Shown: piece by piece, positions 1 through 64,000 of the stretch | How positions within the stretch are numbered: the first letter of the stretch is position 1 | Layout: each line of letters opens with the position of its first letter | From: Neolewinella lacunae | Lineage (GTDB): Bacteria > Bacteroidota > Bacteroidia > Chitinophagales > Saprospiraceae | Length of the DNA stretch: 64,000 nt | Reading direction: 5' to 3' | Assembly (NCBI RefSeq): GCF_014349155.1 | Contig: NZ_JACSIT010000069.1 | Span: 1-64,000 of the forward strand | Program-made: the position numbers and the translations under genes | Notes under the pieces: generated by a model | What the model saw: the letters and a program-made list of their open reading frames with translations, nothing else | Databases searched by the model: none | Told to the model about the DNA's origin: nothing

Positions 1-64
1 GCTACTCTCCCTACACAAGTTTATTCGTTAAAACATCGCATATTTACCTCATGGAGATTCGTTT

Positions 65-72
65 AAAAAAAG
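65..72 (+). other. A7G run, possible -1 frameshift site of the transposase
   Basis: Reading from ATG 51 gives MEIRLKK and then a stop after 14 codons. The codons at the run are TTA AAA AAA G, the classic A AAA AAA G slippery heptamer. A -1 slip enters exactly the frame of the transposase body, which is open from there. Whether this is programmed or a simple indel cannot be told from one copy. Confidence 0.45.
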
Positions 73-169
73 ATTTGACAAGATCAGCTCGCTGATCCGT
101 CTGAGCCTGACATGCGTTGTAAACCGCTTCGGCTCGAACAAGGCCGAGCAAGTAGCCACAGAACGGTTT

Positions 170-1426
170 ATGAACAATGAAAATGTCACGCTGGAAGACT
201 TGGGAGAGTTACTCTCAGCACCTTGTCACTTGCAAGACTTGGATCATGTCGTGTTGGTTCAAGACACCACGCAGTACAACTTCGAGGCACACCGAGGGCG
301 GTTTTCGGCGGATGATGCCGATATTGGCGTTCTGGGGGATAACCGTTCGCTGGGTCTGTTCGTGCATCCGACCTTGGGCTTCGATGAGGCAACGGGGATT
401 CCGTTTGGGATTACCGACTTAGCAATCTACCAGTTGCCAGAGGATCGGGAACTGAAAGCAAACAGGGGTTATACCAAGCAGCCCATCACCGAAAAGCATT
501 CTTACCGTTGGATCAAGTCAATAGAGGATAGTGTGGCCAAGATGCCAAAGGTGAAAAACTTTACAGCCATTGCTGACCGGGAAGCCGATATGTATGAGCT
601 CTTCGCCCACCCCTTTGATAGCCGGGTTAAGTTGTTGATCAGAAGTGCACAAAACCGTAAATTAGCCAATGGACAGTTGCTTCATGCCTATCTGGACGAC
701 CAGCCCTGGCAAGGGGAGTACGAGTTGGAAATCAAGGGCAATAAAAAACGGTGCGACCGCACCGCCCAGATGACCATCAGGTGGTCAACTGTAGAAGTTG
801 TTTGTCCTTCTAGTTTACATCGGCTGAAAAAAGATCATCCAGCTACAATTTCCATACAGGCCATAGAAGTCAAAGAGATAGAAGCGGGGGAAAGGGCCGA
901 AGGGGAAGAACCTCTCCACTGGTATCTGTACACTACTCATGAGGTAACAAACTTGGTGCAGGCACTTCAAGCTGTCGAGTGGTACGTCAAGCGTTGGTGG
1001 ATAGAGGACTTCTTTCGCCTCACTAAAAGTCAGGGGTTCGAGCTGGAGAAAAGTCAATTTAGTAGTGGAATGGCACTCAAACGACTAATCTACTTGGTTT
1101 ACGGGGAGGCAATCAAGGTGCTGGCGTTGCGACAAGGTCGAACACTAACCGTTTCAGATAGTGCCAGGCTCGTCTTTGATAATGTAGAACTCCTCTTGCT
1201 AAAAGCATTGCTCCCTAAACTGGAAGGACGTACGGCTAGCCAGGCCAACCAGAACCCTACCAATAGTATTGCTTGGGCTGTATGGATTATCGCCCGACTA
1301 GGAGGCTGGACACCAAGAAACATCAACGTGAGACCCCCAGGCGTGATCACATTGCTTAGCGGGCTAAAGATTTTCAAGCAACGACTCGAAGGGTTTAAAT
1401 TGATCTACAGTCAAATATCACCCTAA
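170..1426 (+). CDS. IS4-family transposase (DDE), N-terminus probably frameshifted
   Basis: Transposase of the IS4 family, catalysing cut-and-paste transposition. Visible motifs are the first catalytic Asp in VLVQDTT (near residue 31), the second in IADREADMYE (near residue 145), and the YREK box: YVKRWWIEDFF followed by RLTK, which fits Y-(2)-R-(3)-E-(6)-K exactly and supplies the catalytic Glu. The first ATG in this frame (170) lies inside a conserved N-terminal region: the frame stays open upstream to about base 32 and encodes NRFGSNKAEQVATERF just before the Met, typical of the family's N-terminal DNA-binding part, but has no ATG there. An ATG at 51 in another frame reaches the A7 run at 65-71, where a -1 shift would join it to this frame. 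So the true product is either made by frameshifting from 51 or the gene has lost its start. Confidence 0.85.
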   Translation: MNNENVTLEDLGELLSAPCHLQDLDHVVLVQDTTQYNFEAHRGRFSADDADIGVLGDNRSLGLFVHPTLGFDEATGIPFGITDLAIYQLPEDRELKANRGYTKQPITEKHSYRWIKSIEDSVAKMPKVKNFTAIADREADMYELFAHPFDSRVKLLIRSAQNRKLANGQLLHAYLDDQPWQGEYELEIKGNKKRCDRTAQMTIRWSTVEVVCPSSLHRLKKDHPATISIQAIEVKEIEAGERAEGEEPLHWYLYTTHEVTNLVQALQAVEWYVKRWWIEDFFRLTKSQGFELEKSQFSSGMALKRLIYLVYGEAIKVLALRQGRTLTVSDSARLVFDNVELLLLKALLPKLEGRTASQANQNPTNSIAWAVWIIARLGGWTPRNINVRPPGVITLLSGLKIFKQRLEGFKLIYSQISP

Positions 1427-1658
1427 TTTCTAATGATTTTTGCCCCAAAACTTGTGTAGGGAGAGTAGCCCACATGGGGAGGGGACGGGGGAGGGGTCTT
1501 ACAACCCACTGGAAATCCATATTAGGACTCTAGAAGCCTCCATTGAAAAGTAACTGGTCCATTTCCCTCAATTCACACACAAGTAGACATAGCCCCGCCC
1601 CCACTCTTTGAACGGATATTCTTGCAAGGGCTCAACCTCACGTTAAGTACAGCAGTGC

Positions 1659-2837
1659 TTACTGTACCTCCAGCCGTACGATGCCTTCGCCTTCGACGCT
1701 GGCGTAGATGTAGTCATCGGGGCCCATGCGGACGTCGCGGACGCGGCCGAGGTTATTGATCAGTTTTTGTTCGCCGACGACTTCTTTGCCGTTGAGTTGA
1801 ACGTGTTGCAGGCGCATGAATTTCAGGCTGCCGACGAGCAGATCGCCCTTCCAGCCCGGGTACCGGTCTCCGGTGACGAAGGCCATGCCGCTGGGGGCGA
1901 TGCTCGGTACCCAGTAGTGCAGGGGTTGCTCCATGCCATCCTGGGCTACCTTATCGGTAAACTGGGTACCGTTGTAGTTGATGCCGTAGGAAATGACGGG
2001 CCAGCCGTAGTTTTTGCCTTTTTCGATGATGTTGATTTCGTCGCCGCCGCGGGGGCCGTGCTCGGTTTCCCAGAGTTCACCCGTTTCGGGGTGGAAGGTG
2101 AGGCTTTGGGGGTTGCGGTGGCCGTAGGAGAAGATGGCGGTTTTGGCCTTGGGATAATCGACGAAGGGGTTATCGGCGGGGATGGAGCCATCGGCGGCGA
2201 TGCGGTAAACTTTGCCGCCGTCGCGGGTGGTATCCTGGGGGTTGTTGTCGCGGTCGCCGCGGTCGCCGATGGTGAAGTAGAGGTGCCCGTCGTTCGGTCC
2301 CCAGGCCAGGCGGCTGCCGTAGTGTTGGCCCTTGTCGGTTTTATCGTCCATTGCGTAGAGGACGGTGAAGTTTTCGAGGGCCGTGGCGTCGTCGCTGAGG
2401 CGGCCACGGCCAACGGCGGTAGCGGCTACGCCACTGTCATTGGCACCGGGCATGGAATAGGAGAGGTAGACCAGGCGGTTGTTGGCGAAGTCGCGGTCCA
2501 AAAGGACGTCCATCAAACCGCCCTGGCCGTGGTCGCGGACGGTGGGTACACCGCTGCCTACCGGGGTGGCCTGGCCCTGTTCGTTGATGACCAGGAGTTT
2601 CCCGGCTTTATCGGTGGCCAGGATACGGCCGTCGGGAAGCCAGCAGAAGCCCCAGATGATGTCTTCGTAGGTGAATACCGTCACGGGCTGGATGGCGCTG
2701 GGGGTGAGGATCATACCGCCGTCGGCAGCGGCGCTCGCCCGGTCGGGGCCATCGGCGGAGGCAGAGACGGTGGTTTCCGTGGGGCCACTGCAGGCGGCGA
2801 GGAAGAAGAGGAAGAAAAGGAGGGATAAAATGCGCAT
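1659..2837 (-). CDS. PQQ-dependent sugar (aldose) dehydrogenase family lipoprotein
   Basis: Soluble aldose sugar dehydrogenase of the glucose/sorbosone dehydrogenase family, a six-bladed propeller that oxidises sugars with PQQ. The start chosen (2837, 392 aa) gives a clean lipoprotein signal MRILSLLFFLFFLAACSG with the lipobox Cys near residue 17; a longer reading frame upstream adds only a Pro/Arg-rich leader. Family motifs seen: WGFCWLPDGRILATDKAG at the N-terminus, HGQGGLMDV (the His of the active site), GHRNPQSLTFHP, EHGPRGGDEIN and NYGWPVISYG. It is probably anchored to a membrane and faces the periplasm. The gene is divergent from an ECF sigma factor. No PQQ biosynthesis genes are nearby. 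Confidence 0.88.
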   Translation of the reverse strand: MRILSLLFFLFFLAACSGPTETTVSASADGPDRASAAADGGMILTPSAIQPVTVFTYEDIIWGFCWLPDGRILATDKAGKLLVINEQGQATPVGSGVPTVRDHGQGGLMDVLLDRDFANNRLVYLSYSMPGANDSGVAATAVGRGRLSDDATALENFTVLYAMDDKTDKGQHYGSRLAWGPNDGHLYFTIGDRGDRDNNPQDTTRDGGKVYRIAADGSIPADNPFVDYPKAKTAIFSYGHRNPQSLTFHPETGELWETEHGPRGGDEINIIEKGKNYGWPVISYGINYNGTQFTDKVAQDGMEQPLHYWVPSIAPSGMAFVTGDRYPGWKGDLLVGSLKFMRLQHVQLNGKEVVGEQKLINNLGRVRDVRMGPDDYIYASVEGEGIVRLEVQ

Positions 2838-3043
2838 GCTCTTGGAGTGTGGTGGTGGGGGCCAGTAGTGCCCTGATGTCAAGATACGCTGCTTTCGGCA
2901 TTTAGTTCGCCGGAAAGGGAAGAAAGGCAGTAACGGCTTTGGCAACTTACCCCCGGCTCGGCCGTCGCGTCACCGAAAAGTCATAAGCAGCAGACCCACT
3001 GACGGTTCATCGGTGAAAAACGACTGTTCGCCGAAATCTCCTT

Positions 3044-3061
3044 GCACCTGCGGCCGCGCCC
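3044..3061 (+). repeat. 18-bp dispersed repeat, exact copy 1
   Basis: Exact match to GCACCTGCGGCCGCGCCC. It lies 34 nt before the GTG start of the ECF sigma factor gene. Confidence 0.85.
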
Positions 3062-3095
3062 ACCCCTTTTTTGCAGCAAATTAAAGTTTTTTGCC

Positions 3096-3590
3096 GTGAC
3101 CCACCAGGAAATCCAGCACATCAGCCACCGTTTTTACCCCGAATACCGCCCCTATGCGCTCACGCTGACGCGGGACGAAGAGCAAGCTGCCGATTTGCTG
3201 CAGGAGGCCATCTACCTGATTTTGAAAAACCACGAGCGTTTTACGCGGGGTACCAACCTCCAGGCCTGGGTCAAGACCATCATCCGCAACGTATTCATCA
3301 CGGGTTACCGCAAGGGCAAGCGCCGGCAGGAGATCACCGATGAGCAGCCGCTGGCCAGCAACTGGTCGAACCAGATCAGCACCCCCAACCCGGCGGAGAG
3401 CAGCCTAGGCGCCGAGGAAATTATGGCCCAGGTAGAGTCTTTGCCCGAGATTTACCGCCGCGCCTTCCTCCTGCACTTCAATGGCCTGAAGTACAAAGAC
3501 ATCGCCACGCTGACGGAAGTCCCCATCGGCACGGCCAAAAGCCGGGTGTGGACGGCACGGAACATGCTGCGCGAGAAAATTGCGCGGTAG
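3096..3590 (+). CDS. ECF-type RNA polymerase sigma factor
   Basis: Sigma-70 family, ECF subfamily, 164 aa. Region 2 is RPYALTLTRDEEQAADLLQE through TNLQAWVKTIIRNVFITGYR, the latter a typical ECF -10 recognition helix. Region 4 is YRRAFLLHFNGLKYKDIATL with the helix-turn-helix VPIGTAKSRVWTARNML. I place the start at GTG 3096 because the frame upstream (to a TTG at 3042) is made of the 18-bp dispersed repeat and gives an Arg/Pro-rich leader unlike the family. No anti-sigma gene is adjacent. The next gene, saccharopine dehydrogenase, has its own -7 box, so it is unlikely to share a transcript. Confidence 0.85.
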   Translation: MTHQEIQHISHRFYPEYRPYALTLTRDEEQAADLLQEAIYLILKNHERFTRGTNLQAWVKTIIRNVFITGYRKGKRRQEITDEQPLASNWSNQISTPNPAESSLGAEEIMAQVESLPEIYRRAFLLHFNGLKYKDIATLTEVPIGTAKSRVWTARNMLREKIAR

Positions 3591-3720
3591 GATTGAAAAT
3601 GATGGACCTTTTTTGAGCCATTGGGTTTTTGCCTGCTGCGCAGACTTTTTTTGAACCAATAAGGCAGTAAGGGCAATGAGGGGCACTAACCCCTGCCGGG
3701 GTCAGGGAGAAGGAGTCGAC

Positions 3721-3799
3721 CTTTATTCCTTTCCCCTTTACTCCTTTCCCCCTTTACTCCTTTCCCCCTTTACTCCTTTCCCCCCTTACTCCCTTACTC
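3721..3799 (+). repeat. Pyrimidine tandem repeat, unit about CTTTACTCCTTTCCCC
   Basis: Four to five imperfect units of 15-17 bp made only of C, T and one A per half. A similar stretch occurs at 45764-45820. It ends just upstream of the saccharopine dehydrogenase promoter. Strand-asymmetric pyrimidine tracts can form non-B DNA; here the role is unknown. Confidence 0.75.
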
Positions 3800-3809
3800 A
3801 GCGGCGCAG

Positions 3810-3817
3810 TACCTTTG
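3810..3817 (+). promoter_or_regulatory. -7 box TACCTTTG for saccharopine dehydrogenase
   Basis: Perfect match to the Bacteroidota consensus TAnnTTTG, 22 nt before the ATG at 3840. No convincing -33 TTG is seen because the upstream DNA is the pyrimidine repeat. Confidence 0.55.
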
Positions 3818-3839
3818 CCTTCCCTACAAGTAAAGGCCA

Positions 3840-5174
3840 ATGTCTGCAAGAATACTCATTATTGGTGCCGGACGCTCTTCGTCGGCGCTGATCAATTACG
3901 CGCTGCAAAAAAGTACGGAACTCGGCTGGTCGGTGACCGTTGCTGATGCCGACCCCTCGGCGGCTGCGGCTAAAATTAAAGACCACCCCCGGGGGCACGC
4001 TGCCTGGCTGGACGTGACGAAGACGAACGACCGCCGGGACCTCATTGACCGGGCCGACATTGTCGTTTCCCTCCTCCCCGCACACCTGCACATTGAGGTG
4101 GCACAGGACTGCATCCGCCTCAAAAAGCACCTCATCACGGCCAGTTACGTCAGCCAGGAACTCTACCGGCTGGGCGACGAGGCCCGCAACCGCGAGTTGA
4201 TTTTCATGGGCGAGATGGGCCTCGACCCCGGCATTGACCACATGACGGCGATGCAGCGGATCAACGAAATCCGGGAAAAGGGCGGGAAGATCACGGCATT
4301 TTATTCCTTCACCGGCGGCCTGGTGGCACCGGAGAACAACGACAACCCCTGGGGCTATAAATTCACCTGGAACCCCCGCAACGTCGTACTGGCGGGCCAG
4401 GGTACCGCCCAGTACCTCTACAACGGCAAGCTCAAGTTTCTGCCCTACCAGCGCCTGTTCCGGACGACCTGGGACGTAGAGGTGCCGGGCCTGGGCAAGT
4501 TCGAGGCCTACGCCAACCGCGATAGCCTCCTCTACCGCCACCAGTATGGCTTGCACGATATCCCCACCATCCTGCGCGGCACCCTCCGCTACCCCGGCTT
4601 CTGCGCCGCCTGGAGCGCCCTGGTGCGCATCGGCCTGACCAACGCCGACTTCCCGATTCTGGACAGCGACAAGATCACCTATCACGAGCTAATGGAGGCC
4701 CTCGCACCTTCGGGCCCCGGCTCGGTCAGGGACCGCATCGCGCAGATGCTCAAAATCGACGTCAATGGCGAAGCCATGGAGCGCCTCAACTGGCTCGGGC
4801 TCTTCCGCAAGAAAAAGATCAACCTGCCCGACGCCACCCCGGCCCTGATCCTGGAAGACCTCCTCCTGGAAAAGTGGAAACTGGGCCCGAAAGACAAAGA
4901 CCTCATCGTGATGCAGCACCAGATCGAATACGAGCTGGACGGCAAAAAATACCGTGACGTTTCCAACCTGACGATGAAGGGCGAGAACGCAGAAGACACA
5001 GCCATGTCGCGCCTGGTTGGCTTGCCGATGGGCATCTTCACCCGCCTCATCAGCCAGGGCATGATCAAAGCTACGGGCGTCCACATCCCCACCATGCGGG
5101 AGGTGTACGAACCGGTTTTGGAAGAAATGAAGGAGTATGGGATGGAGTTGACCCACGAGACCCAGCTCATTTAA
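3840..5174 (+). CDS. Saccharopine dehydrogenase (LYS9-like)
   Basis: NAD(P)-dependent saccharopine dehydrogenase, 444 aa, of the LYS9/bifunctional-enzyme C-half type. Family knowledge: it interconverts saccharopine with glutamate and aminoadipate semialdehyde. The N-terminal Rossmann motif is ILIIGAGRSSSALI (residues 5-18), followed by VTVADADPS. The region GLDPGIDHMTAM (near 130) and TFSGG-like SFTGGLVAPENNDNPWGYKF are characteristic of the family. In Bacteroidota this enzyme is usually linked to lysine breakdown. Glutaryl-CoA dehydrogenase (9.3 kb) and ETF (49-51 kb) in the same window fit that route (inference). The direction of reaction cannot be read from sequence. Confidence 0.88.
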   Translation: MSARILIIGAGRSSSALINYALQKSTELGWSVTVADADPSAAAAKIKDHPRGHAAWLDVTKTNDRRDLIDRADIVVSLLPAHLHIEVAQDCIRLKKHLITASYVSQELYRLGDEARNRELIFMGEMGLDPGIDHMTAMQRINEIREKGGKITAFYSFTGGLVAPENNDNPWGYKFTWNPRNVVLAGQGTAQYLYNGKLKFLPYQRLFRTTWDVEVPGLGKFEAYANRDSLLYRHQYGLHDIPTILRGTLRYPGFCAAWSALVRIGLTNADFPILDSDKITYHELMEALAPSGPGSVRDRIAQMLKIDVNGEAMERLNWLGLFRKKKINLPDATPALILEDLLLEKWKLGPKDKDLIVMQHQIEYELDGKKYRDVSNLTMKGENAEDTAMSRLVGLPMGIFTRLISQGMIKATGVHIPTMREVYEPVLEEMKEYGMELTHETQLI

Positions 5175-5177
5175 GGG

Positions 5178-5380
5178 GAGGTTGAGCCCTTGCAATAATC
5201 ACAAATAATTGGTCTTCAATAGCCTTTAGGAGGCAGAGGACTATAGTTCTGTAGTTTTGTAGTTCTGTAGTGGACAATACCTTACTACCGAACTATAAAA
5301 CTACAGTACTAAAAAACCATTGCGATCTAAGCATCTGAAAATCAGCGAATATCTACGTCGCATACCTCCAACCTGACGTT
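5178..5380 (+). repeat. ~200-bp intergenic repeat, copy A
   Basis: Begins GAGGTTGAGCCCTTGCAAT and ends CAACCTGACGTT. It shares long blocks with 37521-37696 (same strand) and 26447-26741 (opposite strand): TTGAGCCCTTGCAAT, CACAA(A/C)TAATTGGTCTTCAA, GTAGTTTTGTAGTTC, GTAGTGGACAAT, TGCGATCTAAGC and TGAAAATCAGCGAATA. The middle contains an imperfect hairpin between TAGTTTTGTAGTTCTGTAGT and ACTACCGAACTATAAAACTA. It lies directly after the stop of the saccharopine dehydrogenase gene, so it could act as a terminator. Confidence 0.8.
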
Positions 5381-5436
5381 ACTCAGGGGTCTCCCTTGGC
5401 GTTCGCTGCTCTCACTGGCTTTATTGCTCTTTCCCT

Positions 5437-6762
5437 ATGTCTAAATCCCTCATCCGTGCCGGTCAGTTTGCGCAAGTTGCCCGGCAGGCTGCCCTGATCG
5501 GTGTGGCGCTGGTGCTGCCGCGGCTGGGGATAGGTCGGGAGGTGATCGGGCAGTGGGAAAGTTTGTTGTTCTTGGGCTACATCATCAGTTTTGGGTGGCT
5601 GACGGGCTTGCTGCAGGGCTACTTGCTCAACGTGCGGCTGACGCGGCCCGCCGAAGCCCAGCAGTTTTCTCGGCTGGCCATCGGTGGGGTGGCGGGTTTT
5701 TCCGCCTTGCTGTTGTTGGTCGCCGCCGCGTTACATGAGCCCCTATTCCGCTTGTTGCGGCTGGGGGAAGCTCCGCCGGGGTGGGGATACTTCTTTCTAT
5801 TTTTGCTAGCGCAGTGGCCCGGCCTTTTCTTCGAGCAGGTGCTGGTCGTGCGGGGGAAGGCAAGCGCACTGGCGGTATTTAGCGGGCTTTCCGCGCTGGG
5901 CTTGGCCTTGTCCATTCTGGTCCCGCTTTATTACGGAGCTAATTTGGTGCAGGCGCTTTTGGTCCTTGCCGTCTTCTCCGGCGGCAAGGGCTTCGTCTTA
6001 TTGCTGTGGTGGCTGAGGGATGCCTGGCAGCAACAGCAAATACCCCAACAGCAGCCCGGGCGCTTGGAAAAGCATGACCCGGGTTTGTTAAAATCCTGGC
6101 TCACCACCAGCTATTCCCTCATCCTTTATGCGTCCGCAGGCACCCTCGTTACAGCCTTCGACCCCTGGTTCGTGAATTACTGGTATGCGGGAGACGAAGC
6201 GATATTTGCCATCTTCCGCTACGGCGCGCGCGAGCTGCCGCTGCTGGCCGCCGTGGTCAATGGAACGATGGTCGTCGTCCTGCCGCGGCTGACGGAAGAC
6301 ATTTCGGCGGGCCTCGACCTGCTGAAAAGCAGTTCCCGCCGCCTTTTTCACTGGGTGTTTAGCGGAGCCATCTTGCTGATGCTCAGCTCCCCCTGGTGGT
6401 GGACCATCGTTTTTACGGAGGTGTTCGCAGACAGTTTGCCCCTTTTCCGGGTGTACCTGTTCCTAGTCGTGAGTAGGTTGTTGTTCCCCATGCCCGTTGT
6501 TTTGGCCTTTGGGTTCACGCGCCGGCTTTATCTCTTCAGCTTGTCGGAGTTGGTGAGTAATATTATTTTGTCGCTAATCTTGGTGCCTTTTATGGGGTTG
6601 ATGGGGGTAGTCGTTTCTACTGTGATCGCCGACATCCTGAACAAGGTTGTGCTCATCGTTTACCTCAAAATAAAAGCGGAGATTTCCTTATCCAGGTATG
6701 TGGATGTGAGGACTTTTGCGGTTTATTCCCTGCTCTTGATGGTGGCCTACGTCCTTTTCTGA
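5437..6762 (+). CDS. Polysaccharide/lipid-linked oligosaccharide flippase (Wzx-like, MOP superfamily)
   Basis: Integral membrane protein of 441 aa with about 12-14 hydrophobic segments spread evenly from the N-terminus (ALIGVALVLPRLGIG, LLFLGYIISFGWLTGLL) to the C-terminus (YSLLLMVAYVLF). The arrangement and motifs such as a polar first helix with RQAALIGVALVLPR and the paired 6-helix halves match the Wzx/RfbX oligosaccharide flippase group, which moves lipid-linked sugar units across the inner membrane. The 3' end overlaps the 3' end of the convergent methyltransferase gene by 16 bp. No glycosyltransferases are adjacent, so the substrate is unknown. Confidence 0.75.
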   Translation: MSKSLIRAGQFAQVARQAALIGVALVLPRLGIGREVIGQWESLLFLGYIISFGWLTGLLQGYLLNVRLTRPAEAQQFSRLAIGGVAGFSALLLLVAAALHEPLFRLLRLGEAPPGWGYFFLFLLAQWPGLFFEQVLVVRGKASALAVFSGLSALGLALSILVPLYYGANLVQALLVLAVFSGGKGFVLLLWWLRDAWQQQQIPQQQPGRLEKHDPGLLKSWLTTSYSLILYASAGTLVTAFDPWFVNYWYAGDEAIFAIFRYGARELPLLAAVVNGTMVVVLPRLTEDISAGLDLLKSSSRRLFHWVFSGAILLMLSSPWWWTIVFTEVFADSLPLFRVYLFLVVSRLLFPMPVVLAFGFTRRLYLFSLSELVSNIILSLILVPFMGLMGVVVSTVIADILNKVVLIVYLKIKAEISLSRYVDVRTFAVYSLLLMVAYVLF

Positions 6763-7700
6763 GACGACATACTTGCCGATTTTAGGTCCTTGTCTAAAAC
6801 ATAAATCAACCGCGCTGGCTTATTGATCAGCCTATTGGCCAGTTTATCGATTGCTCCCCAAATGCTAAAAGGCAGGTATTTTAAAAATTTGTGGGTCCTT
6901 AAAAAAAGAAGCCCTTTGTTCGACATGGTAAATGCACGAACGGATACTCCAGGGATCGCCTTTACTACGTGGTCAATGGAATCTTCCCGGAAAGAATGGA
7001 TGTGCGCGTGGAGGGGCGTGGAGCGGTTGCAATGTATGCACAGCGAATACTGCAGCTTTTCGTTGTAGGGGGTAGAAATGATGGCGCGCCCTCCTTTTTT
7101 AAGTGCGTTGGTAATATTACTCAGGTAGGAAGCGGTGTCTGGGACGTGTTCAATTACTTCTGAGGAAATGATCAAATCAAAAGACTCCCGCTGAAAGGGC
7201 AAGGCCAAGACATCCCCCTTGACGCCGTAGTGCGTAGGGGAAGGATTGTCTTTCAAAACCCGCTGGATATTGTCCAACGAAATGTCAAAGGAAACAATAG
7301 GCTTGCCGCGCTTGGCGAAGTGTTGGGCCACCCAGCCGTTTCCGCAGCCAATGTCCAGAACGGATTCCACGCTGCTGGGGACTTTGCTTAAAATGAATTC
7401 GTGCAGCCGCCGGTTTTCGTGCACCGTGGCAGGGTCCTCCGGGGTTTGGAAATAATCAAACACCCGGGCGTCTTTTTCGTAATGGTCTACGTAATGGAAT
7501 ACCGAACCCTGGGCGCTGTGGATGGCGGAGGGAGCTTCCGCCCTGGTTTCGTCCATCATGATTGGGATTTGGTCCACCACCTTGTAAGCCCTTGTCGCTC
7601 CTTCGCTTAAGCAAATGAACTGTTGCAGGCTGGGATTAAACTCCAGCGGCAACCTGTCCTTAGGGCAAACCAAAATACTGTGCAGGCTAAATGACATCAA
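6747..7700 (-). CDS. SAM-dependent methyltransferase with N-terminal Trm112-like segment
   Basis: Class I SAM-dependent methyltransferase, 317 aa. Residues ~8-50 (ILVCPKDRLPLEFNPSLQQF, then VVDQIPIMMDE) resemble the Trm112-like insert often fused before methyltransferases in sugar and cell-surface clusters; only one Cys of the usual set is clear, so a metal site is doubtful. Motif I is VLDIGCGNGWVAQHF (near residue 115), followed by IVSFDIS and the post-motif LIISSEVIEHVPD, typical of UbiE/COQ5-type methyltransferases. Its position tail-to-tail with the flippase suggests a cell-surface polysaccharide role (inference). Two adjacent ATGs exist (7700 and 7697); the choice makes no difference to the product. 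Confidence 0.8.
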   Translation of the reverse strand: MMSFSLHSILVCPKDRLPLEFNPSLQQFICLSEGATRAYKVVDQIPIMMDETRAEAPSAIHSAQGSVFHYVDHYEKDARVFDYFQTPEDPATVHENRRLHEFILSKVPSSVESVLDIGCGNGWVAQHFAKRGKPIVSFDISLDNIQRVLKDNPSPTHYGVKGDVLALPFQRESFDLIISSEVIEHVPDTASYLSNITNALKKGGRAIISTPYNEKLQYSLCIHCNRSTPLHAHIHSFREDSIDHVVKAIPGVSVRAFTMSNKGLLFLRTHKFLKYLPFSIWGAIDKLANRLINKPARLIYVLDKDLKSASMSSQKRT

Positions 7701-7768
7701 AAATGGATTAATTAATTTCCGAAGGAAGCTGTCCTTATCTTTCTAACACACATTCATAACCTTGCCCC

Positions 7769-9346
7769 TTACTTCCCCCCCTGGTTTTCTAAAATCAGAA
7801 AAGCCGGTAGGGTATCCACCGCGCTACCCTGGGGCACTACGCCGTCGGGCAGGTAGGTGGCAAAGTTGCCGATGAGAAGGTCCGAATCGCCGTCCTGGTC
7901 CACGTCTCCCTGGTCCATGGTCAAAAAGTGGAGGTGATCGGCCTTGCGGAAACCCGCGGGTCGGAAGGCGTAGTTGCCCAGCAGGCTCCAGGTGTGCTCC
8001 AGGTAAACAAAACTGTGGGTTGGCCGCAGGTGATCGGGCACGAAGTAGGCCAGTGCGGCGAGGTCAATGTCGCCATCGCCGTCGAAGTCAGCAGCCTCCA
8101 CGTTGTAAGCCCCGTCGAAGTGGAAGAAAAAGGCCTCGCTGAAATTTCCAGCACCATCGTTTTCGTAGATCCGGATGCCGTGGTAAGTCTTGGGGAAAGG
8201 AGGGTAGTCGAAATTGTCACCGTTGGTGCACACCAGGTCGGGGTGGCCGTCCCCGTTCAGGTCGGCAATCTCCAGGTCCGAAGAGCCGTAGCTGGGCGGG
8301 AAGCGCAGCACCACCTTGGTCTCCGTGGTTCCCGGCCGCGATAGAAAGGCCACCACCGCTTCATCTCCCTGCCCAAACAGCGCCACGAGGTCTTCCCAGC
8401 CATCCCCGTCCAGGTCCACCCTTTTCAGCCGGATGGCCCCGGAGCGTTGGCGGAGGCTCCGGACGAATTGCCAATTCCCGCCCGGCCCCGGCAGGTAGAC
8501 ATTGAGCCCACCGGCCATGTTGCCAAATTCCGCCACAATCAATTCTTCCGTCCCGTCGCGGTCCAGGTCTATTCGCAGCATTTCTACCGGGCGCGCCAGG
8601 CTATCGAGCAGCACCAGCGTACTGTCTTTCCCTGGCTGCAGGACCTGCCCCCGGGGCAAATCGTTGGGAATGAGGCTGCCCATGGTCAGCACCCGCCCGT
8701 TACCCAGGTCGATGTCCGAAGGTGCCGAGCCCATGCGCTCCGAACTAAGCAGTTTTCCTTGTCCGCTGAAGGTCCGCAGCCGACCGCCCTGCTGCCCCGC
8801 CGCGCCAACCACGATCTGCCCCCGCCCGGCATCAAATTTGATGAGGGTAGTGTAGGGCGCGTCACTTTCCTCCGCACCGGCGTAGATGGGCCGCACGGTA
8901 AATTGTTGCATTTTACGGACGGGCTGGGGATCGGGCGTCAGCGGCGCAGTCTCGGGGGCTGCCGTCAGGTAGTATTCCTGGAGCAGCGCCCAGTCCGCCG
9001 AGTCAATCGTGGCTTCCACGGGGTAAAGCGGGGCCAAAAAGCGGCTGGTCTTGCCGTCCACGAGGTAGTGACTGCGGCCGAGCACGGTGCCGTACTGGCC
9101 CAGGAAGGCACCCATCTTGGGCAAAATCTAGTCTTTCCAGATGTGGACGGGCAGGTCTCCCGGGTCGGGCACCAGGTGGCAATTCCCGCAGTAGCTTTCG
9201 GCCAGGGCCGCGCCGGGGTGGGGTGGGGGTGCAGGGCGTTCCGCACAGCGGCTCGCAATGAGCAACAGCAGCCCGGCCATGCCCAGCAGCACCAGGCCTT
9301 GCCGCCATGTACCGGCCCGCCGCCCGGCTTGCCTATCCAAAAGCAT
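7769..9346 (-). pseudogene. c-type heme / FG-GAP (VCBS) repeat protein interrupted by an in-frame TAG
   Basis: Two reading frames in the same phase are separated by one stop codon. The upstream part (9346-9128) encodes an N-terminal hydrophobic anchor and SYCGNCHLVPDPGDLP with one CxxCH heme site, ending HIWKD. After TAG (9128-9130) the frame continues ILPKMGAFLGQYG, which is how this family of c-heme plus FG-GAP proteins normally reads (W-K/R-D/E-x-LP-x-MG). The rest (to 7769) holds FG-GAP repeats with calcium-type loops such as DLDGDGWEDL, DLNGDGHPDL and DFDGDGDIDLA, then DQDGDSDLLIGNF. A single substitution therefore seems to have split a ~525-aa protein. The rest shows no other damage, so it is very recent, a sequencing error, or read through. 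The 5' end overlaps the 3' end of glutaryl-CoA dehydrogenase by 14 bp. Confidence 0.8.
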
Positions 9347-10568
9347 TGAATCCCGTCACGTCCATCCCCGTAATGAGGAGGTGGATATCGTGGGTGCCTT
9401 CGTAGGTGACTACCGACTCGAGGTTGGCCATGTGCCGCATGATGGGGTATTCGCTGGTGATGCCCATGCCGCCGTGGATTTGGCGGGCTTCGCGGGCTAC
9501 CTGCAGGGCCATGTTGACGTTGTTGCGCTTGCCCATCGAGATCTGGGCTGGCGTAGCCTCACCGCGGTTGGCCAGCGTGCCGAGCCGCCAGGCCAGGAGT
9601 TGGGCCTTGGAGATTTCCGTGATCATCTCGGCCAGTTTCTTCTGCGTCAGCTGGAAGCTGCCGATGGGCTTATCAAACTGCACCCGTTCCTGGCTGTAGC
9701 GCAGGGCCGAGTCGTAGCAATCCAGCGCTGCCCCAATGGCTCCCCAGGCGATGCCGTAGCGGGCTTTGCTCAGGCAGCTCAGCGGGCCACGGAGGCTGTT
9801 GACGTCGGGAAAAACGTTTTCTTTCGGTACGCGCACGTCTTCAAAGACGAGCTCGCCGGTAACGGAAGCCCGCAGGCTCCACTTGCCGTGGATTTCGGGG
9901 GCGCTGAAGCCTTTCCAGCCCGCTTCCACCACCATGCCGCGCACCTTGCCCTCTTCGTCTTTGGCCCAAACTACGGCCAGGTCGGCCACGGGACTGTTGG
10001 TGATCCACATCTTTGCGCCGTTGAGGATGTAGGCATCGCCGTCGTCCACCACGTTGGTAAGCATGGAGCCGGGATTCGAGCCCGCGTCGGGCTCCGTCAG
10101 GCCGAAGCAACCGATGAATTCGCCGCTGCCCAGCTTGGGGAGGTACTTTTTCTTGGTGGCTTCGCTGGCGTATTTGTAGATGGGGTACATCACCAGGCTG
10201 CCCTGCACGGAGGCCATCGAGCGGATGCCGCTATCGCCGCGTTCCAGTTCCTGCATGATCACGCCGTAGGCAATCTCGTCCATTCCCCCGCCGCCGTATT
10301 CGACGGGCAGGCTGGGGCCGAAAGCACCAATCTCGGCCAGCCCCTTGAAGAGGTGGGTGGGGCATTTGCCGCGCATCGCCGCGTCTTCAATGATGGGGCT
10401 CACCTCGCTCTTCACCCAGTCGCGCACCGCCGCGCGGGCCATCTTATGGTCGTCTTCCAGCAGGTCATCCACGCCCAGGTAGTCGTGGTACTGAAAGCGG
10501 TCTTCGCGGGCGGATTGGTGAAAGTCGGCCTTCGTAGTGACTTCCCGCAGGTTGGTGGTGGTGGGCAT
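9333..10568 (-). CDS. gcdH: Glutaryl-CoA dehydrogenase (acyl-CoA dehydrogenase family)
   Basis: FAD enzyme of 411 aa that oxidises and decarboxylates glutaryl-CoA to crotonyl-CoA and passes electrons to ETF. Acyl-CoA dehydrogenase domains are in order: helical N-domain (DDHKMARAAVRDWV), FGLTEPDAGSNPGSM (middle domain, FAD/substrate contact), WITNSPVADLAVVWAK, and the C-terminal helical domain with QIHGGMGI. The catalytic base is the Glu in TYEGTHDIH (about residue 390), and the GTHDIH tail is the version found in glutaryl-CoA dehydrogenases rather than in short-chain enzymes. EtfA and EtfB are encoded at 49-51 kb. The start ATG lies about 20 nt after a -7 box. Confidence 0.88.
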   Translation of the reverse strand: MPTTTNLREVTTKADFHQSAREDRFQYHDYLGVDDLLEDDHKMARAAVRDWVKSEVSPIIEDAAMRGKCPTHLFKGLAEIGAFGPSLPVEYGGGGMDEIAYGVIMQELERGDSGIRSMASVQGSLVMYPIYKYASEATKKKYLPKLGSGEFIGCFGLTEPDAGSNPGSMLTNVVDDGDAYILNGAKMWITNSPVADLAVVWAKDEEGKVRGMVVEAGWKGFSAPEIHGKWSLRASVTGELVFEDVRVPKENVFPDVNSLRGPLSCLSKARYGIAWGAIGAALDCYDSALRYSQERVQFDKPIGSFQLTQKKLAEMITEISKAQLLAWRLGTLANRGEATPAQISMGKRNNVNMALQVAREARQIHGGMGITSEYPIMRHMANLESVVTYEGTHDIHLLITGMDVTGFNAFG

Positions 10569-10588
10569 GATAACTTAGTTTGGATGGG

Positions 10589-10596
10589 CAAAGATA
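10589..10596 (-). promoter_or_regulatory. -7 box TATCTTTG for glutaryl-CoA dehydrogenase
   Basis: On the minus strand this reads TATCTTTG, a perfect TAnnTTTG box, 20 nt before the ATG at 10568. No -33 TTG at the usual spacing was found. Confidence 0.5.
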
Positions 10597-10680
10597 CGCA
10601 ACCAGCGGCATCGTGGAGCGACCTCTTCACCATCGTTTTGTCAAGGGAAGCCAGGTTTTTGCTTAGCGTTACGGTGCTTT

Positions 10681-10698
10681 GGGCGCGGCCGCAGGTGC
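10681..10698 (-). repeat. 18-bp dispersed repeat, exact copy 2
   Basis: Exact 18-bp copy, upstream of the glutaryl-CoA dehydrogenase promoter and downstream of the DUF6090-like gene. Confidence 0.85.
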
Positions 10699-10765
10699 CG
10701 GGGAAGCGTTCGGGAAGCCGGGGAAGCGAGGTCCCCATTTCCGGCAGAGGAGCAGGGGAGGTTCC

Positions 10766-11476
10766 TTAACGCAGCTCCCTGCCCAGCATCCCCAGCAGTT
10801 CCTCCACCGCGGCGATGCTTTGGTCATAAGCGTCAACGGTGGATTCCAGACTGATGCTTTCGTAGAGTGCCTGGTTGTACAATTGGTTCATCGGGCCGAA
10901 ATCCTCCTCCAGCCGCACCGATGCGTCAATCACCCGGACCCGGAAATCAAGGTGCTGCACTGCGTAGGGGAGGATGAAATTGTTGCGGAAGGTGTTGACG
11001 TCCTCGTTGTTTAATTCCAGGCTCTCAAAGCTGTTGCTGTACAGTTCGATCAGGCCCGTTACCAGAGAATCGTTGCGGAGTAGCTCCAGGTCTCCCGTGC
11101 TCTTCAAGGAAATGAAGGTCGCATCGGAAGGGCGGAAACGGACCGCCACGAGCAGCTGCTGAAAGCCCTGGATTACCTTGGTGATGTTTTCCCCGGAACC
11201 AGCCGCTTGGAGGGCGGCCGTCATTTCCTTGGCCGCCTGCAGTTGCCCGGCCCGCTGCTGCCGCTCGGAGCTGAGTTGGCTCAAATCCCTTTGCAGGTCG
11301 TACTCAATTTTCTGGAGGTAGAAGTTTTCCTTGCGCCGGTCTTGCCCTTGCTGGAAAAGGTTGCTTATCCAGATCGAGACCAGCACACCGATGATGATGA
11401 TGACTATTTCCAGCACCATTTCCCAAAACCAGTGGCGCGGCTTCATGGCCGGTCCCGGCAAACGTTTCGAAAACAT
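10766..11476 (-). CDS. DUF6090-like membrane protein
   Basis: Protein of 236 aa. After a short basic N-terminus (KPRHWFWEMVLEIV) comes one strong membrane segment, IVIIIIGVLVSIWISNLF (about residues 20-38), followed by a charged, helical soluble part: RRKENFYLQKIEYDLQRDLS, then several amphipathic helices. This layout (E(I/V)xxIxxGVLLAL.xxxWxxxxxxR..E..xLxxxxxDL) is that of the DUF6090 family common in Bacteroidota; the family has no known function. I take the ATG at 11476; ATG 11446 is also possible. The 5' region faces the divergent cytidine deaminase gene. Confidence 0.6.
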   Translation of the reverse strand: MFSKRLPGPAMKPRHWFWEMVLEIVIIIIGVLVSIWISNLFQQGQDRRKENFYLQKIEYDLQRDLSQLSSERQQRAGQLQAAKEMTAALQAAGSGENITKVIQGFQQLLVAVRFRPSDATFISLKSTGDLELLRNDSLVTGLIELYSNSFESLELNNEDVNTFRNNFILPYAVQHLDFRVRVIDASVRLEEDFGPMNQLYNQALYESISLESTVDAYDQSIAAVEELLGMLGRELR

Positions 11477-11570
11477 AGTGGTATTTTGGCTAAAGTTAGC
11501 CCTTCTCCTCTGAAACAAAACCACACCTGCCGTGCCGGCGTTGCCTGTGGGCAAAAGCCCCCATCCTGCC

Positions 11571-12047
11571 ATGCCCACCCACCGTATCCACTACGCCGTT
11601 TTCTCCAGCGCTGCCGACTTGCCGGCACCCGACCAGGAGTTGCTGGCGGCGGCCACGGCAGCTTTGGGCCACAGCTATTCGCCGTACTCCAACTTCAAGG
11701 TCGCCGCCGCCGCCCGCCTCGAAGATGGAACGGTTGTGACGGGCTGGAACACGGAAAATGCGAGTTACCCCATGTGCCTTTGCGCCGAGCCCGCCACCCT
11801 GGCTGCCGCCGCCAGCCTGCGCCCGGGCATGGCCGTGGTGAGCATGGCCATCACCGTGAAGTCTGCCCAACAGGTGGTAGGCAGTCCCGCCAGCCCCTGT
11901 GGTGCCTGCCGGCAACAATTGCTCGAACACGAAACCCGCTTCGGCAAACCCATGCAACTCATCCTGCGGGGAGAAACCGGCCCCGTCTACGTATTTGCAT
12001 CGGCCGGCGAACTCCTCCCTTTTGGCTTTTCGGGCGCAATGCTCTGA
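11571..12047 (+). CDS. cdd: Cytidine deaminase
   Basis: Homotetramer-type cytidine deaminase, 158 aa, which converts cytidine and deoxycytidine to uridine forms in pyrimidine salvage. Zinc and catalytic motifs are visible: MCLCAEPATLA (Cys ligand, catalytic Glu) and SPCGACRQQLLE (two Cys ligands). SYSPYSNFKVAAAA and GWNTENASYP bind the substrate. The ATG at 11571 gives the normal family length; a slightly longer frame upstream is not needed. The stop lies 12 bp from the stop of the convergent porU gene. Confidence 0.92.
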   Translation: MPTHRIHYAVFSSAADLPAPDQELLAAATAALGHSYSPYSNFKVAAAARLEDGTVVTGWNTENASYPMCLCAEPATLAAAASLRPGMAVVSMAITVKSAQQVVGSPASPCGACRQQLLEHETRFGKPMQLILRGETGPVYVFASAGELLPFGFSGAML

Positions 12048-12059
12048 GCCCCGGCAGCC

Positions 12060-15000
12060 TTACTTCAGAATTACGAGCTTCTCCAGCTCGCCGTCGATGA
12101 CGTTAACGCCGTCGCCGCGCAACCTTACCTGGTAGAGGTACACCCCGCGGGCCAGTTGGTCTCCGTACTCATCCAGGCCGTCCCACTCAATGCAATCATC
12201 GCGGCGCACCGTGCCATCACTGAAGGGGAAGGCCTTGGTGAGGGTTTTAACCAGCCGGCCATTGACGGTATAGATCTGCACAATGGCCTCCACCTCCTGT
12301 CCCACCAGGGTATGGTCGAACTGGAAGCAGGTACGATCGGTGAAGGGGTTGGGGTAGTTCAAAACCCGTTCTAAGGCGTCGCGGGCGTTGGCAGCTACGA
12401 TGAACTCAGTCTTGCCCTGGGCGCTGTTGTTGGCCACGTCCCAGGCCCGGACGGTGACGGTGTGCAAGCCCGGGGCAAGATCGAACAGCGGATAACGCAC
12501 TTTTCCGCGCCGGAAATCGTCGGCTTCGGCTTCGTAATATTCATTGAGGACGATGCTGTTGCGGGTGTCTTCGTCGAGGATGGCTTCCAGGTCGTGGCCA
12601 ATGCTGCTGCCCGTAACGTTGATGCCCAGGTCGTCCGTGAGGTTCACCAACAACAGGGGGTCTTTGTCGGTTTGCCCGCCCGCCACGAAGTCTTCAGAAT
12701 CGATGAACACTTCGACGGTGGGGCCCTCGTCGTCAGCAATGTCGTTGGGGTTCGTACCCCCAATGATGAGGCGGTCGTAAAATCCCGAAGCGTCGATGCG
12801 CTGGCTCAGGTCGGCGGCGTAGTAGCTGATTTTGCCGGTTCCGAAGGCGTAGTTGATGTCGCGGGGCACCACAAATTCAAAACTGAACTTGCCTCCCGTT
12901 ACCGTAGCCCGCCCCCGGAAAACGATGCTGCGCTGCACGGAGATGTCGATGGGCGGACTCGTTGCATCCTGGGCCAGCGTGGTCACCGTCTGCGGTTTAT
13001 CGTAAATGGTTGGGAAAACCTGGCCGTTGAAATTGGTCAGGAGGTTGCCTTCCAGGTCGGTGACTTCCCCGCTGATTTTCATCTTCTGGAGGGCGCGCAC
13101 GGTGTCCTGCCGGCTTTCTTCCACGGGCAGGTCGTCAATCTGGGTGGTCCGGACGGAAAAAGTAGGAAAAGCAATCGTGGTGGCCGGGTCGCCCAGCAGG
13201 GTAAACTTGCGGGCGTTCTCCGTTGCACTGCTCAGGATGCTGCTGTTGGTGGGAGAGGAGATCTGGTTTTTGGCGATGCGGATAACGTCTCCCAAACTCC
13301 GCCAGTTGCCGTCGGGGCGGTCGAGCATGGCCTGGACGGTGTTGTTGGTCAGGGTAAAGTTCCGATTGGCAAAGACGGGGCGGGTGGTGGTCAGCAGCGC
13401 CACCACGCCGCCGTTGGGGGTGAGGAGCGCTTCTTCGCCGGCGGAGACGAAGGTAGCGTCGTCATAATTCGAAAAGGTACAGGTGGCCGTAATGAACACG
13501 GGCGGCTGGATGGGGTCTGGAGAGTTGGCCGGCCGCGTCCAGTTCCGGATCTGGGGGATGGTCAGCACGCGTTCCTGGGCCCAGCCGCGCGGGCCACCGT
13601 GGCCGAGGTAGGTCACGGCCAGCGCACCCCGGAAGATGGCCCGGTCGAGACCTTCCGTGATGTCGGGGAAACGATCGCCAGCGGAGAGGCTTTCCTGGGG
13701 GAAGAGGTCGAAGTAGAGCTTATCAAAGTTGAGGTCGGGTTTGCGTTCGGCGACGGAGTTGGCAACAGTATTGACGTCGCGGGTGTGTACACCGCCGTCT
13801 TCATCGTCGCCCACGAAGGTCATGCGGTTGCGCCAGTCGCCCAAAGTGCTGGGGTCGGTGTCGTAGCGGATGAGTTTGCGGACCACCTGCACCGCCTCGT
13901 CGCTGGTTTTAACGGGCAGCCGGCCTACCGAGACGCTCAGATCGGGCTCCAGCGGCTGGCCATTGCTGGCGGGCGTGAAGATGCCGAAGAAGTCGTCCGA
14001 AGGGAAACTGCCCACCTCGGTAGGCTCGCCATCGTGCTGGTAGGTGGGGATGTAGGCGGTGCCCAGCTCCAGCACATTGCGGTGGTCGAAGCTGCCATCG
14101 CCAAAAAGCAAGAGATAGCGCAGGGTAGGGGAGCGCTCGAAGACCATCCGGGCAAAGTTGCGGATGGCAGCGGCATCGTCGCGCCCGCTGCTGAATTCGT
14201 TGTAGATCTGCTCGGTCGTTACCAGCACCGTGTTCAGGCCGTTGTGGCTGCGGCGGTGTTCGGCCAGCTCGGTGGCCTGCACGAGGAAGTCGGGGTGCAC
14301 CACGATGAGCATATCGGCCCCGGTGATGGCGTGCAGGTTTTGGTTTTCTACCCGCTTGCCACCCGTGGGCGCCAGCAAGGTCGCGCCGCTGCGGAAGGCG
14401 ACGTACTCAAATACCTGCCCGCCCGCCGGGGCGCTGAAGCTGCCGTTGCTGACGCTGGCCTGGCGAATATCCGCACCGTCAATGCGCCACACCCGGCCGT
14501 CGGCGGGGAAATCACTGAAACTGTAAGTCACCGTAGCCTGAGCGCTGGAGCGGGTATCCCGAAAATCAAACTGGCTCAGGTTGCCAAAACTGAGTTGCCG
14601 GCGGGCGCGGAGCTCGATCCAGTCCAGCCAGGCTTCGCTGTTGCCCGCGTTGCCCGGGAAGGGATAGTCGATGGTGGGGCTGAAGTCGGGGCCATTGATG
14701 GGGACTTCCCCGACGATGGTAGCGGGATAGTAGGCGTCAAACTGTTCCTGGCGGCCGAAGCGGACGGTGCTGCCCTGGCTGCTCTGCAGGCGCTGCCCGT
14801 TGACGTCGATGAAAAAGCGGCTGCTCGCGTCGGTCCGCAGGGCCATGCGGGCCCGGAGTTCGGCCGGCTCACCGGGCACGGCCGCCGGAATGGTGAAGAG
14901 GGCAGGGTAGGTCTTTTCCCGGGCCACCTTAAAAAAATCGCCAAACCAACTCTGCCCAGAGCCATGGGAATTGCCCCCGATTTCGTTCAGGACGTTGAAG

Positions 15001-15971
15001 CGGTCTTCTTCAAAACGGTAAAGGGCGTCGTAACTGGTGGTGCTGCTACCGCCCGAGGCAGCGGACAAGTCACTGATCCGGCGGCCACGGCTGGTGCCGA
15101 GGCGGAGGAAATAGGTATTGGTGGTGGCGTAGATGTTTTTGACGGTCTCAAAGCGATCCTGGGCCGCATGGTAGGTGCGGGCGTCGGGGCCGTGGGCGTG
15201 AAAGAGCAGGAAGTCGTTACCATCGAAGCTGCCATCGGCCTCCCCCTCGATGAAGATGGGCAGCTCGGTGAGGTCATCGGGGAAGGCTTCGTTGACGGTT
15301 TCGGGCAGCTTGCCGGTGCCGGGATGACCGAAGAGGGCAATGTTGCGGGGGTCGATGCCGCTGAGGTTGACGCCGAGCTGGTCAGTCAGGAAGGACCGCG
15401 TGACTTTGTGGACGCCCCCCTGCGCTACGGTGAGCTTAAACCAGGTGCCGGATTGGAGGACGGAATTGGTGGCGAATTCCATCCGCGGGCGGGCGGCGGC
15501 AGCGGCGGGGACGATCCGAATGTCCAGAGACACGAGGCGTTGGGGTCCCGTAGGGGTTTGGATGATGGCCGGTGCGGAGACCTTGCCGAGGTAACCTTCC
15601 GGCTGCCGGCTCACGCTGGTGGTGAAACTGAACTCCGTCGGGAATGGTCCCGCCCCAGCGGGGGCTGCGAAGGGCTCGAACCGGGAGGAAATGACCTCCA
15701 CGGCGTAGCTGCGGCCCGGAGCGGCGGGGAAGGTCCGCAGGTAAGTGGGCTGGGCGCTGACGTCCCCTGCATTCCGTGAGGCGACATCCACCGCACCTGC
15801 GGCCGCGCCCATACTGGCCACGGTGGTGAACGAAAATTCCACCTGCCGCAGGCCTTCCCACTCCACGGTAACGGGGTCGGGGCTCCACCGCAACTCGTCT
15901 TGCAGGCGGAGTTGGGCGGCAAGCGGAGCAAACAAAACGGTCAGCAGGAATAGTAAAAAGTACTGGCGCAT
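12060..15971 (-). CDS. porU: Type IX secretion system sortase PorU
   Basis: Gingipain-like C25 cysteine peptidase of 1303 aa that removes the C-terminal signal from T9SS cargo at the cell surface and attaches it to lipopolysaccharide. It has a signal peptide (MRQYFLLFLLTVLFAPLAAQ). The catalytic His lies in TYLGHGGPRGWAQE (about residue 790) and the Cys in FITATCTFSNYDD (about residue 831), followed by GEEALLTPNGGVVALLTTTR, the standard PorU core. The C-terminal end carries a FlgD-like/T9SS-type fold, with LNYPNPFTDRTCFQF and ARGVYLYQVRL. A copy of the 18-bp repeat lies inside the gene (15793-15810), where it codes for MGAAAGAV. Divergent from the PorP/SprF gene. Confidence 0.92.
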   Translation of the reverse strand: MRQYFLLFLLTVLFAPLAAQLRLQDELRWSPDPVTVEWEGLRQVEFSFTTVASMGAAAGAVDVASRNAGDVSAQPTYLRTFPAAPGRSYAVEVISSRFEPFAAPAGAGPFPTEFSFTTSVSRQPEGYLGKVSAPAIIQTPTGPQRLVSLDIRIVPAAAAARPRMEFATNSVLQSGTWFKLTVAQGGVHKVTRSFLTDQLGVNLSGIDPRNIALFGHPGTGKLPETVNEAFPDDLTELPIFIEGEADGSFDGNDFLLFHAHGPDARTYHAAQDRFETVKNIYATTNTYFLRLGTSRGRRISDLSAASGGSSTTSYDALYRFEEDRFNVLNEIGGNSHGSGQSWFGDFFKVAREKTYPALFTIPAAVPGEPAELRARMALRTDASSRFFIDVNGQRLQSSQGSTVRFGRQEQFDAYYPATIVGEVPINGPDFSPTIDYPFPGNAGNSEAWLDWIELRARRQLSFGNLSQFDFRDTRSSAQATVTYSFSDFPADGRVWRIDGADIRQASVSNGSFSAPAGGQVFEYVAFRSGATLLAPTGGKRVENQNLHAITGADMLIVVHPDFLVQATELAEHRRSHNGLNTVLVTTEQIYNEFSSGRDDAAAIRNFARMVFERSPTLRYLLLFGDGSFDHRNVLELGTAYIPTYQHDGEPTEVGSFPSDDFFGIFTPASNGQPLEPDLSVSVGRLPVKTSDEAVQVVRKLIRYDTDPSTLGDWRNRMTFVGDDEDGGVHTRDVNTVANSVAERKPDLNFDKLYFDLFPQESLSAGDRFPDITEGLDRAIFRGALAVTYLGHGGPRGWAQERVLTIPQIRNWTRPANSPDPIQPPVFITATCTFSNYDDATFVSAGEEALLTPNGGVVALLTTTRPVFANRNFTLTNNTVQAMLDRPDGNWRSLGDVIRIAKNQISSPTNSSILSSATENARKFTLLGDPATTIAFPTFSVRTTQIDDLPVEESRQDTVRALQKMKISGEVTDLEGNLLTNFNGQVFPTIYDKPQTVTTLAQDATSPPIDISVQRSIVFRGRATVTGGKFSFEFVVPRDINYAFGTGKISYYAADLSQRIDASGFYDRLIIGGTNPNDIADDEGPTVEVFIDSEDFVAGGQTDKDPLLLVNLTDDLGINVTGSSIGHDLEAILDEDTRNSIVLNEYYEAEADDFRRGKVRYPLFDLAPGLHTVTVRAWDVANNSAQGKTEFIVAANARDALERVLNYPNPFTDRTCFQFDHTLVGQEVEAIVQIYTVNGRLVKTLTKAFPFSDGTVRRDDCIEWDGLDEYGDQLARGVYLYQVRLRGDGVNVIDGELEKLVILK
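15793..15810 (+). repeat. 18-bp dispersed repeat, exact copy 3, inside porU
   Basis: Exact copy within the coding sequence, antisense to the gene. It encodes GAAAGA near residue 55 of PorU. Confidence 0.85.
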
Positions 15972-16295
15972 AATTAACGGGGGAGGGGCAAGGGTAAGAT
16001 ACAATGGCCGGGGGAAAACGTTGTCTTCCGGGCCGCAATTGCTGCTTTTGTTGGTGGTTTAAGTCCGGTTGCCGACGGCCTCAGGGCGCAGCGGTAGTGG
16101 GCGCGGCCGCAGGTGCCGGGGAAAGTGGACGGGGCAAGGATTGGCCGCACGAGGAAATCTGGGTGGCTGGAAGTACAAGTGGGCGTTATCTCTCCCAAAA
16201 TGTCCGCAATTGCCCAAAAGGACAAATATCGGCCGGCCGCATTTTGCCAAATCAAGGTGCCAGGCTTAGCTTTAGGCATTCCCAGAAAGTCTCCC
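15972..16295. other. porU-porP/sprF divergent intergenic region
   Basis: 324 bp between two T9SS genes transcribed away from each other. It contains an exact 18-bp dispersed repeat at 16099-16116 and a one-mismatch -7 box (15989-15996, minus strand) about 17 nt before the porU ATG. No other structure seen. Confidence 0.6.
16099..16116 (-). repeat. 18-bp dispersed repeat, exact copy 4
   Basis: Exact copy in the middle of the porU-porP/sprF intergenic region. Confidence 0.85.
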
Positions 16296-17306
16296 ATGCC
16301 CCGTAGGTCCCTATTTACCCTGTTGTTGTTGGCGCTGGCCGTGCCCGCGGCCGCCCAGGATGCGGTTTTCTCCCAGTTTTACGCAGCGCCCCTGCGGCTC
16401 AACCCCGCGCTGGTGGGCATCGGCTCCGCCCCGCGCCTGAGCCTGAACTACCGCGCCCAGCACACGGCCTACCCCAGCGCCTTCACCACGATGGCCGCAG
16501 CCTATGAACAGCCCATTGAGGGGACCAACTCGAGTTTTGGTGTGCGCCTCCTTTCCGATCGGCAACTGGAGGGCGTCTACCAAAACACCGAAGCGGCCAT
16601 AGTATATGGTTATGATGTGCAGTTCAACCGCGACCTCCACGCCCGCATTGGCCTGGCGGCGGGCATCCTGAGTACCGCCCTGGATTTTCAGCGCCTGACC
16701 TTCGGGGATGTCCTGGACCCCGTAGTGGGGGCCAACGGGGCCACCATGGAAGCCCTGGCGAGTGCCTCCAAAACTTCGGCGGACCTGGGCGTAGGCGTCG
16801 TCCTCTACGGCAAGCAGTACTACGGGGGCGTCAGCTTCGAGCACCTGAACCGCCCCGACGAAAGCCTCATTGAGCTGAACGACAACCTCTACGCCGGCCG
16901 GCCCCAACGGATGACGATCACCGGCGGCGCGCAGTTCGACGTAAAGCGCTACAGCAACCCCCGGCGGCCTTCCTACATCACGCCCAATTTCCTGTACACC
17001 TCCCAGGCCCAGTTCCGGCAACTCAACCTGGGGACTTACTTCGGCTACGGCCCACTGGCCATCGGCGGCTGGTACCGCCACGCCTTCGGGAATGCCGATG
17101 GCTTCATCGCCGCAGTAGCTTTCCGGCAGGACGTACTTAAGGTGGGCTTCAGTTACGACGCCGTGGTATCTCAGCTGCGCACGGTGCCGGGCGGACTGGG
17201 CGCAACCTTTGAAGTGTCGCTGACCATCGATATGGCCGGCAGCCGTGAACTGCAACGGAAAAGGAATGCAGACCGCTATAACGATTGTTTTGGCATGTTT
17301 CGCTAA
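16296..17306 (+). CDS. PorP/SprF family type IX secretion membrane protein
   Basis: Outer-membrane protein of 336 aa of the PorP/SprF family, which works with T9SS in secreting and anchoring partner proteins. Signal peptide RRSLFTLLLLALAVPAAAQD, then the family's opening DAVFSQFYAAPLRLNPALVG, followed by alternating aromatic strands of a predicted beta-barrel (NYRAQHTAYPS, AAAYEQPI, GVRLLSDR) and the typical G-x-Y-x-x-x-Q/K-Y-Y-G-V-S-F-E-H strand (YGKQYYGGVSFEHLN). Near the C-terminus, FGYGPLAIGGWYRHAFGN is another family hallmark. In many genomes such genes sit next to a large T9SS adhesin; here the neighbour is porU. The chosen ATG (16296) gives a clean signal peptide. Confidence 0.88.
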   Translation: MPRRSLFTLLLLALAVPAAAQDAVFSQFYAAPLRLNPALVGIGSAPRLSLNYRAQHTAYPSAFTTMAAAYEQPIEGTNSSFGVRLLSDRQLEGVYQNTEAAIVYGYDVQFNRDLHARIGLAAGILSTALDFQRLTFGDVLDPVVGANGATMEALASASKTSADLGVGVVLYGKQYYGGVSFEHLNRPDESLIELNDNLYAGRPQRMTITGGAQFDVKRYSNPRRPSYITPNFLYTSQAQFRQLNLGTYFGYGPLAIGGWYRHAFGNADGFIAAVAFRQDVLKVGFSYDAVVSQLRTVPGGLGATFEVSLTIDMAGSRELQRKRNADRYNDCFGMFR

Positions 17307-17439
17307 ACTGCGTGTTGGCCCGTGAAATTGCGAAGAATTGTTCGTTAAATTTTATGTTTGTTAAAAAATATAAAAAAACAAATAAACACAAAAAAATTAA
17401 CGTCCACAATTTGCTTAAATTGAGGCAAAAACGCCCGAA

Positions 17440-17448
17440 TGTGGATAA
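17440..17448 (-). promoter_or_regulatory. DnaA box TTATCCACA (candidate)
   Basis: Perfect match to the bacterial consensus DnaA box, inside an AT-rich gap; a second box-like site is 23 bp away. Confidence 0.4.
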
Positions 17449-17470
17449 AATGTTCGCATTTTAACTACAC

Positions 17471-17479
17471 TGTTGATAA
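17471..17479 (-). promoter_or_regulatory. DnaA box variant TTATCAACA (candidate)
   Basis: Close DnaA-box variant in the same orientation as the perfect box at 17440, followed by a T-rich run (ACTTTTTC). Confidence 0.35.
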
Positions 17480-17665
17480 CTTTTTCTATCCTAAACTATC
17501 AACATTAGTTTCCGGACTATACTTTAGCGGATGTGAACCAGGGCATTTGGCCCAAAAGTTCATGGGAACTAGACAATGGCCAGCTGTGAAGAGGCATGGG
17601 ATTGAATACGTGGAAAACCAATTGGGTTTACGCCGTTGTCATTTTTTGACTAAGTTTCTGAATAT

Positions 17666-18652
17666 ATGAGACGCGAAAAATTCGTCTTTAATCACCAGTC
17701 ATTACAGTACGATCGGGTTGTAGAACCACTCCGTTACACGATACTAAGAATTGCTGCTTTTTGCTGTGCGGTTGGCCTGACGGCGTTCATGATGATGTTC
17801 ATCGTCCACCGGTACCTGCCCAGCCCATCGGAGCGCCTGTTGATTCAGGAAAACGACATCCTCCGCAGCCAAATCGAAAATGCTGGCAAGGAGCTGACTG
17901 AAATGTCGGCAGTCCTCAACAACATCCAGGAACGCGATGCTGCGGCCCACCGGATCGTCTTCGGCATGGACCCCATCGACCAGGACGTATGGCAGGGCGG
18001 CCGCGGTGGCCACGATGCGTACACCGACCTCCGGGAGTTGCCCCGCAGCGGGGAGCACATCGCCACCCTCAAGCAGGAACTGGATCGCTTCAAGTACCAG
18101 CTCGACCTCCAAAGCCGCTCCCTGGATTCCATCACCGTAATGGCTACCCAGAAGGAAGAGATGCTGGCCTCCATCCCCAGCATCAAACCCATCCGCAGCG
18201 ATCGCTACAACCGCCACATCGATAACCTTTCCGGTTTCGGTTACCGGGTTCACCCCGTCTACAAGGTGAAGAAGATGCACTACGGCATCGACTTCAACTG
18301 CGCCAAAGGCACACCCATCCAGGCCTCCGGGAAAGGAAAAGTGGTTTGGGCGGGAGACAAAGGCCACTACGGCAAGTGCGTCATCATCGACCATGGTTTT
18401 GGGTATGAGACCCTCTACGCCCACATGAGCGAAATCAAGGTGAAAAACGGTGCCCTGATTGAGCGTGGAGAAACCATCGGAAAAGTAGGCAGTACCGGCC
18501 TGAGTACCGGCGATCACCTGCACTACGAAGTACACCTCAATGGCGTCCAGGTAGACCCCATTCAGTACTGCTACGACGGTCTGACTACGGCGGAGTACGC
18601 CGAGCTGGTCCGCGCATCTCAACAATCGAACCAAAGCTTTGACTCTCACTAA
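17666..18652 (+). CDS. M23-family metallopeptidase (peptidoglycan endopeptidase type)
   Basis: Membrane-anchored LytM/M23 protein of 328 aa. A cytoplasmic start (RREKFVFNHQSLQYDRV) is followed by a membrane helix (ILRIAAFCCAVGLTAFMMMF, about residues 28-47) and a coiled-coil-like segment (ENDILRSQIENAGKELTEMS). The C-terminal M23 domain has the zinc motifs HYGIDF (HxxxD, near residue 205) and HLHYEV (HxH, near 285), with YAHMSEI between them. Zinc ligands are all present, so it is probably active rather than an EnvC-like degraded form. This N-terminal layout is the usual Bacteroidota M23 type acting in the periplasm. A strong terminator follows the gene. Confidence 0.88.
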   Translation: MRREKFVFNHQSLQYDRVVEPLRYTILRIAAFCCAVGLTAFMMMFIVHRYLPSPSERLLIQENDILRSQIENAGKELTEMSAVLNNIQERDAAAHRIVFGMDPIDQDVWQGGRGGHDAYTDLRELPRSGEHIATLKQELDRFKYQLDLQSRSLDSITVMATQKEEMLASIPSIKPIRSDRYNRHIDNLSGFGYRVHPVYKVKKMHYGIDFNCAKGTPIQASGKGKVVWAGDKGHYGKCVIIDHGFGYETLYAHMSEIKVKNGALIERGETIGKVGSTGLSTGDHLHYEVHLNGVQVDPIQYCYDGLTTAEYAELVRASQQSNQSFDSH

Positions 18653-18770
18653 ATTCTGGTAGTGTCTCCGTCCTGCGTCAGGCCCCTGGCCGCTAAGGCT
18701 GGCTGGAGACACACCCACTTTGTGAGCACCTTGAATCAATTGCGATTCAAACTACACTCAAAACGCTTTC

Positions 18771-18801
18771 GGGGCGGGCGCTAGGCGTCCGCCCCTTTTT
18801 T
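18771..18801 (+). terminator. Rho-independent terminator after the M23 peptidase gene
   Basis: GGGGCGG stem repeated in inverted form as CCGCCCC, with further pairing inside, followed by TTTTTTC. It is 118 nt after the peptidase stop. Confidence 0.75.
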
Positions 18802-18823
18802 CTTCCCCCCTCCACGCTTTGCT

Positions 18824-19837
18824 ATGTCCCGCTCTTCTTGCCTGCTGCTGCTCGGTCTGCTGCTCGGTGCCTGCGCAACGGATGATCCGCCGCCCGGTGC
18901 CGGCGTATACTACTGGAAGGCAAACTGGGCTTTTACAGCCGCTGACCGGACTCTGGCCCAACGCGTCGGCTTTGAGCGGCTCTACCTGCGGCTGTTTGAC
19001 CTCGACTGGGACCCCGGCAGCCAAAGCACCCAGCCCCGGGGCCCCGTGGAACTCCCGGCCGACCTCGTCAACGTAGCGGAGCTGGAACTCACGCCGGTGG
19101 TATTCATCGTCAATCGCGTCTTTACCTACGACCCTGACCCCGTGGCACTGGCGGCAAAAACCGCAGCGGGCATCCAAAAATTCTCCGCTGCCCATCCTGA
19201 ACTTGCGCGGGCTACGGAGTGGCAGATCGACTGCGACTGGACGCCAAGCACCCGCGATGCCTACTTCAGCTTTCTGCGGGAACTGCAAAAACAACGCCCC
19301 GGACTCCACCTCAGCGTCACGGTCCGCCTCCATCAGTACCGGGAAAGGGAAGAAAACGGCATTCCGCCCGTTGCTTCCGGCCTGCTCATGTGCTACAACT
19401 TCCTGCCCGTAGGAGACCCCCATAGCGCGAACGCCATTTTTGACCTGGCCCTGCTGCGGGGCTACCTCAAAGCCCCGCCCTATCCCCTCCCGCTCGACGC
19501 CGCCCTGCCCCTTTTCGAGTGGGGGGCCGCCTTCCGCAACGAAGAACTGGTGGGCCTGGTCGATGCACCGGTGGGCACCGAAAATTACCTGCTGCCAACC
19601 GCCCCGGGCCGCTACCTGCTGCGGCGGGATACGACCCTGGCGGGTACTTTTCTGCGCGCCGGCGATGCCCTGCGCTACGACGGTCCGCAGGATCACGCCA
19701 CCCTCCTGGAAGCTACCGCGCTGCTGCGGCAAAAGGCGGAAATCCGGAGTCTGCTGTTCTTCGACTGGCAGCCGGAATTGATCGAAAAGTACCGGGTGCC
19801 GGAGTTGATAAGCACCTTTGCGGCCACCGAAAAATAA
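18824..19837 (+). CDS. Lipoprotein with glycoside-hydrolase-like (DUF3142-type) fold, unrecognised
   Basis: Protein of 337 aa with a clear lipoprotein signal (MSRSSCLLLLGLLLGACATD, lipobox Cys near residue 17). The body has features of a TIM-barrel enzyme-like protein: GVYYWKANWAF, FERLYLRLFDLDW, LTPVVFIVNRVF, EWQIDCDWTPSTRDAYFSFL and LLMCYNFLPVGD. EWQIDCDWT with acidic residues at a strand end looks like the glycoside-hydrolase-like DUF3142 group. That is a tentative match and no activity can be stated. It lies 66 bp before a large exported protein read in the same direction; the two probably form one unit. Confidence 0.5.
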   Translation: MSRSSCLLLLGLLLGACATDDPPPGAGVYYWKANWAFTAADRTLAQRVGFERLYLRLFDLDWDPGSQSTQPRGPVELPADLVNVAELELTPVVFIVNRVFTYDPDPVALAAKTAAGIQKFSAAHPELARATEWQIDCDWTPSTRDAYFSFLRELQKQRPGLHLSVTVRLHQYREREENGIPPVASGLLMCYNFLPVGDPHSANAIFDLALLRGYLKAPPYPLPLDAALPLFEWGAAFRNEELVGLVDAPVGTENYLLPTAPGRYLLRRDTTLAGTFLRAGDALRYDGPQDHATLLEATALLRQKAEIRSLLFFDWQPELIEKYRVPELISTFAATEK

Positions 19838-19903
19838 TCTTGCCGGCTGGCCTAACAGCTACTCCCCCGCTTGCCTTACTTTTAGGCCTTATTCCCAAAA
19901 ATT

Positions 19904-22279
19904 ATGCGCACTTCCTCCCTGCTGACGCTTGGCCTCCTGCTTTTTGCCTCCTTTTTCGTCCGCCCCCTGGCCGCCTGTGGCTACTACGTGCTGGGGGAAC
20001 AATACCGCATCGCCCTGCTCAATCCCTACGTCGCAGGCAGCGAGTATTCGGCTTTTTTCTACTCTTCAGAACAGCTCAATCACTGGGAAAACGCACAAGA
20101 TGGGCGCGACCGCAGGAGCAATGTGGAGGACTGGGCAAGGGAACTCGGCGGCGGTGTGACGGGAGACGACGTAATGCGCATCCTCTACGGTACCCGCCTG
20201 CCCGACTGGCAAGCCGCTGCCGCCGGCCGCCCCGGCGAAGCATTCCAGAATAACCCCGCCTGGGTAGCCATCCAGCGTCGCCCCGACTTGCTCAACTACG
20301 CCCTGTGGGCCAAAGGCTACGAAGTCCCCCACCGCGTCTACAACTGGTGGGACGAACCCGAAGAAGAAGCCGAAGACACCACCGATTACCCCGCCCTTGC
20401 CCTGGCCGGTTACGAAAAAGCCAAAGACGGCACCTTCCTCAAAGCACGCTACGCCTACCAGCTCCTCCTGCTGGCTTACTACGCTGACGATGCCGCCAGT
20501 ATGGAGACCTACTTCAATCGCCACTTCAAAAACCAGCCGGGGGTACTGGCCGATTGGGCGCGCTTCCACTTCGCTGGCCAATGGAATGAGGAAGGACGCT
20601 ACGTGGTAGAAATGGCTAACGCCTTCCGGGCCGTTCCCGAAAAAGCCATCGCCGCCCACCAGCGTACGCCCGATCAGCTGGATCCCCGCGATTACCTCGC
20701 CGCCACCCGCAACGACGCCGAACGCGCCAACCTCTACGCCCTGGCCGCCCTCAAGCGCAAGGGCCCGGCCCTGGAATACCTCCGCGAAGCTTACCGCCTG
20801 GATCCTTCTAACCCCGTACTGGCGCTGCTGGCCGTCCGCGAAGTCAATAAGCTGGAAGACTGGCTGCTGAGCTACCGCCTGACGGGCATCGGCCCCGCAG
20901 TGTCCAATTTCTCCGATCCCGAGTGGGGAGAAAATTACGAGGCTGAACGGGACAAGTTGCGGGCAGAAAGCGAAGTCCGCGACCGGGCCTACGTGAAAGA
21001 AGTCCGGGCCTTTTTCGCCCAGCTGAATACCCCGGATCCGCGCCTCGCCGACGTCCTGCGCGGCCAACTGGCGCTGCTCGATGAAGACTACGATGCCGCG
21101 CTGAAACACGTCCGAAGAACCGAGCAACGCGACGATGCCCTCGGCTTTCAGGTCAGCATCATCCGCTACCTCGCCTCCATCCAGAGCCCGCGCCTCAGCC
21201 AGAGCGAAAAGGATAAGTACCTTGCCGAGAACCTTCCCATGCTGCTGGAGCACCTCAAGCCCGCCACCGCAGAGGAGAATGATTACTGGGAAGCGAACCC
21301 CGAGCACAACCGTGCTGCCGCCCTGGCCCGTATTGCCGCCGAGCAGTACGCCGCCGCCGGAGATACCGTGACGGCCTACTTCCTGCACCTGCGTTCCCTC
21401 GATCTTCCCATCGGCTACGAATGGGCCTCCGAGTACTACGCCCTGATCGATTACCTGGACCGGCCCATTACCGACCAAACCATGCGTCGGGTCATCCAGT
21501 ACGCCGCCGGCGAGGGGCCGAAGAACGCCCTGACCCGCTTCCTCAACCCCGAGGCCCAGGTAGACCCCAACGCCCTGCGCGACCTGGCCGGTACGCTGGC
21601 CCTGCGCCGCAACGACCTGGCTACCGCCCTGGAACATTTCAGCGCCATCCCCGCCGATTGGTACGCCACCAACTACGCTTTTGCCGAGTACCTGAAAACC
21701 TCACCGCTCAGCGACGTGGTGAAACCCTCGGCGAAGTTCCCGGGCAAAGCGGAGCTTATCCGCCAGCTGCTGACCCTGCAGGCCAACGTGGATAAACCCA
21801 GCGACGCCGGTGCCGCCGCCTGCCTGTCCCTGGCCAAAGCCTGGTACAACATGAGTCAGTTTGGCCCCGCCTGGATGATGCTCCGCTATGGCAAGTCCTC
21901 AACTCCAGCGGACAAGGTCCGGCCCTGGCCCGGCAGTTCCGAGATGCACGCTGCCGTACCGCATACGCCGGCCGACTTCGCCCTGGTCTACGAAGCCAGC
22001 CGCGTGGATGAATACCTGGATTGCGCCGAAGCCACGGCGAAAAACCCGGAGCTGGCCGCCGAGATCGCCTTCGTGCGGGCGGCAGTGGGCTTCTCCCGGT
22101 GGCAGCGCGCTACCGAGTTGGAAAACGGTTACTGGTATTACGACGCCGACGGAAAACTGGCCGCTAAACAAAAAGCACAATACCGCGCCAGCTTCGCGCC
22201 CGTGGCCCGAAAATTTGCCAAAACCGACTTCTTCCAACGAACCCTGCGGCAGTGTTCCTGGGTGAAGGCGGTGATGTAG
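19904..22279 (+). CDS. Large exported helical-repeat protein, unrecognised
   Basis: Protein of 791 aa with a signal peptide (RTSSLLTLGLLLFASFFVRP, cleavage near LAACGYY). After ACGYYVLGEQYRIALLNPYV the rest is mostly alpha-helical with many Ala-, Tyr- and Leu-rich units resembling TPR/solenoid repeats (ARYAYQLLLLAYYADDAASM, ALKRKGPALEYLREAYRLDP, SLAKAWYNMSQFGPAWMMLR). No catalytic motif seen. It follows a lipoprotein of the glycoside-hydrolase-like type by 66 bp, so both may act at the cell envelope. I do not recognise the family. Confidence 0.55.
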   Translation: MRTSSLLTLGLLLFASFFVRPLAACGYYVLGEQYRIALLNPYVAGSEYSAFFYSSEQLNHWENAQDGRDRRSNVEDWARELGGGVTGDDVMRILYGTRLPDWQAAAAGRPGEAFQNNPAWVAIQRRPDLLNYALWAKGYEVPHRVYNWWDEPEEEAEDTTDYPALALAGYEKAKDGTFLKARYAYQLLLLAYYADDAASMETYFNRHFKNQPGVLADWARFHFAGQWNEEGRYVVEMANAFRAVPEKAIAAHQRTPDQLDPRDYLAATRNDAERANLYALAALKRKGPALEYLREAYRLDPSNPVLALLAVREVNKLEDWLLSYRLTGIGPAVSNFSDPEWGENYEAERDKLRAESEVRDRAYVKEVRAFFAQLNTPDPRLADVLRGQLALLDEDYDAALKHVRRTEQRDDALGFQVSIIRYLASIQSPRLSQSEKDKYLAENLPMLLEHLKPATAEENDYWEANPEHNRAAALARIAAEQYAAAGDTVTAYFLHLRSLDLPIGYEWASEYYALIDYLDRPITDQTMRRVIQYAAGEGPKNALTRFLNPEAQVDPNALRDLAGTLALRRNDLATALEHFSAIPADWYATNYAFAEYLKTSPLSDVVKPSAKFPGKAELIRQLLTLQANVDKPSDAGAAACLSLAKAWYNMSQFGPAWMMLRYGKSSTPADKVRPWPGSSEMHAAVPHTPADFALVYEASRVDEYLDCAEATAKNPELAAEIAFVRAAVGFSRWQRATELENGYWYYDADGKLAAKQKAQYRASFAPVARKFAKTDFFQRTLRQCSWVKAVM

Positions 22280-22311
22280 GGGATATTGCTTTTCTCCTTG
22301 TTCCTTACCTG

Positions 22312-22329
22312 GCACCTGCGCCCGCGCCC
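22312..22329 (+). repeat. 18-bp dispersed repeat, variant copy 5
   Basis: GCACCTGCGCCCGCGCCC, two mismatches to the consensus, between the convergent ends of the 791-aa protein gene and modC; it abuts the modC stop. Confidence 0.75.
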
Positions 22330-23175
22330 TTATTCCCCTTCCCCCAACCGAATACAAACCCGCATCCCCGGCCGCCACGGCTGCGGCATCTCCTCGGGAA
22401 GGGGAAGGCGCAACTCCTCACCGCCCACCCGCACCAGCAGCCAGGCCCGACCGTCTTCCCGCTGGATGGCGAGCACCTCGGCGGCCAGGGCCAAATCCTC
22501 CCCGCCAGCGAAAAAAACGGCCGGCGGACCCGCATCCCGCAAGGTGCCCTGCTCGAGGACCAACACGCGGCTGGCCAGCGCCTGGATTTCCGCCGGATCG
22601 TGGGACACCAGCAAAGCGGTAAAGCCCCGCTGCCGGTGTATCTCCGCCAGGTAAGTCTGGAGGTTACCGCGCAAGTCGGTATCCAAGGCGGCCAGCGGCT
22701 CATCGAGCAGCAGCAGGGACGGAGCCGGAACGAGCGCCCGCGCCAAGGCCACCCGCTGCCGCTGCCCCCCGGAGAGCTGGGCCGGCCGGAGATGCCGCAA
22801 CTGGCCAAGCTCCACCACTTCGAGCAACTCGGCGACGGCGGCGGCCGACTGCCCTTTGCGCAGGGCGTAGCGCAGGTTGTCCTCCACACTAAGGTGCGGG
22901 AAAAGGGCATAGTCCTGAAAAACGAAGCCGATGCCCCGGTGGCGCGGGGGGAGATTAATGCCCCTGGCCCCGTCGAACCAGGTGGTGCCGCCCACCCGGA
23001 GGCTGCCAGCGTCGGGTTGCAACAGGCCCGCCAACATGCGCAGCGTCGAGGTTTTGCCCGCACCGGAACGACCGTAGAGCGCCACGAACTCGCCCGCCCC
23101 CAGCTGGAAATCCAGGCGGAGGTCGAGCACGCCACCCGCCCCACTGAGTTGCTTCTGAAGTTGGGCCTCGATCAA
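22330..23175 (-). CDS. modC: Molybdate ABC transporter ATP-binding protein
   Basis: ABC ATPase of 281 aa that powers molybdate import. Walker A is GRSGAGKTS (near residue 35), the Q-loop VFQDYALFPHLSV, signature LSGGQRQRVALARAL (near 134), Walker B LLLLDEPLAALD (near 155), switch His in VSHDPAEI. The C-terminal ~60 residues resemble a shortened MOP/TOBE region. It overlaps the 3' end of modB by 4 bp (ATGA), the last gene of a modA-modB-modC operon. The molybdate assignment comes from the gene order and the ModA/ModB partners. Confidence 0.88.
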   Translation of the reverse strand: MIEAQLQKQLSGAGGVLDLRLDFQLGAGEFVALYGRSGAGKTSTLRMLAGLLQPDAGSLRVGGTTWFDGARGINLPPRHRGIGFVFQDYALFPHLSVEDNLRYALRKGQSAAAVAELLEVVELGQLRHLRPAQLSGGQRQRVALARALVPAPSLLLLDEPLAALDTDLRGNLQTYLAEIHRQRGFTALLVSHDPAEIQALASRVLVLEQGTLRDAGPPAVFFAGGEDLALAAEVLAIQREDGRAWLLVRVGGEELRLPLPEEMPQPWRPGMRVCIRLGEGE

Positions 23176-23867
23176 AGCGAAGGTCGTTTACGGAAAGCCG
23201 TGGTGATGGGGCTGGCTCCGGTGCCATTGACCCAGTAGACGGCCAGCAGAATGGCAAAACAAACGACGAAAAGCACCAAAGAATAGGCATTGGCCGCCGG
23301 ATAATTGAGGGCCTCTACTTCGTCGTAAATAGCAATGGAGGCCACCCGGGTCTTGCCCGGCAGGTTGCCGCCGATCATCAGGACAACGCCGAACTCGCCA
23401 ATCGTGTGGGCGAAAGACAGCACCGTGCCCGTCAGCAGCGCCGGCCGGATGTTGGGCAATTGGATGCGCAAAAGGGTGGTCCAGGCCGACTTCCCCAGCA
23501 GCGCCGAAGCTTCGGCCAACGACGGCGGCAGGCCCGCCAGGCCCGCCTGGACGGGATGCACCATAAACGGCAAACTATAAATGACCGAAGCAGCCACCAG
23601 TCCGCCAAACGAAAAGACGAGCCGCAGGCCCAGCCACGCATCGATCCAGCCGCCGAAGCTGCCGTTGGGACTAAACGCCAGCAAAAAGTAAAAGCCGATC
23701 ACCGTAGGGGGCAGCACCAGCGGCATACTGACGAGTGCTTCTACGGCCGCCTTCCAGCGCGAGCGGGTGTGGGCCAGCCAGTAGGCCAGCGGCAGCGCCA
23801 ACACCAGCAGCACCGCCGTGGTGGCCAGGGCCAGTTGGAAAGTAAGCAGAAGGGGTTGCCAGCTCAT
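23172..23867 (-). CDS. modB: Molybdate ABC transporter permease
   Basis: Inner-membrane permease of 231 aa with five to six hydrophobic segments (LTFQLALATTAVLLVLALPL, PLVLPPTVIGFYFLLAFSP, VFSFGGLVAASVIYSLPFMV). The ABC-ATPase contact loop is EASALLGKSAWTTLLRIQLP, and GTVLSFAHTIGEFGVVLMIG is the ModB/CysT-type hallmark. The ATG (23867) overlaps the modA stop as TGATG, so the genes are coupled; longer frames upstream run inside modA and are not used. Confidence 0.9.
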   Translation of the reverse strand: MSWQPLLLTFQLALATTAVLLVLALPLAYWLAHTRSRWKAAVEALVSMPLVLPPTVIGFYFLLAFSPNGSFGGWIDAWLGLRLVFSFGGLVAASVIYSLPFMVHPVQAGLAGLPPSLAEASALLGKSAWTTLLRIQLPNIRPALLTGTVLSFAHTIGEFGVVLMIGGNLPGKTRVASIAIYDEVEALNYPAANAYSLVLFVVCFAILLAVYWVNGTGASPITTAFRKRPSL

Positions 23868-24631
23868 CACTCGGTCAAATATCCGAATTCTGTGAGGATT
23901 CGTCGGCCAGTAGGTGTGAACAGGTAATCGCGGAAGCGCTCCGCCCCCGGTTTTACCTCGCCCTCCCGCCGCAAAACCACCACCTGCTGCCGCAGGGCCG
24001 GGTACGTATCGGCGGGTAACAGGACCCACCGCACCGGCTCCGTCCGCTCCAGCTCCCGCACAATGGAGAGGGCCGTGAAGCCCATTTCCGCCGCGCCGGA
24101 GGTGACGAACTGACTGGCCTGGGCGATGCTTTCCCCGAAGACGAGTTTGCTCCGCAGGGTATCGGCCAGGTCCGCCCGTTGCAGGTAGGCTACGGCCGCC
24201 GCGCCGTAGGGTGCCGTAGTGGGGTTGGCCAGGGCGACGTGTTGCACCGTGCCGTCGAGCAACCCCGCTGCGTCGAGGGAGAGGGTGGGGGAGAGCGTCC
24301 AGAGCACCAGCTGGCCCCGCGCGTAGGTTTGGGCGGGGCCGTGGGTGAGGCCCTGCCTGGCCAACTCAGCGGGGTAGCGCGCGTCGGCGGAGAGGAAGAC
24401 ATCGTAGGGGGCGCCAGCGACCATCTGGGCCGTCAGTTTCCCAGACGCGGCGTAGATCAGTTCACAGGGCTGGCCAGTCTCCTGGGTATAAGCGGCAGCG
24501 ATTTCTTCCAGGGCGTAGCGCAGGTTGGCGGCCCCGGCAATGCGCAAGGGGGGAGGGGAGGACGGACCTGCGCAGGAAAACCACAGGGCCAGGCAAGCAC
24601 AACCAAGAATACGGACGAACGGAGCAGGCAT
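23867..24631 (-). CDS. modA: Molybdate ABC transporter substrate-binding lipoprotein
   Basis: Periplasmic binding protein of 254 aa of the ModA family. A lipoprotein signal (RILGCACLALWFSCAG) anchors it. Motifs of the ligand site are LRIAGAANLRYALEEIAAAY, IYAASGKLTAQMVAGAPYDVFLSADARYP, VALANPTTAPYGAAA and TSGAAEMGFTALS, as in ModA proteins. First gene of modABC. No Mo-cofactor genes or a Moco riboswitch are seen in the 108 bp before the start, which is occupied by the terminator of the preceding gene. Confidence 0.9.
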   Translation of the reverse strand: MPAPFVRILGCACLALWFSCAGPSSPPPLRIAGAANLRYALEEIAAAYTQETGQPCELIYAASGKLTAQMVAGAPYDVFLSADARYPAELARQGLTHGPAQTYARGQLVLWTLSPTLSLDAAGLLDGTVQHVALANPTTAPYGAAAVAYLQRADLADTLRSKLVFGESIAQASQFVTSGAAEMGFTALSIVRELERTEPVRWVLLPADTYPALRQQVVVLRREGEVKPGAERFRDYLFTPTGRRILTEFGYLTE

Positions 24632-24666
24632 ACGGAACGGGAAAAGGAGGGGAGGAGAATAAAAAA

Positions 24667-24699
24667 ACGGCCTCCGTCAGTATGGTTGACGGAGGCCGT
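24667..24699 (-). terminator. Rho-independent terminator after the zinc-ribbon gene
   Basis: Perfect 13-bp stem ACGGCCTCCGTCA/TGACGGAGGCCGT with a 7-nt loop; on the minus strand it is followed by TTTTTTT. It separates the zinc-ribbon gene from modA. Confidence 0.85.
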
Positions 24700-24739
24700 G
24701 ATTTTTGCGCGCGTGCGCAAGGAGCACCAATGCTGGCGC

Positions 24740-25504
24740 TTAGTCGTTCATTTCGGCCGCGATCTCTTGCTCGATGTTGCGGTCGACCAGAATGCGGTTG
24801 CAGTGTTCGCAGATCATGACGCGCTTGCGCTGGCTGATCTCGAGCTGCTGCTGGGGCGGAATGACGTTGTAGCAGCCGCCACAGGAGTTGCGTTCCACGG
24901 TGACAACGGCCAGGCCGTTGCGGTAGGTCTTGCGGACCTTGTCGTAACCACGCAGGAGGCGCTCGGCAATGTCTTTCCGCTGCTTCTCGGAAAGCTTCCG
25001 CAGTTTCTTCTCGTCTTTTTCCGTCTTGGCGATGATGGCTTTTAGCTCGTCTTGCTTGATGGCCAGCAGGGCTTGCTTGGTCGTTTGCTTTTCCTGGGTG
25101 GCTTCCAGGGCGGCCTGCTTGGTTTCAAGCTCGCGGGCGGCGGAACCGGCCTTCTTATCGGAAAGCTGGATTTCGAGGCGCTGCATCTCGGTTTCCTTCA
25201 TCAGCGCTTCGTACTCCCGGTTGTTCTTCACGTTGTTCATCTGCTCTTCGTAGCGCAGGATGAGTTGCTCCGACTCGTGGATGTTGGCGTCGTGCCGGTT
25301 GATCTCCATCTGAAGCTCCTTCACCTGGGATTCCAGGCGGGTGATGCGCGTGGCCAGGCCGGCGATCTCGTCTTCCAGGTCACGAACTTCCATCGGGAGT
25401 TCGCCTTTCAGGATTTCGATCTCGTCAATCTGACTGTCGATCTGCTGCAGGGCGTACAGCTCGCGCATTTTTTCTTCTACCGTCTTCTCAGTGACTGCTG
25501 CCAT
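24740..25504 (-). CDS. Coiled-coil C4-type zinc-ribbon protein (CT398-like)
   Basis: Protein of 254 aa. Residues ~30-180 form a long antiparallel-type coiled coil (LKGELPMEVRDLEDEIAGLA through EKDEKKLRKLSEKQRKDIAE). The C-terminal zinc ribbon has four Cys: SCGGC near residue 208 and ICEHCNRIL near 233. This is the C4-type zinc-ribbon family (CT398/zf-RING_7), related in shape to GreA- and nucleic-acid-associated proteins; function uncertain. The pairing with a Nif3-like gene directly upstream is frequent in Bacteroidota and other bacteria, suggesting a common role. Terminated by a strong hairpin. Confidence 0.85.
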   Translation of the reverse strand: MAAVTEKTVEEKMRELYALQQIDSQIDEIEILKGELPMEVRDLEDEIAGLATRITRLESQVKELQMEINRHDANIHESEQLILRYEEQMNNVKNNREYEALMKETEMQRLEIQLSDKKAGSAARELETKQAALEATQEKQTTKQALLAIKQDELKAIIAKTEKDEKKLRKLSEKQRKDIAERLLRGYDKVRKTYRNGLAVVTVERNSCGGCYNVIPPQQQLEISQRKRVMICEHCNRILVDRNIEQEIAAEMND

Positions 25505-25544
25505 GCGTCTGGGGGGGATAATTTTGTGATGGTAAGCGGGGGCT

Positions 25545-26333
25545 TTACACGAAATAGCGAACGGGGTTGGTTATCCGTTCCGTGCAAAGGACCGCAAAGG
25601 TAGTGAATTTCTCAGTTAACAACTCCGCAAGTAATTGAGTTGTAAACTGTTCGCTTTCGTAATGGCCAATATCGCAGATGACAATCTCCCCGTCGGCGTC
25701 GAAAAACTCGTGGTACTTGTAGTCGGCCGTCACAAAAACCTGGGCACCCGCGCTTTTGGCCGTTTCCAGCAGGAAGCCTCCCGCGCCGCCGCAGAGGGCT
25801 ACGGTGGCGACGGCACGGCCCAACAGGGCGGTGTGTTTGACTACGGGTGCCTCCATTTTGGCTTTCAGGTGGGCCAGGAAGGCCGTCTCGTCCATGGGCC
25901 CGGGCAGTTCCCCGACCATGCCGGAACCGACGGTGCCGTCTTCGCTTTTGGGGGCCAGGACGCGGAGGTTTTGCAGGCCCAGGCGCTGGGCGATGCGTTC
26001 GTTCACGCCCCGGTGACGGACGTTATCGAGGTTGGTATGGATCGCGTAGATGGCCACGCCTTCCCGGATGGCCCGGATGACGGTCCGCTCCACGTAGTTG
26101 CTGCCGTTGAAGCGCTTTAGCCCCCGGAAAACGATGGGGTGGTGGGCCACCACCAGGTTGCAGCCCCGGGCCTTGGCTTCCAGAATGATCTCTTCGGTGC
26201 AGTCCAGGCTGGTCAGCACCCCCGTCACCTCCGTGGCCGGGTATCCCACGATGAGGCCAGCATTATCGTACCCCTCCTGGAGGTGGGTGGGCGCGATGGA
26301 TTCCAGGTAGTCGGTTATCTCCTTAATCGTCAT
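25545..26333 (-). CDS. Nif3-like dinuclear metal centre protein
   Basis: YbgI/Nif3 family, 262 aa. Metal-ligand motifs: VVAHHPIVFRG (near residue 61), IYAIHTNLDNVRHRGVN (near 98) and ICDIGHYESEQF (near 222), all present. The family is often called GTP cyclohydrolase 1 type 2, but its real substrate is unknown. The length is the short form without the ~100-residue insert found in many Bacteroidota homologues. A perfect TACCTTTG box (25595-25602, minus strand) lies inside the 3' end and could give the downstream zinc-ribbon gene its own promoter. Confidence 0.88.
   Translation of the reverse strand: MTIKEITDYLESIAPTHLQEGYDNAGLIVGYPATEVTGVLTSLDCTEEIILEAKARGCNLVVAHHPIVFRGLKRFNGSNYVERTVIRAIREGVAIYAIHTNLDNVRHRGVNERIAQRLGLQNLRVLAPKSEDGTVGSGMVGELPGPMDETAFLAHLKAKMEAPVVKHTALLGRAVATVALCGGAGGFLLETAKSAGAQVFVTADYKYHEFFDADGEIVICDIGHYESEQFTTQLLAELLTEKFTTFAVLCTERITNPVRYFV
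25595..25602 (-). promoter_or_regulatory. -7 box TACCTTTG inside the Nif3-like gene
   Basis: Perfect TAnnTTTG on the minus strand, 90 nt before the start of the zinc-ribbon gene and within the upstream coding sequence. Confidence 0.35.
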
Positions 26334-26368
26334 GCAAAGGGTTTTTTTGCGCTGCGGTGTGGCCAGGG

Positions 26369-26386
26369 GGGCGCGGCCGCAGGTGC
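26369..26386 (-). repeat. 18-bp dispersed repeat, exact copy 6
   Basis: Exact copy, 36 nt upstream of the Nif3-like start codon. Confidence 0.85.
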
Positions 26387-26446
26387 AAAGTACGGGATAA
26401 AGAAGCAGTGACTGGCCACCGCCGCCGGGAAAAATACCCTATCCTA

Positions 26447-26741
26447 ACGTCAGGTTGGGGGTATGCAACGTAGCTATTCGCTGATTTTCAGGCCTTAGAG
26501 CTTGTCTAAAATTTTTAAGAACTGATAATCAATGACTTATGGTTCTGGCTAGACAAAAAATTGCGCGCATAGTGGACTACGTAAGCCATTTTTTGTGACG
26601 CCAGGTTCATAAGTGCTTGGTTATCAGGAAATAAAAATTTAGACAAGCTCTTAGATCGCAATGGTTTTGCAGTTCGTGGGGTATTGTCCACTACCGTACT
26701 ACAGAACTACAGCTATTTGTGAATTTCGCCAGGGTTCAACC
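26447..26741 (-). repeat. ~200-bp intergenic repeat, copy B, interrupted by a MITE
   Basis: Reverse-strand copy of the element at 5178-5380 and 37521-37696. Shared blocks on either side of the MITE are AACGTCAGGTTGGGGGTATG, GCTGATTTTCAG and TTAGATCGCAATGGTTTTG, TATTGTCCACTACCGTACT. Removing the insertion and one TTA restores the arrangement of copy A. Confidence 0.8.
26498..26650. mobile_element. 153-bp MITE, TSD TTA (IS5/IS1031-type ends)
   Basis: Ends GAGCTTGTCTAAA and TTTAGACAAGCTC are perfect inverted repeats, and imperfect pairing extends about 45 bp inward (GATAATCAATGACTTATG against CTTATGAACC...); the centre is also palindromic, so the whole element can fold into a hairpin. TTA at 26495-26497 and 26651-26653 is a 3-bp target duplication, as made by IS1031-group IS5 elements. 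It has no coding capacity and would need a transposase elsewhere. Confidence 0.8.
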
Positions 26742-26742
26742 A

Positions 26743-27243
26743 TTATTCTAACCCCGAGCTGCTCATCCGCTCGATGATGCCCGTGGAGCTGTGTCCCGTG
26801 AGGAAGGGCAAGGTAGTAACTTCACCCCCCCATCCGATCACTTCCCGGTAGCCAACGATGTCTTCTACCTGGTAGTCTCCGCCCTTTACGAGTACGTCTG
26901 GCCGCAAAAATTTAATGAGCTCCAGAGGAGTATCTGTGTCGAAGGCGATTACGCCATCCACGAAGAAGAGACTGGCCAGGAGTTGCATCCGGGCCGCGAG
27001 TGGCATAATCGGCCGGCTCTCTCCCTTGAGCCCTTTCACGCTGGCGTCGGAATTTACGCCGACGATGAGCCGTTGGCCGAGGGCGGCAGCCTGGGCCAGG
27101 TAGGTCAGGTGCCCCGGGTGAATGAGGTCAAAAACGCCATTGGTGAAAACGGTGCGCTGGGAATAGGTGCGCCAACCGCAGCGGCGGCGGCTCAGGTCTT
27201 CGAGGGAAAGCAGCTTATCCGCTACCAGTTCGAGTTCGGTCAT
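26743..27243 (-). CDS. Heptose-1-phosphate adenylyltransferase-like nucleotidyltransferase (RfaE domain II)
   Basis: Cytidylyltransferase-like enzyme of 166 aa, matching the C-terminal (adenylyltransferase) domain of HldE/RfaE, which makes ADP-heptose for lipopolysaccharide. The nucleotide-binding motif is VFTNGVFDLIHPGHLTYL with HPGH (near residue 43), followed by IVGVNSDASVKGLKGESRP and the closing GHSSTGIIERM (T/H-S-S-T-x-I-I). The stand-alone form is common in Bacteroidota. A near-consensus -7 box sits 6 nt before the ATG (27250-27257, one mismatch). Confidence 0.88.
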   Translation of the reverse strand: MTELELVADKLLSLEDLSRRRCGWRTYSQRTVFTNGVFDLIHPGHLTYLAQAAALGQRLIVGVNSDASVKGLKGESRPIMPLAARMQLLASLFFVDGVIAFDTDTPLELIKFLRPDVLVKGGDYQVEDIVGYREVIGWGGEVTTLPFLTGHSSTGIIERMSSSGLE

Positions 27244-27429
27244 GGGAGCGAAGGTAAGGCCGGCTTTCGCTAAATGAAAAGCAAAATTGTTGTTGGGTCA
27301 ATGATTGGGATAAAGTGTTGAGGATCAGCGAATTTTCGCTAAAATTAAGTTGCTTCGTAACCTACTGATAACCTTGCAGTTCGGCGTTTTTCGCCGTACA
27401 ACGGCTCCACCACTTTTGAACCACTAAGG

Positions 27430-27677
27430 CTAGGCTGTCTAATTAGCCAGGCCGCAGCCGTACTCACTTTAGCCAACCGGGGAGGCTCAAGCGCTTAATA
27501 GGTCGAGACCCTCTGGGCCGTAGGAGAATACGCCAATTTACTTAGCTGGATCGACCCACAGAGGGTCTCAACCCAGGGGGGCACCGTGATTAGCTGGATC
27601 GACCCAGAGGGTCTCAACCTAGGCGGTCCAGGCCCCTAAAGCGCGTACGGGTTAAACCCATTAGATTAGACAGCCTA
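27430..27677. mobile_element. 248-bp MITE-like element, 9-bp TSD CCACTAAGG
   Basis: Inverted ends TAGGCTGTCTAAT (27431) and ATTAGACAGCCTA (27665-27677) are flanked by CCACTAAGG on both sides (27421-27429, 27678-27686). The uninterrupted target context occurs at 45727-45746. Inside are two direct units beginning TTAGCTGGATCGACCCA (27541, 27592) and an inverted GGTCGAGACCCTCTGGG unit (27502-27518). It has no open frame of note. Confidence 0.7.
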
Positions 27678-27831
27678 CCACTAAGGACACGAAGAGGGAC
27701 TAAGACCAAAAGGGGAAACAGTTGCCGTACAAAACTCCCCAACCTCCCGCGAAGCAAATGTTGAATGTTGAATGTTTACCGCCGTAGGCAGCAGCCCAGC
27801 TAATTGTAAATGTTCAATTCCAACCTCCCCT

Positions 27832-27849
27832 GCACCTGCGGCCGCGCCC
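27832..27849 (+). repeat. 18-bp dispersed repeat, exact copy 7
   Basis: Exact copy, 84 nt upstream of the ABC transporter start. Confidence 0.85.
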
Positions 27850-27933
27850 CCTGGAAAAGATGCGCGCCGTACAACCTCCCGTCTTTCCGCACGTTTGCCC
27901 TAGGAGACGGACCACTCAAGCCCCCCACCCACC

Positions 27934-29727
27934 GTGCGCGAACTCAAATTTCTCAACCAGTTTTTCTGGAAATACCGCTGGCGAATGCTGCTGGGCATTG
28001 CCTTCATCTGCATCTCCAACTACTTCAGTGTTTTGCAGCCGCAGGTGATCCGCGAGGCCCTGGATCTGGTGGTGGAACAGGTGAACAACTACCGGATGTA
28101 CGACGGTTTTACGACCGTCGGCGATACCTACTTCGGCATCCTTTCCACGACGTTGATGTTCTTTGCGGGCCTGGTGCTGCTGCTGGCCCTGCTGATGGGT
28201 TTTTTCCTTTACCTCACGCGGCAGACCATCATCGTGATGAGCCGCCTGATTGAGTACGACCTGCGCGAGGTGATTTTTGACCACTACCAGGAGCTGAGCC
28301 TCGACTTTTACAAGCGCAACAACACGGGGGATTTGATGAGCCGCATCACCGAGGACGTCAATAAGGTACGCATGTACCTGGGCCCGGCGGTGATGTACCT
28401 GGCCAACCTCGTGTCCACCATCCTGCTGGTTGTGATCAGCATGCTGGCCGTGAGCACTAAGCTGACGCTTTACACCCTCATTCCGCTGCCGCTGCTGGCC
28501 ATCAGCATTTACTACGTCAGCAACCTCATCCACACCCGCTCGACCTTCATCCAGCAACAGCTTTCGAAGCTGACAAGCATTGCCCAGGAGGTGTTCAGCG
28601 GCGTCCGGGTGGTGAAGAGTTACGTCCGGGAGCGGCAGCAAGTCCGTTACTTCGCCGAGGAAAGCGAGACATACAAGCGCATGAGTATGGACCTGGCCAA
28701 GATCGACGCCTGGTTTTTCCCTTTGATGGTTTTCATGGTGGGTGCTTCCACGATCATCACCGTTTACGTGGGCGGTTTGCAGGTGGTGGCGGGCAATATT
28801 TCGGCGGGCAACATCGCGGAGTTCGTCATTTACGTCAACATGCTGACGTGGCCGGTGACGGCCATTGGCTGGATTGCCAGCATCGTCCAGCAGGCAGCTG
28901 CCAGCCAGAAGCGGATCAACGAATTTCTGGAAACCAAAGCCAGCATCGTCGACCCCGCCCCCACGGAGCGGGAGGCCCTGCGCGGAGAGATCGTCTTCGA
29001 AAACGTCGGCTTCACCTATCCCGATACGGGTATCCGGGCCATCCGCGACCTGAGTTTCACCCTCCGGCCGGGTGAAAAACTGGCCATCATCGGGCGGACG
29101 GGCTCGGGGAAAACGACGGTAGCCGACCTGCTGGTGCGGATGTACGACGTCTCTACGGGCCGCATCCTCATCGACGGCAAAGACATCCGGGAGCGCGGTC
29201 TGGCCAACCTGCGGCAGCGCATCGGGCTCGTGCCCCAAGACGTTTTCCTCTTCTCCGATACCATCCACAACAACATCGCCTTTGGTGCCCAGCACGATCC
29301 TTCGCGGGAGGAGGTGGAACAGTTTGCCCGCCACGCGGCGGTTTACGAAGACATCGCCGGCCTCACCCAAGGATTCGATACCCTGGTGGGGGAACGCGGC
29401 GTTACGCTTTCGGGTGGCCAGAAACAGCGCGTCAGCATCGCCCGCGCCCTCATCAAACGGCCCGACATCGTCATTCTGGACGATTGCCTCAGCGCCGTCG
29501 ATACCAACACGGAGCAACAGATCCTGGGCTATTTCAACCAGGCGCTGGCCGATAAAACCGCCATCATCATCACCCACCGCATCTACGGCCACCTGCGCTT
29601 CGATAAGATCATCGTCCTGGAAGACGGCGGTATTGCCGAGATGGGGACCCACGAAGAACTGATGGCCAACGGCGCGTACTACTCCGAGATCGTCGAGCGG
29701 CAGATGGCGGAAGAGGTGGGGAAATAA
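27934..29727 (+). CDS. ABC transporter, fused permease/ATPase half (MdlA/B type)
   Basis: Type IV ABC exporter half of 597 aa. Six membrane segments lie between residues ~15 and 310 (RMLLGIAFICISNYF, TLMFFAGLVLLLALLMGFFL, YLANLVSTILLVVISMLAV and others). The ATPase domain has Walker A GRTGSGKT (near 387), signature LSGGQKQRVSIARAL (near 492), and Walker B VILDDCLSAVD (near 514). The residue after the Walker B Asp is Asp, not the catalytic Glu; this ILDD form is typical of MdlA-like subunits with a degenerate site that work as heterodimers. No partner gene is adjacent. Start is GTG at 27934. Function is probably drug or lipid export. Confidence 0.88.
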   Translation: MRELKFLNQFFWKYRWRMLLGIAFICISNYFSVLQPQVIREALDLVVEQVNNYRMYDGFTTVGDTYFGILSTTLMFFAGLVLLLALLMGFFLYLTRQTIIVMSRLIEYDLREVIFDHYQELSLDFYKRNNTGDLMSRITEDVNKVRMYLGPAVMYLANLVSTILLVVISMLAVSTKLTLYTLIPLPLLAISIYYVSNLIHTRSTFIQQQLSKLTSIAQEVFSGVRVVKSYVRERQQVRYFAEESETYKRMSMDLAKIDAWFFPLMVFMVGASTIITVYVGGLQVVAGNISAGNIAEFVIYVNMLTWPVTAIGWIASIVQQAAASQKRINEFLETKASIVDPAPTEREALRGEIVFENVGFTYPDTGIRAIRDLSFTLRPGEKLAIIGRTGSGKTTVADLLVRMYDVSTGRILIDGKDIRERGLANLRQRIGLVPQDVFLFSDTIHNNIAFGAQHDPSREEVEQFARHAAVYEDIAGLTQGFDTLVGERGVTLSGGQKQRVSIARALIKRPDIVILDDCLSAVDTNTEQQILGYFNQALADKTAIIITHRIYGHLRFDKIIVLEDGGIAEMGTHEELMANGAYYSEIVERQMAEEVGK

Positions 29728-29738
29728 AACGGTTCCGG

Positions 29739-29796
29739 ACGTCCCGTCCAGCTTAAACCCCTTTCCTGCGGTGCCAAACGTCCCGTCCGGCTCAAA
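29739..29796 (+). repeat. Two direct copies of ACGTCCCGTCC-R-GCTYAAA
   Basis: Units at 29739-29757 and 29778-29796, 39 bp apart, immediately downstream of the ABC transporter gene. Role unknown. Confidence 0.6.
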
Positions 29797-29830
29797 ACAT
29801 TTCGATTTACGCACTTCCGCCAAAAAAAAA

Positions 29831-29856
29831 GACGCCGCGCAATATGCCGCGGCGTC
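29831..29856 (-). terminator. Rho-independent terminator after the prohibitin-like gene
   Basis: Stem GACGCCGCG/CGCGGCGTC with 8-nt loop; on the minus strand it is followed by TTTTTTTTTG, and the plus strand has AAAAAA after it. It is 71 nt beyond the prohibitin-like stop and could also slow plus-strand transcription. Confidence 0.8.
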
Positions 29857-29926
29857 AAAAAACGACGAATTGACACTCAACTTTACTCACTAGTAGGAAA
29901 AAACGCTTTTACTCAGGGTTGCAGGC

Positions 29927-30715
29927 TTACTTCTGGTTTCCTTCAATCATTACGGGCATTTCGCCGTTGGAGATGATGACTTTGGCATTGGGGGATCGGG
30001 AGAGTTCCAGGAAAGCTTCGATGGATTTGAAGCGGAGTACTTCGGCCGTCAGGCCTTCAGCGATGATGAGTTGGGCATCGCGGGTACCTTCGGCGCGGAT
30101 GCGCTGCTGATCGGCTTCCTGCCTGGCTTGCTGCAGGACGAACTCCATGCGCAGGGCTTGTTGCTCAGCTTCCAGTTTTTCTTCGATGGAGCGGGCGAGG
30201 TTGGCGGGGAGTTGGATGGATTTAACCAGTACGTTTTCGACGATTAAGCCGCGATCCAGCAAGACCTTAGACATTTGCTCCATGATGGCTCCTTCGATGA
30301 TGGAGCGCTGGCCCGTGTGCATATCCTTGGCGAAGTAGCGGGCGGAGACGTCGGCCACCGCCGAACGGAAGACGGGGAGGATGACGGACCGTTCGTAGTT
30401 CGTCCCGATTTGGCGGAGCAGTTCGGGTGCCCGGGTGCCATCGACGGAGTAGAGGATGGAGATTTCCGCGCGGATGTTGAGACCTTCTTTGGAGGGCAGG
30501 TTCAGTTCCACTTCCATGTTCTCGGTCTGCGTACTCACTTTTTGTACGGCCGTGATGAAGGGATTGAAAACGGCGACACCTTTATCCAGCGGCTTTTCTT
30601 TGTACTTACCGAGGGTCCTTTTCACTCCCACCTCCCCTTCGCGTACGATGGTGCAGCTGGGGAAGAGGAGGAAGACTGCGGTACAGAGGGCAACAAAACG
30701 AATCAGACTTCTCAT
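29927..30715 (-). CDS. Prohibitin/SPFH-domain lipoprotein
   Basis: SPFH (band 7) protein of 262 aa. The N-terminal signal IRFVALCTAVFLLFPSCTIV has a lipobox-like Cys near residue 21. The SPFH domain covers about residues 25-200: REGEVGVKRTLGKYKEKPLD, then STQTENMEVELNLPSKEGLN, ISILYSV, FRSAVADVSARYFAKDMHT and ILLDRGL-like VLLDRGLIVENVLVKSIQLP, the usual prohibitin order. The C-terminal helix (EKLEAEQQALRMEFVLQQAR) is the flotillin-type coiled coil that promotes ring assembly. Possible role is membrane-domain scaffolding or protease regulation (family knowledge). It lies 28 bp downstream of the TPR protein gene, so they may be co-transcribed. Confidence 0.85.
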   Translation of the reverse strand: MRSLIRFVALCTAVFLLFPSCTIVREGEVGVKRTLGKYKEKPLDKGVAVFNPFITAVQKVSTQTENMEVELNLPSKEGLNIRAEISILYSVDGTRAPELLRQIGTNYERSVILPVFRSAVADVSARYFAKDMHTGQRSIIEGAIMEQMSKVLLDRGLIVENVLVKSIQLPANLARSIEEKLEAEQQALRMEFVLQQARQEADQQRIRAEGTRDAQLIIAEGLTAEVLRFKSIEAFLELSRSPNAKVIISNGEMPVMIEGNQK

Positions 30716-30743
30716 GGCATTTGGTTTTTAAGGATGAGGGAGA

Positions 30744-31589
30744 CTAAAAATTACACAGGCTTTGGTACATCACCCCTGCTGGTGCAAACCCTGCTTTGGC
30801 CGACTGCGCAAGATCCTGGCAGCCGTTCATGTAGTTGTGTAGCAGGATTTGACCCAGTCCTCGGTTGTAGGGCAATTCGGGCCAGTTGAAGCCGTACTTC
30901 AGTTGGGCATCGTTGTAGAGTTGCACCGCTTCGCGGTAGTCGTGGTTGAGCATGGCCAGGTTGGCCAGCAGCATATTTTTTACCCCGGGGTTATAATCCC
31001 GCGGCAGGGTTTCCAGGCTACGCTTAGCGGCCAAGACGTCTTGATCTACCTTTTGCTGCAAAGCGAGCACTGCCTGGGCCGTATCTGGTCCTTCCATGAT
31101 ACTGAGGTACTGTTCGATAAAGTATGCCTGGGGCGTAGTAGCCTCCACGGAGATCTGGCGTTCTTCCGGGAAGCCATAGTGATCAGCGTACCATTCCTGG
31201 GGATAGAGGGCCAGGAAGGGCATCAATCCATTACGCCCCTTGGCCAGGTAAAAGGCAGCCGCAGTTGGGTTTTGGCGTTCGGCCAGTTGTTGATCGCGGT
31301 TGGCCTCCTGGTCGCGGCCCATTCGGGCGAGCAAAGCCGAGCGTTCGGCCAGCGCAGGTACCCAGTTGGGTTGCCAAGCCAATGCACTGTTATAAGTTAG
31401 TAGAGCCTGCTCAAATTGCCCGTTGCGTTGTTGCCGGTGGGCCAGATTGAGCTCGGCAACCGGTAAATTGTTGTAACGCGTGTTTCCCGAGGCTGGCAGC
31501 ATGGGCAAGTCACTGGCCTGGGCGGAGAGCGCGTATCCCGCCAGCGTTCCCAGCAGGAAGATAAGTACGAGGGTGAGATAGCGTAGCAT
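30744..31589 (-). CDS. Exported tetratricopeptide-like protein
   Basis: Protein of 281 aa with a signal peptide (RYLTLVLIFLLGTLAGYALS, cleavage near ALSAQ). It has TPR-like helices, e.g. AELNLAHRQQRNGQFEQALL and TYNSALAWQPNWVPALAERS, and later ANLAMLNHDYREAVQLYNDA. No enzyme motif. ATG 31589 gives the clean signal peptide; the frame upstream lacks one. It is likely in one unit with the prohibitin-like gene 28 bp downstream. Family not recognised beyond the repeat type. Confidence 0.7.
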   Translation of the reverse strand: MLRYLTLVLIFLLGTLAGYALSAQASDLPMLPASGNTRYNNLPVAELNLAHRQQRNGQFEQALLTYNSALAWQPNWVPALAERSALLARMGRDQEANRDQQLAERQNPTAAAFYLAKGRNGLMPFLALYPQEWYADHYGFPEERQISVEATTPQAYFIEQYLSIMEGPDTAQAVLALQQKVDQDVLAAKRSLETLPRDYNPGVKNMLLANLAMLNHDYREAVQLYNDAQLKYGFNWPELPYNRGLGQILLHNYMNGCQDLAQSAKAGFAPAGVMYQSLCNF

Positions 31590-31722
31590 AATTGTGGCGT
31601 TTGAAGGGTAAACTATCGAAGAGTGTGATAGTTTTACTTTCAAATGCGAAAGCTATGCTTTGTGCAATTTTTTCTGTTTTTCTGACGATCAAATGACAAA
31701 AAATACCTCTCCCTATATACAG

Positions 31723-33384
31723 CTACTCCAGCGCCCAAATACTCCCCTCCACCAAACTCCAGCCTTCCTGCATACCCTCGCCCGCTGATCCGTAGCTCTC
31801 CAGCGTGAGCTGCGTAAAGGGTTCGGTAGGGAAGAAGATGTCCGTCAGCACCGGGTCTCCGCCGTCGAAAAAGACCTCGGCGGAGGTCCGGTCAAAAAAG
31901 GCGTGGATGCGCAGGTTGCCTTCGTTGCTCCAGCGGGGAGCCACCGTCAGGCCGGGCGCGAAGCTGGGCCGGAAGTCCGTTTGCCCCGCCTGCCGCCGGT
32001 CGGTGAAAAAGGCATTGTCCACGCCGCTGCGCCGGCTGTAGCCCACGCGGTAAAATTGCTCGCCCGTGGCGTCGCTCAGGGTGAGGTAGAGTTCTTCGGC
32101 GTCGCTATCGACCAGGTCGATGGTCAGGTCCAGTTCAAAAACGCCCGCTGCGGGCAGCTGGCTCAGGTCGATGGTAGTGGTTCCGTCGCCGATGCGCGGC
32201 ATTTCCAGGGGGATGCGCTGGCCGCGCAATTTCAGCAGTTCGCGGGCGGGTTGCTGGTGGAGGCGGGTGCCGAAGTCGGTATCGTGCAGGGTCAGTTCCC
32301 GGGGCAGGGTCATGGCGCTGCGCCAGGTGGTGGTGGGTACTTCGTTGGCGTAGTCCCAGTTGCTCATCCAGCCCATGAAGATGCGCCGACCGTCGGTGGC
32401 CGGGACGTCGCTGAAGGTCACCCCCGCGTAGTTGTCGCGGCCGTAGTCCACCCACTGCACGGTATCCTGCGGGGTGGGGATGGCTTCCTTGCGGGGCCGG
32501 AAGGTGCTGCCGTCCCAGTCGCCAACAAAATAAAAAGTCCCTGATCCGCCGTTGGCCCCGCCGGGGTTGATGCTGACGAGCAAGACCCAGGCCGTTTCCC
32601 CGCTTTCGCTGATTTTCAGGGGGAAGAGTTCGGGGCATTCCCACACCCCGGCGTGGTTGGGCGCGCTGGCCCCGAAGTCGCTACGGTAGGTCCAGTTTTT
32701 CAGGTCCGGACTGCTGAAAAACTGCACGCGGTCCTGGGCGGCCAGCACCATCGTCCATTGCCGGTGGGCGGCGTCCCAGAAGACTTTGGGGTCGCGGAAG
32801 TCGCGCACGCCTTGGTTGGGGATGACGGGGTTGCCGGCGTATTTCGTCCACGTTCGCCCCCGGTCGTTGGAGTAGGCGATGGCCTGCGACTGAAAATCCT
32901 GTTTTCCGGCCTTTTCGGCGGCCATATCGTGGTAGGTGAACATGGCCACCAGCGGCGGGCGTCCGCCTTGCCCGAATCCGCTGGTATTGCCCCGGTCAAC
33001 GACCGCGCTGCCGGAGAAGATGTAGCCTTTTTCGTCGGGGGCCAGGGCGATGGGCAGGTGCTCCCAGGTCACCAGATCGCTGCTCACGGCGTGGCCCCAG
33101 TGCATCGGTCCCCAGGTGTTGCCGTCGGGGAAATGCTGGTAAAACAGGTGGTACTCGCCCTCAAAATAAACCATGCCATTGGGGTCATTCATCCAGCCCG
33201 CCGGCGGCGTAAAGTGGTAGGCCGGGCGGTAGTGCGCATCGGGCGCAGCACTTTTTTCGTTCGCGGGCGCGGCCGCAGGTGCCGTGGAAGCCTGATCGGC
33301 AGTGGAGGTCGATTCCCCCCCCGGCGCCCCCCCACAACCCAGGAGGAAAACAACAGCAGCAAAAAACAGTGCAGACTTGAACAT
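31723..33384 (-). CDS. Glycoside hydrolase family 32 lipoprotein (levanase/invertase/inulinase type)
   Basis: GH32 enzyme of 553 aa that hydrolyses fructosyl bonds in sucrose, levan or inulin. The signal peptide ends in the lipobox region VFLLGCGGAPGG. Catalytic motifs: AGWMNDPNGMVYFEGEYHLF (nucleophile Asp, near residue 66), RDFRDPKVFWD (transition-state Asp, near 198), VWECPELFPL (acid/base Glu, near 248). The C-terminal beta-sandwich runs from about 410 (LPAAGVFELDLTIDLVDSDA) to the end. The linker between the lipobox and the catalytic domain contains an 18-bp dispersed repeat in sense orientation, coding TAPAAAPA. An SLC45-like MFS transporter at 51-52.6 kb could move the products. Confidence 0.92.
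   Translation of the reverse strand: MFKSALFFAAVVFLLGCGGAPGGESTSTADQASTAPAAAPANEKSAAPDAHYRPAYHFTPPAGWMNDPNGMVYFEGEYHLFYQHFPDGNTWGPMHWGHAVSSDLVTWEHLPIALAPDEKGYIFSGSAVVDRGNTSGFGQGGRPPLVAMFTYHDMAAEKAGKQDFQSQAIAYSNDRGRTWTKYAGNPVIPNQGVRDFRDPKVFWDAAHRQWTMVLAAQDRVQFFSSPDLKNWTYRSDFGASAPNHAGVWECPELFPLKISESGETAWVLLVSINPGGANGGSGTFYFVGDWDGSTFRPRKEAIPTPQDTVQWVDYGRDNYAGVTFSDVPATDGRRIFMGWMSNWDYANEVPTTTWRSAMTLPRELTLHDTDFGTRLHQQPARELLKLRGQRIPLEMPRIGDGTTTIDLSQLPAAGVFELDLTIDLVDSDAEELYLTLSDATGEQFYRVGYSRRSGVDNAFFTDRRQAGQTDFRPSFAPGLTVAPRWSNEGNLRIHAFFDRTSAEVFFDGGDPVLTDIFFPTEPFTQLTLESYGSAGEGMQEGWSLVEGSIWALE
33265..33282 (-). repeat. 18-bp dispersed repeat, exact copy 8, inside the GH32 gene
   Basis: Exact copy in the linker after the lipobox of the GH32 protein, read in the gene's own direction; it supplies the Ala/Pro run TAPAAAP. 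Confidence 0.85.
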
Positions 33385-33690
33385 CGGGCAATTATTTGGC
33401 CCTAAAGTAAGGTACTTGCCCGGATCCGTTGGGCTACCCACCCGCGAAATGGTTGAGCCGCTGTGCGGCGGAGAGCCATTTGATAGACGATAGACGATTC
33501 TTGATATTTGATATTTGATTTTGCTGCCGCGCGGGACAAAAAAATACTCCACGGCCTAATTTCACCTAAACCCGGATCGCTTCCCGTTCGGGGACAGCCC
33601 CCTTCGGGGGTTGGGGGATAAATCTCGACCGACCAGCTTATTCTGTGCCGTTCCTGGAGGAGCAATTATTCCCCTTCGTCCCGCCCTGGG
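33385..33690. other. Intergenic region, no gene seen
   Basis: 306 bp between the GH32 start and the methyltransferase stop. Contains a short hairpin (CAGCCCCCTTCGGGGGTTG, 33596-33614), a small direct repeat ATAGACGATAGACGATTC (33484-33501) and TTGATATTTGATATTTGATT (33502-33521). Nothing else recognised. Confidence 0.6.
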
Positions 33691-34344
33691 CTACTTCTGC
33701 CGCCCCACAAAATGAAACCAGCGCCACAGCCCGCCGTAGGCAGATTTTACCGTGTGCCGCACCGGCTCGAACTCTTCTACGAGCACCGGCAGCAGGTGGG
33801 CGTCCATCCGGACGTGGTGTTTTTTCATGTGCGACTGAAAAAACGGAAAAGCACTGTCGTGAAAGTCCACCACGGTAAGCATGCCCGTGGGCGGCAAACT
33901 TTTGCGGGCCACCTCCAGCAGCTTATCCCAGTCGGGGTTAACCATCGTCAGGCAGTAGCTGAAGACGATCAAATCGTACTTCTCCTCCAACGGCACTACC
34001 CCAAAAGCACCTTCTTCCAAGGTGACCCGCCCGCCGAAACGCGCTACCTTTTTGGCCGCAATGGCCAGCATGTCTTCCGATAAATCGATCCCCGTCACGT
34101 AAGCATTCGGAAAGTATTTGGCCAGCGCTACCAGGTTGTGTCCCGTACCGCAACCTACTTCCAGAATGGAAATGTTTGCCGCCGGGCTGATGGGCAGCTG
34201 CTGCAAAGCCCGCCGCCGGCCGAATAAGAAACTCCACCGCGTCAGGTCGTAGATCCGCGATTGGAAGCGGTAATAGGTCCGCAAATGTTGCGGCACGGTA
34301 AGTTTGCTTTCGTTGGCTGGCGAAGCCGGGGGGAGCAGGGGCAT
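33691..34344 (-). CDS. SAM-dependent methyltransferase (BtaB/UbiE-like)
   Basis: Class I methyltransferase of 217 aa. Pre-motif YRFQSRIYDLTRWSFLFGRR, SAM motif ILEVGCGTGHNLVALAKYF (near residue 61), acidic loop VTGIDLSEDML, post-motif YDLIVFSYCLTMVNPDW and the C-terminal KSLPPTGMLTVVDFHDS. The RIYDLTRW(S/T)FLFGR opening resembles methyltransferases linked to betaine-lipid or phosphatidylethanolamine N-methylation (BtaB-like). No BtaA (DUF3419) partner is in the window, so the substrate is left open. Confidence 0.75.
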   Translation of the reverse strand: MPLLPPASPANESKLTVPQHLRTYYRFQSRIYDLTRWSFLFGRRRALQQLPISPAANISILEVGCGTGHNLVALAKYFPNAYVTGIDLSEDMLAIAAKKVARFGGRVTLEEGAFGVVPLEEKYDLIVFSYCLTMVNPDWDKLLEVARKSLPPTGMLTVVDFHDSAFPFFQSHMKKHHVRMDAHLLPVLVEEFEPVRHTVKSAYGGLWRWFHFVGRQK

Positions 34345-34658
34345 GAGCGATGGTGATCTTTTGGCAATAGCAGGAAAAAGGGTGCCCGCTAACCGGACGC
34401 AAAGGTGATCCAGCAGTATAAAGCAGCGCCTACTTGCGGGTTAAAACAGCAATAAGTTTTGGCGACGAACATTAAGGAGCCGTGAAACCAAGCCAGGGCC
34501 AATCCTATCCCCCAACGTTAAACTGCCGTTAAAGGCGGGGGCTGCTGGTACATTCTTGCGCGGTGCGGGGTCTTCAGGACAGCGCTTTGGTTGCACTTAG
34601 TCCCTGGGACCTTGGCCGGGCCCTCGCCCTTCCCAAACTGTTTATCTTTGCCGCCCCG
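34345..34658. other. Divergent intergenic region with one promoter box
   Basis: 314 bp between the methyltransferase and the OstA-like gene. The only clear site is the -7 box TATCTTTG at 34643-34650. A CAAAGGTG sequence at 34394-34401 is one mismatch from a minus-strand -7 box for the methyltransferase. No gene or repeat seen. Confidence 0.55.
34643..34650 (+). promoter_or_regulatory. -7 box TATCTTTG for the OstA-like gene
   Basis: Perfect TAnnTTTG, only 8 nt before the ATG at 34659, implying a leader of a few nucleotides at most. Confidence 0.6.
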
Positions 34659-36686
34659 ATGAAGAAACTCGCTTTACTGACCTTCTTTGCTCTGTTGTCT
34701 GCCCTTGGCACCTGCGTCAGCGCCCAAAAGGCCACGCCGCGCGATAGTGTGGTCAAGGAAGTGGTGAACATCGATGCGGCCGATGAACTGCGCATGCTCA
34801 ACCGGGGCGCAACCCAGCTGCTGGTGGGCAACGTGGAGCTGAGCCAGGACAGCATTTTTATGTACGGCGATAGCGTCTTGCTGGCCCGGAGTGTGCAGGT
34901 GAACGCCTACGGCAACGTCACCATCCAGCAGGGCGATAGCCTGGCCGCTTTCTCGGATGTCCTGGACTACAACGCCGAAACCCGCCTGGCCGACCTGATT
35001 GGCCGCGTTGTCTTGCAACGTGGAAATACGGAGTTGTACACCGACCGCCTGGCCTACGACCTGACCACCAAGCTGGCTACCTACCACACCGGCGGCCGTA
35101 TTGTGAACGAGACCACCGAGCTGCGCAGCACCCATGGCTACTACTACGCTGGTGAAGAAAAAGTGTACTTCCGGGACAGCGTAGTGGTGGTCGACGAGCG
35201 CTTCGAAATGCGGGCTGATACCCTGCTCTACGACCTGGGCCAAGACCGCGTCTACTTCCTGGGCCCCACCGTAATCCGCACCGATACCCACCGCATTTAC
35301 TGCGAAGCGGGCTACTACGACGTGCAGCTGGACGAAGCCGTTTTCCAGCAAAACGCCCAGTATCTCTCCGGCGAACGCCGGGCGGCGGCCGATACCATCC
35401 GCTACTTTGGTAAAGACGAAGTTTACGTGCTGGAGGGACAGGCCTACGTGGCCGAAGGCGAATTCCAGCGCGCCGAAGCCGAACGCATCAACTACTTCCG
35501 TCGCGAAGACCGTTACCAGCTGGAGGGGCAGGCCTTCGTCCGGGATTCCATCCAGACCGTCACGGGAGACACCATTAACTACGACGCCCGCGCCAAGAGC
35601 TACGCCGTTGCGGGGGGTAGGCCGAGGGTCTCCGCCCCACCGATGATCATCGTGGCTGATCGCCTGAACTCCGACCCCGTCTCCGGTTATTCCACCGCCA
35701 GCGGCCGTGTCATCTGGCAGGATACTTCGGCCCAGACGACGGTCATGGCCGCCGCTGCCCGCTACAACGAAGCCACGGGCTATCTGCTGGCCACCGGCGG
35801 CGCGGGCCCGGCGCCGGGGCAGGCCGATTACTTCGGCTCCCGCCCCCTGCTCTCCACCGTCCTGGAAGGCGACACCCTGTGGATGGTGGCCGATACGTTG
35901 GTATCCGTGCGCGAAGACCGGCGGGACACCCTCGTCACCAGTCGCGTCGTGGGGCAGGATACCCTCACCCTGGGGGATTCGACCTTCGTGCAGCCCCGCC
36001 TGGCGCGGGATACGACGGTGACGACGGACAGCATCCGCTACCTGGCCGCCCACCACGACGTGCGCATTTTCAAGAGCGACCTGCAGGCCGCCTGCGATTC
36101 GCTCGGCTTCAATACCATCGACTCGGTTCTGACGCTCTACCAAAACCCTATCCTCTGGCAGGATACGAGCCAGCTGGTGGGCGATACGATCAATATCCTG
36201 TTCCGTGGCGAAGCTTTGGATCGTGTGCAGTTGCGGCGCAATGCGCTGGTAATCACCACCCCCGATCTCCTTTTCTTCAACCAGGTGAAAGGCAAGCAGA
36301 TTGAAGCCTTTTTTGATTCTACCGGCTTGCGGCGTACCGAAGTGACGGGCAACGCCGAGGCGATTTACTACATCCTCGACGAGAACCAGGCCTACGTAGG
36401 CGTGAATAAAACGGCTTGCAGTGCCATGGTACTGCAGTTTCAGGACGGTACCGTCCAAAAAATCCGTTTTTTGAGTGCACCGAGTGGGAAGATGGATCCG
36501 ATGGGGGCGGTAGACCACCGGGCCCTTCAGTTGGAGGGCTTCCGTTGGGAAACGGAGCGTCGGCCCGCGTCATTGGACGATCTTTTCCGGCCCCTTGCGG
36601 CGGGCAGTGGTACGGCCCCGCTCAGTGTGCCGCTCTCGACGGGTTCTCCGCGTCCGGCGGCTACGCCGGAAGGGGATGGGGGCTGA
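34659..36686 (+). CDS. OstA-like (LptA/LptD N-terminal domain) exported protein
   Basis: Protein of 675 aa with signal peptide KKLALLTFFALLSALGTCVSA/Q. The mature part has repeated OstA-type beta-jellyroll strands: LLVGNVELSQDSIFMYGDSV, VNAYGNVTIQQGDSL, LIGRVVLQRGNTELYTDRLA, VYFRDSVVVVDERFEMRADT and so on. The Asp/Tyr-rich strand pattern marks the OstA-like proteins of Bacteroidota, related to LptA and the periplasmic domain of LptD that carry lipopolysaccharide to the outer membrane. The signal-peptide end is encoded by an 18-bp dispersed repeat variant (34708-34725). The ATG sits 8 nt after a -7 box. Confidence 0.85.
   Translation: MKKLALLTFFALLSALGTCVSAQKATPRDSVVKEVVNIDAADELRMLNRGATQLLVGNVELSQDSIFMYGDSVLLARSVQVNAYGNVTIQQGDSLAAFSDVLDYNAETRLADLIGRVVLQRGNTELYTDRLAYDLTTKLATYHTGGRIVNETTELRSTHGYYYAGEEKVYFRDSVVVVDERFEMRADTLLYDLGQDRVYFLGPTVIRTDTHRIYCEAGYYDVQLDEAVFQQNAQYLSGERRAAADTIRYFGKDEVYVLEGQAYVAEGEFQRAEAERINYFRREDRYQLEGQAFVRDSIQTVTGDTINYDARAKSYAVAGGRPRVSAPPMIIVADRLNSDPVSGYSTASGRVIWQDTSAQTTVMAAAARYNEATGYLLATGGAGPAPGQADYFGSRPLLSTVLEGDTLWMVADTLVSVREDRRDTLVTSRVVGQDTLTLGDSTFVQPRLARDTTVTTDSIRYLAAHHDVRIFKSDLQAACDSLGFNTIDSVLTLYQNPILWQDTSQLVGDTINILFRGEALDRVQLRRNALVITTPDLLFFNQVKGKQIEAFFDSTGLRRTEVTGNAEAIYYILDENQAYVGVNKTACSAMVLQFQDGTVQKIRFLSAPSGKMDPMGAVDHRALQLEGFRWETERRPASLDDLFRPLAAGSGTAPLSVPLSTGSPRPAATPEGDGG
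34708..34725 (+). repeat. 18-bp dispersed repeat, variant copy 9, in a signal peptide
   Basis: GCACCTGCGTCAGCGCCC, in sense orientation; it codes for GTCVSAQ, the signal-peptidase site of the OstA-like protein. Confidence 0.75.
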
Positions 36687-36749
36687 TGCTGCGGGAGTAT
36701 CGCCCCGAATGCCGTAAACTTGTGTCCCTTTAGCCGCAATTTTTCCGCC

Positions 36750-37511
36750 ATGTTTCGTCCACTGCTCCTTCTCGTTACGCTCCTGCTCTGTCTGGCCCTC
36801 GTTGGCCAAGACGATGCATTGGCCCTGGCCCGGCAGCGTTTGCAGGGTGATGATGCGGCAGCGCAGATTGCCGCCCTGGATACTTTGCTGGCCCGGGGTG
36901 GGGGCGTGAGTGCCGAATACTACCAGGCGTTGGGCAATGCCCATTTCGCGCGCGGCAATTTCGGCTACGCCATTTTGAACTACGAGCGCGGCCTGCGCAT
37001 CAAACCCGCCCACGCGGGCCTGGCCAATAATCTCCGCTACGTCCGGGCCGAAGCGGGCATTAACCGCCTGGAGATCAAAGAATTTTTTCTCATCCGCTGG
37101 TGGCGGATCAGTGCGGCATTTTTGGGCGCGGAGTTGGCGTACTGGCTGGCGATGGCCTGCTGGTGGCTGGCCGTGGGGGGGATCACCCTCTGGTGGTTGC
37201 GCCGCAGTGAAATGGAAGAAAAACGCCGCTTTGCCCTGCTGCCCGGCGCGGGTTTTTTGCTCGTCCTGGCCATCCTCTTTTTCGCCCTCGGCAACAGCCG
37301 TAACGCGCTGCTGGAAAACGACCGCGAAGCCGTCCTCATCACCGAAGGGGCTGATCTCCGCGTAGCGCCCGGCCCCGATGCTACCCTGGAAGAGACGCTG
37401 CACCAGGGCCTGCGCCTGCGCATCCTCGACGATTTTGATGGCTACCGCAAGGTCAGCCTGGAAGACGGCCGGCAGGGTTGGTTGCCGGAAGAGAGTTTGG
37501 AGGTGATATAA
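36750..37511 (+). CDS. TPR and SH3-like membrane protein (BatE-like)
   Basis: Protein of 253 aa. Signal peptide (FRPLLLLVTLLLCLALVGQ), a TPR-like segment (YYQALGNAHFARGNFGYAIL NYERGL, residues ~65-90), two adjacent membrane segments (LAYWLAMACWWLAVGGITLW and FLLVLAILFFALG), and a C-terminal bacterial SH3 domain (VLITEGADLRVAPGPDATLE through YRKVSLEDGRQGWLPEESLE). This order is that of BatE, but no batA-D or MoxR genes are here, so the name is tentative. It begins 63 bp after the OstA-like gene and may share its transcript. ATG 36750 was chosen because it starts the signal peptide. Confidence 0.75.
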   Translation: MFRPLLLLVTLLLCLALVGQDDALALARQRLQGDDAAAQIAALDTLLARGGGVSAEYYQALGNAHFARGNFGYAILNYERGLRIKPAHAGLANNLRYVRAEAGINRLEIKEFFLIRWWRISAAFLGAELAYWLAMACWWLAVGGITLWWLRRSEMEEKRRFALLPGAGFLLVLAILFFALGNSRNALLENDREAVLITEGADLRVAPGPDATLEETLHQGLRLRILDDFDGYRKVSLEDGRQGWLPEESLEVI

Positions 37512-37520
37512 GCTTAACAA

Positions 37521-37696
37521 GAGGTTGAGCCCTTGCAATGATCACAACTAATTGGTCTTCAACTGCTTTTAGAAGGCAGTACTGTAGTTTTGTAGTTCGG
37601 TAGTGGACCATGCCCCACTACCGAACCAACAAACCCCTGCGATCTGATCAGCTGAAAATCAGCGAATAGCTACGTTGCATATCCCAACCCGACGTT
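37521..37696 (+). repeat. ~200-bp intergenic repeat, copy C
   Basis: Same-strand copy of 5178-5380, slightly shorter in the middle. It fills the convergent gap between the TPR/SH3 gene and the DUF4097 gene, starting 10 bp after a stop codon like copy A. Confidence 0.8.
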
Positions 37697-37702
37697 CGCT
37701 TA

Positions 37703-38644
37703 TCAAAACCGCGTCCGCTCCAACTCCCGCACCTGCTTATCCAGGTAAAGATCGCCAAAGGAAACGCTGGCCGTAATGGTGCCGATGCGCTCGCGGTTGG
37801 GGCGGATGGCCACCCGCCGGACTTCCTCCGAGCGCTCCAATTCCAACACTTTGCGACCGTCGGGGAGCTTCATTTCGCCGTTGTTCAGGGATATCTCGTA
37901 AGCCATTCCCTCGCCGCCAACGGGCTCGTAGAGGTAGACGTCGCTCTTGTCCGCCGTAATTTTGAGGTCGCGCATACGCAGGTTGGGACTCAATTTGAGC
38001 TCACCGTACTGGGCGTTGATCGTAAAATTGCCGCCGATGTTGAACAGGCTGATGTCCGAACGCCGGGAATTGATCACTACGTTGCCGTCGATGCGTTCGC
38101 CGGTGATGTCGCCAAAGCGGGAGCGGATATCCAGTAATCCCTGGACATTGTTGATGTTAATGGCCGAATATTCCCCGTTAATGCGCAGTTGGTTGCGCAG
38201 GTTGGAAATGGTCGTGCCGCCGAAGTAGCTTTTCAGGTATACCGGACATTCCTCCGGCAAAGTAATGTAATAATGAATGGTCAGCTCGCTGCTGCTTTTC
38301 AGGTTTTTATCGACCAGGCGGTTGCGCAGAAATATTTTCTGCCCCGCCACTTCCCTCAGGTATTCCAGGTTTTCCAAATCTTTTTTGGCCGTTTCCAGCC
38401 TGGCGTGGCGGGCCGTCATGACGATTTTGACGTGGATTTTTGGCTTATCCCACGTCTCCACAAAAATCTCGGCTTTTTCCCCTTCCACGGCCAGTTCCTT
38501 GCCGGGCGTATAGGCGTAGGTGTCTTCAATGGTCTTCGTCACCACCTCGCGCAGGGCATTTCCCGATTTACCCGAGGGGGTATTTTGTTGGGCGCTGACG
38601 CAGGTGCCAAGGAAGGTCAATAGGAGCAGGGGGAGGTAACGCAT
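37703..38644 (-). CDS. DUF4097-family exported beta-strand protein
   Basis: Protein of 313 aa with signal peptide RYLPLLLLTFLGTCVSA/Q. The rest is a right-handed beta-helix-like repeat of the DUF4097 type: VYLKSYFGGTTISNLRNQLR, INGEYSAININNVQGLLDIR, SRFGDITGERIDGNVVINSR, RSDISLFNIGGNFTINAQYG, ELKLSPNLRMRDLKITADKS, DVYLYE. Such proteins often sit behind ECF sigma/anti-sigma pairs, as here: it starts 13 bp after the anti-sigma-like gene and is probably the third gene of that operon. Function unknown; a cell-envelope stress role is an inference. The signal-peptide end is made by a dispersed-repeat variant, as in the OstA-like protein. Confidence 0.8.
   Translation of the reverse strand: MRYLPLLLLTFLGTCVSAQQNTPSGKSGNALREVVTKTIEDTYAYTPGKELAVEGEKAEIFVETWDKPKIHVKIVMTARHARLETAKKDLENLEYLREVAGQKIFLRNRLVDKNLKSSSELTIHYYITLPEECPVYLKSYFGGTTISNLRNQLRINGEYSAININNVQGLLDIRSRFGDITGERIDGNVVINSRRSDISLFNIGGNFTINAQYGELKLSPNLRMRDLKITADKSDVYLYEPVGGEGMAYEISLNNGEMKLPDGRKVLELERSEEVRRVAIRPNRERIGTITASVSFGDLYLDKQVRELERTRF
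38590..38607 (-). repeat. 18-bp dispersed repeat, variant copy 10, in a signal peptide
   Basis: Same TCA variant as copy 9, in sense orientation in the DUF4097 gene, again coding GTCVSAQ at the cleavage site. Confidence 0.75.
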
Positions 38645-38657
38645 TCGGGCGGTGGAC

Positions 38658-39251
38658 TTAAAGTTCTACGATGATTCGGCGGTAAACGTCGGAGCGGTCG
38701 CGCTCAATCTCGGCGAGTTGCCGCACGACCTCGGGGTCCTCCCCGTAGGCTACCAGCATGGCCTTGATGTCTTCTTTTGCTTCCGTCAGTTCGTCGAGTT
38801 CCAGGCGGAGGGTGTTCAGGTTGGGCTCATTGCGGGCCTCGATCTCGGCCAAGACGCGGTCGAAACTGCTTTCCTCGTTGTCCCAGTCGGCCACCGTTGA
38901 TTCCCGGCTGATTTCCTGCCCGTAAGAGTAAGTAACCTTCGGCCCCGGGTCAATCCCCCGCCACACCGCCGTTGCGCCCAACACCAACAACAGTACTGCC
39001 GCCACGGCCGACCACCGGAACGGAAGCCGGGGCAGGCTACGCAACGGGCGCTCGACGCCGGGTTGCTGGGCCGTATCAAGCTGGCGACTCACGGCATTCC
39101 ACACCTCTGCCGGCGGCGGATAACTCGGCAGCCGCCCCTGTAGCTCGGGGGGGAGCTGCGCAGCGAGGTCCTCCCAAACTCCTGCGGGCGGGTCGTATTC
39201 CGGCAGGCGACCCAGTGCCTCCCGCAGACGTGCTTCGTTCTTCTCCTTCAT
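38658..39251 (-). CDS. Anti-sigma-factor-like membrane protein
   Basis: Protein of 197 aa. The N-terminal cytoplasmic part has two matching helical motifs, LPEYDPPAGVWEDLAAQL and LPSYPPPAEVWNAVSRQL, about 30 residues apart. One membrane segment (FRWSAVAAVLLLVLGATAVW, about residues 80-100) and a periplasmic acidic coiled coil (ESSFDRVLAEIEARNEPNLN, LDELTEAKEDIKAMLVAYGE) follow. Its start overlaps the sigma-factor stop by 4 bp (ATGA). The position right after an ECF sigma gene and the single membrane helix make it a probable anti-sigma factor; it has no zinc-binding ZAS motif. The duplicated motif could be the sigma-binding element (inference). Confidence 0.7.
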   Translation of the reverse strand: MKEKNEARLREALGRLPEYDPPAGVWEDLAAQLPPELQGRLPSYPPPAEVWNAVSRQLDTAQQPGVERPLRSLPRLPFRWSAVAAVLLLVLGATAVWRGIDPGPKVTYSYGQEISRESTVADWDNEESSFDRVLAEIEARNEPNLNTLRLELDELTEAKEDIKAMLVAYGEDPEVVRQLAEIERDRSDVYRRIIVEL

Positions 39252-39814
39252 ACGTTTTGCAGGTACTCCCGCAGTTTCTTTTTGGCGTAAAACAACTGGC
39301 TTTTGCTGGTGCCGACGCTGATGTTGAGCAGGTCCGCCACCTCCTGGTGCTTATAACCTTCTACTTCTATCAGGACGAATACCGCCCGGTATCCCGCGGG
39401 CAAGCGTTGAATCGCCTGCTCCAGGTATTCCGTGTCCAGTGCCGTGGCAGACCAGTCCAATTCCTCATCGGCGTAGTTCAGCGGCAAGGGCTCCATCACC
39501 TTTTGGGTACGGATTTTGTTGAGGGCCGTGCGGACGATGACGACTTTCATCCACGCCCCGACCGTACTGTCTCCCCGGTAGGTGTCCAGTTTCTGAAACA
39601 CTTTCAGGAAACCCTCCTGCAGGGCATCATTGGCCAGGTCAAAATCACCACAAATGCGGTAGCAGGCCGTGTACATGGCGCGGCTGTAGCGGTCGTAAAG
39701 TTCTTTTTGGGCGCGTCGGTCTTGCGCCAGGCAGGCCTTTACGAGTGCGGCTTCCGTCATGCGAGCGGGTATTTCCGAAGTACGGTTGTTGCGTGTCAAA
39801 GTTCGGGTCATCAC
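39248..39814 (-). CDS. ECF-type RNA polymerase sigma factor
   Basis: Sigma-70 family, ECF subfamily, 188 aa. Region 2: QKELYDRYSRAMYTACYRIC, DLANDALQEGFLKVFQKLDT, GAWMKVVIVRTALNKIR. Region 4: LPAGYRAVFVLIEVEGYKHQ and EVADLLNISVGTSKSQLFYA KKKL. A short linker separates them. An ATG at 39760 would also give a good start (MTEAALVKACLAQDRRAQKE), which aligns better with the family. First gene of a three-gene unit with the anti-sigma-like and DUF4097 genes. The region upstream contains AGTTC-type hairpins and the OMP gene stop. Confidence 0.88.
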   Translation of the reverse strand: MMTRTLTRNNRTSEIPARMTEAALVKACLAQDRRAQKELYDRYSRAMYTACYRICGDFDLANDALQEGFLKVFQKLDTYRGDSTVGAWMKVVIVRTALNKIRTQKVMEPLPLNYADEELDWSATALDTEYLEQAIQRLPAGYRAVFVLIEVEGYKHQEVADLLNISVGTSKSQLFYAKKKLREYLQNV

Positions 39815-39865
39815 GTTGAGGTCTCCAGCTAAGGAGGCCAGGGTAAGCGCCAGGGTTGGTTGGGG

Positions 39866-39942
39866 AGTTCATAGTTGATAGTTCATAGTTCATTAGGGAA
39901 CCGGCACCTACTGAACTACTGGACTATTGAACTATGAACTAC
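39866..39942 (-). terminator. AGTTC-type hairpin after the outer-membrane barrel gene
   Basis: Arms TAGTTCATAGTTCA (39879-39892) and TGAACTATGAACTA (39928-39941) are perfectly complementary, with further AGTTC units outside. It lies 13 bp after the barrel gene stop on the minus strand, but no long U run follows, so termination is an inference. Confidence 0.5.
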
Positions 39943-39954
39943 AAGACTACTGCA

Positions 39955-40587
39955 CTAAAACCGGTACGCCAGCGTGCCAATCCAGCGCTTAGGCGCCTGG
40001 TCCACCCGGAAGGTCTCGCCGGCTACGGAGAAGTCTTCGCCGTATTTGCTGAAGTTGCCGTCGTAGCGGAGGTCCAGCGTGATTTTTCCAATATCAATGG
40101 AGCCGCCCAGCGTGTAACCCAGGTTAAACGAATCCCAGGTCCGCTCCAGTCCGTCGGCATCCATCAGGTCGCTGGTGGAGGAAACGAAGAAGTGGCCCAC
40201 CGGCCCGGCGTTCAGCCGCAGGAAAGCCAGTTTCCAGCTGGCCATCAGGGGTACGTTGAGGTCGTTGTAGCGCTCGCGGAACACCTGGGTGCCGTCGCTG
40301 TCGGGGTCGTCAAAGCTGAAGTCGGTTTTGGCACTGTTGAAGGTCAGCTCCGTCTGCAAGCCGAAGCGCTCGGAGAAAGGAATGCGCAGCAAGGCACCAA
40401 ACTGGAAACCGTAGTCGGCGTCCGAAATGGCCAGCGCCAGGTCTTCGCGACCCGCGCGGCTCAGGTCAAAGCGCTCTTCTTGTAAGGACTCAGTAGCCAG
40501 TCCGGCCTTGAGGCCAAATTCTACTTGGGCAAAAGCTGGCACCGAAAACAAAAGGCCAGCGAGGAGGGAAAAAATGCGGTAGTTCAT
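39955..40587 (-). CDS. Outer-membrane beta-barrel protein (PorT-like/OmpA-N-like)
   Basis: Protein of 210 aa with signal peptide (NYRIFSLLAGLLFSVPAFAQ). Eight or so aromatic-ended beta strands follow: VEFGLKAGLATESL, YGFQFGALLRIPFS, FGLQTELTFNSAK, YNDLNVPLMASWKLAFLRLN, AGPVGHFFVS, FNLGYTLGGSIDIGKITLDL and the terminal RWIGTLAYRF ending in Phe, the barrel-assembly signal. LNVPLMASW is characteristic of the outer-membrane beta-barrel (OMP_b-brl_2) family. Specific role unknown. It may be transcribed from a promoter in the repeat-rich region upstream. Confidence 0.82.
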   Translation of the reverse strand: MNYRIFSLLAGLLFSVPAFAQVEFGLKAGLATESLQEERFDLSRAGREDLALAISDADYGFQFGALLRIPFSERFGLQTELTFNSAKTDFSFDDPDSDGTQVFRERYNDLNVPLMASWKLAFLRLNAGPVGHFFVSSTSDLMDADGLERTWDSFNLGYTLGGSIDIGKITLDLRYDGNFSKYGEDFSVAGETFRVDQAPKRWIGTLAYRF

Positions 40588-40770
40588 GATACAGAGGGAT
40601 GTTGGTTATGAAGCGGGATGTCGGTTTTTATTCATTTAGCGGCAAAGTTCGGCCCCAAATTGCTTCATCACCGTTAAAAGCCGTTAAGACCCGCGTTACC
40701 GTCCACTTAATGTTCTTGCTGAGGTTCAGACGTTTCACGTCGAGGGGGCTGCTGGCGAAAGGTCGAGACG

Positions 40771-40913
40771 TAGGGTGTGTAATCTGATACAGAATGCCCT
40801 CACGGTAACTGTGCCGTTGGAAAAACTCATAACTACGTTTAAAACCAGTAGTTACGTTTTTACAAGGGAGCCAAAAAACGACGAACAGATTTCCCGTCAG
40901 ATTACACACCCTA
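40771..40913. mobile_element. 143-bp MITE, copy 1
   Basis: Terminal inverted repeat TAGGGTGTGTAATCTGA/TCAGATTACACACCCTA; target duplication GGTCGAGACG (10 bp) at 40761-40770 and 40914-40923. Nearly identical to the copy at 41022 (two substitutions noticed). Ends beginning (TA)GGGTGTGTAA resemble IS256-type ends, but the parent is not in the window. Confidence 0.85.
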
Positions 40914-41021
40914 GGTCGAGACGTTCCACGTCGAGGGATGCCTGACGAAAGGTCGAGACGTTCCACGTCGAGGGGTGAGGGGTGCCAGATTCTCTTTCCT
41001 GCGCCGTAAAACGTCTTGACC

Positions 41022-41164
41022 TAGGGTGTGTAATCTGATGCAGAATGCCCTCACGGTAACTGTGCCGTTGGAAAAACTCATAACTACGTTTAAAACCAGT
41101 AGTTACGTTTTTACAAGGGAGCCAAAAAACGGCGAACAGATTTCCCGTCAGATTACACACCCTA
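41022..41164. mobile_element. 143-bp MITE, copy 2
   Basis: Same length, ends and orientation as copy 1. Flanked by CGTCTTGACC on both sides (41012-41021, 41165-41174). The reverse complement of that target is GGTCAAGACG, one base from the target of copy 1. Confidence 0.85.
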
Positions 41165-41321
41165 CGTCTTGACCTCACAAAAACTCCAAGCAACTCCATG
41201 CCCCAACTCCAAGCAACTCCATGGGCTAAAATAAACCTACCGGACCGGAGGTCCGGAACTGTTCTAAAACAACTGCGCGTAAAACGTCTTGACCTCAGCT
41301 GCGACGTAAAACGTCTTGACC

Positions 41322-42116
41322 TCACAAATAAGCATTCAACAACTCCGTCAGCCGCTTTTCCCCCAGCCCCCGTTCCAGATGCCCGCCGTGGGCAAAGGAA
41401 ATTTTCCCCGTCTCCTCCGAAACGATGAAGCAGCCCACGTCAATTTTTTCGGATACCCCCACGGCCGCCCGGTGCCGCAGGCCCACACTCTTTGGCAGGG
41501 TCGTATTCTCCGATACCGGCAAAATGGCGCTCGCCCGCGAAATGCGCCGGTTTTCAATCACCACCGCCCCGTCGTGCAAGGGGCTTTCCTTGTGGAAAAT
41601 GCTGACAATCAGGCCATAACTGATGTTGGCATTGAGGGGCGTGCCCCCGGATATGATGGTCTCGGGGTCGGCATCGCGGGTGCAAACGATCAGCGCCCCG
41701 GTCTTACTGCGCGCCAGGCGGAGAAAGGCCCGCCGGATCTCTTCCACCTCCTCGGTGGCGTCCAGCGTGGGGTCTTCCTTGCCCAGCAGCCGGCTCCAGA
41801 ACGAATCCCGCTGCCGCAGCGTATTGGTCCCCAGCAGCAACAAAAAGCGCCGCACCTCCGGCTGGAAAATGATGATCAGACTGATGAAACCCAGGTTAGT
41901 GAACTGAAACAGTATGCTGCTCAGCAGGTCCATCCCCAGCGCCTGAAACACCTGGTAGCTGAGGAACAGCAACACCATGCCCACGAAAATATTGAGCGCG
42001 ATGCTGCCCTTCAGCAACTGGTACAACTGGTAAAGAAGGAGTCCAACGATCAGGATATCGAACAGGTCCCAGACGTCTACCTGGAGAAAACCGATCTTGA
42101 AAAGCAGACACTGCAT
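41322..42116 (-). CDS. dacA: Diadenylate cyclase (c-di-AMP synthase), CdaA type
   Basis: Membrane-bound c-di-AMP synthase of 264 aa. Three N-terminal membrane segments (VWDLFDILIVGLLLYQLYQL, SIALNIFVGMVLLFLSYQVF, ILFQFTNLGFISLIIIFQPE) precede the DAC domain. Active-site motifs: SPLHDGAVVIENRRISRASA (DGA, near residue 180) and GLRHRAAVGVSE (RHR, near 212), with ETGKISFAHGG after. This is the CdaA/DacA class. ATG 42116 fits the family start; the longer frame overlaps the divergent gene. A near -7 box (42122-42129, one mismatch) sits 5 nt before the ATG. No CdaR (YbbR) gene is adjacent. Confidence 0.92.
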   Translation of the reverse strand: MQCLLFKIGFLQVDVWDLFDILIVGLLLYQLYQLLKGSIALNIFVGMVLLFLSYQVFQALGMDLLSSILFQFTNLGFISLIIIFQPEVRRFLLLLGTNTLRQRDSFWSRLLGKEDPTLDATEEVEEIRRAFLRLARSKTGALIVCTRDADPETIISGGTPLNANISYGLIVSIFHKESPLHDGAVVIENRRISRASAILPVSENTTLPKSVGLRHRAAVGVSEKIDVGCFIVSEETGKISFAHGGHLERGLGEKRLTELLNAYL

Positions 42117-42186
42117 AAACGCGAAGATAGAGCGATCTGCTTTGGCAGGCACCAGGAATTGCTGCGGCACTCCCCACGGGGACCCG

Positions 42187-42194
42187 TATCTTTG
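42187..42194 (+). promoter_or_regulatory. -7 box TATCTTTG, 4 nt before an ATG
   Basis: Perfect TAnnTTTG for the coiled-coil protein gene; the transcript would start at or very near the A of ATG 42199 (leaderless). Confidence 0.6.
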
Positions 42195-42198
42195 CCCC

Positions 42199-43371
42199 AT
42201 GCTTACTCCGCGCGCCTTTCGGTTCTGGTACGGGTTTGTTCTTTTTTGGGCGCTGCCGCAGGTGCAGGGTTGGGGACAAGAGCTGCGCACGAACGCGGCC
42301 GGCGAAAAGATCATCGTGTACGCCGATGGGACAGCCCGCTATTTCAACGACCTCACGTTGATCGATGCCATGCAAAAAGACAGTGCCAGGAACATCTACC
42401 CCGTTGTGAAGGCCACCATCGAGCCCCTGGCCGACGGCGTAGACCCCACCGAGGCCGATCTTAAGCACATCGCCGAACGCAAACTCCAGCTCGCCCGCGA
42501 AGCCGAAGCCCTGGCCCGTACCCGCGCCAGCGCCGCCGTCAGCAACCGCCTCCAGCTGGAACGCGACCTCGAAAGCGCCCGCAGCGGCGGCCGGCTCGAA
42601 GCAGCCAATGCCCTCCAGCGCCGCCTCCAACTCGCCCGGCAAGTAGAAACCAATGCCCTGGCCGACCGCACCGCCGCCGAAACGCGGGCCGCCGCCGCCG
42701 CCATCATCGTCCAGGAAGGTCGCTACGTCGACGCCTACAACGCCGCCCGCCGGAGCGAACGCCGCGGACCCACCATCGATAAACCCGCCACCCGGACCGA
42801 ACGCAGCCTCGAAAAACTCCTCCCCGCCGAGCCCGTATTCAGCGGCTTCGGCCCCGCCGCCGGTCGCCTTCCCCTCTACGAAGCACCACCCTGCGGAAAC
42901 CCCGTCGGCCTGCCCAGCGTCAACAACGCCCAAGCCGTCACCTTTCCCCGCCTGCTGTTTACCCACACCGACGAAAACCTGCGGCCCTTCCTCGATGGCA
43001 AGGAATACCTCCGCTGCACCGCCTACCTCACCCGCGACGACCGCGGCGAGCGCTACCTCCACCTCACCCTCACTTTCGCCAACGCCAATGCCATGACTTC
43101 TTACGGCTTCCTGCCGGAGAATTCCAGCCTCAGCCTGCACCTGCTCAACGGACGGCACATCTCCCTCCAGGCCGCCCGCGAGGTCGTCGGCATCATCGAC
43201 CACGGCCGCCGCGAACTCAACTACAACGTTGATTACCGCCTCCCCCGGGGTGCCGCCCAGGAGCTCGGCGGCCAGGCCCTCGACTACGTCCGCATCTTCT
43301 GGTCCGGCGGCTACGAGGAATACCAAATCTATCAGGTCGACGCCCTGCGGCAGCTCGTCACCTGCTACTAG
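42199..43371 (+). CDS. Exported coiled-coil protein, unrecognised
   Basis: Protein of 390 aa. A signal peptide (FRFWYGFVLFWALPQVQG/WG) is followed by a short segment ELRTNAAGEKIIVYADGTAR YF, which is a motif seen in several Bacteroidota envelope proteins (G-E-K-I-x-x-Y-x-D-G-T-W/A-R). Residues ~65-175 form an Arg/Ala/Glu-rich coiled coil (AERKLQLAREAEALARTRAS). The C-terminal ~160 residues are a mixed beta domain (CTAYLTRDDRGERYLHLTLT, ISLQAAREVVGIIDHGRREL NYNVDY, DYVRIFWSGGYEEYQIYQVD). No family recognised. Divergent from dacA with only 82 bp between start codons, so regulation may be linked. Confidence 0.6.
   Translation: MLTPRAFRFWYGFVLFWALPQVQGWGQELRTNAAGEKIIVYADGTARYFNDLTLIDAMQKDSARNIYPVVKATIEPLADGVDPTEADLKHIAERKLQLAREAEALARTRASAAVSNRLQLERDLESARSGGRLEAANALQRRLQLARQVETNALADRTAAETRAAAAAIIVQEGRYVDAYNAARRSERRGPTIDKPATRTERSLEKLLPAEPVFSGFGPAAGRLPLYEAPPCGNPVGLPSVNNAQAVTFPRLLFTHTDENLRPFLDGKEYLRCTAYLTRDDRGERYLHLTLTFANANAMTSYGFLPENSSLSLHLLNGRHISLQAAREVVGIIDHGRRELNYNVDYRLPRGAAQELGGQALDYVRIFWSGGYEEYQIYQVDALRQLVTCY
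42248..42265 (-). repeat. 18-bp dispersed repeat, variant copy 11, in a signal peptide
   Basis: One mismatch to the consensus, antisense to the gene; codes for ALPQVQ at the end of the signal peptide of the coiled-coil protein. Confidence 0.75.
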
Positions 43372-43381
43372 TGCCACGTTG

Positions 43382-43399
43382 GGGCGCGGCCGCAGGTGC
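43382..43399 (-). repeat. 18-bp dispersed repeat, exact copy 12
   Basis: Exact copy between two convergent gene ends, 10 bp after the stop of the coiled-coil protein gene. Confidence 0.85.
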
Positions 43400-43433
43400 C
43401 AGGTCCCGTTGAAAAAGCAAGGAAAATCGAATC

Positions 43434-44429
43434 CTAAGCTTCGCGCTGAAGCAAATCTTCGGCGAGTTGGAGGAGGACTTCTTTCACCGCCGGGTCACCA
43501 CCCGCCGCAGTGAGGTGGGCAACTGCTTCGGCCTGGTACGCATCGCGCAGTTCCGCTACGGCCCGGGGTGTGCCAGCCAGGACCATCAGCTCCGTCACCC
43601 GCTCCACCTTAGGGCCCGGATCGGCGGGGGAGCTGGCGAAGAGGGCGGCGAGTTCCGCACTTTCGGCGGGCGGCAGTGCTGCGCTGGCCTGGAGATAAAG
43701 GAAGGTTTTCTTGTTGCGGATGATGTCGTTGCCCGTCCGCTTTCCCGTTACCTGGCTATCACCGAACGTATCCAGCAGGTCGTCCTGGAGCTGGAAGGCC
43801 AGTCCCGTCAGCCGGCCGAAAGCGTACAAATGTTGCGCATCAACCGACCCTGCACCTGCGGCCAGCGCCCCCATCTCCAAAGCCCCGCCCAGTAGCACGG
43901 CCGTTTTGCGCTCAATCATGCTGAGGTATTCCCCGACGGTCACGTCGGAGCGGGTTTCGAAATCTACGTCGAGTTGTTGCCCCTCGCAAACGCCAGTGGC
44001 CACCCGGTTAAAGGCCGCCAGCAGGCCCGGCAGCGCCGCCGCGTTGGGGCAGCGGCAAAGGTGGGCGTAGGCCTGGATCAGCATCAGGTCGCCACTGAGA
44101 ATGCCGGTATTGACGTCCCATTTTTCGTGGACGGTGGCCTGCCCACGCCGCAAGGGGCTATCGTCCATGATGTCGTCGTGGACGAGCGTGAAGTTGTGAA
44201 ATACCTCCACGGCCAGTGCCACGGGCATGGCCTGCCGCAGGTCTTCATCGCCGTACATCCGGCCAGCCAGCAGGGCCAGCAGGGGGCGGACGCGCTTGCC
44301 GCCCAGGTCCAGAATGTAATCAATCGGCTGGTAGAGGCCACGCGGCTCGCGGTCGGAAAAAGTAGCACGAAGCTCCGTAAGAAAGGCCCCGAGCAGGGCC
44401 GCAGGTAGTGAGGCAGGGGTAGCAGACAT
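43434..44429 (-). CDS. Polyprenyl (trans-isoprenyl) diphosphate synthase
   Basis: Trans-prenyltransferase of 331 aa that lengthens isoprenoid diphosphates. Motifs: LGGKRVRPLLALLAG, first Asp-rich motif LVHDDIMDDSPLRRG (near residue 86), and second LAFQLQDDLLDTFG (near 216), with KTFLYLQA. The residue pattern before the first DDxxD is long-chain/FPP-like, but product length cannot be read from sequence. ATG 44429 is preceded by a perfect -7 box only 4 nt upstream, so the mRNA is likely leaderless; the longer upstream frame is excluded. It contains a dispersed-repeat variant coding GALAAGAG (43852-43870). Confidence 0.9.
   Translation of the reverse strand: MSATPASLPAALLGAFLTELRATFSDREPRGLYQPIDYILDLGGKRVRPLLALLAGRMYGDEDLRQAMPVALAVEVFHNFTLVHDDIMDDSPLRRGQATVHEKWDVNTGILSGDLMLIQAYAHLCRCPNAAALPGLLAAFNRVATGVCEGQQLDVDFETRSDVTVGEYLSMIERKTAVLLGGALEMGALAAGAGSVDAQHLYAFGRLTGLAFQLQDDLLDTFGDSQVTGKRTGNDIIRNKKTFLYLQASAALPPAESAELAALFASSPADPGPKVERVTELMVLAGTPRAVAELRDAYQAEAVAHLTAAGGDPAVKEVLLQLAEDLLQREA
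43852..43870 (+). repeat. Dispersed repeat, 19-bp variant copy 13, inside polyprenyl synthase
   Basis: GCACCTGCGGCCAGCGCCC (one extra base), antisense to the gene; codes GALAAGAG. Confidence 0.65.
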
Positions 44430-44433
44430 GCGG

Positions 44434-44441
44434 CAAAAGTA
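44434..44441 (-). promoter_or_regulatory. -7 box TACTTTTG for polyprenyl synthase
   Basis: Perfect TAnnTTTG on the minus strand, 4 nt before the ATG at 44429; implies a leaderless transcript. Confidence 0.6.
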
Positions 44442-44599
44442 CGAAGCCCGCCGCGCTCCCCACCCGCCCGGCCAACCAAGGTGGACATTTATCTGTTTTC
44501 CGCTTGCCCCCCCTTGGGCAGCCCTCTGCGGCGTTCGCGAGCCCACAACTAACCGTCAGTCGCCGGAACAAGTATTCCCCGGCGTCAGCCCCAGCAAAT

Positions 44600-45571
44600 A
44601 TGGACGACCAAGCCTACGACCTCCTCATCATCGGCGGTGGCCCCACCGGCCTCAACGTGGGCATCAGCGCCCGAAAGGCCGGCCTCCGCTACCTCATCAT
44701 CGAAAAGGGGATGCTGGCCAATAGCCTGTTTCATTTTCCCGTCAATATGACTTTTTTCAGCACCTCGCTGAAGCTGGAAATTCACAACACGCCCTTCATC
44801 AGCCACGGCGATAAACCCACCCGCTCCGAGGCGCTCGAATACTACCGCCGCCTGGCCCAGGCCAATGGGTTGCACCTTCACCTCTACGAAGAAGTGCTGG
44901 GCATGGAGCCCCGCTCTCCCCAGGGGTATACCGTGCGTACCAGTAAAGCGACCTACCACGCCCGCGCCGTGTGCGTAGCCACCGGATTTTACGATACCCC
45001 CCGCCTGCTGGGCGTGCCGGGCGAGGATTTGCCCAAGGTAAAGCACTACTACGATGACCCCCACGCTTACATCAACCAGGAGGTTCTGGTCGTCGGCGCA
45101 GCCAATAGTGCCTGCGACGCGGCGCTGGAGTGCTGGCGCAAAGGAGCCCGCGTGACCATGGCCATCCGTGGCGACAGCATCTACGACCGGGTGAAGTACT
45201 GGATCCGCCCCGACATCGAAAACCGCATCAAGGAAGGCAGCATCACGGCCCACTTTAATACCACCGTTACGGCCATTCATCCTGCTTCTGTAGACTTGAA
45301 TACCCCCGCAGGCCCCTTGCGCGTAGCCAACGATTTTGTGTTGGCCATGACCGGCTACCTGCCCAACTACGCCCTGTTTGAACGCCTGGGCTTACCCGTG
45401 GAAACCGACGATGCCTGCAAGCCAATTTTTGACCCGGAGACGCTCCAGACCCAGCTGCCCGGCGTCTATCTGGCGGGCGTAGCCTGCGCCGGCCAGGAAA
45501 CCAGCAAGCTCTTTATCGAGAATACGCGCGACCACGGCGAGCGCATCATCATCCACTTGCAGGCGAAATAA
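44600..45571 (+). CDS. ypdA: YpdA-family bacillithiol-disulfide reductase-like flavoprotein
   Basis: FAD/NAD(P)-dependent oxidoreductase of 323 aa of the YpdA (Bdr) family, proposed to reduce oxidised bacillithiol. The FAD-binding motif is DLLIIGGGPTGLNVGISARK (near residue 7) and the NADPH motif VLVVGAANSACDAALECWRK (near 165). NSLFHFPVNMTFFSTSLKLE is characteristic of YpdA. The two Cys of thioredoxin-reductase-type active sites are absent, as expected for this group. GVYLAGVACAGQETSKLFIE near the end fits the family. Start at ATG 44600. No other bacillithiol genes are in the window. Confidence 0.88.
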   Translation: MDDQAYDLLIIGGGPTGLNVGISARKAGLRYLIIEKGMLANSLFHFPVNMTFFSTSLKLEIHNTPFISHGDKPTRSEALEYYRRLAQANGLHLHLYEEVLGMEPRSPQGYTVRTSKATYHARAVCVATGFYDTPRLLGVPGEDLPKVKHYYDDPHAYINQEVLVVGAANSACDAALECWRKGARVTMAIRGDSIYDRVKYWIRPDIENRIKEGSITAHFNTTVTAIHPASVDLNTPAGPLRVANDFVLAMTGYLPNYALFERLGLPVETDDACKPIFDPETLQTQLPGVYLAGVACAGQETSKLFIENTRDHGERIIIHLQAK

Positions 45572-45898
45572 GGCAGGTCAAACGGTTGGCAACGAGACTG
45601 TTCATATTTGAATGTCTACACTTTACGGACTAAAACGAAAACGTCGGGCTTCACCCGACGCTACCCAAGCGGCCCCTCCAGGGCCGGCAGGGGCTTTGTG
45701 GCCCCCTTCCCTACTTAGTCCATCTTCGTGTCCTTAGTGGTTCAAAAAAGACCTGCGCAGCAGGGTCCCTCCTTTCCCCCTTTATCCCCTTACTCCTTTC
45801 CCCCCTTTACTCCCTTCCCCAACGCAGGGAAGCCTCCCTTCCGCGTAACGAAAGGGAGGCTTCCCGAAAACGATCAAACCCAAGGGGTAAAGCGTGGG
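45572..45898. other. Intergenic region with palindromes and pyrimidine repeat
   Basis: 327 bp. Contains the palindrome GTCGGGCTTCACCCGAC (45641-45657), CTTCGTGTCCTTAGTGGTTC (45727-45746, the unfilled target of the 27430 MITE), pyrimidine units related to 3721-3799, and a long hairpin at 45827-45865. No gene seen. Confidence 0.6.
45827..45865 (-). terminator. Long hairpin after rpsT
   Basis: Perfect 14-bp stem GGGAAGCCTCCCTT/AAGGGAGGCTTCCC with an 11-nt loop, 34 bp beyond the rpsT stop. No U run follows, so its action as terminator is inferred from position. Confidence 0.6.
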
Positions 45899-46153
45899 CT
45901 AGCCCAGGGATTGAACGTGCTTGGCCAGGCCAGACTTCAGGTTAGCAGCTTTGTTCGGGTGGAACAGGTTGCGCTTTGCCAGGCGGTCGATCATGCTGAA
46001 AAGACGGGGGAGTTGCTTCTCGGCTTCGTCTTTGTCTTCCATACTCCGCACTTTGGCGATGACGGTACGGGTAGATTTCTTGTAGTAACGGTTGTGAAGG
46101 CGCTTCTTGGCGTCTTGACGAATCCGCTTTTGGGCTGACTTATGATGTGCCAT
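45899..46153 (-). CDS. rpsT: 30S ribosomal protein S20
   Basis: Ribosomal protein S20 of 84 aa, a primary binder of 16S rRNA. Sequence AHHKSAQKRIRQDAKKRLHN RYYKKSTRTVIAKVRSM is typical: basic, helical, beginning MA(H/N)(H/I)KSA. The length is normal. A -7 box (46191-46198) lies 38 nt upstream. It stands alone. Confidence 0.95.
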   Translation of the reverse strand: MAHHKSAQKRIRQDAKKRLHNRYYKKSTRTVIAKVRSMEDKDEAEKQLPRLFSMIDRLAKRNLFHPNKAANLKSGLAKHVQSLG

Positions 46154-46190
46154 GCTATCTTGTTTTTTACTCCGGGTTTGAAACGGTCCG

Positions 46191-46198
46191 CAAAGGTA
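46191..46198 (-). promoter_or_regulatory. -7 box TACCTTTG for rpsT
   Basis: Perfect TAnnTTTG on the minus strand, 37 nt before the S20 start codon. Confidence 0.55.
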
Positions 46199-46252
46199 CA
46201 GCTTTTCGTGGAATTGGAAAAGAGGGGCGGGAAAATTTAGTTTGGTGCGGGG

Positions 46253-46286
46253 GCGGGCTTCCCGACGGGCAGGCCGGGAAGCCCGC
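46253..46286 (-). terminator. Hairpin after the alpha-amylase gene
   Basis: 12-bp perfect stem GCGGGCTTCCCG/CGGGAAGCCCGC with a 10-nt loop, starting 6 bp beyond the amylase stop. It shares GGGAAGCC with the rpsT hairpin. No clear U run. Confidence 0.6.
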
Positions 46287-46291
46287 TTTGG

Positions 46292-48802
46292 CTACTGTTT
46301 GACGATTTTGACGACTTCTCCGCCCGTGCGCAGGTAGTAGAGGCCCGCCGGGAGGTGTGTCAGGTCCATTTCCAGCCAGCCGTCGCCGCGGTGGGCGTTC
46401 AGGTCCTGGCGCTGCCCGGCAACGTTGGTCAGCAGCCACGCCGCTTCGGTGGCCAGGCCAAAGACCCGCACCCGGTCGCCAGCGGGATTGGGGCTGACGC
46501 GCAGGAGGTCGTTAGCGCGGAAAGTCAGGCGGCGCACGGCGCTCAGTTGTTCCTGCCCGTCGGTATCGCGGGAACGGAGCCGGTAGTAGCGTACCGCTTG
46601 CGGCCAGGGGCGGTTATCCGTGTAGGCGTACTTACCCGGCGTGTTGCGGGCATTGACGGGGTTCAAGGCGACGAAAGTGCTGCCATCCACGCTGTATTCG
46701 GGCACAAAGTCGGCCACATTTTCTTCCAGGGCGGTCTCCCAGTCCAGTTGAACCAGGCCTTTGGCATCCACCTGTGCCGTGAAGCTCAGCAGTTCCACCG
46801 GGAGGCTGGCTCCCGTAGCGGCGTAGATGGCAAAAGACTTAGCGGGTACGTCAATCAGGATTTGGTTGCTCCCGTTAAGGGTAGTGCTGCTGTTGAAGGC
46901 ATTGCCCGTAAGATCATTAAAAATGGATCCCTGGGTGAGCCCGCCGGAAGCCGTAGCGTTGATGGTCTGGTCTACCTTCAGCGTGGAATTGCCGAAGTTA
47001 ATGGCCACCACCAGGTCCGTCGCTCCTGCTCCGCCGATGATCTGGTAGATCAGGGCCCGGTTGGAGCTCCCTTGCTGATAGTTGGCGAAATAAGGAGTTC
47101 CGAAGCGGTTGAGGTAGTCTACCGTCGGCGAGCCAAAGATGTGGTCGCGGTGGATTTGCATCAGTTCGCTGATCTCCGCCCCCAGGTTAAAGACGGGCGC
47201 GTTGGGGATGCTGGTGCCAAAGAAGTCGGGGTAAAATACCGTGGGGACGCCCAGCTGGTTGTTCGTCAGCAGGTAAGCGTAAGCCAGCAGCAAGTCGTTC
47301 TGTACGGGTTCTCCAGGTCCCCGGAAGTCGTGGTTGTTGATGAAGGTTACTACGTTGAAGCCGGAGAGGCCATTGTCGCGCAGGGAACTGGAAAAGACGT
47401 TGCGCAAATCGTAGCCACCGTTGTCGCAGGCCTCCTTCAGGGCATTGCGGAGGGTAAAGTCGAATACCCGGGCGTAGGCCGTGCTGCTGGTGATGTTGCT
47501 GTTTACCTGGTCTACCCAGGCGGCAAGCAGCGTGGGGTTGCCATCGAAAAATTCGCCGACCACCATGGGCGGGTTGGAGCCGGGGTTGCGGCTGGCGAGT
47601 TCATCGAGGATTTGGGCGACGAAAACGGGAGGGAAGTGCTTGACCGCATCAAGCCGCAGCCCGCCCATGCCTACGTCGTTGAGCAGCCAGTGGGTCCAGT
47701 CGGCGTAAGTAGCCAGGGTCGAAGGATTTTCCTGCACCACGTCGTAGAAAAACAGGGGGGCATCGAAGTCGCCAGCCATGAAGGTGGTGCTCGTATTCGC
47801 ACTGTTGGGACGAAAATTTTCGAAGTTCATCGGCCCCTGCCCGCTGGGCATGGTCGTAAAGTCGGTATAAGTTTGGTATTTCAGGTCTTCCAGCGGGATA
47901 TTGATGCCCTGGGTGCCGGGGTTGGACTCGTAGTAGATGGCGTAGATGCGGTGGTCGGAGTAGCCGCGCTCGCTGACGTTGGCGTTGATGAGGTCGATCA
48001 AGAGGTCATCTCCACCGGCCAGGAAGTCGGCCGCGCTGATGCTCAGCTTAAACTCGTCGGTGTAGCAGCCGCTGAAGTCGAAGAGGGTGGCGCGGATGCG
48101 TTGGTTGAGTTGTACGGTATTAAACGGCTGTGGGCTGCAATCCCCGCCCCCGTTGGGCTCGTTTTCGTTGATGTCGGGTGCCGCCGCGCGCGGGACCCCC
48201 GCGACGTAGGCCCGGAACTGGTATTCGTTGGGTCCGTAGCTCTGGGTTTTGGAACTGATTTTGAAGTAGTAATCTCCCGCACCGTAGCTACCACCCAGGG
48301 GGAGCCGGCAGCGGAAGCGATCGCTGGGGTAGGGTTGCTTACCCATCCCGTTGAAGTGGGTTTCAATGTAGGCTTTCACGGCGGGGTTGTCTTCCGGCTT
48401 TCCCCCGTCGCGGTGGTTGTATACGACGTCGGCCACCGACTGAATGCCCGCCCCACTTAGGTTGGCCACCAGGGCGTCTACCTCTGCACGGGTACCGAAG
48501 CCCGTACGGCCAATGGCGGGGTCGCCCAGGTCGTAGAGGTCCTGGGGGTCGTAGCCATTGGAGCAGGCCCCGAAGCTGGCCCGGGAAAGGGGCGGCAGCC
48601 AAACGTAGGTGAAGCCCGCATTGGCCAGGTCATTCACCTTGCTGTTTACCGTACTGGCCCAGTTTGGCCCACTGTAATTGCCTGAGGAGGTAAAGCATCC
48701 ATCCTTAGGATAATCCCAAAACCAGCCTTGCAGCATGAAGTCTTGTGCGCCGATGGAAAGGCTACCCGCCATCAACAGCGAGAGGAAGAGTATTTTTTGC
48801 AT
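46292..48802 (-). CDS. Secreted alpha-amylase (GH13) with T9SS C-terminal sorting domain
   Basis: Starch-degrading GH13 enzyme of 836 aa. Signal peptide QKILFLSLLMAGSLSIGAQD. Conserved regions: I SVADVVYNHRDGG (near 127), II GGLRLDAVKHF (nucleophile Asp, near 390), III MVVGEFFDG (acid/base Glu, near 415), IV VVTFINNHDFRGP (near 490), so the active site is complete. Between regions I and II (residues ~150-330) is a long insert with Cys and a SADFLAGGDDLLIDLINANV segment, unusual for the family. The C-terminus carries a T9SS type A sorting domain (LRVSPNPAGDRVRVFG through LPAGLYYLRTGGEVVKIVKQ), so it is probably exported by the system that includes PorU. ATG 48802 begins the signal peptide. Confidence 0.92.
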   Translation of the reverse strand: MQKILFLSLLMAGSLSIGAQDFMLQGWFWDYPKDGCFTSSGNYSGPNWASTVNSKVNDLANAGFTYVWLPPLSRASFGACSNGYDPQDLYDLGDPAIGRTGFGTRAEVDALVANLSGAGIQSVADVVYNHRDGGKPEDNPAVKAYIETHFNGMGKQPYPSDRFRCRLPLGGSYGAGDYYFKISSKTQSYGPNEYQFRAYVAGVPRAAAPDINENEPNGGGDCSPQPFNTVQLNQRIRATLFDFSGCYTDEFKLSISAADFLAGGDDLLIDLINANVSERGYSDHRIYAIYYESNPGTQGINIPLEDLKYQTYTDFTTMPSGQGPMNFENFRPNSANTSTTFMAGDFDAPLFFYDVVQENPSTLATYADWTHWLLNDVGMGGLRLDAVKHFPPVFVAQILDELASRNPGSNPPMVVGEFFDGNPTLLAAWVDQVNSNITSSTAYARVFDFTLRNALKEACDNGGYDLRNVFSSSLRDNGLSGFNVVTFINNHDFRGPGEPVQNDLLLAYAYLLTNNQLGVPTVFYPDFFGTSIPNAPVFNLGAEISELMQIHRDHIFGSPTVDYLNRFGTPYFANYQQGSSNRALIYQIIGGAGATDLVVAINFGNSTLKVDQTINATASGGLTQGSIFNDLTGNAFNSSTTLNGSNQILIDVPAKSFAIYAATGASLPVELLSFTAQVDAKGLVQLDWETALEENVADFVPEYSVDGSTFVALNPVNARNTPGKYAYTDNRPWPQAVRYYRLRSRDTDGQEQLSAVRRLTFRANDLLRVSPNPAGDRVRVFGLATEAAWLLTNVAGQRQDLNAHRGDGWLEMDLTHLPAGLYYLRTGGEVVKIVKQ

Positions 48803-48882
48803 GATCTCAGAAGCAGATTGTGAAACAAATGCACCCATCACACAGCTGGCTAAAACCACCTGGCGATAGATTGAACGTGCTC

Positions 48883-48890
48883 CAAAGATA
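48883..48890 (-). promoter_or_regulatory. -7 box TATCTTTG for alpha-amylase
   Basis: Perfect TAnnTTTG on the minus strand, 80 nt before the amylase ATG. Confidence 0.5.
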
Positions 48891-49012
48891 CTATTTCCAG
48901 TCTTTTCCCCTACCCCCCTTTCTAGGAATTTCATCCACCCCAAGGCTCCGCAAAAAAGGCATCAATCTACCCCTGCACCTAACCAAAAGTATTGGTCTAC
49001 GACAACCCTTGG

Positions 49013-49079
49013 ATAGTTCATAGTTCAATAGTCGTTGCTCAGTACCCGTCAGTGTATCACCTATTGAACTATGAACTAC
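49013..49079 (-). terminator. AGTTC-type hairpin after etfA
   Basis: Arms ATAGTTCATAGTTCAATAG (49013-49031) and CTATTGAACTATGAACTAC (49061-49079) pair over 18 bp. It lies 9 bp after the etfA stop on the minus strand; no clear U run. Confidence 0.55.
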
Positions 49080-49087
49080 TGAACTAA

Positions 49088-50047
49088 CTACACCCCCTTA
49101 TGCTTTTTAATCGCTTCCGTCAAGCGCGGCAGCACCTCAAAGAGGTCGCCCACCACCCCGTAGTCAGCAGCCTTAAAGAAGGGCGCTTCGGGGTCTTTGT
49201 TGATCACTACAATGGTCTTGGAGCTGTTGACGCCCGCCAGGTGCTGGATGGCACCGCTGATGCCGGCCGCAATGTAGAGGTTGGGCCGGATGGCCACGCC
49301 GGTCTGCCCTACGTGCTCGTGGTGGGGGCGCCAGTGTACGTCGGCAACGGGCCGGCTGCAAGCGGTGGTGGCACCCAGGGCGTCCGCCAGGTCAGTAATC
49401 ACTCCCCAGTTTTCGGGGCCCTTGAGGCCGCGGCCGCCGGATACCACCAGCTCCGCTTCGGGCAGTGGCGTAATGCCCTCCGCCCGCTTGGTCTCCAGCA
49501 CTTTGGTTTTGGGTGCGGGCAGGGCTACGTTCAGACTTTCTACTGCCACGGCCGCGCCACTTTCTTCTACGGGAATGGAATTGCCAGCCAGGCTGATGAT
49601 TTTGTAGTCCGTCAGGATTTCCACTTCAGCGAAGGCTTTGCCGGAGAATACGGCCTTGCGGACCGTAAACTTTCCGCCCTCAACCTTGGGCAGGGCATTT
49701 ACGCCGGGCGCGGAGCCAGCCTCGAGCCGGGCGGCCAGGCGGCCCACCAGGTTCTTTCCCGTACTGTTGTGCATCAGGACGATGACCTTCGCGCCAATGG
49801 CCTGCGCCGCACCGGCGATGGCCGCCGTATACACCGCACTGTCAAAGGTCGCCAACTCGGGCGCGTTGAGGTGGTACACTTTTTGGGCGCCGTAGCGGCC
49901 CAGTTCTCCCGCCGCGTCTGCTTCGCCCAAAGTAAGGGCGTGGCATTCGGTGCCGAGGGCGGCCGCCGTTTTGGCACCGTAAGTAACGGCCTCAAAGGCC
50001 GCTTTTTTGAATTTTCCGTTGCTCGCTTCCGCAAATACTAGGACCAT
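49088..50047 (-). CDS. etfA: Electron transfer flavoprotein, alpha subunit
   Basis: EtfA of 319 aa, which binds FAD and, with EtfB, carries electrons from acyl-CoA dehydrogenases to the quinone pool. The C-terminal FAD domain has [20 protein letters not shown] (near 205), [20 protein letters not shown], and the ending [35 protein letters not shown], which is the family signature. The N-terminal part is the Rossmann-like domain I. It lies 75 bp after etfB. Glutaryl-CoA dehydrogenase (9.3 kb) is a likely donor. Confidence 0.95.
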
Positions 50048-50122
50048 CGTATTGATTTTTTGGGCAGATCTGGCGCTGGGCCGGGCATCTGGATTGGTTA
50101 AGGGAAAGGGCTGAAGTGGGCG

Positions 50123-50863
50123 TTAAATCACCTTGGCTTCTTCGTGGAGCAGGCGCACCAGTTCGTCCATATTTTCGGGGTCGATGAGCCGGACGGCCGA
50201 TTTGGCGGGCGGCAGGTCGTAGTGCTGCACCCGGGTGGTGGGGCTGGCTTCCACGGCGGGAACTACCTTCAGGGGCTTGGTTTTGGCCATCATGATGCCG
50301 CGCATGTTGGGGATGCGTTGCTCGGCCATGCCTTTGGCGGCACTCAGGGCGAAAGGGGTGTTTACTTCCACCACCTGCACGCCGCCTTCAATGTCGCGCG
50401 TAACCGTGGCTGCCGTGCCGTTCACCTCCAGTTTGCTGGCGTCGCCGACGTACGCCAGGTCAAGCAGCTCGGCGACCATAGCCCCTACTTCGGAGCCGTT
50501 GCAGTCAATCGTTTCTTTGCCGAAGAAGATGATGTCGTAGGCACCTTCCTTGGCCTGGGCGGCAATTTGCCTGGCGATGAAGAGGCTGCCGCCCTCGGTG
50601 GCGTCTACCCGGATGGCATCGTCAGCCCCAATGGCGAGGCCCTTGCGGATGACCGCGTCATTGTCGGCGGGGCCAACGTTGAGCAGGGTCACCGTGCCAC
50701 CAACGGCTTCCTTAAGTTCCATGGCGCGCACCAGCGCGTACCACTCATCGTAGGGGTTCATGATATAGTTCACGCCCCGCTCGTCCAGCGCCGCTTGGTC
50801 GGGCGTAAGTTGGATTTTGGTAGTCGTTTCGGGCGTCTTACTGACGCAAACCAGCAGCTTCAT
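50123..50863 (-). CDS. etfB: Electron transfer flavoprotein, beta subunit
   Basis: EtfB of 246 aa. Typical start KLLVCVSKTPETTTKIQLTP, then INYIMNPYDEWYALVRAMEL (AMP/FAD-binding region), DAIRVDA, IIFFGKETIDCNGSEVGAMV AELL and MAEQRIPNMRGIMMAKTKPL, all matching the family. First gene of the etfBA pair; the ATG at 50863 is the normal start. A promoter with TTG and TATATTTG elements is 189 nt upstream, with a dispersed repeat in the leader. Confidence 0.95.
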   Translation of the reverse strand: MKLLVCVSKTPETTTKIQLTPDQAALDERGVNYIMNPYDEWYALVRAMELKEAVGGTVTLLNVGPADNDAVIRKGLAIGADDAIRVDATEGGSLFIARQIAAQAKEGAYDIIFFGKETIDCNGSEVGAMVAELLDLAYVGDASKLEVNGTAATVTRDIEGGVQVVEVNTPFALSAAKGMAEQRIPNMRGIMMAKTKPLKVVPAVEASPTTRVQHYDLPPAKSAVRLIDPENMDELVRLLHEEAKVI

Positions 50864-50979
50864 ATTTTCGCTTTGATCACTTTAATCGGGCTCGTTTCTT
50901 ACCACGCCTGGGCCAGAGCAGTGGGCGCGGCCCCGAGTTCCGCTTTCGCTCGTCGGGACCACGCAAACTGCGAGGCATC

Positions 50980-50997
50980 TTGCGCGGCCGCAGGTGC
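50980..50997 (-). repeat. 18-bp dispersed repeat, variant copy 14
   Basis: Two mismatches at one end (reads TTGCGCGGCCGCAGGTGC on the plus strand). It lies in the untranslated leader of etfB, between promoter and start codon. Confidence 0.75.
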
Positions 50998-51051
50998 CAG
51001 GGAAAGGACCAGGAAGCAATGCCCAACACCTTTCCCCCAAACTGCGGATCG

Positions 51052-51082
51052 CAAATATAGGGCAGTTGCCCCCGATCACCAA
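51052..51082 (-). promoter_or_regulatory. etfBA promoter: TTG (-33) and TATATTTG (-7)
   Basis: Minus strand: TTG at 51080-51082, 20 nt spacer, TATATTTG at 51052-51059. Both elements and the spacing fit the Bacteroidota consensus, the best-supported promoter in the window. Confidence 0.65.
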
Positions 51083-51166
51083 GGTTTAGCGAAAATTCGC
51101 TGGTAATCTGTTGGTCACTTTTACCCACCCAGCCGCAGCCATTCTCCCGCCCCCCAAGACAAACCA

Positions 51167-51206
51167 CAGAACCCCAGAACCCCAGAACCCCAGAACCCCA
51201 GAACTA
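51167..51206. repeat. 8-bp tandem repeat CAGAACCC, four to five units
   Basis: Four perfect units then CAGAACTACAGAACTATGAAC, grading into the AGTTC-type sequence seen at other gene ends. Confidence 0.8.
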
Positions 51207-51234
51207 CAGAACTATGAACCATCTCCCAATCCCC

Positions 51235-52560
51235 TCAATGCACCTGCGTCAGCGCCCCTTCCTTCGTCCCGCTCCGTTGCTCCTTGACCAGCAGCCACAG
51301 CAAGGCGCTTACCGCCAGGGTGCCGCCGCTAATCCAGAAGATCATTGATTTATCCGCCGCCGCCTCAATGAAGCCCCCGAGGTTGGAAGCCACGATTTGC
51401 GGCAAGACAACGGAGAGGTTGAAAAGACCCATCATCAGGCCCATCCGCCGCTGGTCTACCACCTCGGTCATGATTGCGAAGGGCAGGCTCACCACCGCCG
51501 CCCAGCCGATGCCCACCACCGCCATCAGGGCGTAAAACGCCGCCACCGAGGTACCAAACGCCACGATGAGCCCGTAGCCCAGCGCACTGATGGCAATGGC
51601 CGCCGCGTGGGTTTTTACCCGGCCGATCCGCTCCGCAATGGGCGTCAGTACCAGCGCAGGCAAGAGGAACCCCACCGTGTTCAGAATGGCAAATGCTACC
51701 CCGATGCTGAAACCGATGGCGTCGTTCTGGGTGGCACTGAGGTCCTGCGTAGTCTCAAACCCCATAATCACCTCCTTGATGTAGGCAAAAGTGTAGATGA
51801 ACATCGTCTGCACCCCCACCCAGGTGAAGCCGTGGGCCAGGCAGATTTTCAGGAAGGAAGACCAGTCGGTGCTGTTGTTCGCCACCCCGATGCCTACGTC
51901 GGGCACCAGCGCCTCCTGTACGTTAAGCGCCTCCGGTTCTTCGGGCACGGACAAGTGTCGTGGCTCCCGGATGTAAAAGGCCGGGATGAGCGAAAAGAGC
52001 AACACGATGGCCGCGCCACTGTAGATCAGGAAGTAGTTGCTGATGAATGCCCCCATCAGGTAGGCCAGTACCCCGAAGAAGCCGGAGATGGTCTGCATCC
52101 AGGTGAAGCCCCTGGTACGGGCGTCTCCCAGCGGCGTTACGTCGGCGATGATGGACCGCGCGGGGTTGAAACTGACGTTAATGGCCAGGTCCAGCGTAAG
52201 GGCTACGGCAATGGCAATGCCGATGATGCTCTCTACCCCCAGGGCAGTTTGGATGAGGCCCAGGTTAGGCAGGGCCAGGATCATAAGCGCCGCAATCGTC
52301 CCCCCAATCACGATGAAGGGCCGCCGCCGCCCGCCCCAGAGCCAGACATTATCGCTCACCGCTCCGATGATGACCTGCCCCAGAATACCCGCTACCGGAC
52401 CGGCCAGCCAGACGTATCCAATCTCCTCGATGTTGAGCCCGTACTGGGTGTTCAATATCCAGCTCAGGGCCGCAATCTGCACGCAGAGCGCAAAACCCAT
52501 GGCCGTAGCCGGCAGGGAAAGTAAGGCGTAAAAGGGACGGGTATAGCTGGGAGTAGACAT
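51235..52560 (-). CDS. MFS transporter, SLC45-like (sugar:cation symporter type)
   Basis: Major facilitator protein of 441 aa with 12 predicted membrane segments. GGRRRPFIVIGGTIAALMIL between segments 2 and 3 (near residue 76) and NVSFNPARSIIADVTPLGDA (near 130) are typical of the SLC45/GPH group that moves sucrose and other disaccharides with protons. A large loop sits in the middle (REPRHLSVPEEPEALNVQEA). Substrate is not proven; the GH32 enzyme at 31.7-33.4 kb would fit sucrose or fructose-oligomer use. Its 3' end contains a variant of the dispersed repeat (51240-51257), coding GALTQVH. Confidence 0.85.
   Translation of the reverse strand: MSTPSYTRPFYALLSLPATAMGFALCVQIAALSWILNTQYGLNIEEIGYVWLAGPVAGILGQVIIGAVSDNVWLWGGRRRPFIVIGGTIAALMILALPNLGLIQTALGVESIIGIAIAVALTLDLAINVSFNPARSIIADVTPLGDARTRGFTWMQTISGFFGVLAYLMGAFISNYFLIYSGAAIVLLFSLIPAFYIREPRHLSVPEEPEALNVQEALVPDVGIGVANNSTDWSSFLKICLAHGFTWVGVQTMFIYTFAYIKEVIMGFETTQDLSATQNDAIGFSIGVAFAILNTVGFLLPALVLTPIAERIGRVKTHAAAIAISALGYGLIVAFGTSVAAFYALMAVVGIGWAAVVSLPFAIMTEVVDQRRMGLMMGLFNLSVVLPQIVASNLGGFIEAAADKSMIFWISGGTLAVSALLWLLVKEQRSGTKEGALTQVH
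51240..51257 (+). repeat. 18-bp dispersed repeat, variant copy 15, at the end of the MFS gene
   Basis: GCACCTGCGTCAGCGCCC, identical to copies 9 and 10 but antisense to the gene; codes the C-terminal GALTQV. Confidence 0.75.
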
Positions 52561-52624
52561 GGTGGATTGATCGGCTTTTCGCCGTCAATATCCGATAAGT
52601 TCTCCGAATCAAGGGATATCGTTG

Positions 52625-52660
52625 GTAGTGGAGTAGTTCAACTATAAACTACTCCACTAC
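52625..52660 (-). terminator. Hairpin after the PAP2/haloperoxidase-like gene
   Basis: Perfect 14-bp stem GTAGTGGAGTAGTT/AACTACTCCACTAC with an 8-nt loop, 12 bp beyond the stop on the minus strand. Confidence 0.65.
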
Positions 52661-52671
52661 GGCACTGTGCA

Positions 52672-54888
52672 CTAAAACACCTGGAAGACACCACCCGCCC
52701 GGCCATCGAGGGTCCGCACGAAGTACAGGCCGCCCGGCAGAACATCCGTGGGGATGCCGACGGTACGGCCCGGTGCCGGCAAGGTCTGGAGAACCCGCCC
52801 GTTCACGTCGTACACCCGCACTTGCCGCCGGAAGTTTTCGTCGCTGAACGCCAGCGTAACGGCCATACCCCGGCGGGCGGGGTTGGGGTAGGCCCGCAGG
52901 TTTTCTACCTGCGCAGGGCTTTGGGTGGCGGTGAGGTCTTCGGCGAAAATGGCCGTGGCGCGGTCGTAAGCGTCTTCGCCCACTTCCATGCCGATGATGC
53001 GGCCGGGGACGTCATCGGCCGGCGGGTGAATCCCGCCCCAGATGCGGCTCAGGCTCGTTTGGTCGGAGGCATCGCGGTAGGTCGCCCACTGCAAGACCAC
53101 GTCAACGCTTGGCCCTTCTTCAAAGACCAAGAAAGAATTTTTGGAGGCCACAAATTCCCCCACGCCGCCGGGGAAATAGGGCGAGCCGGTGAGTTTTTCC
53201 AGGACCGTTGCGGCGGTGGAACTAAAGGTAGAGTGCCCGGAGATGTAGCCGGCAAAGTTGGGGGTCACGAAATTGGGGCGCTGGTAGGGCATCCACATCG
53301 TGGGGTTGATCCAGCCCACGCCCGCCACGTCCGTCTCCGGGTTGGCGATGGCATCGGGGCCGATCCAGCCACGCGCTTTGACCAGGGCCAAAGTGGTATT
53401 GTTTTCGAGCTCCGAGAAATCGGTAATGGGCTCAATCAGTCCGGGGTCGAAGCGGAGGCCAAAGATGCTGTAGTTGCTGCCGTTGGGGTTAGAACTCTGC
53501 CCGTTCACCGCCATGTAGCGAATGGCGGTAATGGGCCGGGCGTAGTCGTAGGCACCCTTGATGCTCCAGGCCGTAATGGCCGCATCGTGCATGGCTCCGC
53601 CCAGGGTGAGGTAGGCCTTGACGTCGTATTCCAACGCCGGCAGTTCCGGTCCTTCCCCCCCGATGCGGCGCTCAAATAGGGGATGATCCAGCACCGTGTT
53701 GAAGATGGAGAACCAGTGCCCCGGCGGGGTCTCGCTGGCCGGTCCGTCGGCCCAGAATTCCGCCAAAACCCGCGTGTAATCGCCGCGTGGGACGATATTG
53801 GGCGGGTAGGGCTGGCCGGTAACGGGGTTGACGGGGTGGCCGGTGGCGTTGTAGGTTCCCCCGTCCCGCACGTTGTAAAAATCAGGGTAGTCGGCGTAGT
53901 CCGTAGGATAAGTACCCGTGAAGTTGCCGAGGGCACCGGGAGAAATGTCCCACATCACCCCGTCCCGGGGGTCGAGGTGAGAAGACCACTTCAAAACCAG
54001 TTCAAAGCCCCAGCGGTAGTACGCGAGCTGCTGGGTATCGGTACGCGAAAAGTAGGGGGGCGGACCGGGGTCGTGGTAAATCGGGCTGTTGCCGTAGTGT
54101 ACACCGGGGACGGGCGTTTTCCGGTCTTCGGCTTTCAGGGCGAAGGGCGTGACGTCTCCCCATTCGGCACCTAAAAATGGCAACAGGACGTTCCCGATGA
54201 CCTGGCCAGACTGGTCGATGATCGTCCCGGGAAATTGCAGGGTTTGCCAGCGGTTGGGGTCCAGGACGGCAAAAATGGAGAAAGGGTTGGTGAATTGCAG
54301 CGGCGAGTTGAAGGGGGCCGGGTAGGTGCGGTTGGCGTGGTTGGCCACCTCGTTACTGCCGTCCTGCATCCCGAAGGCGATGATGCTTTGGGCGATGTAA
54401 TTGCCCAGGTCGGCGGGGCCACCGCCCTGGTAATCGGTGCCGGTGTAGGCGGGGTCGTAGCCCAGGTCTTGCATCAGTTGTTCGGCGCGGCTGACGATGC
54501 CAGCGTAGCCCGGTGCCCGCTGATAACGGTGCAGGATCATGCGGTAGGCGGCGTAGCTGATGGCTTCTTCGGCGGCGGTGTCGGGGTCAGCGTAGGCGGG
54601 GATTTTCCAGTGGTCGATGCCCAGCCGGTAGCCGGCCTGGGTGCTGGCCATCAGGCAGGGGCGTCCCTTTTCAGTGGCCAAAGACCAGGCATCGTACATC
54701 GCCGCCGAGATGTGGTAAAGGTTGCGGGCGTGCACCACCGGCCGCGCGAAATCATTGGTGATGGCTTCCAGCATCTGCTCATTCCACTGCCGCGCCACAC
54801 TGTGCTCCGTTTGGGCGCTCAACGCAGGTGCCAGGGTAAGGATAAGGAGAGCCAGGCAAGCCCCCCGCGCGACGGAAAGTAATTTCAT
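52672..54888 (-). CDS. Vanadium-haloperoxidase-like/PAP2 phosphatase with T9SS sorting domain
   Basis: Exported protein of 738 aa. Signal peptide KLLSVARGACLALLILTLAP ALSA/Q. Two of the PAP2 superfamily motifs are clear: GYISGHSTFSSTAATV (PSGH-type, near 551) and SLSRIWGGIHPPADD (SRx5HxxxD, near 614). The family is the vanadium-dependent haloperoxidase relatives with a long N-terminal helical part (YHISAAMYDAWSL, TYPAPFNSPLQFTNPF). The C-terminus is a T9SS type A sorting domain (LRAYPNPARRGMAVTLAFS through LPGGLYFVRTLDGRAGGVFQ VF). Whether it is a haloperoxidase or a phosphatase cannot be decided. The signal-peptide end is a variant dispersed repeat (54813-54831). Confidence 0.85.
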   Translation of the reverse strand: MKLLSVARGACLALLILTLAPALSAQTEHSVARQWNEQMLEAITNDFARPVVHARNLYHISAAMYDAWSLATEKGRPCLMASTQAGYRLGIDHWKIPAYADPDTAAEEAISYAAYRMILHRYQRAPGYAGIVSRAEQLMQDLGYDPAYTGTDYQGGGPADLGNYIAQSIIAFGMQDGSNEVANHANRTYPAPFNSPLQFTNPFSIFAVLDPNRWQTLQFPGTIIDQSGQVIGNVLLPFLGAEWGDVTPFALKAEDRKTPVPGVHYGNSPIYHDPGPPPYFSRTDTQQLAYYRWGFELVLKWSSHLDPRDGVMWDISPGALGNFTGTYPTDYADYPDFYNVRDGGTYNATGHPVNPVTGQPYPPNIVPRGDYTRVLAEFWADGPASETPPGHWFSIFNTVLDHPLFERRIGGEGPELPALEYDVKAYLTLGGAMHDAAITAWSIKGAYDYARPITAIRYMAVNGQSSNPNGSNYSIFGLRFDPGLIEPITDFSELENNTTLALVKARGWIGPDAIANPETDVAGVGWINPTMWMPYQRPNFVTPNFAGYISGHSTFSSTAATVLEKLTGSPYFPGGVGEFVASKNSFLVFEEGPSVDVVLQWATYRDASDQTSLSRIWGGIHPPADDVPGRIIGMEVGEDAYDRATAIFAEDLTATQSPAQVENLRAYPNPARRGMAVTLAFSDENFRRQVRVYDVNGRVLQTLPAPGRTVGIPTDVLPGGLYFVRTLDGRAGGVFQVF
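54813..54831 (-). repeat. Dispersed repeat, 19-bp variant copy 16, in a signal peptide
   Basis: Sense orientation in the PAP2-like gene, coding APALSAQ in another frame than copies 9 and 10 but again ending at SAQ. Confidence 0.65.
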
Positions 54889-55024
54889 CGGACCGGAAAT
54901 TTCAATTATCAGAAAGGAAGACGGGGCGTTCACCGCAGGCCCCGCTGGCCAACGAAGGTACGCTAAAAATCCTGCTTTTGCGGCTTCGGTGCTTCCCTTG
55001 TCCGCTTCCCCGGCGGAAAATCCC

Positions 55025-55032
55025 GATCTTTG
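55025..55032 (+). promoter_or_regulatory. Near -7 box GATCTTTG before the RluA-type gene
   Basis: One mismatch to TAnnTTTG, 8 nt before the ATG at 55041. Confidence 0.35.
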
Positions 55033-55040
55033 CCGTCCCC

Positions 55041-56720
55041 ATGACCGAAGCCGCTCCCCAATTTATTCCCTTTCAGCCCCCGGTGCCGTTGGCCGAGTTG
55101 CCCCCCCGGCTCAACTACCCCTTCCATTCCGCTCCCCATCCCCTGGCCTTGCGGGCAGCGGCGGAGTTGCAGCAACGCCTTTCGACGCAGACGGACTGGT
55201 CTTACGACTTCGGTCAGCCCGGAGCCATCGGTGCCCAGGGGAAGATGTTTGGGGTACTCGTAGTGGTAAACCCGGCGGGCGAGGTGGGCTACCTGGCGGC
55301 TTTTTCAGGGAAACTGGCGGACAGCAACCACCTACCCGGGTTCGTCCCACCGGTCTACGACGTCTTGCAGGAAGACGGTTTCTACAAGGCGGGCGAGCAG
55401 GAGGTCAATGCCCTCAACGCCCGGCTGGAAGCCCTCGAAAACAGCCCGGAACTGGCCGCCGCCCGCCAGGCCCTTCTCGACGCCGAAGACCAGGCCGCCA
55501 CCGAAATCGCCGCCGAAAAAGCTGCCCTCAAAAGCGCCAAACGCCAGCGGGCCGTCCGCCGGGATGCCCAACGCGACTTGCTTCCGCCCACAGATTTTCA
55601 GCAACTCGAAGCCGCCTTGGCCCGCGAAAGCGTCGGGCAGCATTTTGCCCTCAAAGACCTCGTCCGGGCCTGGGAACAGCGCCTGGCCACCCTGCGCGCT
55701 ACGCTCCAGACTTATACCGGGCAGGTAGCCGACCTCAGGGAACAGCGCAAGGTACTTTCGCACGCCCTCCAGCACCGCATCTTCGAGCAGTACCGCTTTT
55801 TGGACGCGGAGGGCCGGGAGCGGGACTTGCCCGACATCTTCCGCGAAACCATCTTCCAGACGCCGCCGGCCGGGGCAGGGGAGTGCGCCGCCCCCAAACT
55901 TTTGCAGTACGCCTACCGCCACGGTTTGCGCCCGGTAACGATGGCCGAGTTTTGGTGGGGACAATCTCCTGCCTCGGAAATCCGCAAGCACGGCAACTTT
56001 TACCCCGCCTGCCGGGGCAAATGCGAACCCATCCTGGGCCATATGCTCCAGGGCCTGTCCGTTGAGCCCAACCCCCTGCTCCAAAACCCCGCCGTAGGCA
56101 AATCCCTCACCGTCGTCTACGAAGACGATGACCTCCTGTTGGTGAATAAACCCCACGAGATGCTCTCCGTTCCCGGCAAGAACATCGAGGACTCCGTCTG
56201 GCTGCGCGCCAAAAAGCGGTATCCCAGTGCTACCGGACCACTGATCGTCCACCGTCTCGACATGAGCACCAGCGGCCTGCTCCTCCTCACCAAAAATAAA
56301 GAAACCCACAAGCTGCTCCAGCACCAGTTCTTCAAACGCTCCGTGCAAAAGCGCTACATCGCCCTGCTCGAAGGCGTGGTGGACGGCGAAGAAGGGACGA
56401 TTGATTTGCCGCTGCGGGGCGACCTGGAAGACCGGCCACGGCAGATCGTCTGTACGACCCACGGCAAGACCGCCCGCACCCACTGGAAAGTAATCGGGCG
56501 GGAGGGCAAGCGTACTTTGGTTCACTTGTGGCCGGTTACCGGGCGCACCCACCAGCTTCGCGTGCACGCCGCCCACCCCGGCGGACTCAACGCGCCGATC
56601 GTAGGGGATGACTTATACGGCGTTGCGGCCAGCCGGCTGTGTCTGCACGCCGAGTGGATTGCCTTTACGCACCCTACTACCCGGCAGGCCGTAGCGTTTG
56701 AAGTACCGGTAATTTTTTGA
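55041..56720 (+). CDS. RluA-family pseudouridine synthase with long N-terminal extension
   Basis: Protein of 559 aa. The C-terminal part (residues ~350-559) is an RluA-type synthase: YEDDDLLLVNKPHEMLSVPG, the catalytic IVHRLDMSTSGLLLLTKN (Asp near 405), VQKRYIALLEGVVDGEEGTI and RTHQLRVHAAHPGGL. The first ~330 residues are different: WSYDFGQPGAIGAQGKMFGV followed by VLVVVNPAGEVGYLAAFSGK, a long coiled coil (LNARLEALENSPELAAARQA through KSAKRQRAVRRDAQRDLL), then a Cys-containing part (AGECAAPKLLQYAYRHGLRP and EFWWGQSPASEIRKHGNFYP ACRGKCEPILGHM). This large RluA type is known in Bacteroidota and some Gammaproteobacteria; target RNA is unknown. Confidence 0.85.
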   Translation: MTEAAPQFIPFQPPVPLAELPPRLNYPFHSAPHPLALRAAAELQQRLSTQTDWSYDFGQPGAIGAQGKMFGVLVVVNPAGEVGYLAAFSGKLADSNHLPGFVPPVYDVLQEDGFYKAGEQEVNALNARLEALENSPELAAARQALLDAEDQAATEIAAEKAALKSAKRQRAVRRDAQRDLLPPTDFQQLEAALARESVGQHFALKDLVRAWEQRLATLRATLQTYTGQVADLREQRKVLSHALQHRIFEQYRFLDAEGRERDLPDIFRETIFQTPPAGAGECAAPKLLQYAYRHGLRPVTMAEFWWGQSPASEIRKHGNFYPACRGKCEPILGHMLQGLSVEPNPLLQNPAVGKSLTVVYEDDDLLLVNKPHEMLSVPGKNIEDSVWLRAKKRYPSATGPLIVHRLDMSTSGLLLLTKNKETHKLLQHQFFKRSVQKRYIALLEGVVDGEEGTIDLPLRGDLEDRPRQIVCTTHGKTARTHWKVIGREGKRTLVHLWPVTGRTHQLRVHAAHPGGLNAPIVGDDLYGVAASRLCLHAEWIAFTHPTTRQAVAFEVPVIF

Positions 56721-56721
56721 C

Positions 56722-57663
56722 TTACTCGAGGGTAACGGTGAAGCCATCCATCTTGTAGCGCTTCTTGAGGTCGGAGGCGTAGCGGGTGGCGCTGGCTTGC
56801 GTATCAAAAGGACCGAGGATGACTTTGTAGGTAGCAAAGGGACCTGAGTTGATCTTCTGGACCAGGATGTTTTCAAACCATTTGCCCTGTAGTTCAGCTA
56901 CCTTATCCATGGAGCCTTCCAGGTCCTTGAAGCTGCCTACCTGCACGCCAAAGTTGCCGCCGCTTGGCTTGAGCAATTCGATCTTGTAAGTGCCGGGGGC
57001 AAAGGCATTTTGGCGAACGTAGTTTTTCTTGACCACTGGGGTGGCTTTTACCGCGTCGGCGGCGGATACGGTGGGGGGCGGGGTACTGATGGGAGCCGTG
57101 GTGGACGGAGTGCTACGGGGCGTTACTTCACCGGGCTGGACGGGCGCGGGGCGGGCGGGCTCGGGCGTCACTACGCGGGTGTCGGTCGCTGGCGTGGCTG
57201 CGGGTTCGGTAGTTGGGCGGGTGACGGGAGTGGCCGGGGTGGCTTCGGGCACAACGGGCGTTTGCCGGGGAGGATCGGTGTTGACCGCGGCGGGCTGGCT
57301 GGGGGTAGAGAGCAGGGTAATTTCCACCGGGACGGTTTCTTTGCCGAGCATGCCGAGGTTGGCGGCGGCGCGCTCGCTCAGTTCAATGACGCGGCCGCGA
57401 ATAAAGGGGCCTTTATCGATGATGCGTACGTCGACAGTCTTACCATTTTCGATGTTGCGGACCCGCACGACGCTGTTCTGGGGAAACTGCCGGTGGGCGG
57501 CTACGAGTTGGTTTTTGTCGTAAATCACCCCGTAGGCCGTTTCAGCCCCGTGGTATTCCGCGCTGTAGTAGCTGGCCAGGCCATTTTCGGTGTCGCCGAC
57601 CAACTGGGCGGGCAGATAGGAAGAACAAATGGCTAAAACTAGTAAGATCAGTAAGTGACGCAT
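56722..57663 (-). CDS. rlpA: RlpA-family septal-ring protein with SPOR domain
   Basis: Protein of 313 aa. Signal peptide RHLLILLVLAICSSYLPAQL. The RlpA double-psi beta-barrel (residues ~25-115): GLASYYSAEYHGAETAYGVI, AAHRQFPQNSVVRVRNIENG and VRIIDKGPFIRGRVIELSER with the catalytic-type Asp (RIIDKGPF); the substrate-binding E/H positions look conserved. A long Pro/Thr-rich linker (residues ~125-225) follows, then a SPOR domain (FGVQVGSFKDLEGSMDKVAE to the end) that binds denuded glycan at the septum. RlpA enzymes are lytic transglycosylases. ATG 57663 is the natural start. Confidence 0.9.
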   Translation of the reverse strand: MRHLLILLVLAICSSYLPAQLVGDTENGLASYYSAEYHGAETAYGVIYDKNQLVAAHRQFPQNSVVRVRNIENGKTVDVRIIDKGPFIRGRVIELSERAAANLGMLGKETVPVEITLLSTPSQPAAVNTDPPRQTPVVPEATPATPVTRPTTEPAATPATDTRVVTPEPARPAPVQPGEVTPRSTPSTTAPISTPPPTVSAADAVKATPVVKKNYVRQNAFAPGTYKIELLKPSGGNFGVQVGSFKDLEGSMDKVAELQGKWFENILVQKINSGPFATYKVILGPFDTQASATRYASDLKKRYKMDGFTVTLE

Positions 57664-57776
57664 CGGGTCTGGTTTTGTGTGTGTTTGTAAACGCCTTCGC
57701 CCCCGCCAATAGTTCGTAGGAATTTTTGCAGTGACGGACATTGTCGTCTTTTCTTCGCTCTTGAACGACTTACCCG

Positions 57777-57794
57777 GCACCTGCGCCCGCGCCC
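57777..57794 (+). repeat. 18-bp dispersed repeat, variant copy 17
   Basis: GCACCTGCGCCCGCGCCC, the same variant as copy 5; it abuts the inverted repeat array. Confidence 0.75.
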
Positions 57795-57800
57795 TAAAAG

Positions 57801-58021
57801 GTATTGTCGCGGCTTCAGCCCGACTATTCCGGACTGACGGTCCTTTTTTATCCCAGAGAGTTACATGGAGTAAAGCATGGATTTAAATGGAGGCCCCCAA
57901 GGTACTGTCGCGGCTTCAGCCCCACAATACTGAGGGCAGGACCTCCGGTCTTGAAGGAGTCGGGCTGAAGTCGCGACAATATCCGCCCCCGGCACAGTCG
58001 GGCTAAAGCCGCGACAATACC
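57801..58021. repeat. Inverted array of GTCGGGCTGAAGCCGCGACA units
   Basis: Units at 57801-57824 and 57901-57922 (reverse form, GTCGCGGCTTCAGCC) and at 57959-57982 and 57998-58021 (forward form), each extended by AATA(C/T). Reverse and forward copies can pair into large hairpins. The core GTCGGGCTT...CCCGAC palindrome at 45641 may be related. Confidence 0.75.
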
Positions 58022-58053
58022 TTCTTCTGCAACCTCCCCAATCTACCAAGCGT

Positions 58054-58061
58054 TACCTTTG
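58054..58061 (+). promoter_or_regulatory. -7 box TACCTTTG for mnmA
   Basis: Perfect TAnnTTTG, 47 nt before the mnmA ATG. Confidence 0.5.
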
Positions 58062-58108
58062 CACTTCTTTTTGGCGAGGCCCTTGAACCTCCGCGAAAAA
58101 CCAACGAT

Positions 58109-59212
58109 ATGAGCAAGCACGGACGTGTACTCGTTGCCATGAGTGGCGGCATTGACAGCACCGTCACCGCGATGATCCTGCACGAACAGGGCTACGAGGT
58201 GGTGGGCATCACGATGAAAACCTGGGACTACGCCAACTCCGGCGGTGCCAAGAAAGAGACGGGCTGCTGCAGCCTCGACTCGATCAACGACGCCCGTTCG
58301 GTGGCCGTTTCGATGGGTTTCTCCCATTTCATCATTGACATCCGCGACGAGTTTGGCGACCACGTTATCGACAATTTTGTCGATGAGTATATGGCCGGCC
58401 GCACGCCCAACCCCTGTGTGCTCTGCAATACCCACATCAAATGGAGCGCCCTGCTGAAGCGGGCCGATGCGATGGACTGCGCCTTCATCGCCACCGGCCA
58501 CTACGCCCAACTGAACCAGACGGAGGCCGGGCGCTGGCACGTGCGCAAGAGCGCGGACAGCCACAAAGACCAGAGTTATGTTTTGTGGGGCCTCAGCCAG
58601 GAATGCATGGCCCGCAGCCGCTTCCCGCTCGGGCACATGACCAAGCCCGAGGTGCGGCAATTGGCCTACGACTTTGGCTACGAAGAACTGAGCAAAAAGG
58701 CCGAAAGCTTTGAAATCTGCTTTGTGCCCGACAATGACTACCGGGGCTTCCTCAAGCGGCGTTTGCCCGAGCTGGAGGCACAGGTGGCGGGCGGCAAATT
58801 CGTGAGTACGGCCGGCGAAGTGCTGGGGCAGCACGAGGGGTACCCCTTCTACACCATCGGCCAGCGCAAGGGACTGGGGATGGCCTTCGGCGAACCGATG
58901 TACGTTACGGCCATCGACGCGGCCACCAACACCGTCACCCTTGGCCCGGTGGACGCCTTGGTACGCAATGGCATGACCGTCGGCGGCGCTACCCTCCAAA
59001 AATACGCCGAACTGCCGGCGGGCGGCCTGGAACTGCTCACCAAAGTGCGCTACAAGGATGCGGGCACCCTCAGCCTCGTCGAGCAACTCGCGCCCGACCG
59101 CCTGAGCGTTGAGTTTTACGCCGACGTACGTGGCGTGGCCCCGGGGCAGAGTGCCGTCTTTTACGAGGGGGACGACGTCGTTGGGGGTGGCCTCATCCAC
59201 GCCAGCCGGTAG
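58109..59212 (+). CDS. mnmA: tRNA-specific 2-thiouridylase MnmA
   Basis: MnmA of 367 aa, which adds sulfur to U34 of Lys, Glu and Gln tRNAs. PP-loop ATP motif VLVAMSGGIDSTVTAMIL (near residue 8), nucleophile Cys in TPNPCVLCN (near 102), ATGHYAQL, and second catalytic Cys in FEICFVPDNDYRGFL (near 202); both Cys are present, so the enzyme should be active. HEGYPFYTIGQRKGLG begins the C-terminal RNA-binding domain. It has its own -7 box upstream. Confidence 0.95.
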   Translation: MSKHGRVLVAMSGGIDSTVTAMILHEQGYEVVGITMKTWDYANSGGAKKETGCCSLDSINDARSVAVSMGFSHFIIDIRDEFGDHVIDNFVDEYMAGRTPNPCVLCNTHIKWSALLKRADAMDCAFIATGHYAQLNQTEAGRWHVRKSADSHKDQSYVLWGLSQECMARSRFPLGHMTKPEVRQLAYDFGYEELSKKAESFEICFVPDNDYRGFLKRRLPELEAQVAGGKFVSTAGEVLGQHEGYPFYTIGQRKGLGMAFGEPMYVTAIDAATNTVTLGPVDALVRNGMTVGGATLQKYAELPAGGLELLTKVRYKDAGTLSLVEQLAPDRLSVEFYADVRGVAPGQSAVFYEGDDVVGGGLIHASR

Positions 59213-59237
59213 CATTTCGGCGCAAAGTTTTCGGTTT

Positions 59238-59255
59238 TGGCGCGGCCGCAGGTGC
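59238..59255 (-). repeat. 18-bp dispersed repeat, near-exact copy 18
   Basis: One mismatch; 26 nt after the mnmA stop. Confidence 0.8.
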
Positions 59256-59408
59256 CCTGGAACGGACAAAGGAGCGGGGCAGGGGACAGGCCAGGCACCG
59301 GGGAGTTTCCCGGGTTTCCCGCAGTTTTTGTGCTCGCCGGGGTGTCCCTCTGCCACGAAATTTTGCCCCGCTGAACACTTGGTCGCATTCGCATTGCTGC
59401 CAATTACC

Positions 59409-59416
59409 TACATTTG
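59409..59416 (+). promoter_or_regulatory. -7 box TACATTTG before the small TAT-type protein
   Basis: Perfect TAnnTTTG, 54 nt before the ATG at 59471. Confidence 0.45.
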
Positions 59417-59470
59417 GGCCATTCCTGGGTAAGGAAACGGGGCCCACCGCCTTGAGAACATAACGCTATC

Positions 59471-59779
59471 ATGTTGAATCGTAGAAACTTTATGACCGGA
59501 GCCGGGCTGGTCGTTGCAGGCCTATCGGCTACCGGACCATTAGCTGCTGCCAGTTTTACTGTTTTGCAACTTTCGCAAGGCGAGCGTGATTTGCTGGCTT
59601 CCTTCCAGTCCTTACTCAGTGCCTATCCCCACGGCAACGAAGCATTGCTGCGCACCATCGGTGCTCCCAAGGCCGTGTTGAACAGCGCACCGGGAACCCT
59701 CACCTTCGTTAACCAATCTGCACAGCGCATTGAATTGAAGGCCGTGGACGGACGTCTGCGGGCGCGCCTGTTGCAGTAA
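59471..59779 (+). CDS. Small exported protein with twin-arginine-like signal, unrecognised
   Basis: Protein of 102 aa. The start LNRRNFMTGAGLVVAGLSAT with RRNF and a hydrophobic, Gly-rich helix looks like a TAT signal (cleavage near LAAAS). The remaining ~70 residues have no recognised domain (LQLSQGERDLLASFQSLLSA, LTFVNQSAQRIELKAVDGRL). Preceded by a -7 box and followed, 258 bp later, by the HYR adhesin. No cofactor-binding motif, so use of the TAT path is an inference from the signal alone. Confidence 0.6.
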   Translation: MLNRRNFMTGAGLVVAGLSATGPLAAASFTVLQLSQGERDLLASFQSLLSAYPHGNEALLRTIGAPKAVLNSAPGTLTFVNQSAQRIELKAVDGRLRARLLQ

Positions 59780-60036
59780 ACCAAGCGAGTTTCGGATTCC
59801 TTTTTACCTGGCTGGAGCAAGCGCCGGGGGGGCTTTTTGGCACCCGCCGAAGTGACTTTTAACGCCCGTTTTTGCGGGCCTGGCCCTACTTGCAGGCTGA
59901 ATAATGGCCTCTTGGCCCCTAAATTTTTAAGTTCCCACAATTTTTTTCTTTGGGGAGTAACCGGGGATGTACCTTTATGCATAATTTCCATGGGGAGACC
60001 GACCGCCCCCAACTTTGATCTTTTACAATCGTAATC

Positions 60037-63000
60037 ATGAAACTAAGCGCTACCCTGTGCCGCCCCGGGCGGTTTCTTGCCCTCCTGCTGCTGTTCTGCC
60101 TCTCCTTTTCCCTGTCTGCCCAACTGGCGCCCGGGGATGTGATGATTGTGGCGATTGTTACGGATTCTGATTCTGGCCCAACATCTCCCGATGCCAATTG
60201 TGGTGACGGCTTCGCTTTCGTTGCCTTAGTCCCCATTCCCGCCAACGAAGTCGTTCTGTTTACCGAGAATGAGTTTACTGGTGGAGTCTTCACTACTGGA
60301 GAAGGCACCCTGAGTTGGACCAATAGTGCGAGCGTGCTTCCCGCCGGAACGGTGGTGCAGGTGACAACGAATGCTTCTACTTCCGGTAACTGCCCTACGC
60401 CTTCAGCCAGTACGGGTACCGTGGCTTTTGTGGGCGCGGATGCTTGGGAATTGTCAACTTCGAACGAAGAAATTTACGTTTTCCAGGGTTCCTTGGCTTC
60501 CCCAACGCTGATTTCTGCCTTGCTGACCAATAATGCTGGTACTGGGGGGCAAACCAATACCCCACCTGCTTCCATCAGTGGCTTCCTTGTAGACTTTACC
60601 GGTGTCGACATTGATGCCGACCTTGGCATCTACACTGGGGGAACAGTCTTCCCTTCCAAAGCCGCTGCTGCTGCTGCCATCGTCAATGTGGCCAGCAACT
60701 GGACATTGGAAGATGGTGGCACCGCGAACGAATGCTGCGACGCCGACGGTGTAGACTACCCAGCCGACATCCCCGCGATGTTCACCATCGGCATGGCCTG
60801 CGTGGATCCTACGATTGCCCTGAGCCAAAACCCCTTGGGCACGCTTTGCCCCACGGCCAGCGTCAACATTGTCATCAACGGCGGTGCTGACCCCGGCACT
60901 ACGGCCTATACGCTGCGGACGGGCAGTGCCGCCGGGCCGATCATCAATGGTCCGGTAGTAACCCCACAATTCACCATCAATAGTATCCAGGGGACCACTA
61001 CTTATTTCGTGACCACCCCCAACTGTATGGGTGGAACGGTAAGTGAATCTATTACCATCATGACGATGGGTACGGCGGCCAACGCGGGCCCGGACCAACT
61101 GAACCTGATGGGTACCTCGACCACCCTGTCAGGCAGCAACCCCAGCCCCGGAACGGGCGTATGGACGGAAACCAGCGGCGACGGCAACGGAATGTTCGGT
61201 GACGCAACTTCCCCTACCTCTTCTTTCAGCGGTACGCCCGGCGTGACTTACACCCTTCAGTGGGAAGTCATCAACCCAGGCTGTGCTACCACCTCGGATG
61301 AGGTAATGGTCAGCTTCAGCGCCGCCAGCACCCTGGCCATCGGCGACCTGGCATTTACTGGGTATAATTCCGACAATCCTGACACCTTCTCCTTCGTCAT
61401 TTTCACCGACATCGGAACCGGCACGGTCATCAACTTCACCGACAATGGCTGGCTTGCATCAGGTGCTTTCCGGACGGGCGAAGGCCTCATTGCCCTCACC
61501 TTTGGTGGTATGGCCACCTGTGGCGATCAATTTTTTGTAACGGGGGGTAACTTCCTTAATTACGACGGCTCGCCTGCGGGAACGGTAACGAGTATTTCCG
61601 GATCTGTAGATTTATCCATTAATGGAGACCAGATCTTCGCCTTCCAAGGAACGCTCGGCAGCCCAACGCTTTTGGCCGCCATTCAAATGAATGGTGATTG
61701 GGATGCTGATGCTACGGATGCGCAGTCTTCCGCCCAGCCCCAAGTCTTTATTGACAACCCCGGCACCTCGCTGGCCATTTCCCCGGAGGTAGACAACGCA
61801 GTCTTTGACTGTAGCAATCTCCCCGGTGGCATCAGTGCCAACCGCCTCGCCACCAATACGCCAGCTAACTGGGAGACGAGCAATACCAGTACCTCCGGCA
61901 TTCCGCCAGTAGATTGTATCGCTGGCTTTGGTTGCTGCGAGTTGCCCGTCATCACCAACCTGTCCTACAGCCCCGATCCGGTTTGCCCCGGTGCTGGCAA
62001 CAACATTACCCTCACCATCACGGGTAGCCTGAACGACGCCACGGAATGGGTAGTGTACACCATTAGCTGCGGCGGAACGGAAGTGCTGCGCAGCAGTAAT
62101 TCGGTCATCAACCTCGGATCACTTGCTACGGTGGGCACCACCACCATTTACGTCCGTGGCGAAGGCGGCTGTGTTCCCGCCGGCGGAGACTGCACCACCC
62201 TAGACATCGTAGTTGCAGAAACGGTCACCGCCCTTTGCGTCGCCCCCTTCAACGTTCAACTGGATGCCGCCGGGATGGCCACCATCACCCCTGCGCAGGT
62301 CGACAACGGCTCTACCGCTTGTACCACCCCTACCCTGAGCCTTGACGTGAACACCTTCACCTGTGCCGAAGTTGGCCCTAACTTGGTCACCCTGACCGTA
62401 GAGGACCAAAGCAACAACACGGCTACCTGTTCCGTAACGGTTACCGTACAGGATGCCACTGGCCCCCAGGCGATTTGCCAGCCCATCGATGTTTACCTCG
62501 ATGCCAACGGTGAGGCCTCCATTACGCCCGCTGACGTAGACAATGGTTCCAACGACAACTGCGGCATATCTTCCTCCACCGTCGTGCCCGATGCCTTCGA
62601 TTGTGACGACGTCGCTGGTAACCCAAATATGGTCACCCTGACCGTTTTTGACGCTGCGGGTAACATGGCCACCTGCGTCGCCCAAGTCACGGTACTTGAT
62701 ACCGTCCGGCCTGTTTTCACTTGCCAGGACATCACCGTGTCGCTCGATGCCAACGGGATGTTCTCCATTCCTTCTGCCAACTTTGTTAGAGACAACATCC
62801 AAACCAACTTCCAGGACAACTGCGCCACTATTTCCGCGGAATTCGGCATCACGGTGAATAGCTGGAACTGCTCCAATATTGGCGACAACTCTACCACGAT
62901 TTCTGCCAGAGACGGCAACGGCAACGAAACCCCTTGTACCATCACCGTGACGGTGACGGATCCTTTGATGACCTGCAACCAGGCCCCCGTCGCCGTCTGC

Positions 63001-64000
63001 CAACCCGTAATCGTTAATGCCGACGCCAACTGCGAAGCTACTACGGTTACCGCCGAAGACTTCGACGGTGGCTCTACGGATGAGGACATGGACCAGCTGA
63101 CCTTCTCCGTATCCCCGGTTGGCCCTTACGCGCTGGGCACGACTAACGTCACGCTTACCGTCAGCGATGGTGCGCTCATGAGCCAGTGTACGACCACCGT
63201 AACGGTCAACGACGTTACCGCCCCCGTCATCGTCTGCGAAGACATCACCGTAGCGGTAGGTGCCAGTGGCAGCGTCACGATCACTAATAACCAGGCGGTA
63301 GTGAGCATCACCGACAACTGCCCGGGCAACATTTCTGGTCCCTTCACCGTGGGTGGCATGGGCAACCGCGTATTCACCTGCACTGCCGTTGGTACCACAG
63401 TCGCCCGCACGGTAGTAGCTACCGACGCAGCCGGAAACCAGGGTAGCTGCACTTACAACGTAACGGTAATCGACGAAATAGCGCCCACCGTCACCTGTAC
63501 CGAGTTCACCGCCACCTTCTCCGCTTGCCCGGATGCTATTTTCCCGAACTCCCCCTCCGGAACGTTCTCCCCGATCGGCAACCTGAGTGACTTCTCGGTT
63601 GCTGCTGGTGGCATCTACGTTGCATCTTTTGACCTTACTGGTTGCGTAGACGACAACTGCTCCAGTGAAGGTTTCCAAAGCGCTTTCGTTGATTCTTACG
63701 AAGAAAACCGGATCCCCGGCTGCTCCGTAGACATCGTCAACGTGGTGGTCATTCGCGACGACGCGGGCAACCAGGCGGCAGACTCCATCTTCTTCCGCTC
63801 CACAATTGCCTTCGACGGCGACGCGCCAGTCTTCACTGTTTGTCCGGCGGACTCCCTCATCGACTGCGGCGTAGTACCCACCGTTGAGGCCACCGACGCT
63901 ACGGCCACCTCCGGTTGCGGTACGCCAGTCGTTACCGTTTCTGAAGCTGTGATTGTTGGTACCCCCAACTTTGCCGGAACCACTTACACCTTCACCTACA
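60037..64000 (+). CDS. Giant HYR-repeat surface protein (adhesin-like), 3' end beyond the window
   Basis: Open from ATG 60037 to the window end (over 1,320 codons, no stop). Signal peptide RFLALLLLFCLSFSLSA/Q. Two related N-terminal modules: GDVMIVAIVTDSD (near residue 32) with EEIYVFQGSLASPTLISALL, and GDLAFTGYNSDNPDTFSFVI (near 436) with DQIFAFQGTLGSPTLLAAIQ. From about residue 735 come HYR-type repeats about 80-90 residues apart, each with a (V/Y)xLDANGxxxITPADVDNGS loop and a C-terminal TVTVxDxTxP strand (starts near 738, 818, 902, 993, 1070). Cys pairs are frequent (e.g. NCGI, TCQD). Proteins of this type in Bacteroidota are usually T9SS cargo; the C-terminal sorting domain would lie beyond 64000. 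Confidence 0.85.
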   Translation, partial: MKLSATLCRPGRFLALLLLFCLSFSLSAQLAPGDVMIVAIVTDSDSGPTSPDANCGDGFAFVALVPIPANEVVLFTENEFTGGVFTTGEGTLSWTNSASVLPAGTVVQVTTNASTSGNCPTPSASTGTVAFVGADAWELSTSNEEIYVFQGSLASPTLISALLTNNAGTGGQTNTPPASISGFLVDFTGVDIDADLGIYTGGTVFPSKAAAAAAIVNVASNWTLEDGGTANECCDADGVDYPADIPAMFTIGMACVDPTIALSQNPLGTLCPTASVNIVINGGADPGTTAYTLRTGSAAGPIINGPVVTPQFTINSIQGTTTYFVTTPNCMGGTVSESITIMTMGTAANAGPDQLNLMGTSTTLSGSNPSPGTGVWTETSGDGNGMFGDATSPTSSFSGTPGVTYTLQWEVINPGCATTSDEVMVSFSAASTLAIGDLAFTGYNSDNPDTFSFVIFTDIGTGTVINFTDNGWLASGAFRTGEGLIALTFGGMATCGDQFFVTGGNFLNYDGSPAGTVTSISGSVDLSINGDQIFAFQGTLGSPTLLAAIQMNGDWDADATDAQSSAQPQVFIDNPGTSLAISPEVDNAVFDCSNLPGGISANRLATNTPANWETSNTSTSGIPPVDCIAGFGCCELPVITNLSYSPDPVCPGAGNNITLTITGSLNDATEWVVYTISCGGTEVLRSSNSVINLGSLATVGTTTIYVRGEGGCVPAGGDCTTLDIVVAETVTALCVAPFNVQLDAAGMATITPAQVDNGSTACTTPTLSLDVNTFTCAEVGPNLVTLTVEDQSNNTATCSVTVTVQDATGPQAICQPIDVYLDANGEASITPADVDNGSNDNCGISSSTVVPDAFDCDDVAGNPNMVTLTVFDAAGNMATCVAQVTVLDTVRPVFTCQDITVSLDANGMFSIPSANFVRDNIQTNFQDNCATISAEFGITVNSWNCSNIGDNSTTISARDGNGNETPCTITVTVTDPLMTCNQAPVAVCQPVIVNADANCEATTVTAEDFDGGSTDEDMDQLTFSVSPVGPYALGTTNVTLTVSDGALMSQCTTTVTVNDVTAPVIVCEDITVAVGASGSVTITNNQAVVSITDNCPGNISGPFTVGGMGNRVFTCTAVGTTVARTVVATDAAGNQGSCTYNVTVIDEIAPTVTCTEFTATFSACPDAIFPNSPSGTFSPIGNLSDFSVAAGGIYVASFDLTGCVDDNCSSEGFQSAFVDSYEENRIPGCSVDIVNVVVIRDDAGNQAADSIFFRSTIAFDGDAPVFTVCPADSLIDCGVVPTVEATDATATSGCGTPVVTVSEAVIVGTPNFAGTTYTFTY

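Follow-up and report, generated by a model that had tools for sequence, protein, structure and literature searches.

The 153-bp fold-back element at positions 26498..26650 of the window (the whole 64,000-nt stretch of DNA analyzed here) is probably an IS5-type MITE that was moved in trans, is nested in a MITE with IS982-type ends, and carries a folded core largely independent of its ends. The nesting of one MITE in another is confirmed, and would not be remarkable by itself. The common view of MITEs is that each is a leftover of a single IS, restricted to one lineage and with a meaningless inside. In this family, at a median interior identity of 38% (36 elements), two bacterial groups have retained the length, the fold, and certain unpaired residues; as far as our searches reach, the combination of a narrow length, a conserved fold, and changeable ends is new. 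If true, this would mean that a non-coding element can switch transposase while retaining a functional interior.

The element, whose + strand is set by the structure model R1 described below, starts with the 13-bp terminal inverted repeat GAGCTTGTCTAAA (26498..26510, + strand) and ends with its perfect inverse (26638..26650, − strand), with a TTA target duplication on the left (26495..26497) and on the right (26651..26653). These coordinates are as given in the preliminary description of this DNA, which had also claimed that the MITE folds end to end. As single-stranded DNA it indeed does so, at −36.9 kcal/mol (z = −9.2), whereas 200 shuffles of the sequence have a mean of −12.9 kcal/mol and none of them folds as well. 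The apical stem-loop region of the conserved core lies at 26567..26581 (+ strand). The flanking genes, both on the − strand, belong to the DUF34/NIF3 family (25545..26333) and to the cytidylyltransferase-like family (26743..27243), the latter presumably of the type named rfaE2/hldE. The element thus has the features of a bacterial MITE, being short and multicopy, with inverted ends, a duplication, and no transposase.

A genome search for other copies, suggested with the preliminary description, retrieved 29 near-complete places in the assembly (5.8 Mb, 154 contigs) in which 148 or more of the 153 MITE positions match, and partial copies besides; some longer copies of ~170-175 bp hold an extra stretch of ~21 bp. 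The flanking 3-mers are identical in 25 of the 29 copies (the ends of three, L016, L020, and L024, were placed by hand for this count), against a mean of 13.6 and a maximum of 22 when flanks are paired at random, and the left flank is TTA or TAA in all 29. By DNA similarity among 59 other relatives, nearly full-length relatives of the MITE with 72-81% identity were found in three genomes of the same genus (G010, G013, and G005), and two genomes (G029 and G057) gave one 29-bp match each and nothing longer. One MITE copy of the genome (G000:C66:42898-43272; L032 899-1273) is split in turn by an inverted-repeat element, CAGCAATGCTCAGTTTAG..CTAAACTGAGCATTGCTG, which is flanked by the 9-bp duplication CTACGTAAG. 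Elsewhere (G000:C73:107944-107956; L037 3445-3457), a single 13-base end, one mismatch from that of the MITE, adjoins a full MITE from which it is separated by one TTA.

The repeat into which the MITE is inserted was said in the preliminary description to be ~200 bp long, split here, and intact near 5178. This holds, with the extent corrected to approximately 26446-26748 and the interrupted copy recognized as shortened, since it measures 147 bp without the insertion vs 168-214 bp in 25 measured copies. Its left part (26446..26494, + strand) carries the IS982-type end AACGTCAGGTTGGGGG, and its right part (26654..26748, + strand) has a degenerate outer end that runs into the 3' end of the adjacent gene. 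Excision of 26498-26650 together with one TTA rejoins the repeat, as had been claimed: the local alignment score rises from 102 to 151 against the reverse complement of the uninterrupted copy (5173..5380, − strand; flanks agreeing at 1 of 5 positions) and from 78 to 145 against that of a third copy in the window (37516..37696, − strand; flanks agreeing at 4 of 5).

The repeat occurs at more than these three places: the copy at 5178 used as a query gave at least 71 stretches from the best 40 of 98 candidates, in a count that takes both strands of one place separately. Thirty loci of this repeat were fetched, 5 of which have no measurable end pair. In 18 of the 25 measurable copies the flanks agree at 4 or 5 of 5 positions, with a mean agreement of 3.52 vs 2.14 for shuffled flanks (maximum 2.92). 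The repeat has the ends AACGTSAGGTTG, to which those of ISs in the same-genus genome G010 correspond (TTAACGTGAGGTTGGGGG at L088/L094), and the protein at L088 is an IS982-family transposase (NF033520, 194.9 bits, cut-off 130); no IS982 parent was found among the loci checked in the genome under study. With a 5-bp target duplication and ends shared with IS982 elements, the host repeat is itself a MITE. It is the older of the two: identity to the query is 70-86% for the 29 other copies fetched, compared with at least 95% for 16 of the 29 MITE copies, the window copy included.

The transposase that recognizes the MITE ends was sought in relatives. We searched 199 genomes of the taxonomic family for the end pattern preceded by TWA, with the pattern written backwards as a control, and found it in 81. 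Since the control also matched once or twice in 50 genomes, single matches say little; at least five matches occur in 34 of the 199 genomes, against a control maximum of two. In genome G192, paired ends bound an 873-bp element coding for a 262-aa protein, which is an IS5-family transposase (NF033580, 192.9 bits, cut-off 110; also PF13340 and PF01609). The family profiles were run on this protein only, and other transposases were found by similarity to it, with matches in 11 of 21 chosen genomes. Five of the nine transposase loci examined (G192, two copies in G017, G135, and G149) are enclosed by paired MITE-type ends 858-886 bp apart, and four of these five have identical TWA flanks. G017, which is of the same genus, holds two 886-bp ISs with the ends GAGCATGTCTAAAA and GAGCGTGTCTAAAAATT and TTA/TTA flanks, one of them with an uninterrupted frame. 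The MITE shares its ends and its target duplication with these autonomous IS5-family elements of the NF033580 type.

The preliminary description had proposed to search by the ends for a parent IS, and had implied an IS1031/IS5-type transposase in this genome. The assignment to the IS5 family stands, on the paired ends found in relatives, including G017 (the subgroup being, we presume, IS1031/IS427), but the presence in the genome does not: its assembly has no match to the 262-aa transposase and none to PF13586 or PF13359. Among the 61 end-like 13-mers of the genome (at most one mismatch; 4 places for the backwards pattern) no pair faces each other at the distance of an IS, and all 61 are MITE copies, single remnants, or chance. 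No paired MITE-type ends were found around the 12 PF01609 loci scanned in the genome, nor any transposase around four single ends (L031, L035, L036, and L037) in ORF lists examined by eye. Multicopy elements with a 547-aa transposase were rejected as the parent, as their ends, GGGGCCGTCTAAAAAG, resemble those of the MITE only partly. Because many ISs are truncated where one of the 154 contigs ends, and as a draft assembly may be missing collapsed IS copies, absence of the parent is likely rather than proven. For an element to count as a MITE, its transposase need not be present in the same genome. Separately, a 464-aa frame at 536-1096 of the window resembles a transposase, with a PF01609 match that stays under the cut-off, and the same score recurs in eight places of the genome.

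From these results we propose that an IS5-family transposase of the NF033580 type would recognize the ends and move the MITE in trans, duplicating TTA or TAA at the target, and that the MITE of the window would in this way have landed inside the older, IS982-ended one. It would belong to a group of elements of ~153-162 bp whose folded core depends little on the end sequences.

The extent of this group was examined by scanning named genomes for two ends 115-145 bases apart, which gave at least 114 stretches, 80 of which were taken as loci. We take 56 of them to be from Bacteroidota; 21 are labelled Clostridia, 7 of these Lachnospiraceae (Roseburia, Blautia, Anaerobutyricum, and similar labels being assumed to denote Clostridia), and the remaining three are labelled Gammaproteobacteria, Myxococcales, and plain "bacterium". 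Although 141-171 bp were allowed, 58 of the 80 loci, several of which come from one genome, measure 159-161 bp and 12 measure 154-157 bp; after thinning to less than 85% identity, 37 of 46 elements are 158-162 bp long. As a control without a length limit, we considered the 36 facing end pairs among the matches listed for 12 genomes: 20 of these span 159-162 bp, 3 span 858-873 bp, and 8 span 27-39 bp. For the flanks, the pattern fixed the right one to TWA and loci were assigned to types from the initial bases of the end. Identical 3-bp flanks occur in 42 of 59 Bacteroidota-type loci and in 1 of 21 Lachnospiraceae-type loci (the Myxococcales one included), and 18 of these 21 have TA in common.

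Shorter and longer forms were also seen. The palindromes of 27-39 bp (G149 L341-L346, G060 L353, and G192 L354) are barely more than two facing IS5-type ends and in 6 of 8 cases are preceded by TTA and followed by TAA; as these flanks are inverted and not direct, they may not be products of transposition. Versions of 182-306 bp with extra sequence in the arms occur in G164 (L351 and L352) and G149 (L340), and the arm insert of those from G164 contains a CCTGCCTGCGGCAGGCAGG-like hairpin.

A common fold underlies the family. The central 50 bases served to orient the elements, which were then thinned to 46; the 36 of these with 158-162 bp (L224 being left out) were used for an unfitted alignment and for strand tests. 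Six of the 80 loci (L202, L210, L239, L244, L251, and L261) had been set aside by eye because their center was judged unrelated. This was too strict, since the structure model later matched L261, L210, L251, and L239 (77.2, 56.6, 50.0, and 43.8 bits, respectively; no match for L244). MAFFT with default settings blurred the apical stem, which was resolved by a high gap cost and by the structure model; an alignment mixing strands and mini-elements was excluded from the counts. Both pairing tests lean towards structure, because one alignment was fitted to it and the other supplied its own. In the unfitted alignment (36 elements, high gap cost), the consensus comprises 56 pairs, and 76.9% of the cells at interior pairs do pair, vs 53.1% after shuffling (maximum 56.2%) and 42-56% after sliding. 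In the structure-fitted one, which has 44 distinct rows, the paired fraction of cells is 89.6% vs 62.3% for shuffles, both sides have changed in 51 of 54 pairs, and covariation is 0.708 vs 0.216 shuffled and 0.102-0.197 slid. For this second alignment, none of 500 shuffles attains the observed value on any measure, as is characteristic of a conserved structure.

The covariance model R1 was built from 26 hand-picked elements of these 36. It found the window MITE, which was outside the training set, at 65.1 bits (E 2.6e-17) on the + strand vs 42.5 bits on the − strand; the ends alone contribute ~34 bits, as judged from a 29-bp element made of little else. At an E-value of 0.01, R1 matches 60 of 78 loci, and the other 18 are L244 and 17 that had been fetched by a single-end pattern. 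Several unpaired residues are common to the Bacteroidota-type rows (35, one labelled Gammaproteobacteria) and the Lachnospiraceae-type rows (10), such as an A in column 123 (0.89 and 0.80, respectively), a G in column 144 (0.80 and 0.90), and an A in column 153 (0.82 and 0.90). Other unpaired residues differ between the two groups. In the window and 18 loci, no element matched an Rfam family at its gathering score, and a search by E-value of five loci, part of L212, and a further ten gave only sub-threshold matches on the elements. Clostridiales-1 RNA (RF01699), considered as the identity of the Lachnospiraceae-type element, was discarded, its match in L212 being a separate neighbour at 726-887.

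The same core was also found between other ends. Searching the phylum with R1 under strict filters (E 1e-6) gave matches in at least 11 of 296 genomes, some of them spanning the interior only. This is a lower bound, as the best nine or fewer candidates were scored per genome; the genome under study, with at least 29 known copies, gave 8 matches. Core elements with other ends measure about 158-165 bp. The core lies between ATACGAATTACATT ends in G128 (all 5 places read), between ATACCAATTTAG-like ends in G430 (1 of 4 places passing a 12-of-14 test, the rest by eye), between GAACTSGTTTAAAC ends in G338, between GAGCCTGTCGGAC ends with CTAG flanks in G459, and between GAAACTGTCTGG ends with TTA flanks in G451. 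The genome under study itself has a second type of 158 bp with GACTTGTCTTGC ends (C123:6904-7061; L312/L330), an example of the elements that a sequence search misses and the structure model finds. Several of these end types could have arisen by gradual drift, since the ends are still alike (GA..TGTY); those of G128 and G430 do not have this resemblance. The second element type of the genome apparently lies just behind a putative tRNA-like sequence.

The two strands of the core are not equivalent. When the 36 elements are oriented by their center, folding as RNA favours the + strand over the − strand in all 36, and this is still so in 36 of 36 for the arms without ends and center (34 of 36 by z-score), in 35 of 36 for arms disjoint from the orienting center, and in 31 of 36 for the outer arms. 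DNA energies favour the + strand in 34 of 36. Among 17 further elements, 16 are stronger on + and one (L317) folds better on −; this comprises 8 of 8 oriented by the center and 8 of 9 oriented by the model, the latter figure not being independent, as the model scores pairing itself. Pairs predicted from both strands include 79 G.U vs 37 A.C, where composition alone leads one to expect 0.137 and 0.094, respectively. Because composition gives part of the G.U excess and DNA energies are asymmetric in the same direction, these figures do not single out a role as RNA. The asymmetry suggests selection on one folded single strand, either RNA or ssDNA. The main doubt comes from shared ancestry, which could carry the asymmetry and some of the pair changes without present selection. 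Most likely, the core would work in single-stranded, folded form with a fixed polarity (+ strand), and its fold would serve the spread or toleration of the element itself and not the neighbouring genes. Such a fold, if confirmed, would also offer a testable reason for the narrow size of ~160 bp.

A more tentative reading, which we regard as possible though somewhat doubtful, goes further: the ~160-bp core would be an ancient selfish folded nucleic acid and not the remnant of any single transposon, and would have gained different ends and, with them, different transposases. It would extend over Bacteroidota, Lachnospiraceae, and other Clostridia, with the fold as a working part of a non-coding mobile element. 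Another account takes the elements for ordinary palindromic MITEs whose complementarity is maintained by arm-to-arm conversion or by template switching in replication, without selection on the fold. In long fold-back elements one arm can serve to correct the other, and in this family the length is kept along with the pairing. Yet conversion should erase internal loops, whereas certain unpaired positions have been retained in both groups, and it predicts no fixed stronger strand. We consider conversion unlikely as the explanation.

That the element is kept as a terminator, attenuator, or mRNA stabilizer for its effect on neighbouring genes would fit its strong fold and the finding that none of the 29 copies of the genome lies inside a called ORF. 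The arrangement of the adjacent genes looks random, however, with 18 tandem, 6 tail-to-tail, and 5 head-to-head cases around these 29 copies. The 55 Bacteroidota-type loci comprise 26 tandem, 13 head-to-head, 10 tail-to-tail, 4 inside, and 2 at edges, and the 17 Lachnospiraceae-type loci 6 tandem, 4 tail-to-tail, 3 head-to-head, and 4 inside (counts from a crude ORF caller, with 8 of the 80 loci omitted as too near the locus end). The absence of a preferred arrangement speaks against a role for the neighbours. We consider this reading highly improbable, and rejected a terminator or 3'-UTR element for want of such a bias. An internal deletion derivative of one IS, meaningless inside, is hardly credible. 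Such derivatives do exist, as a 275-bp element with a transposase remnant (G135:C163) demonstrates, but in the present family elements whose ends differ have their interior in common, and R1 detected no core inside the ISs of L146, L168, L170, L171, and L178: a core match at L146:1132-1287 is outside the IS, and otherwise there was 10.8 bits (E 0.33) at an IS end. Our preferred reading, an IS5-type MITE with a folded core that depends little on its ends, has some results against it: the search of the assembly for a transposase of this type gave no match, R1 reached few genomes of the phylum under strict filters, L317 folds better on the − strand, and the flanks of the Lachnospiraceae-type loci are not 3-bp duplications.

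Several known systems resemble parts of this picture. ERIC sequences and the miniature insertion sequences of Neisseria are short, dispersed, MITE-like palindromes that can fold as RNA, and differ from the window MITE in sequence, ends, and hosts; we know of no conserved core with exchanged ends in either of them. Tourist MITEs of the PIF-Harbinger group, likened here by description, share the TWA target duplication, the short fold-back form, and movement in trans, but are eukaryotic. In Porphyromonas gingivalis, MITE464/MITEPgRS and BrickBuilt have IS5-family ends and no transposase, and MITE239 is reported inside BrickBuilt (PMC4596501), so that these elements are like the window MITE in their ends, their lack of a transposase, and their nesting. 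Their printed ends differ from GAGCTTGTCTAAA, and the part of the report available describes no folded core that crosses phyla, no narrow length, and no change of ends (PMC4596501). For the host repeat, the closest parallel by description is the lineage-specific IS982-derived MITE of Cardinium, which, according to the accessible part of the source, is likely kept by a parent of the IS982 family (PMC9769881). A literature search at the level of titles and the first lines of abstracts, covering few subscription journals, returned no description of such a folded ~160-bp family.

The window contains further repeats. A dispersed GGGCGCGGCCGCAGGTGC-like motif is present in at least eight copies (10681, 16099, 26371, 33265, 38590, 43382, 50980, and 59238) and also occurs in inverse orientation. 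Arrays of a CTCCTTTCCCCCTTTA-like unit are found at 3709-3808 and 45753-45828, and the segment 40758-41173 holds two 165-bp direct repeats with 95% identity, 251 bp apart, together with an inverted repeat.
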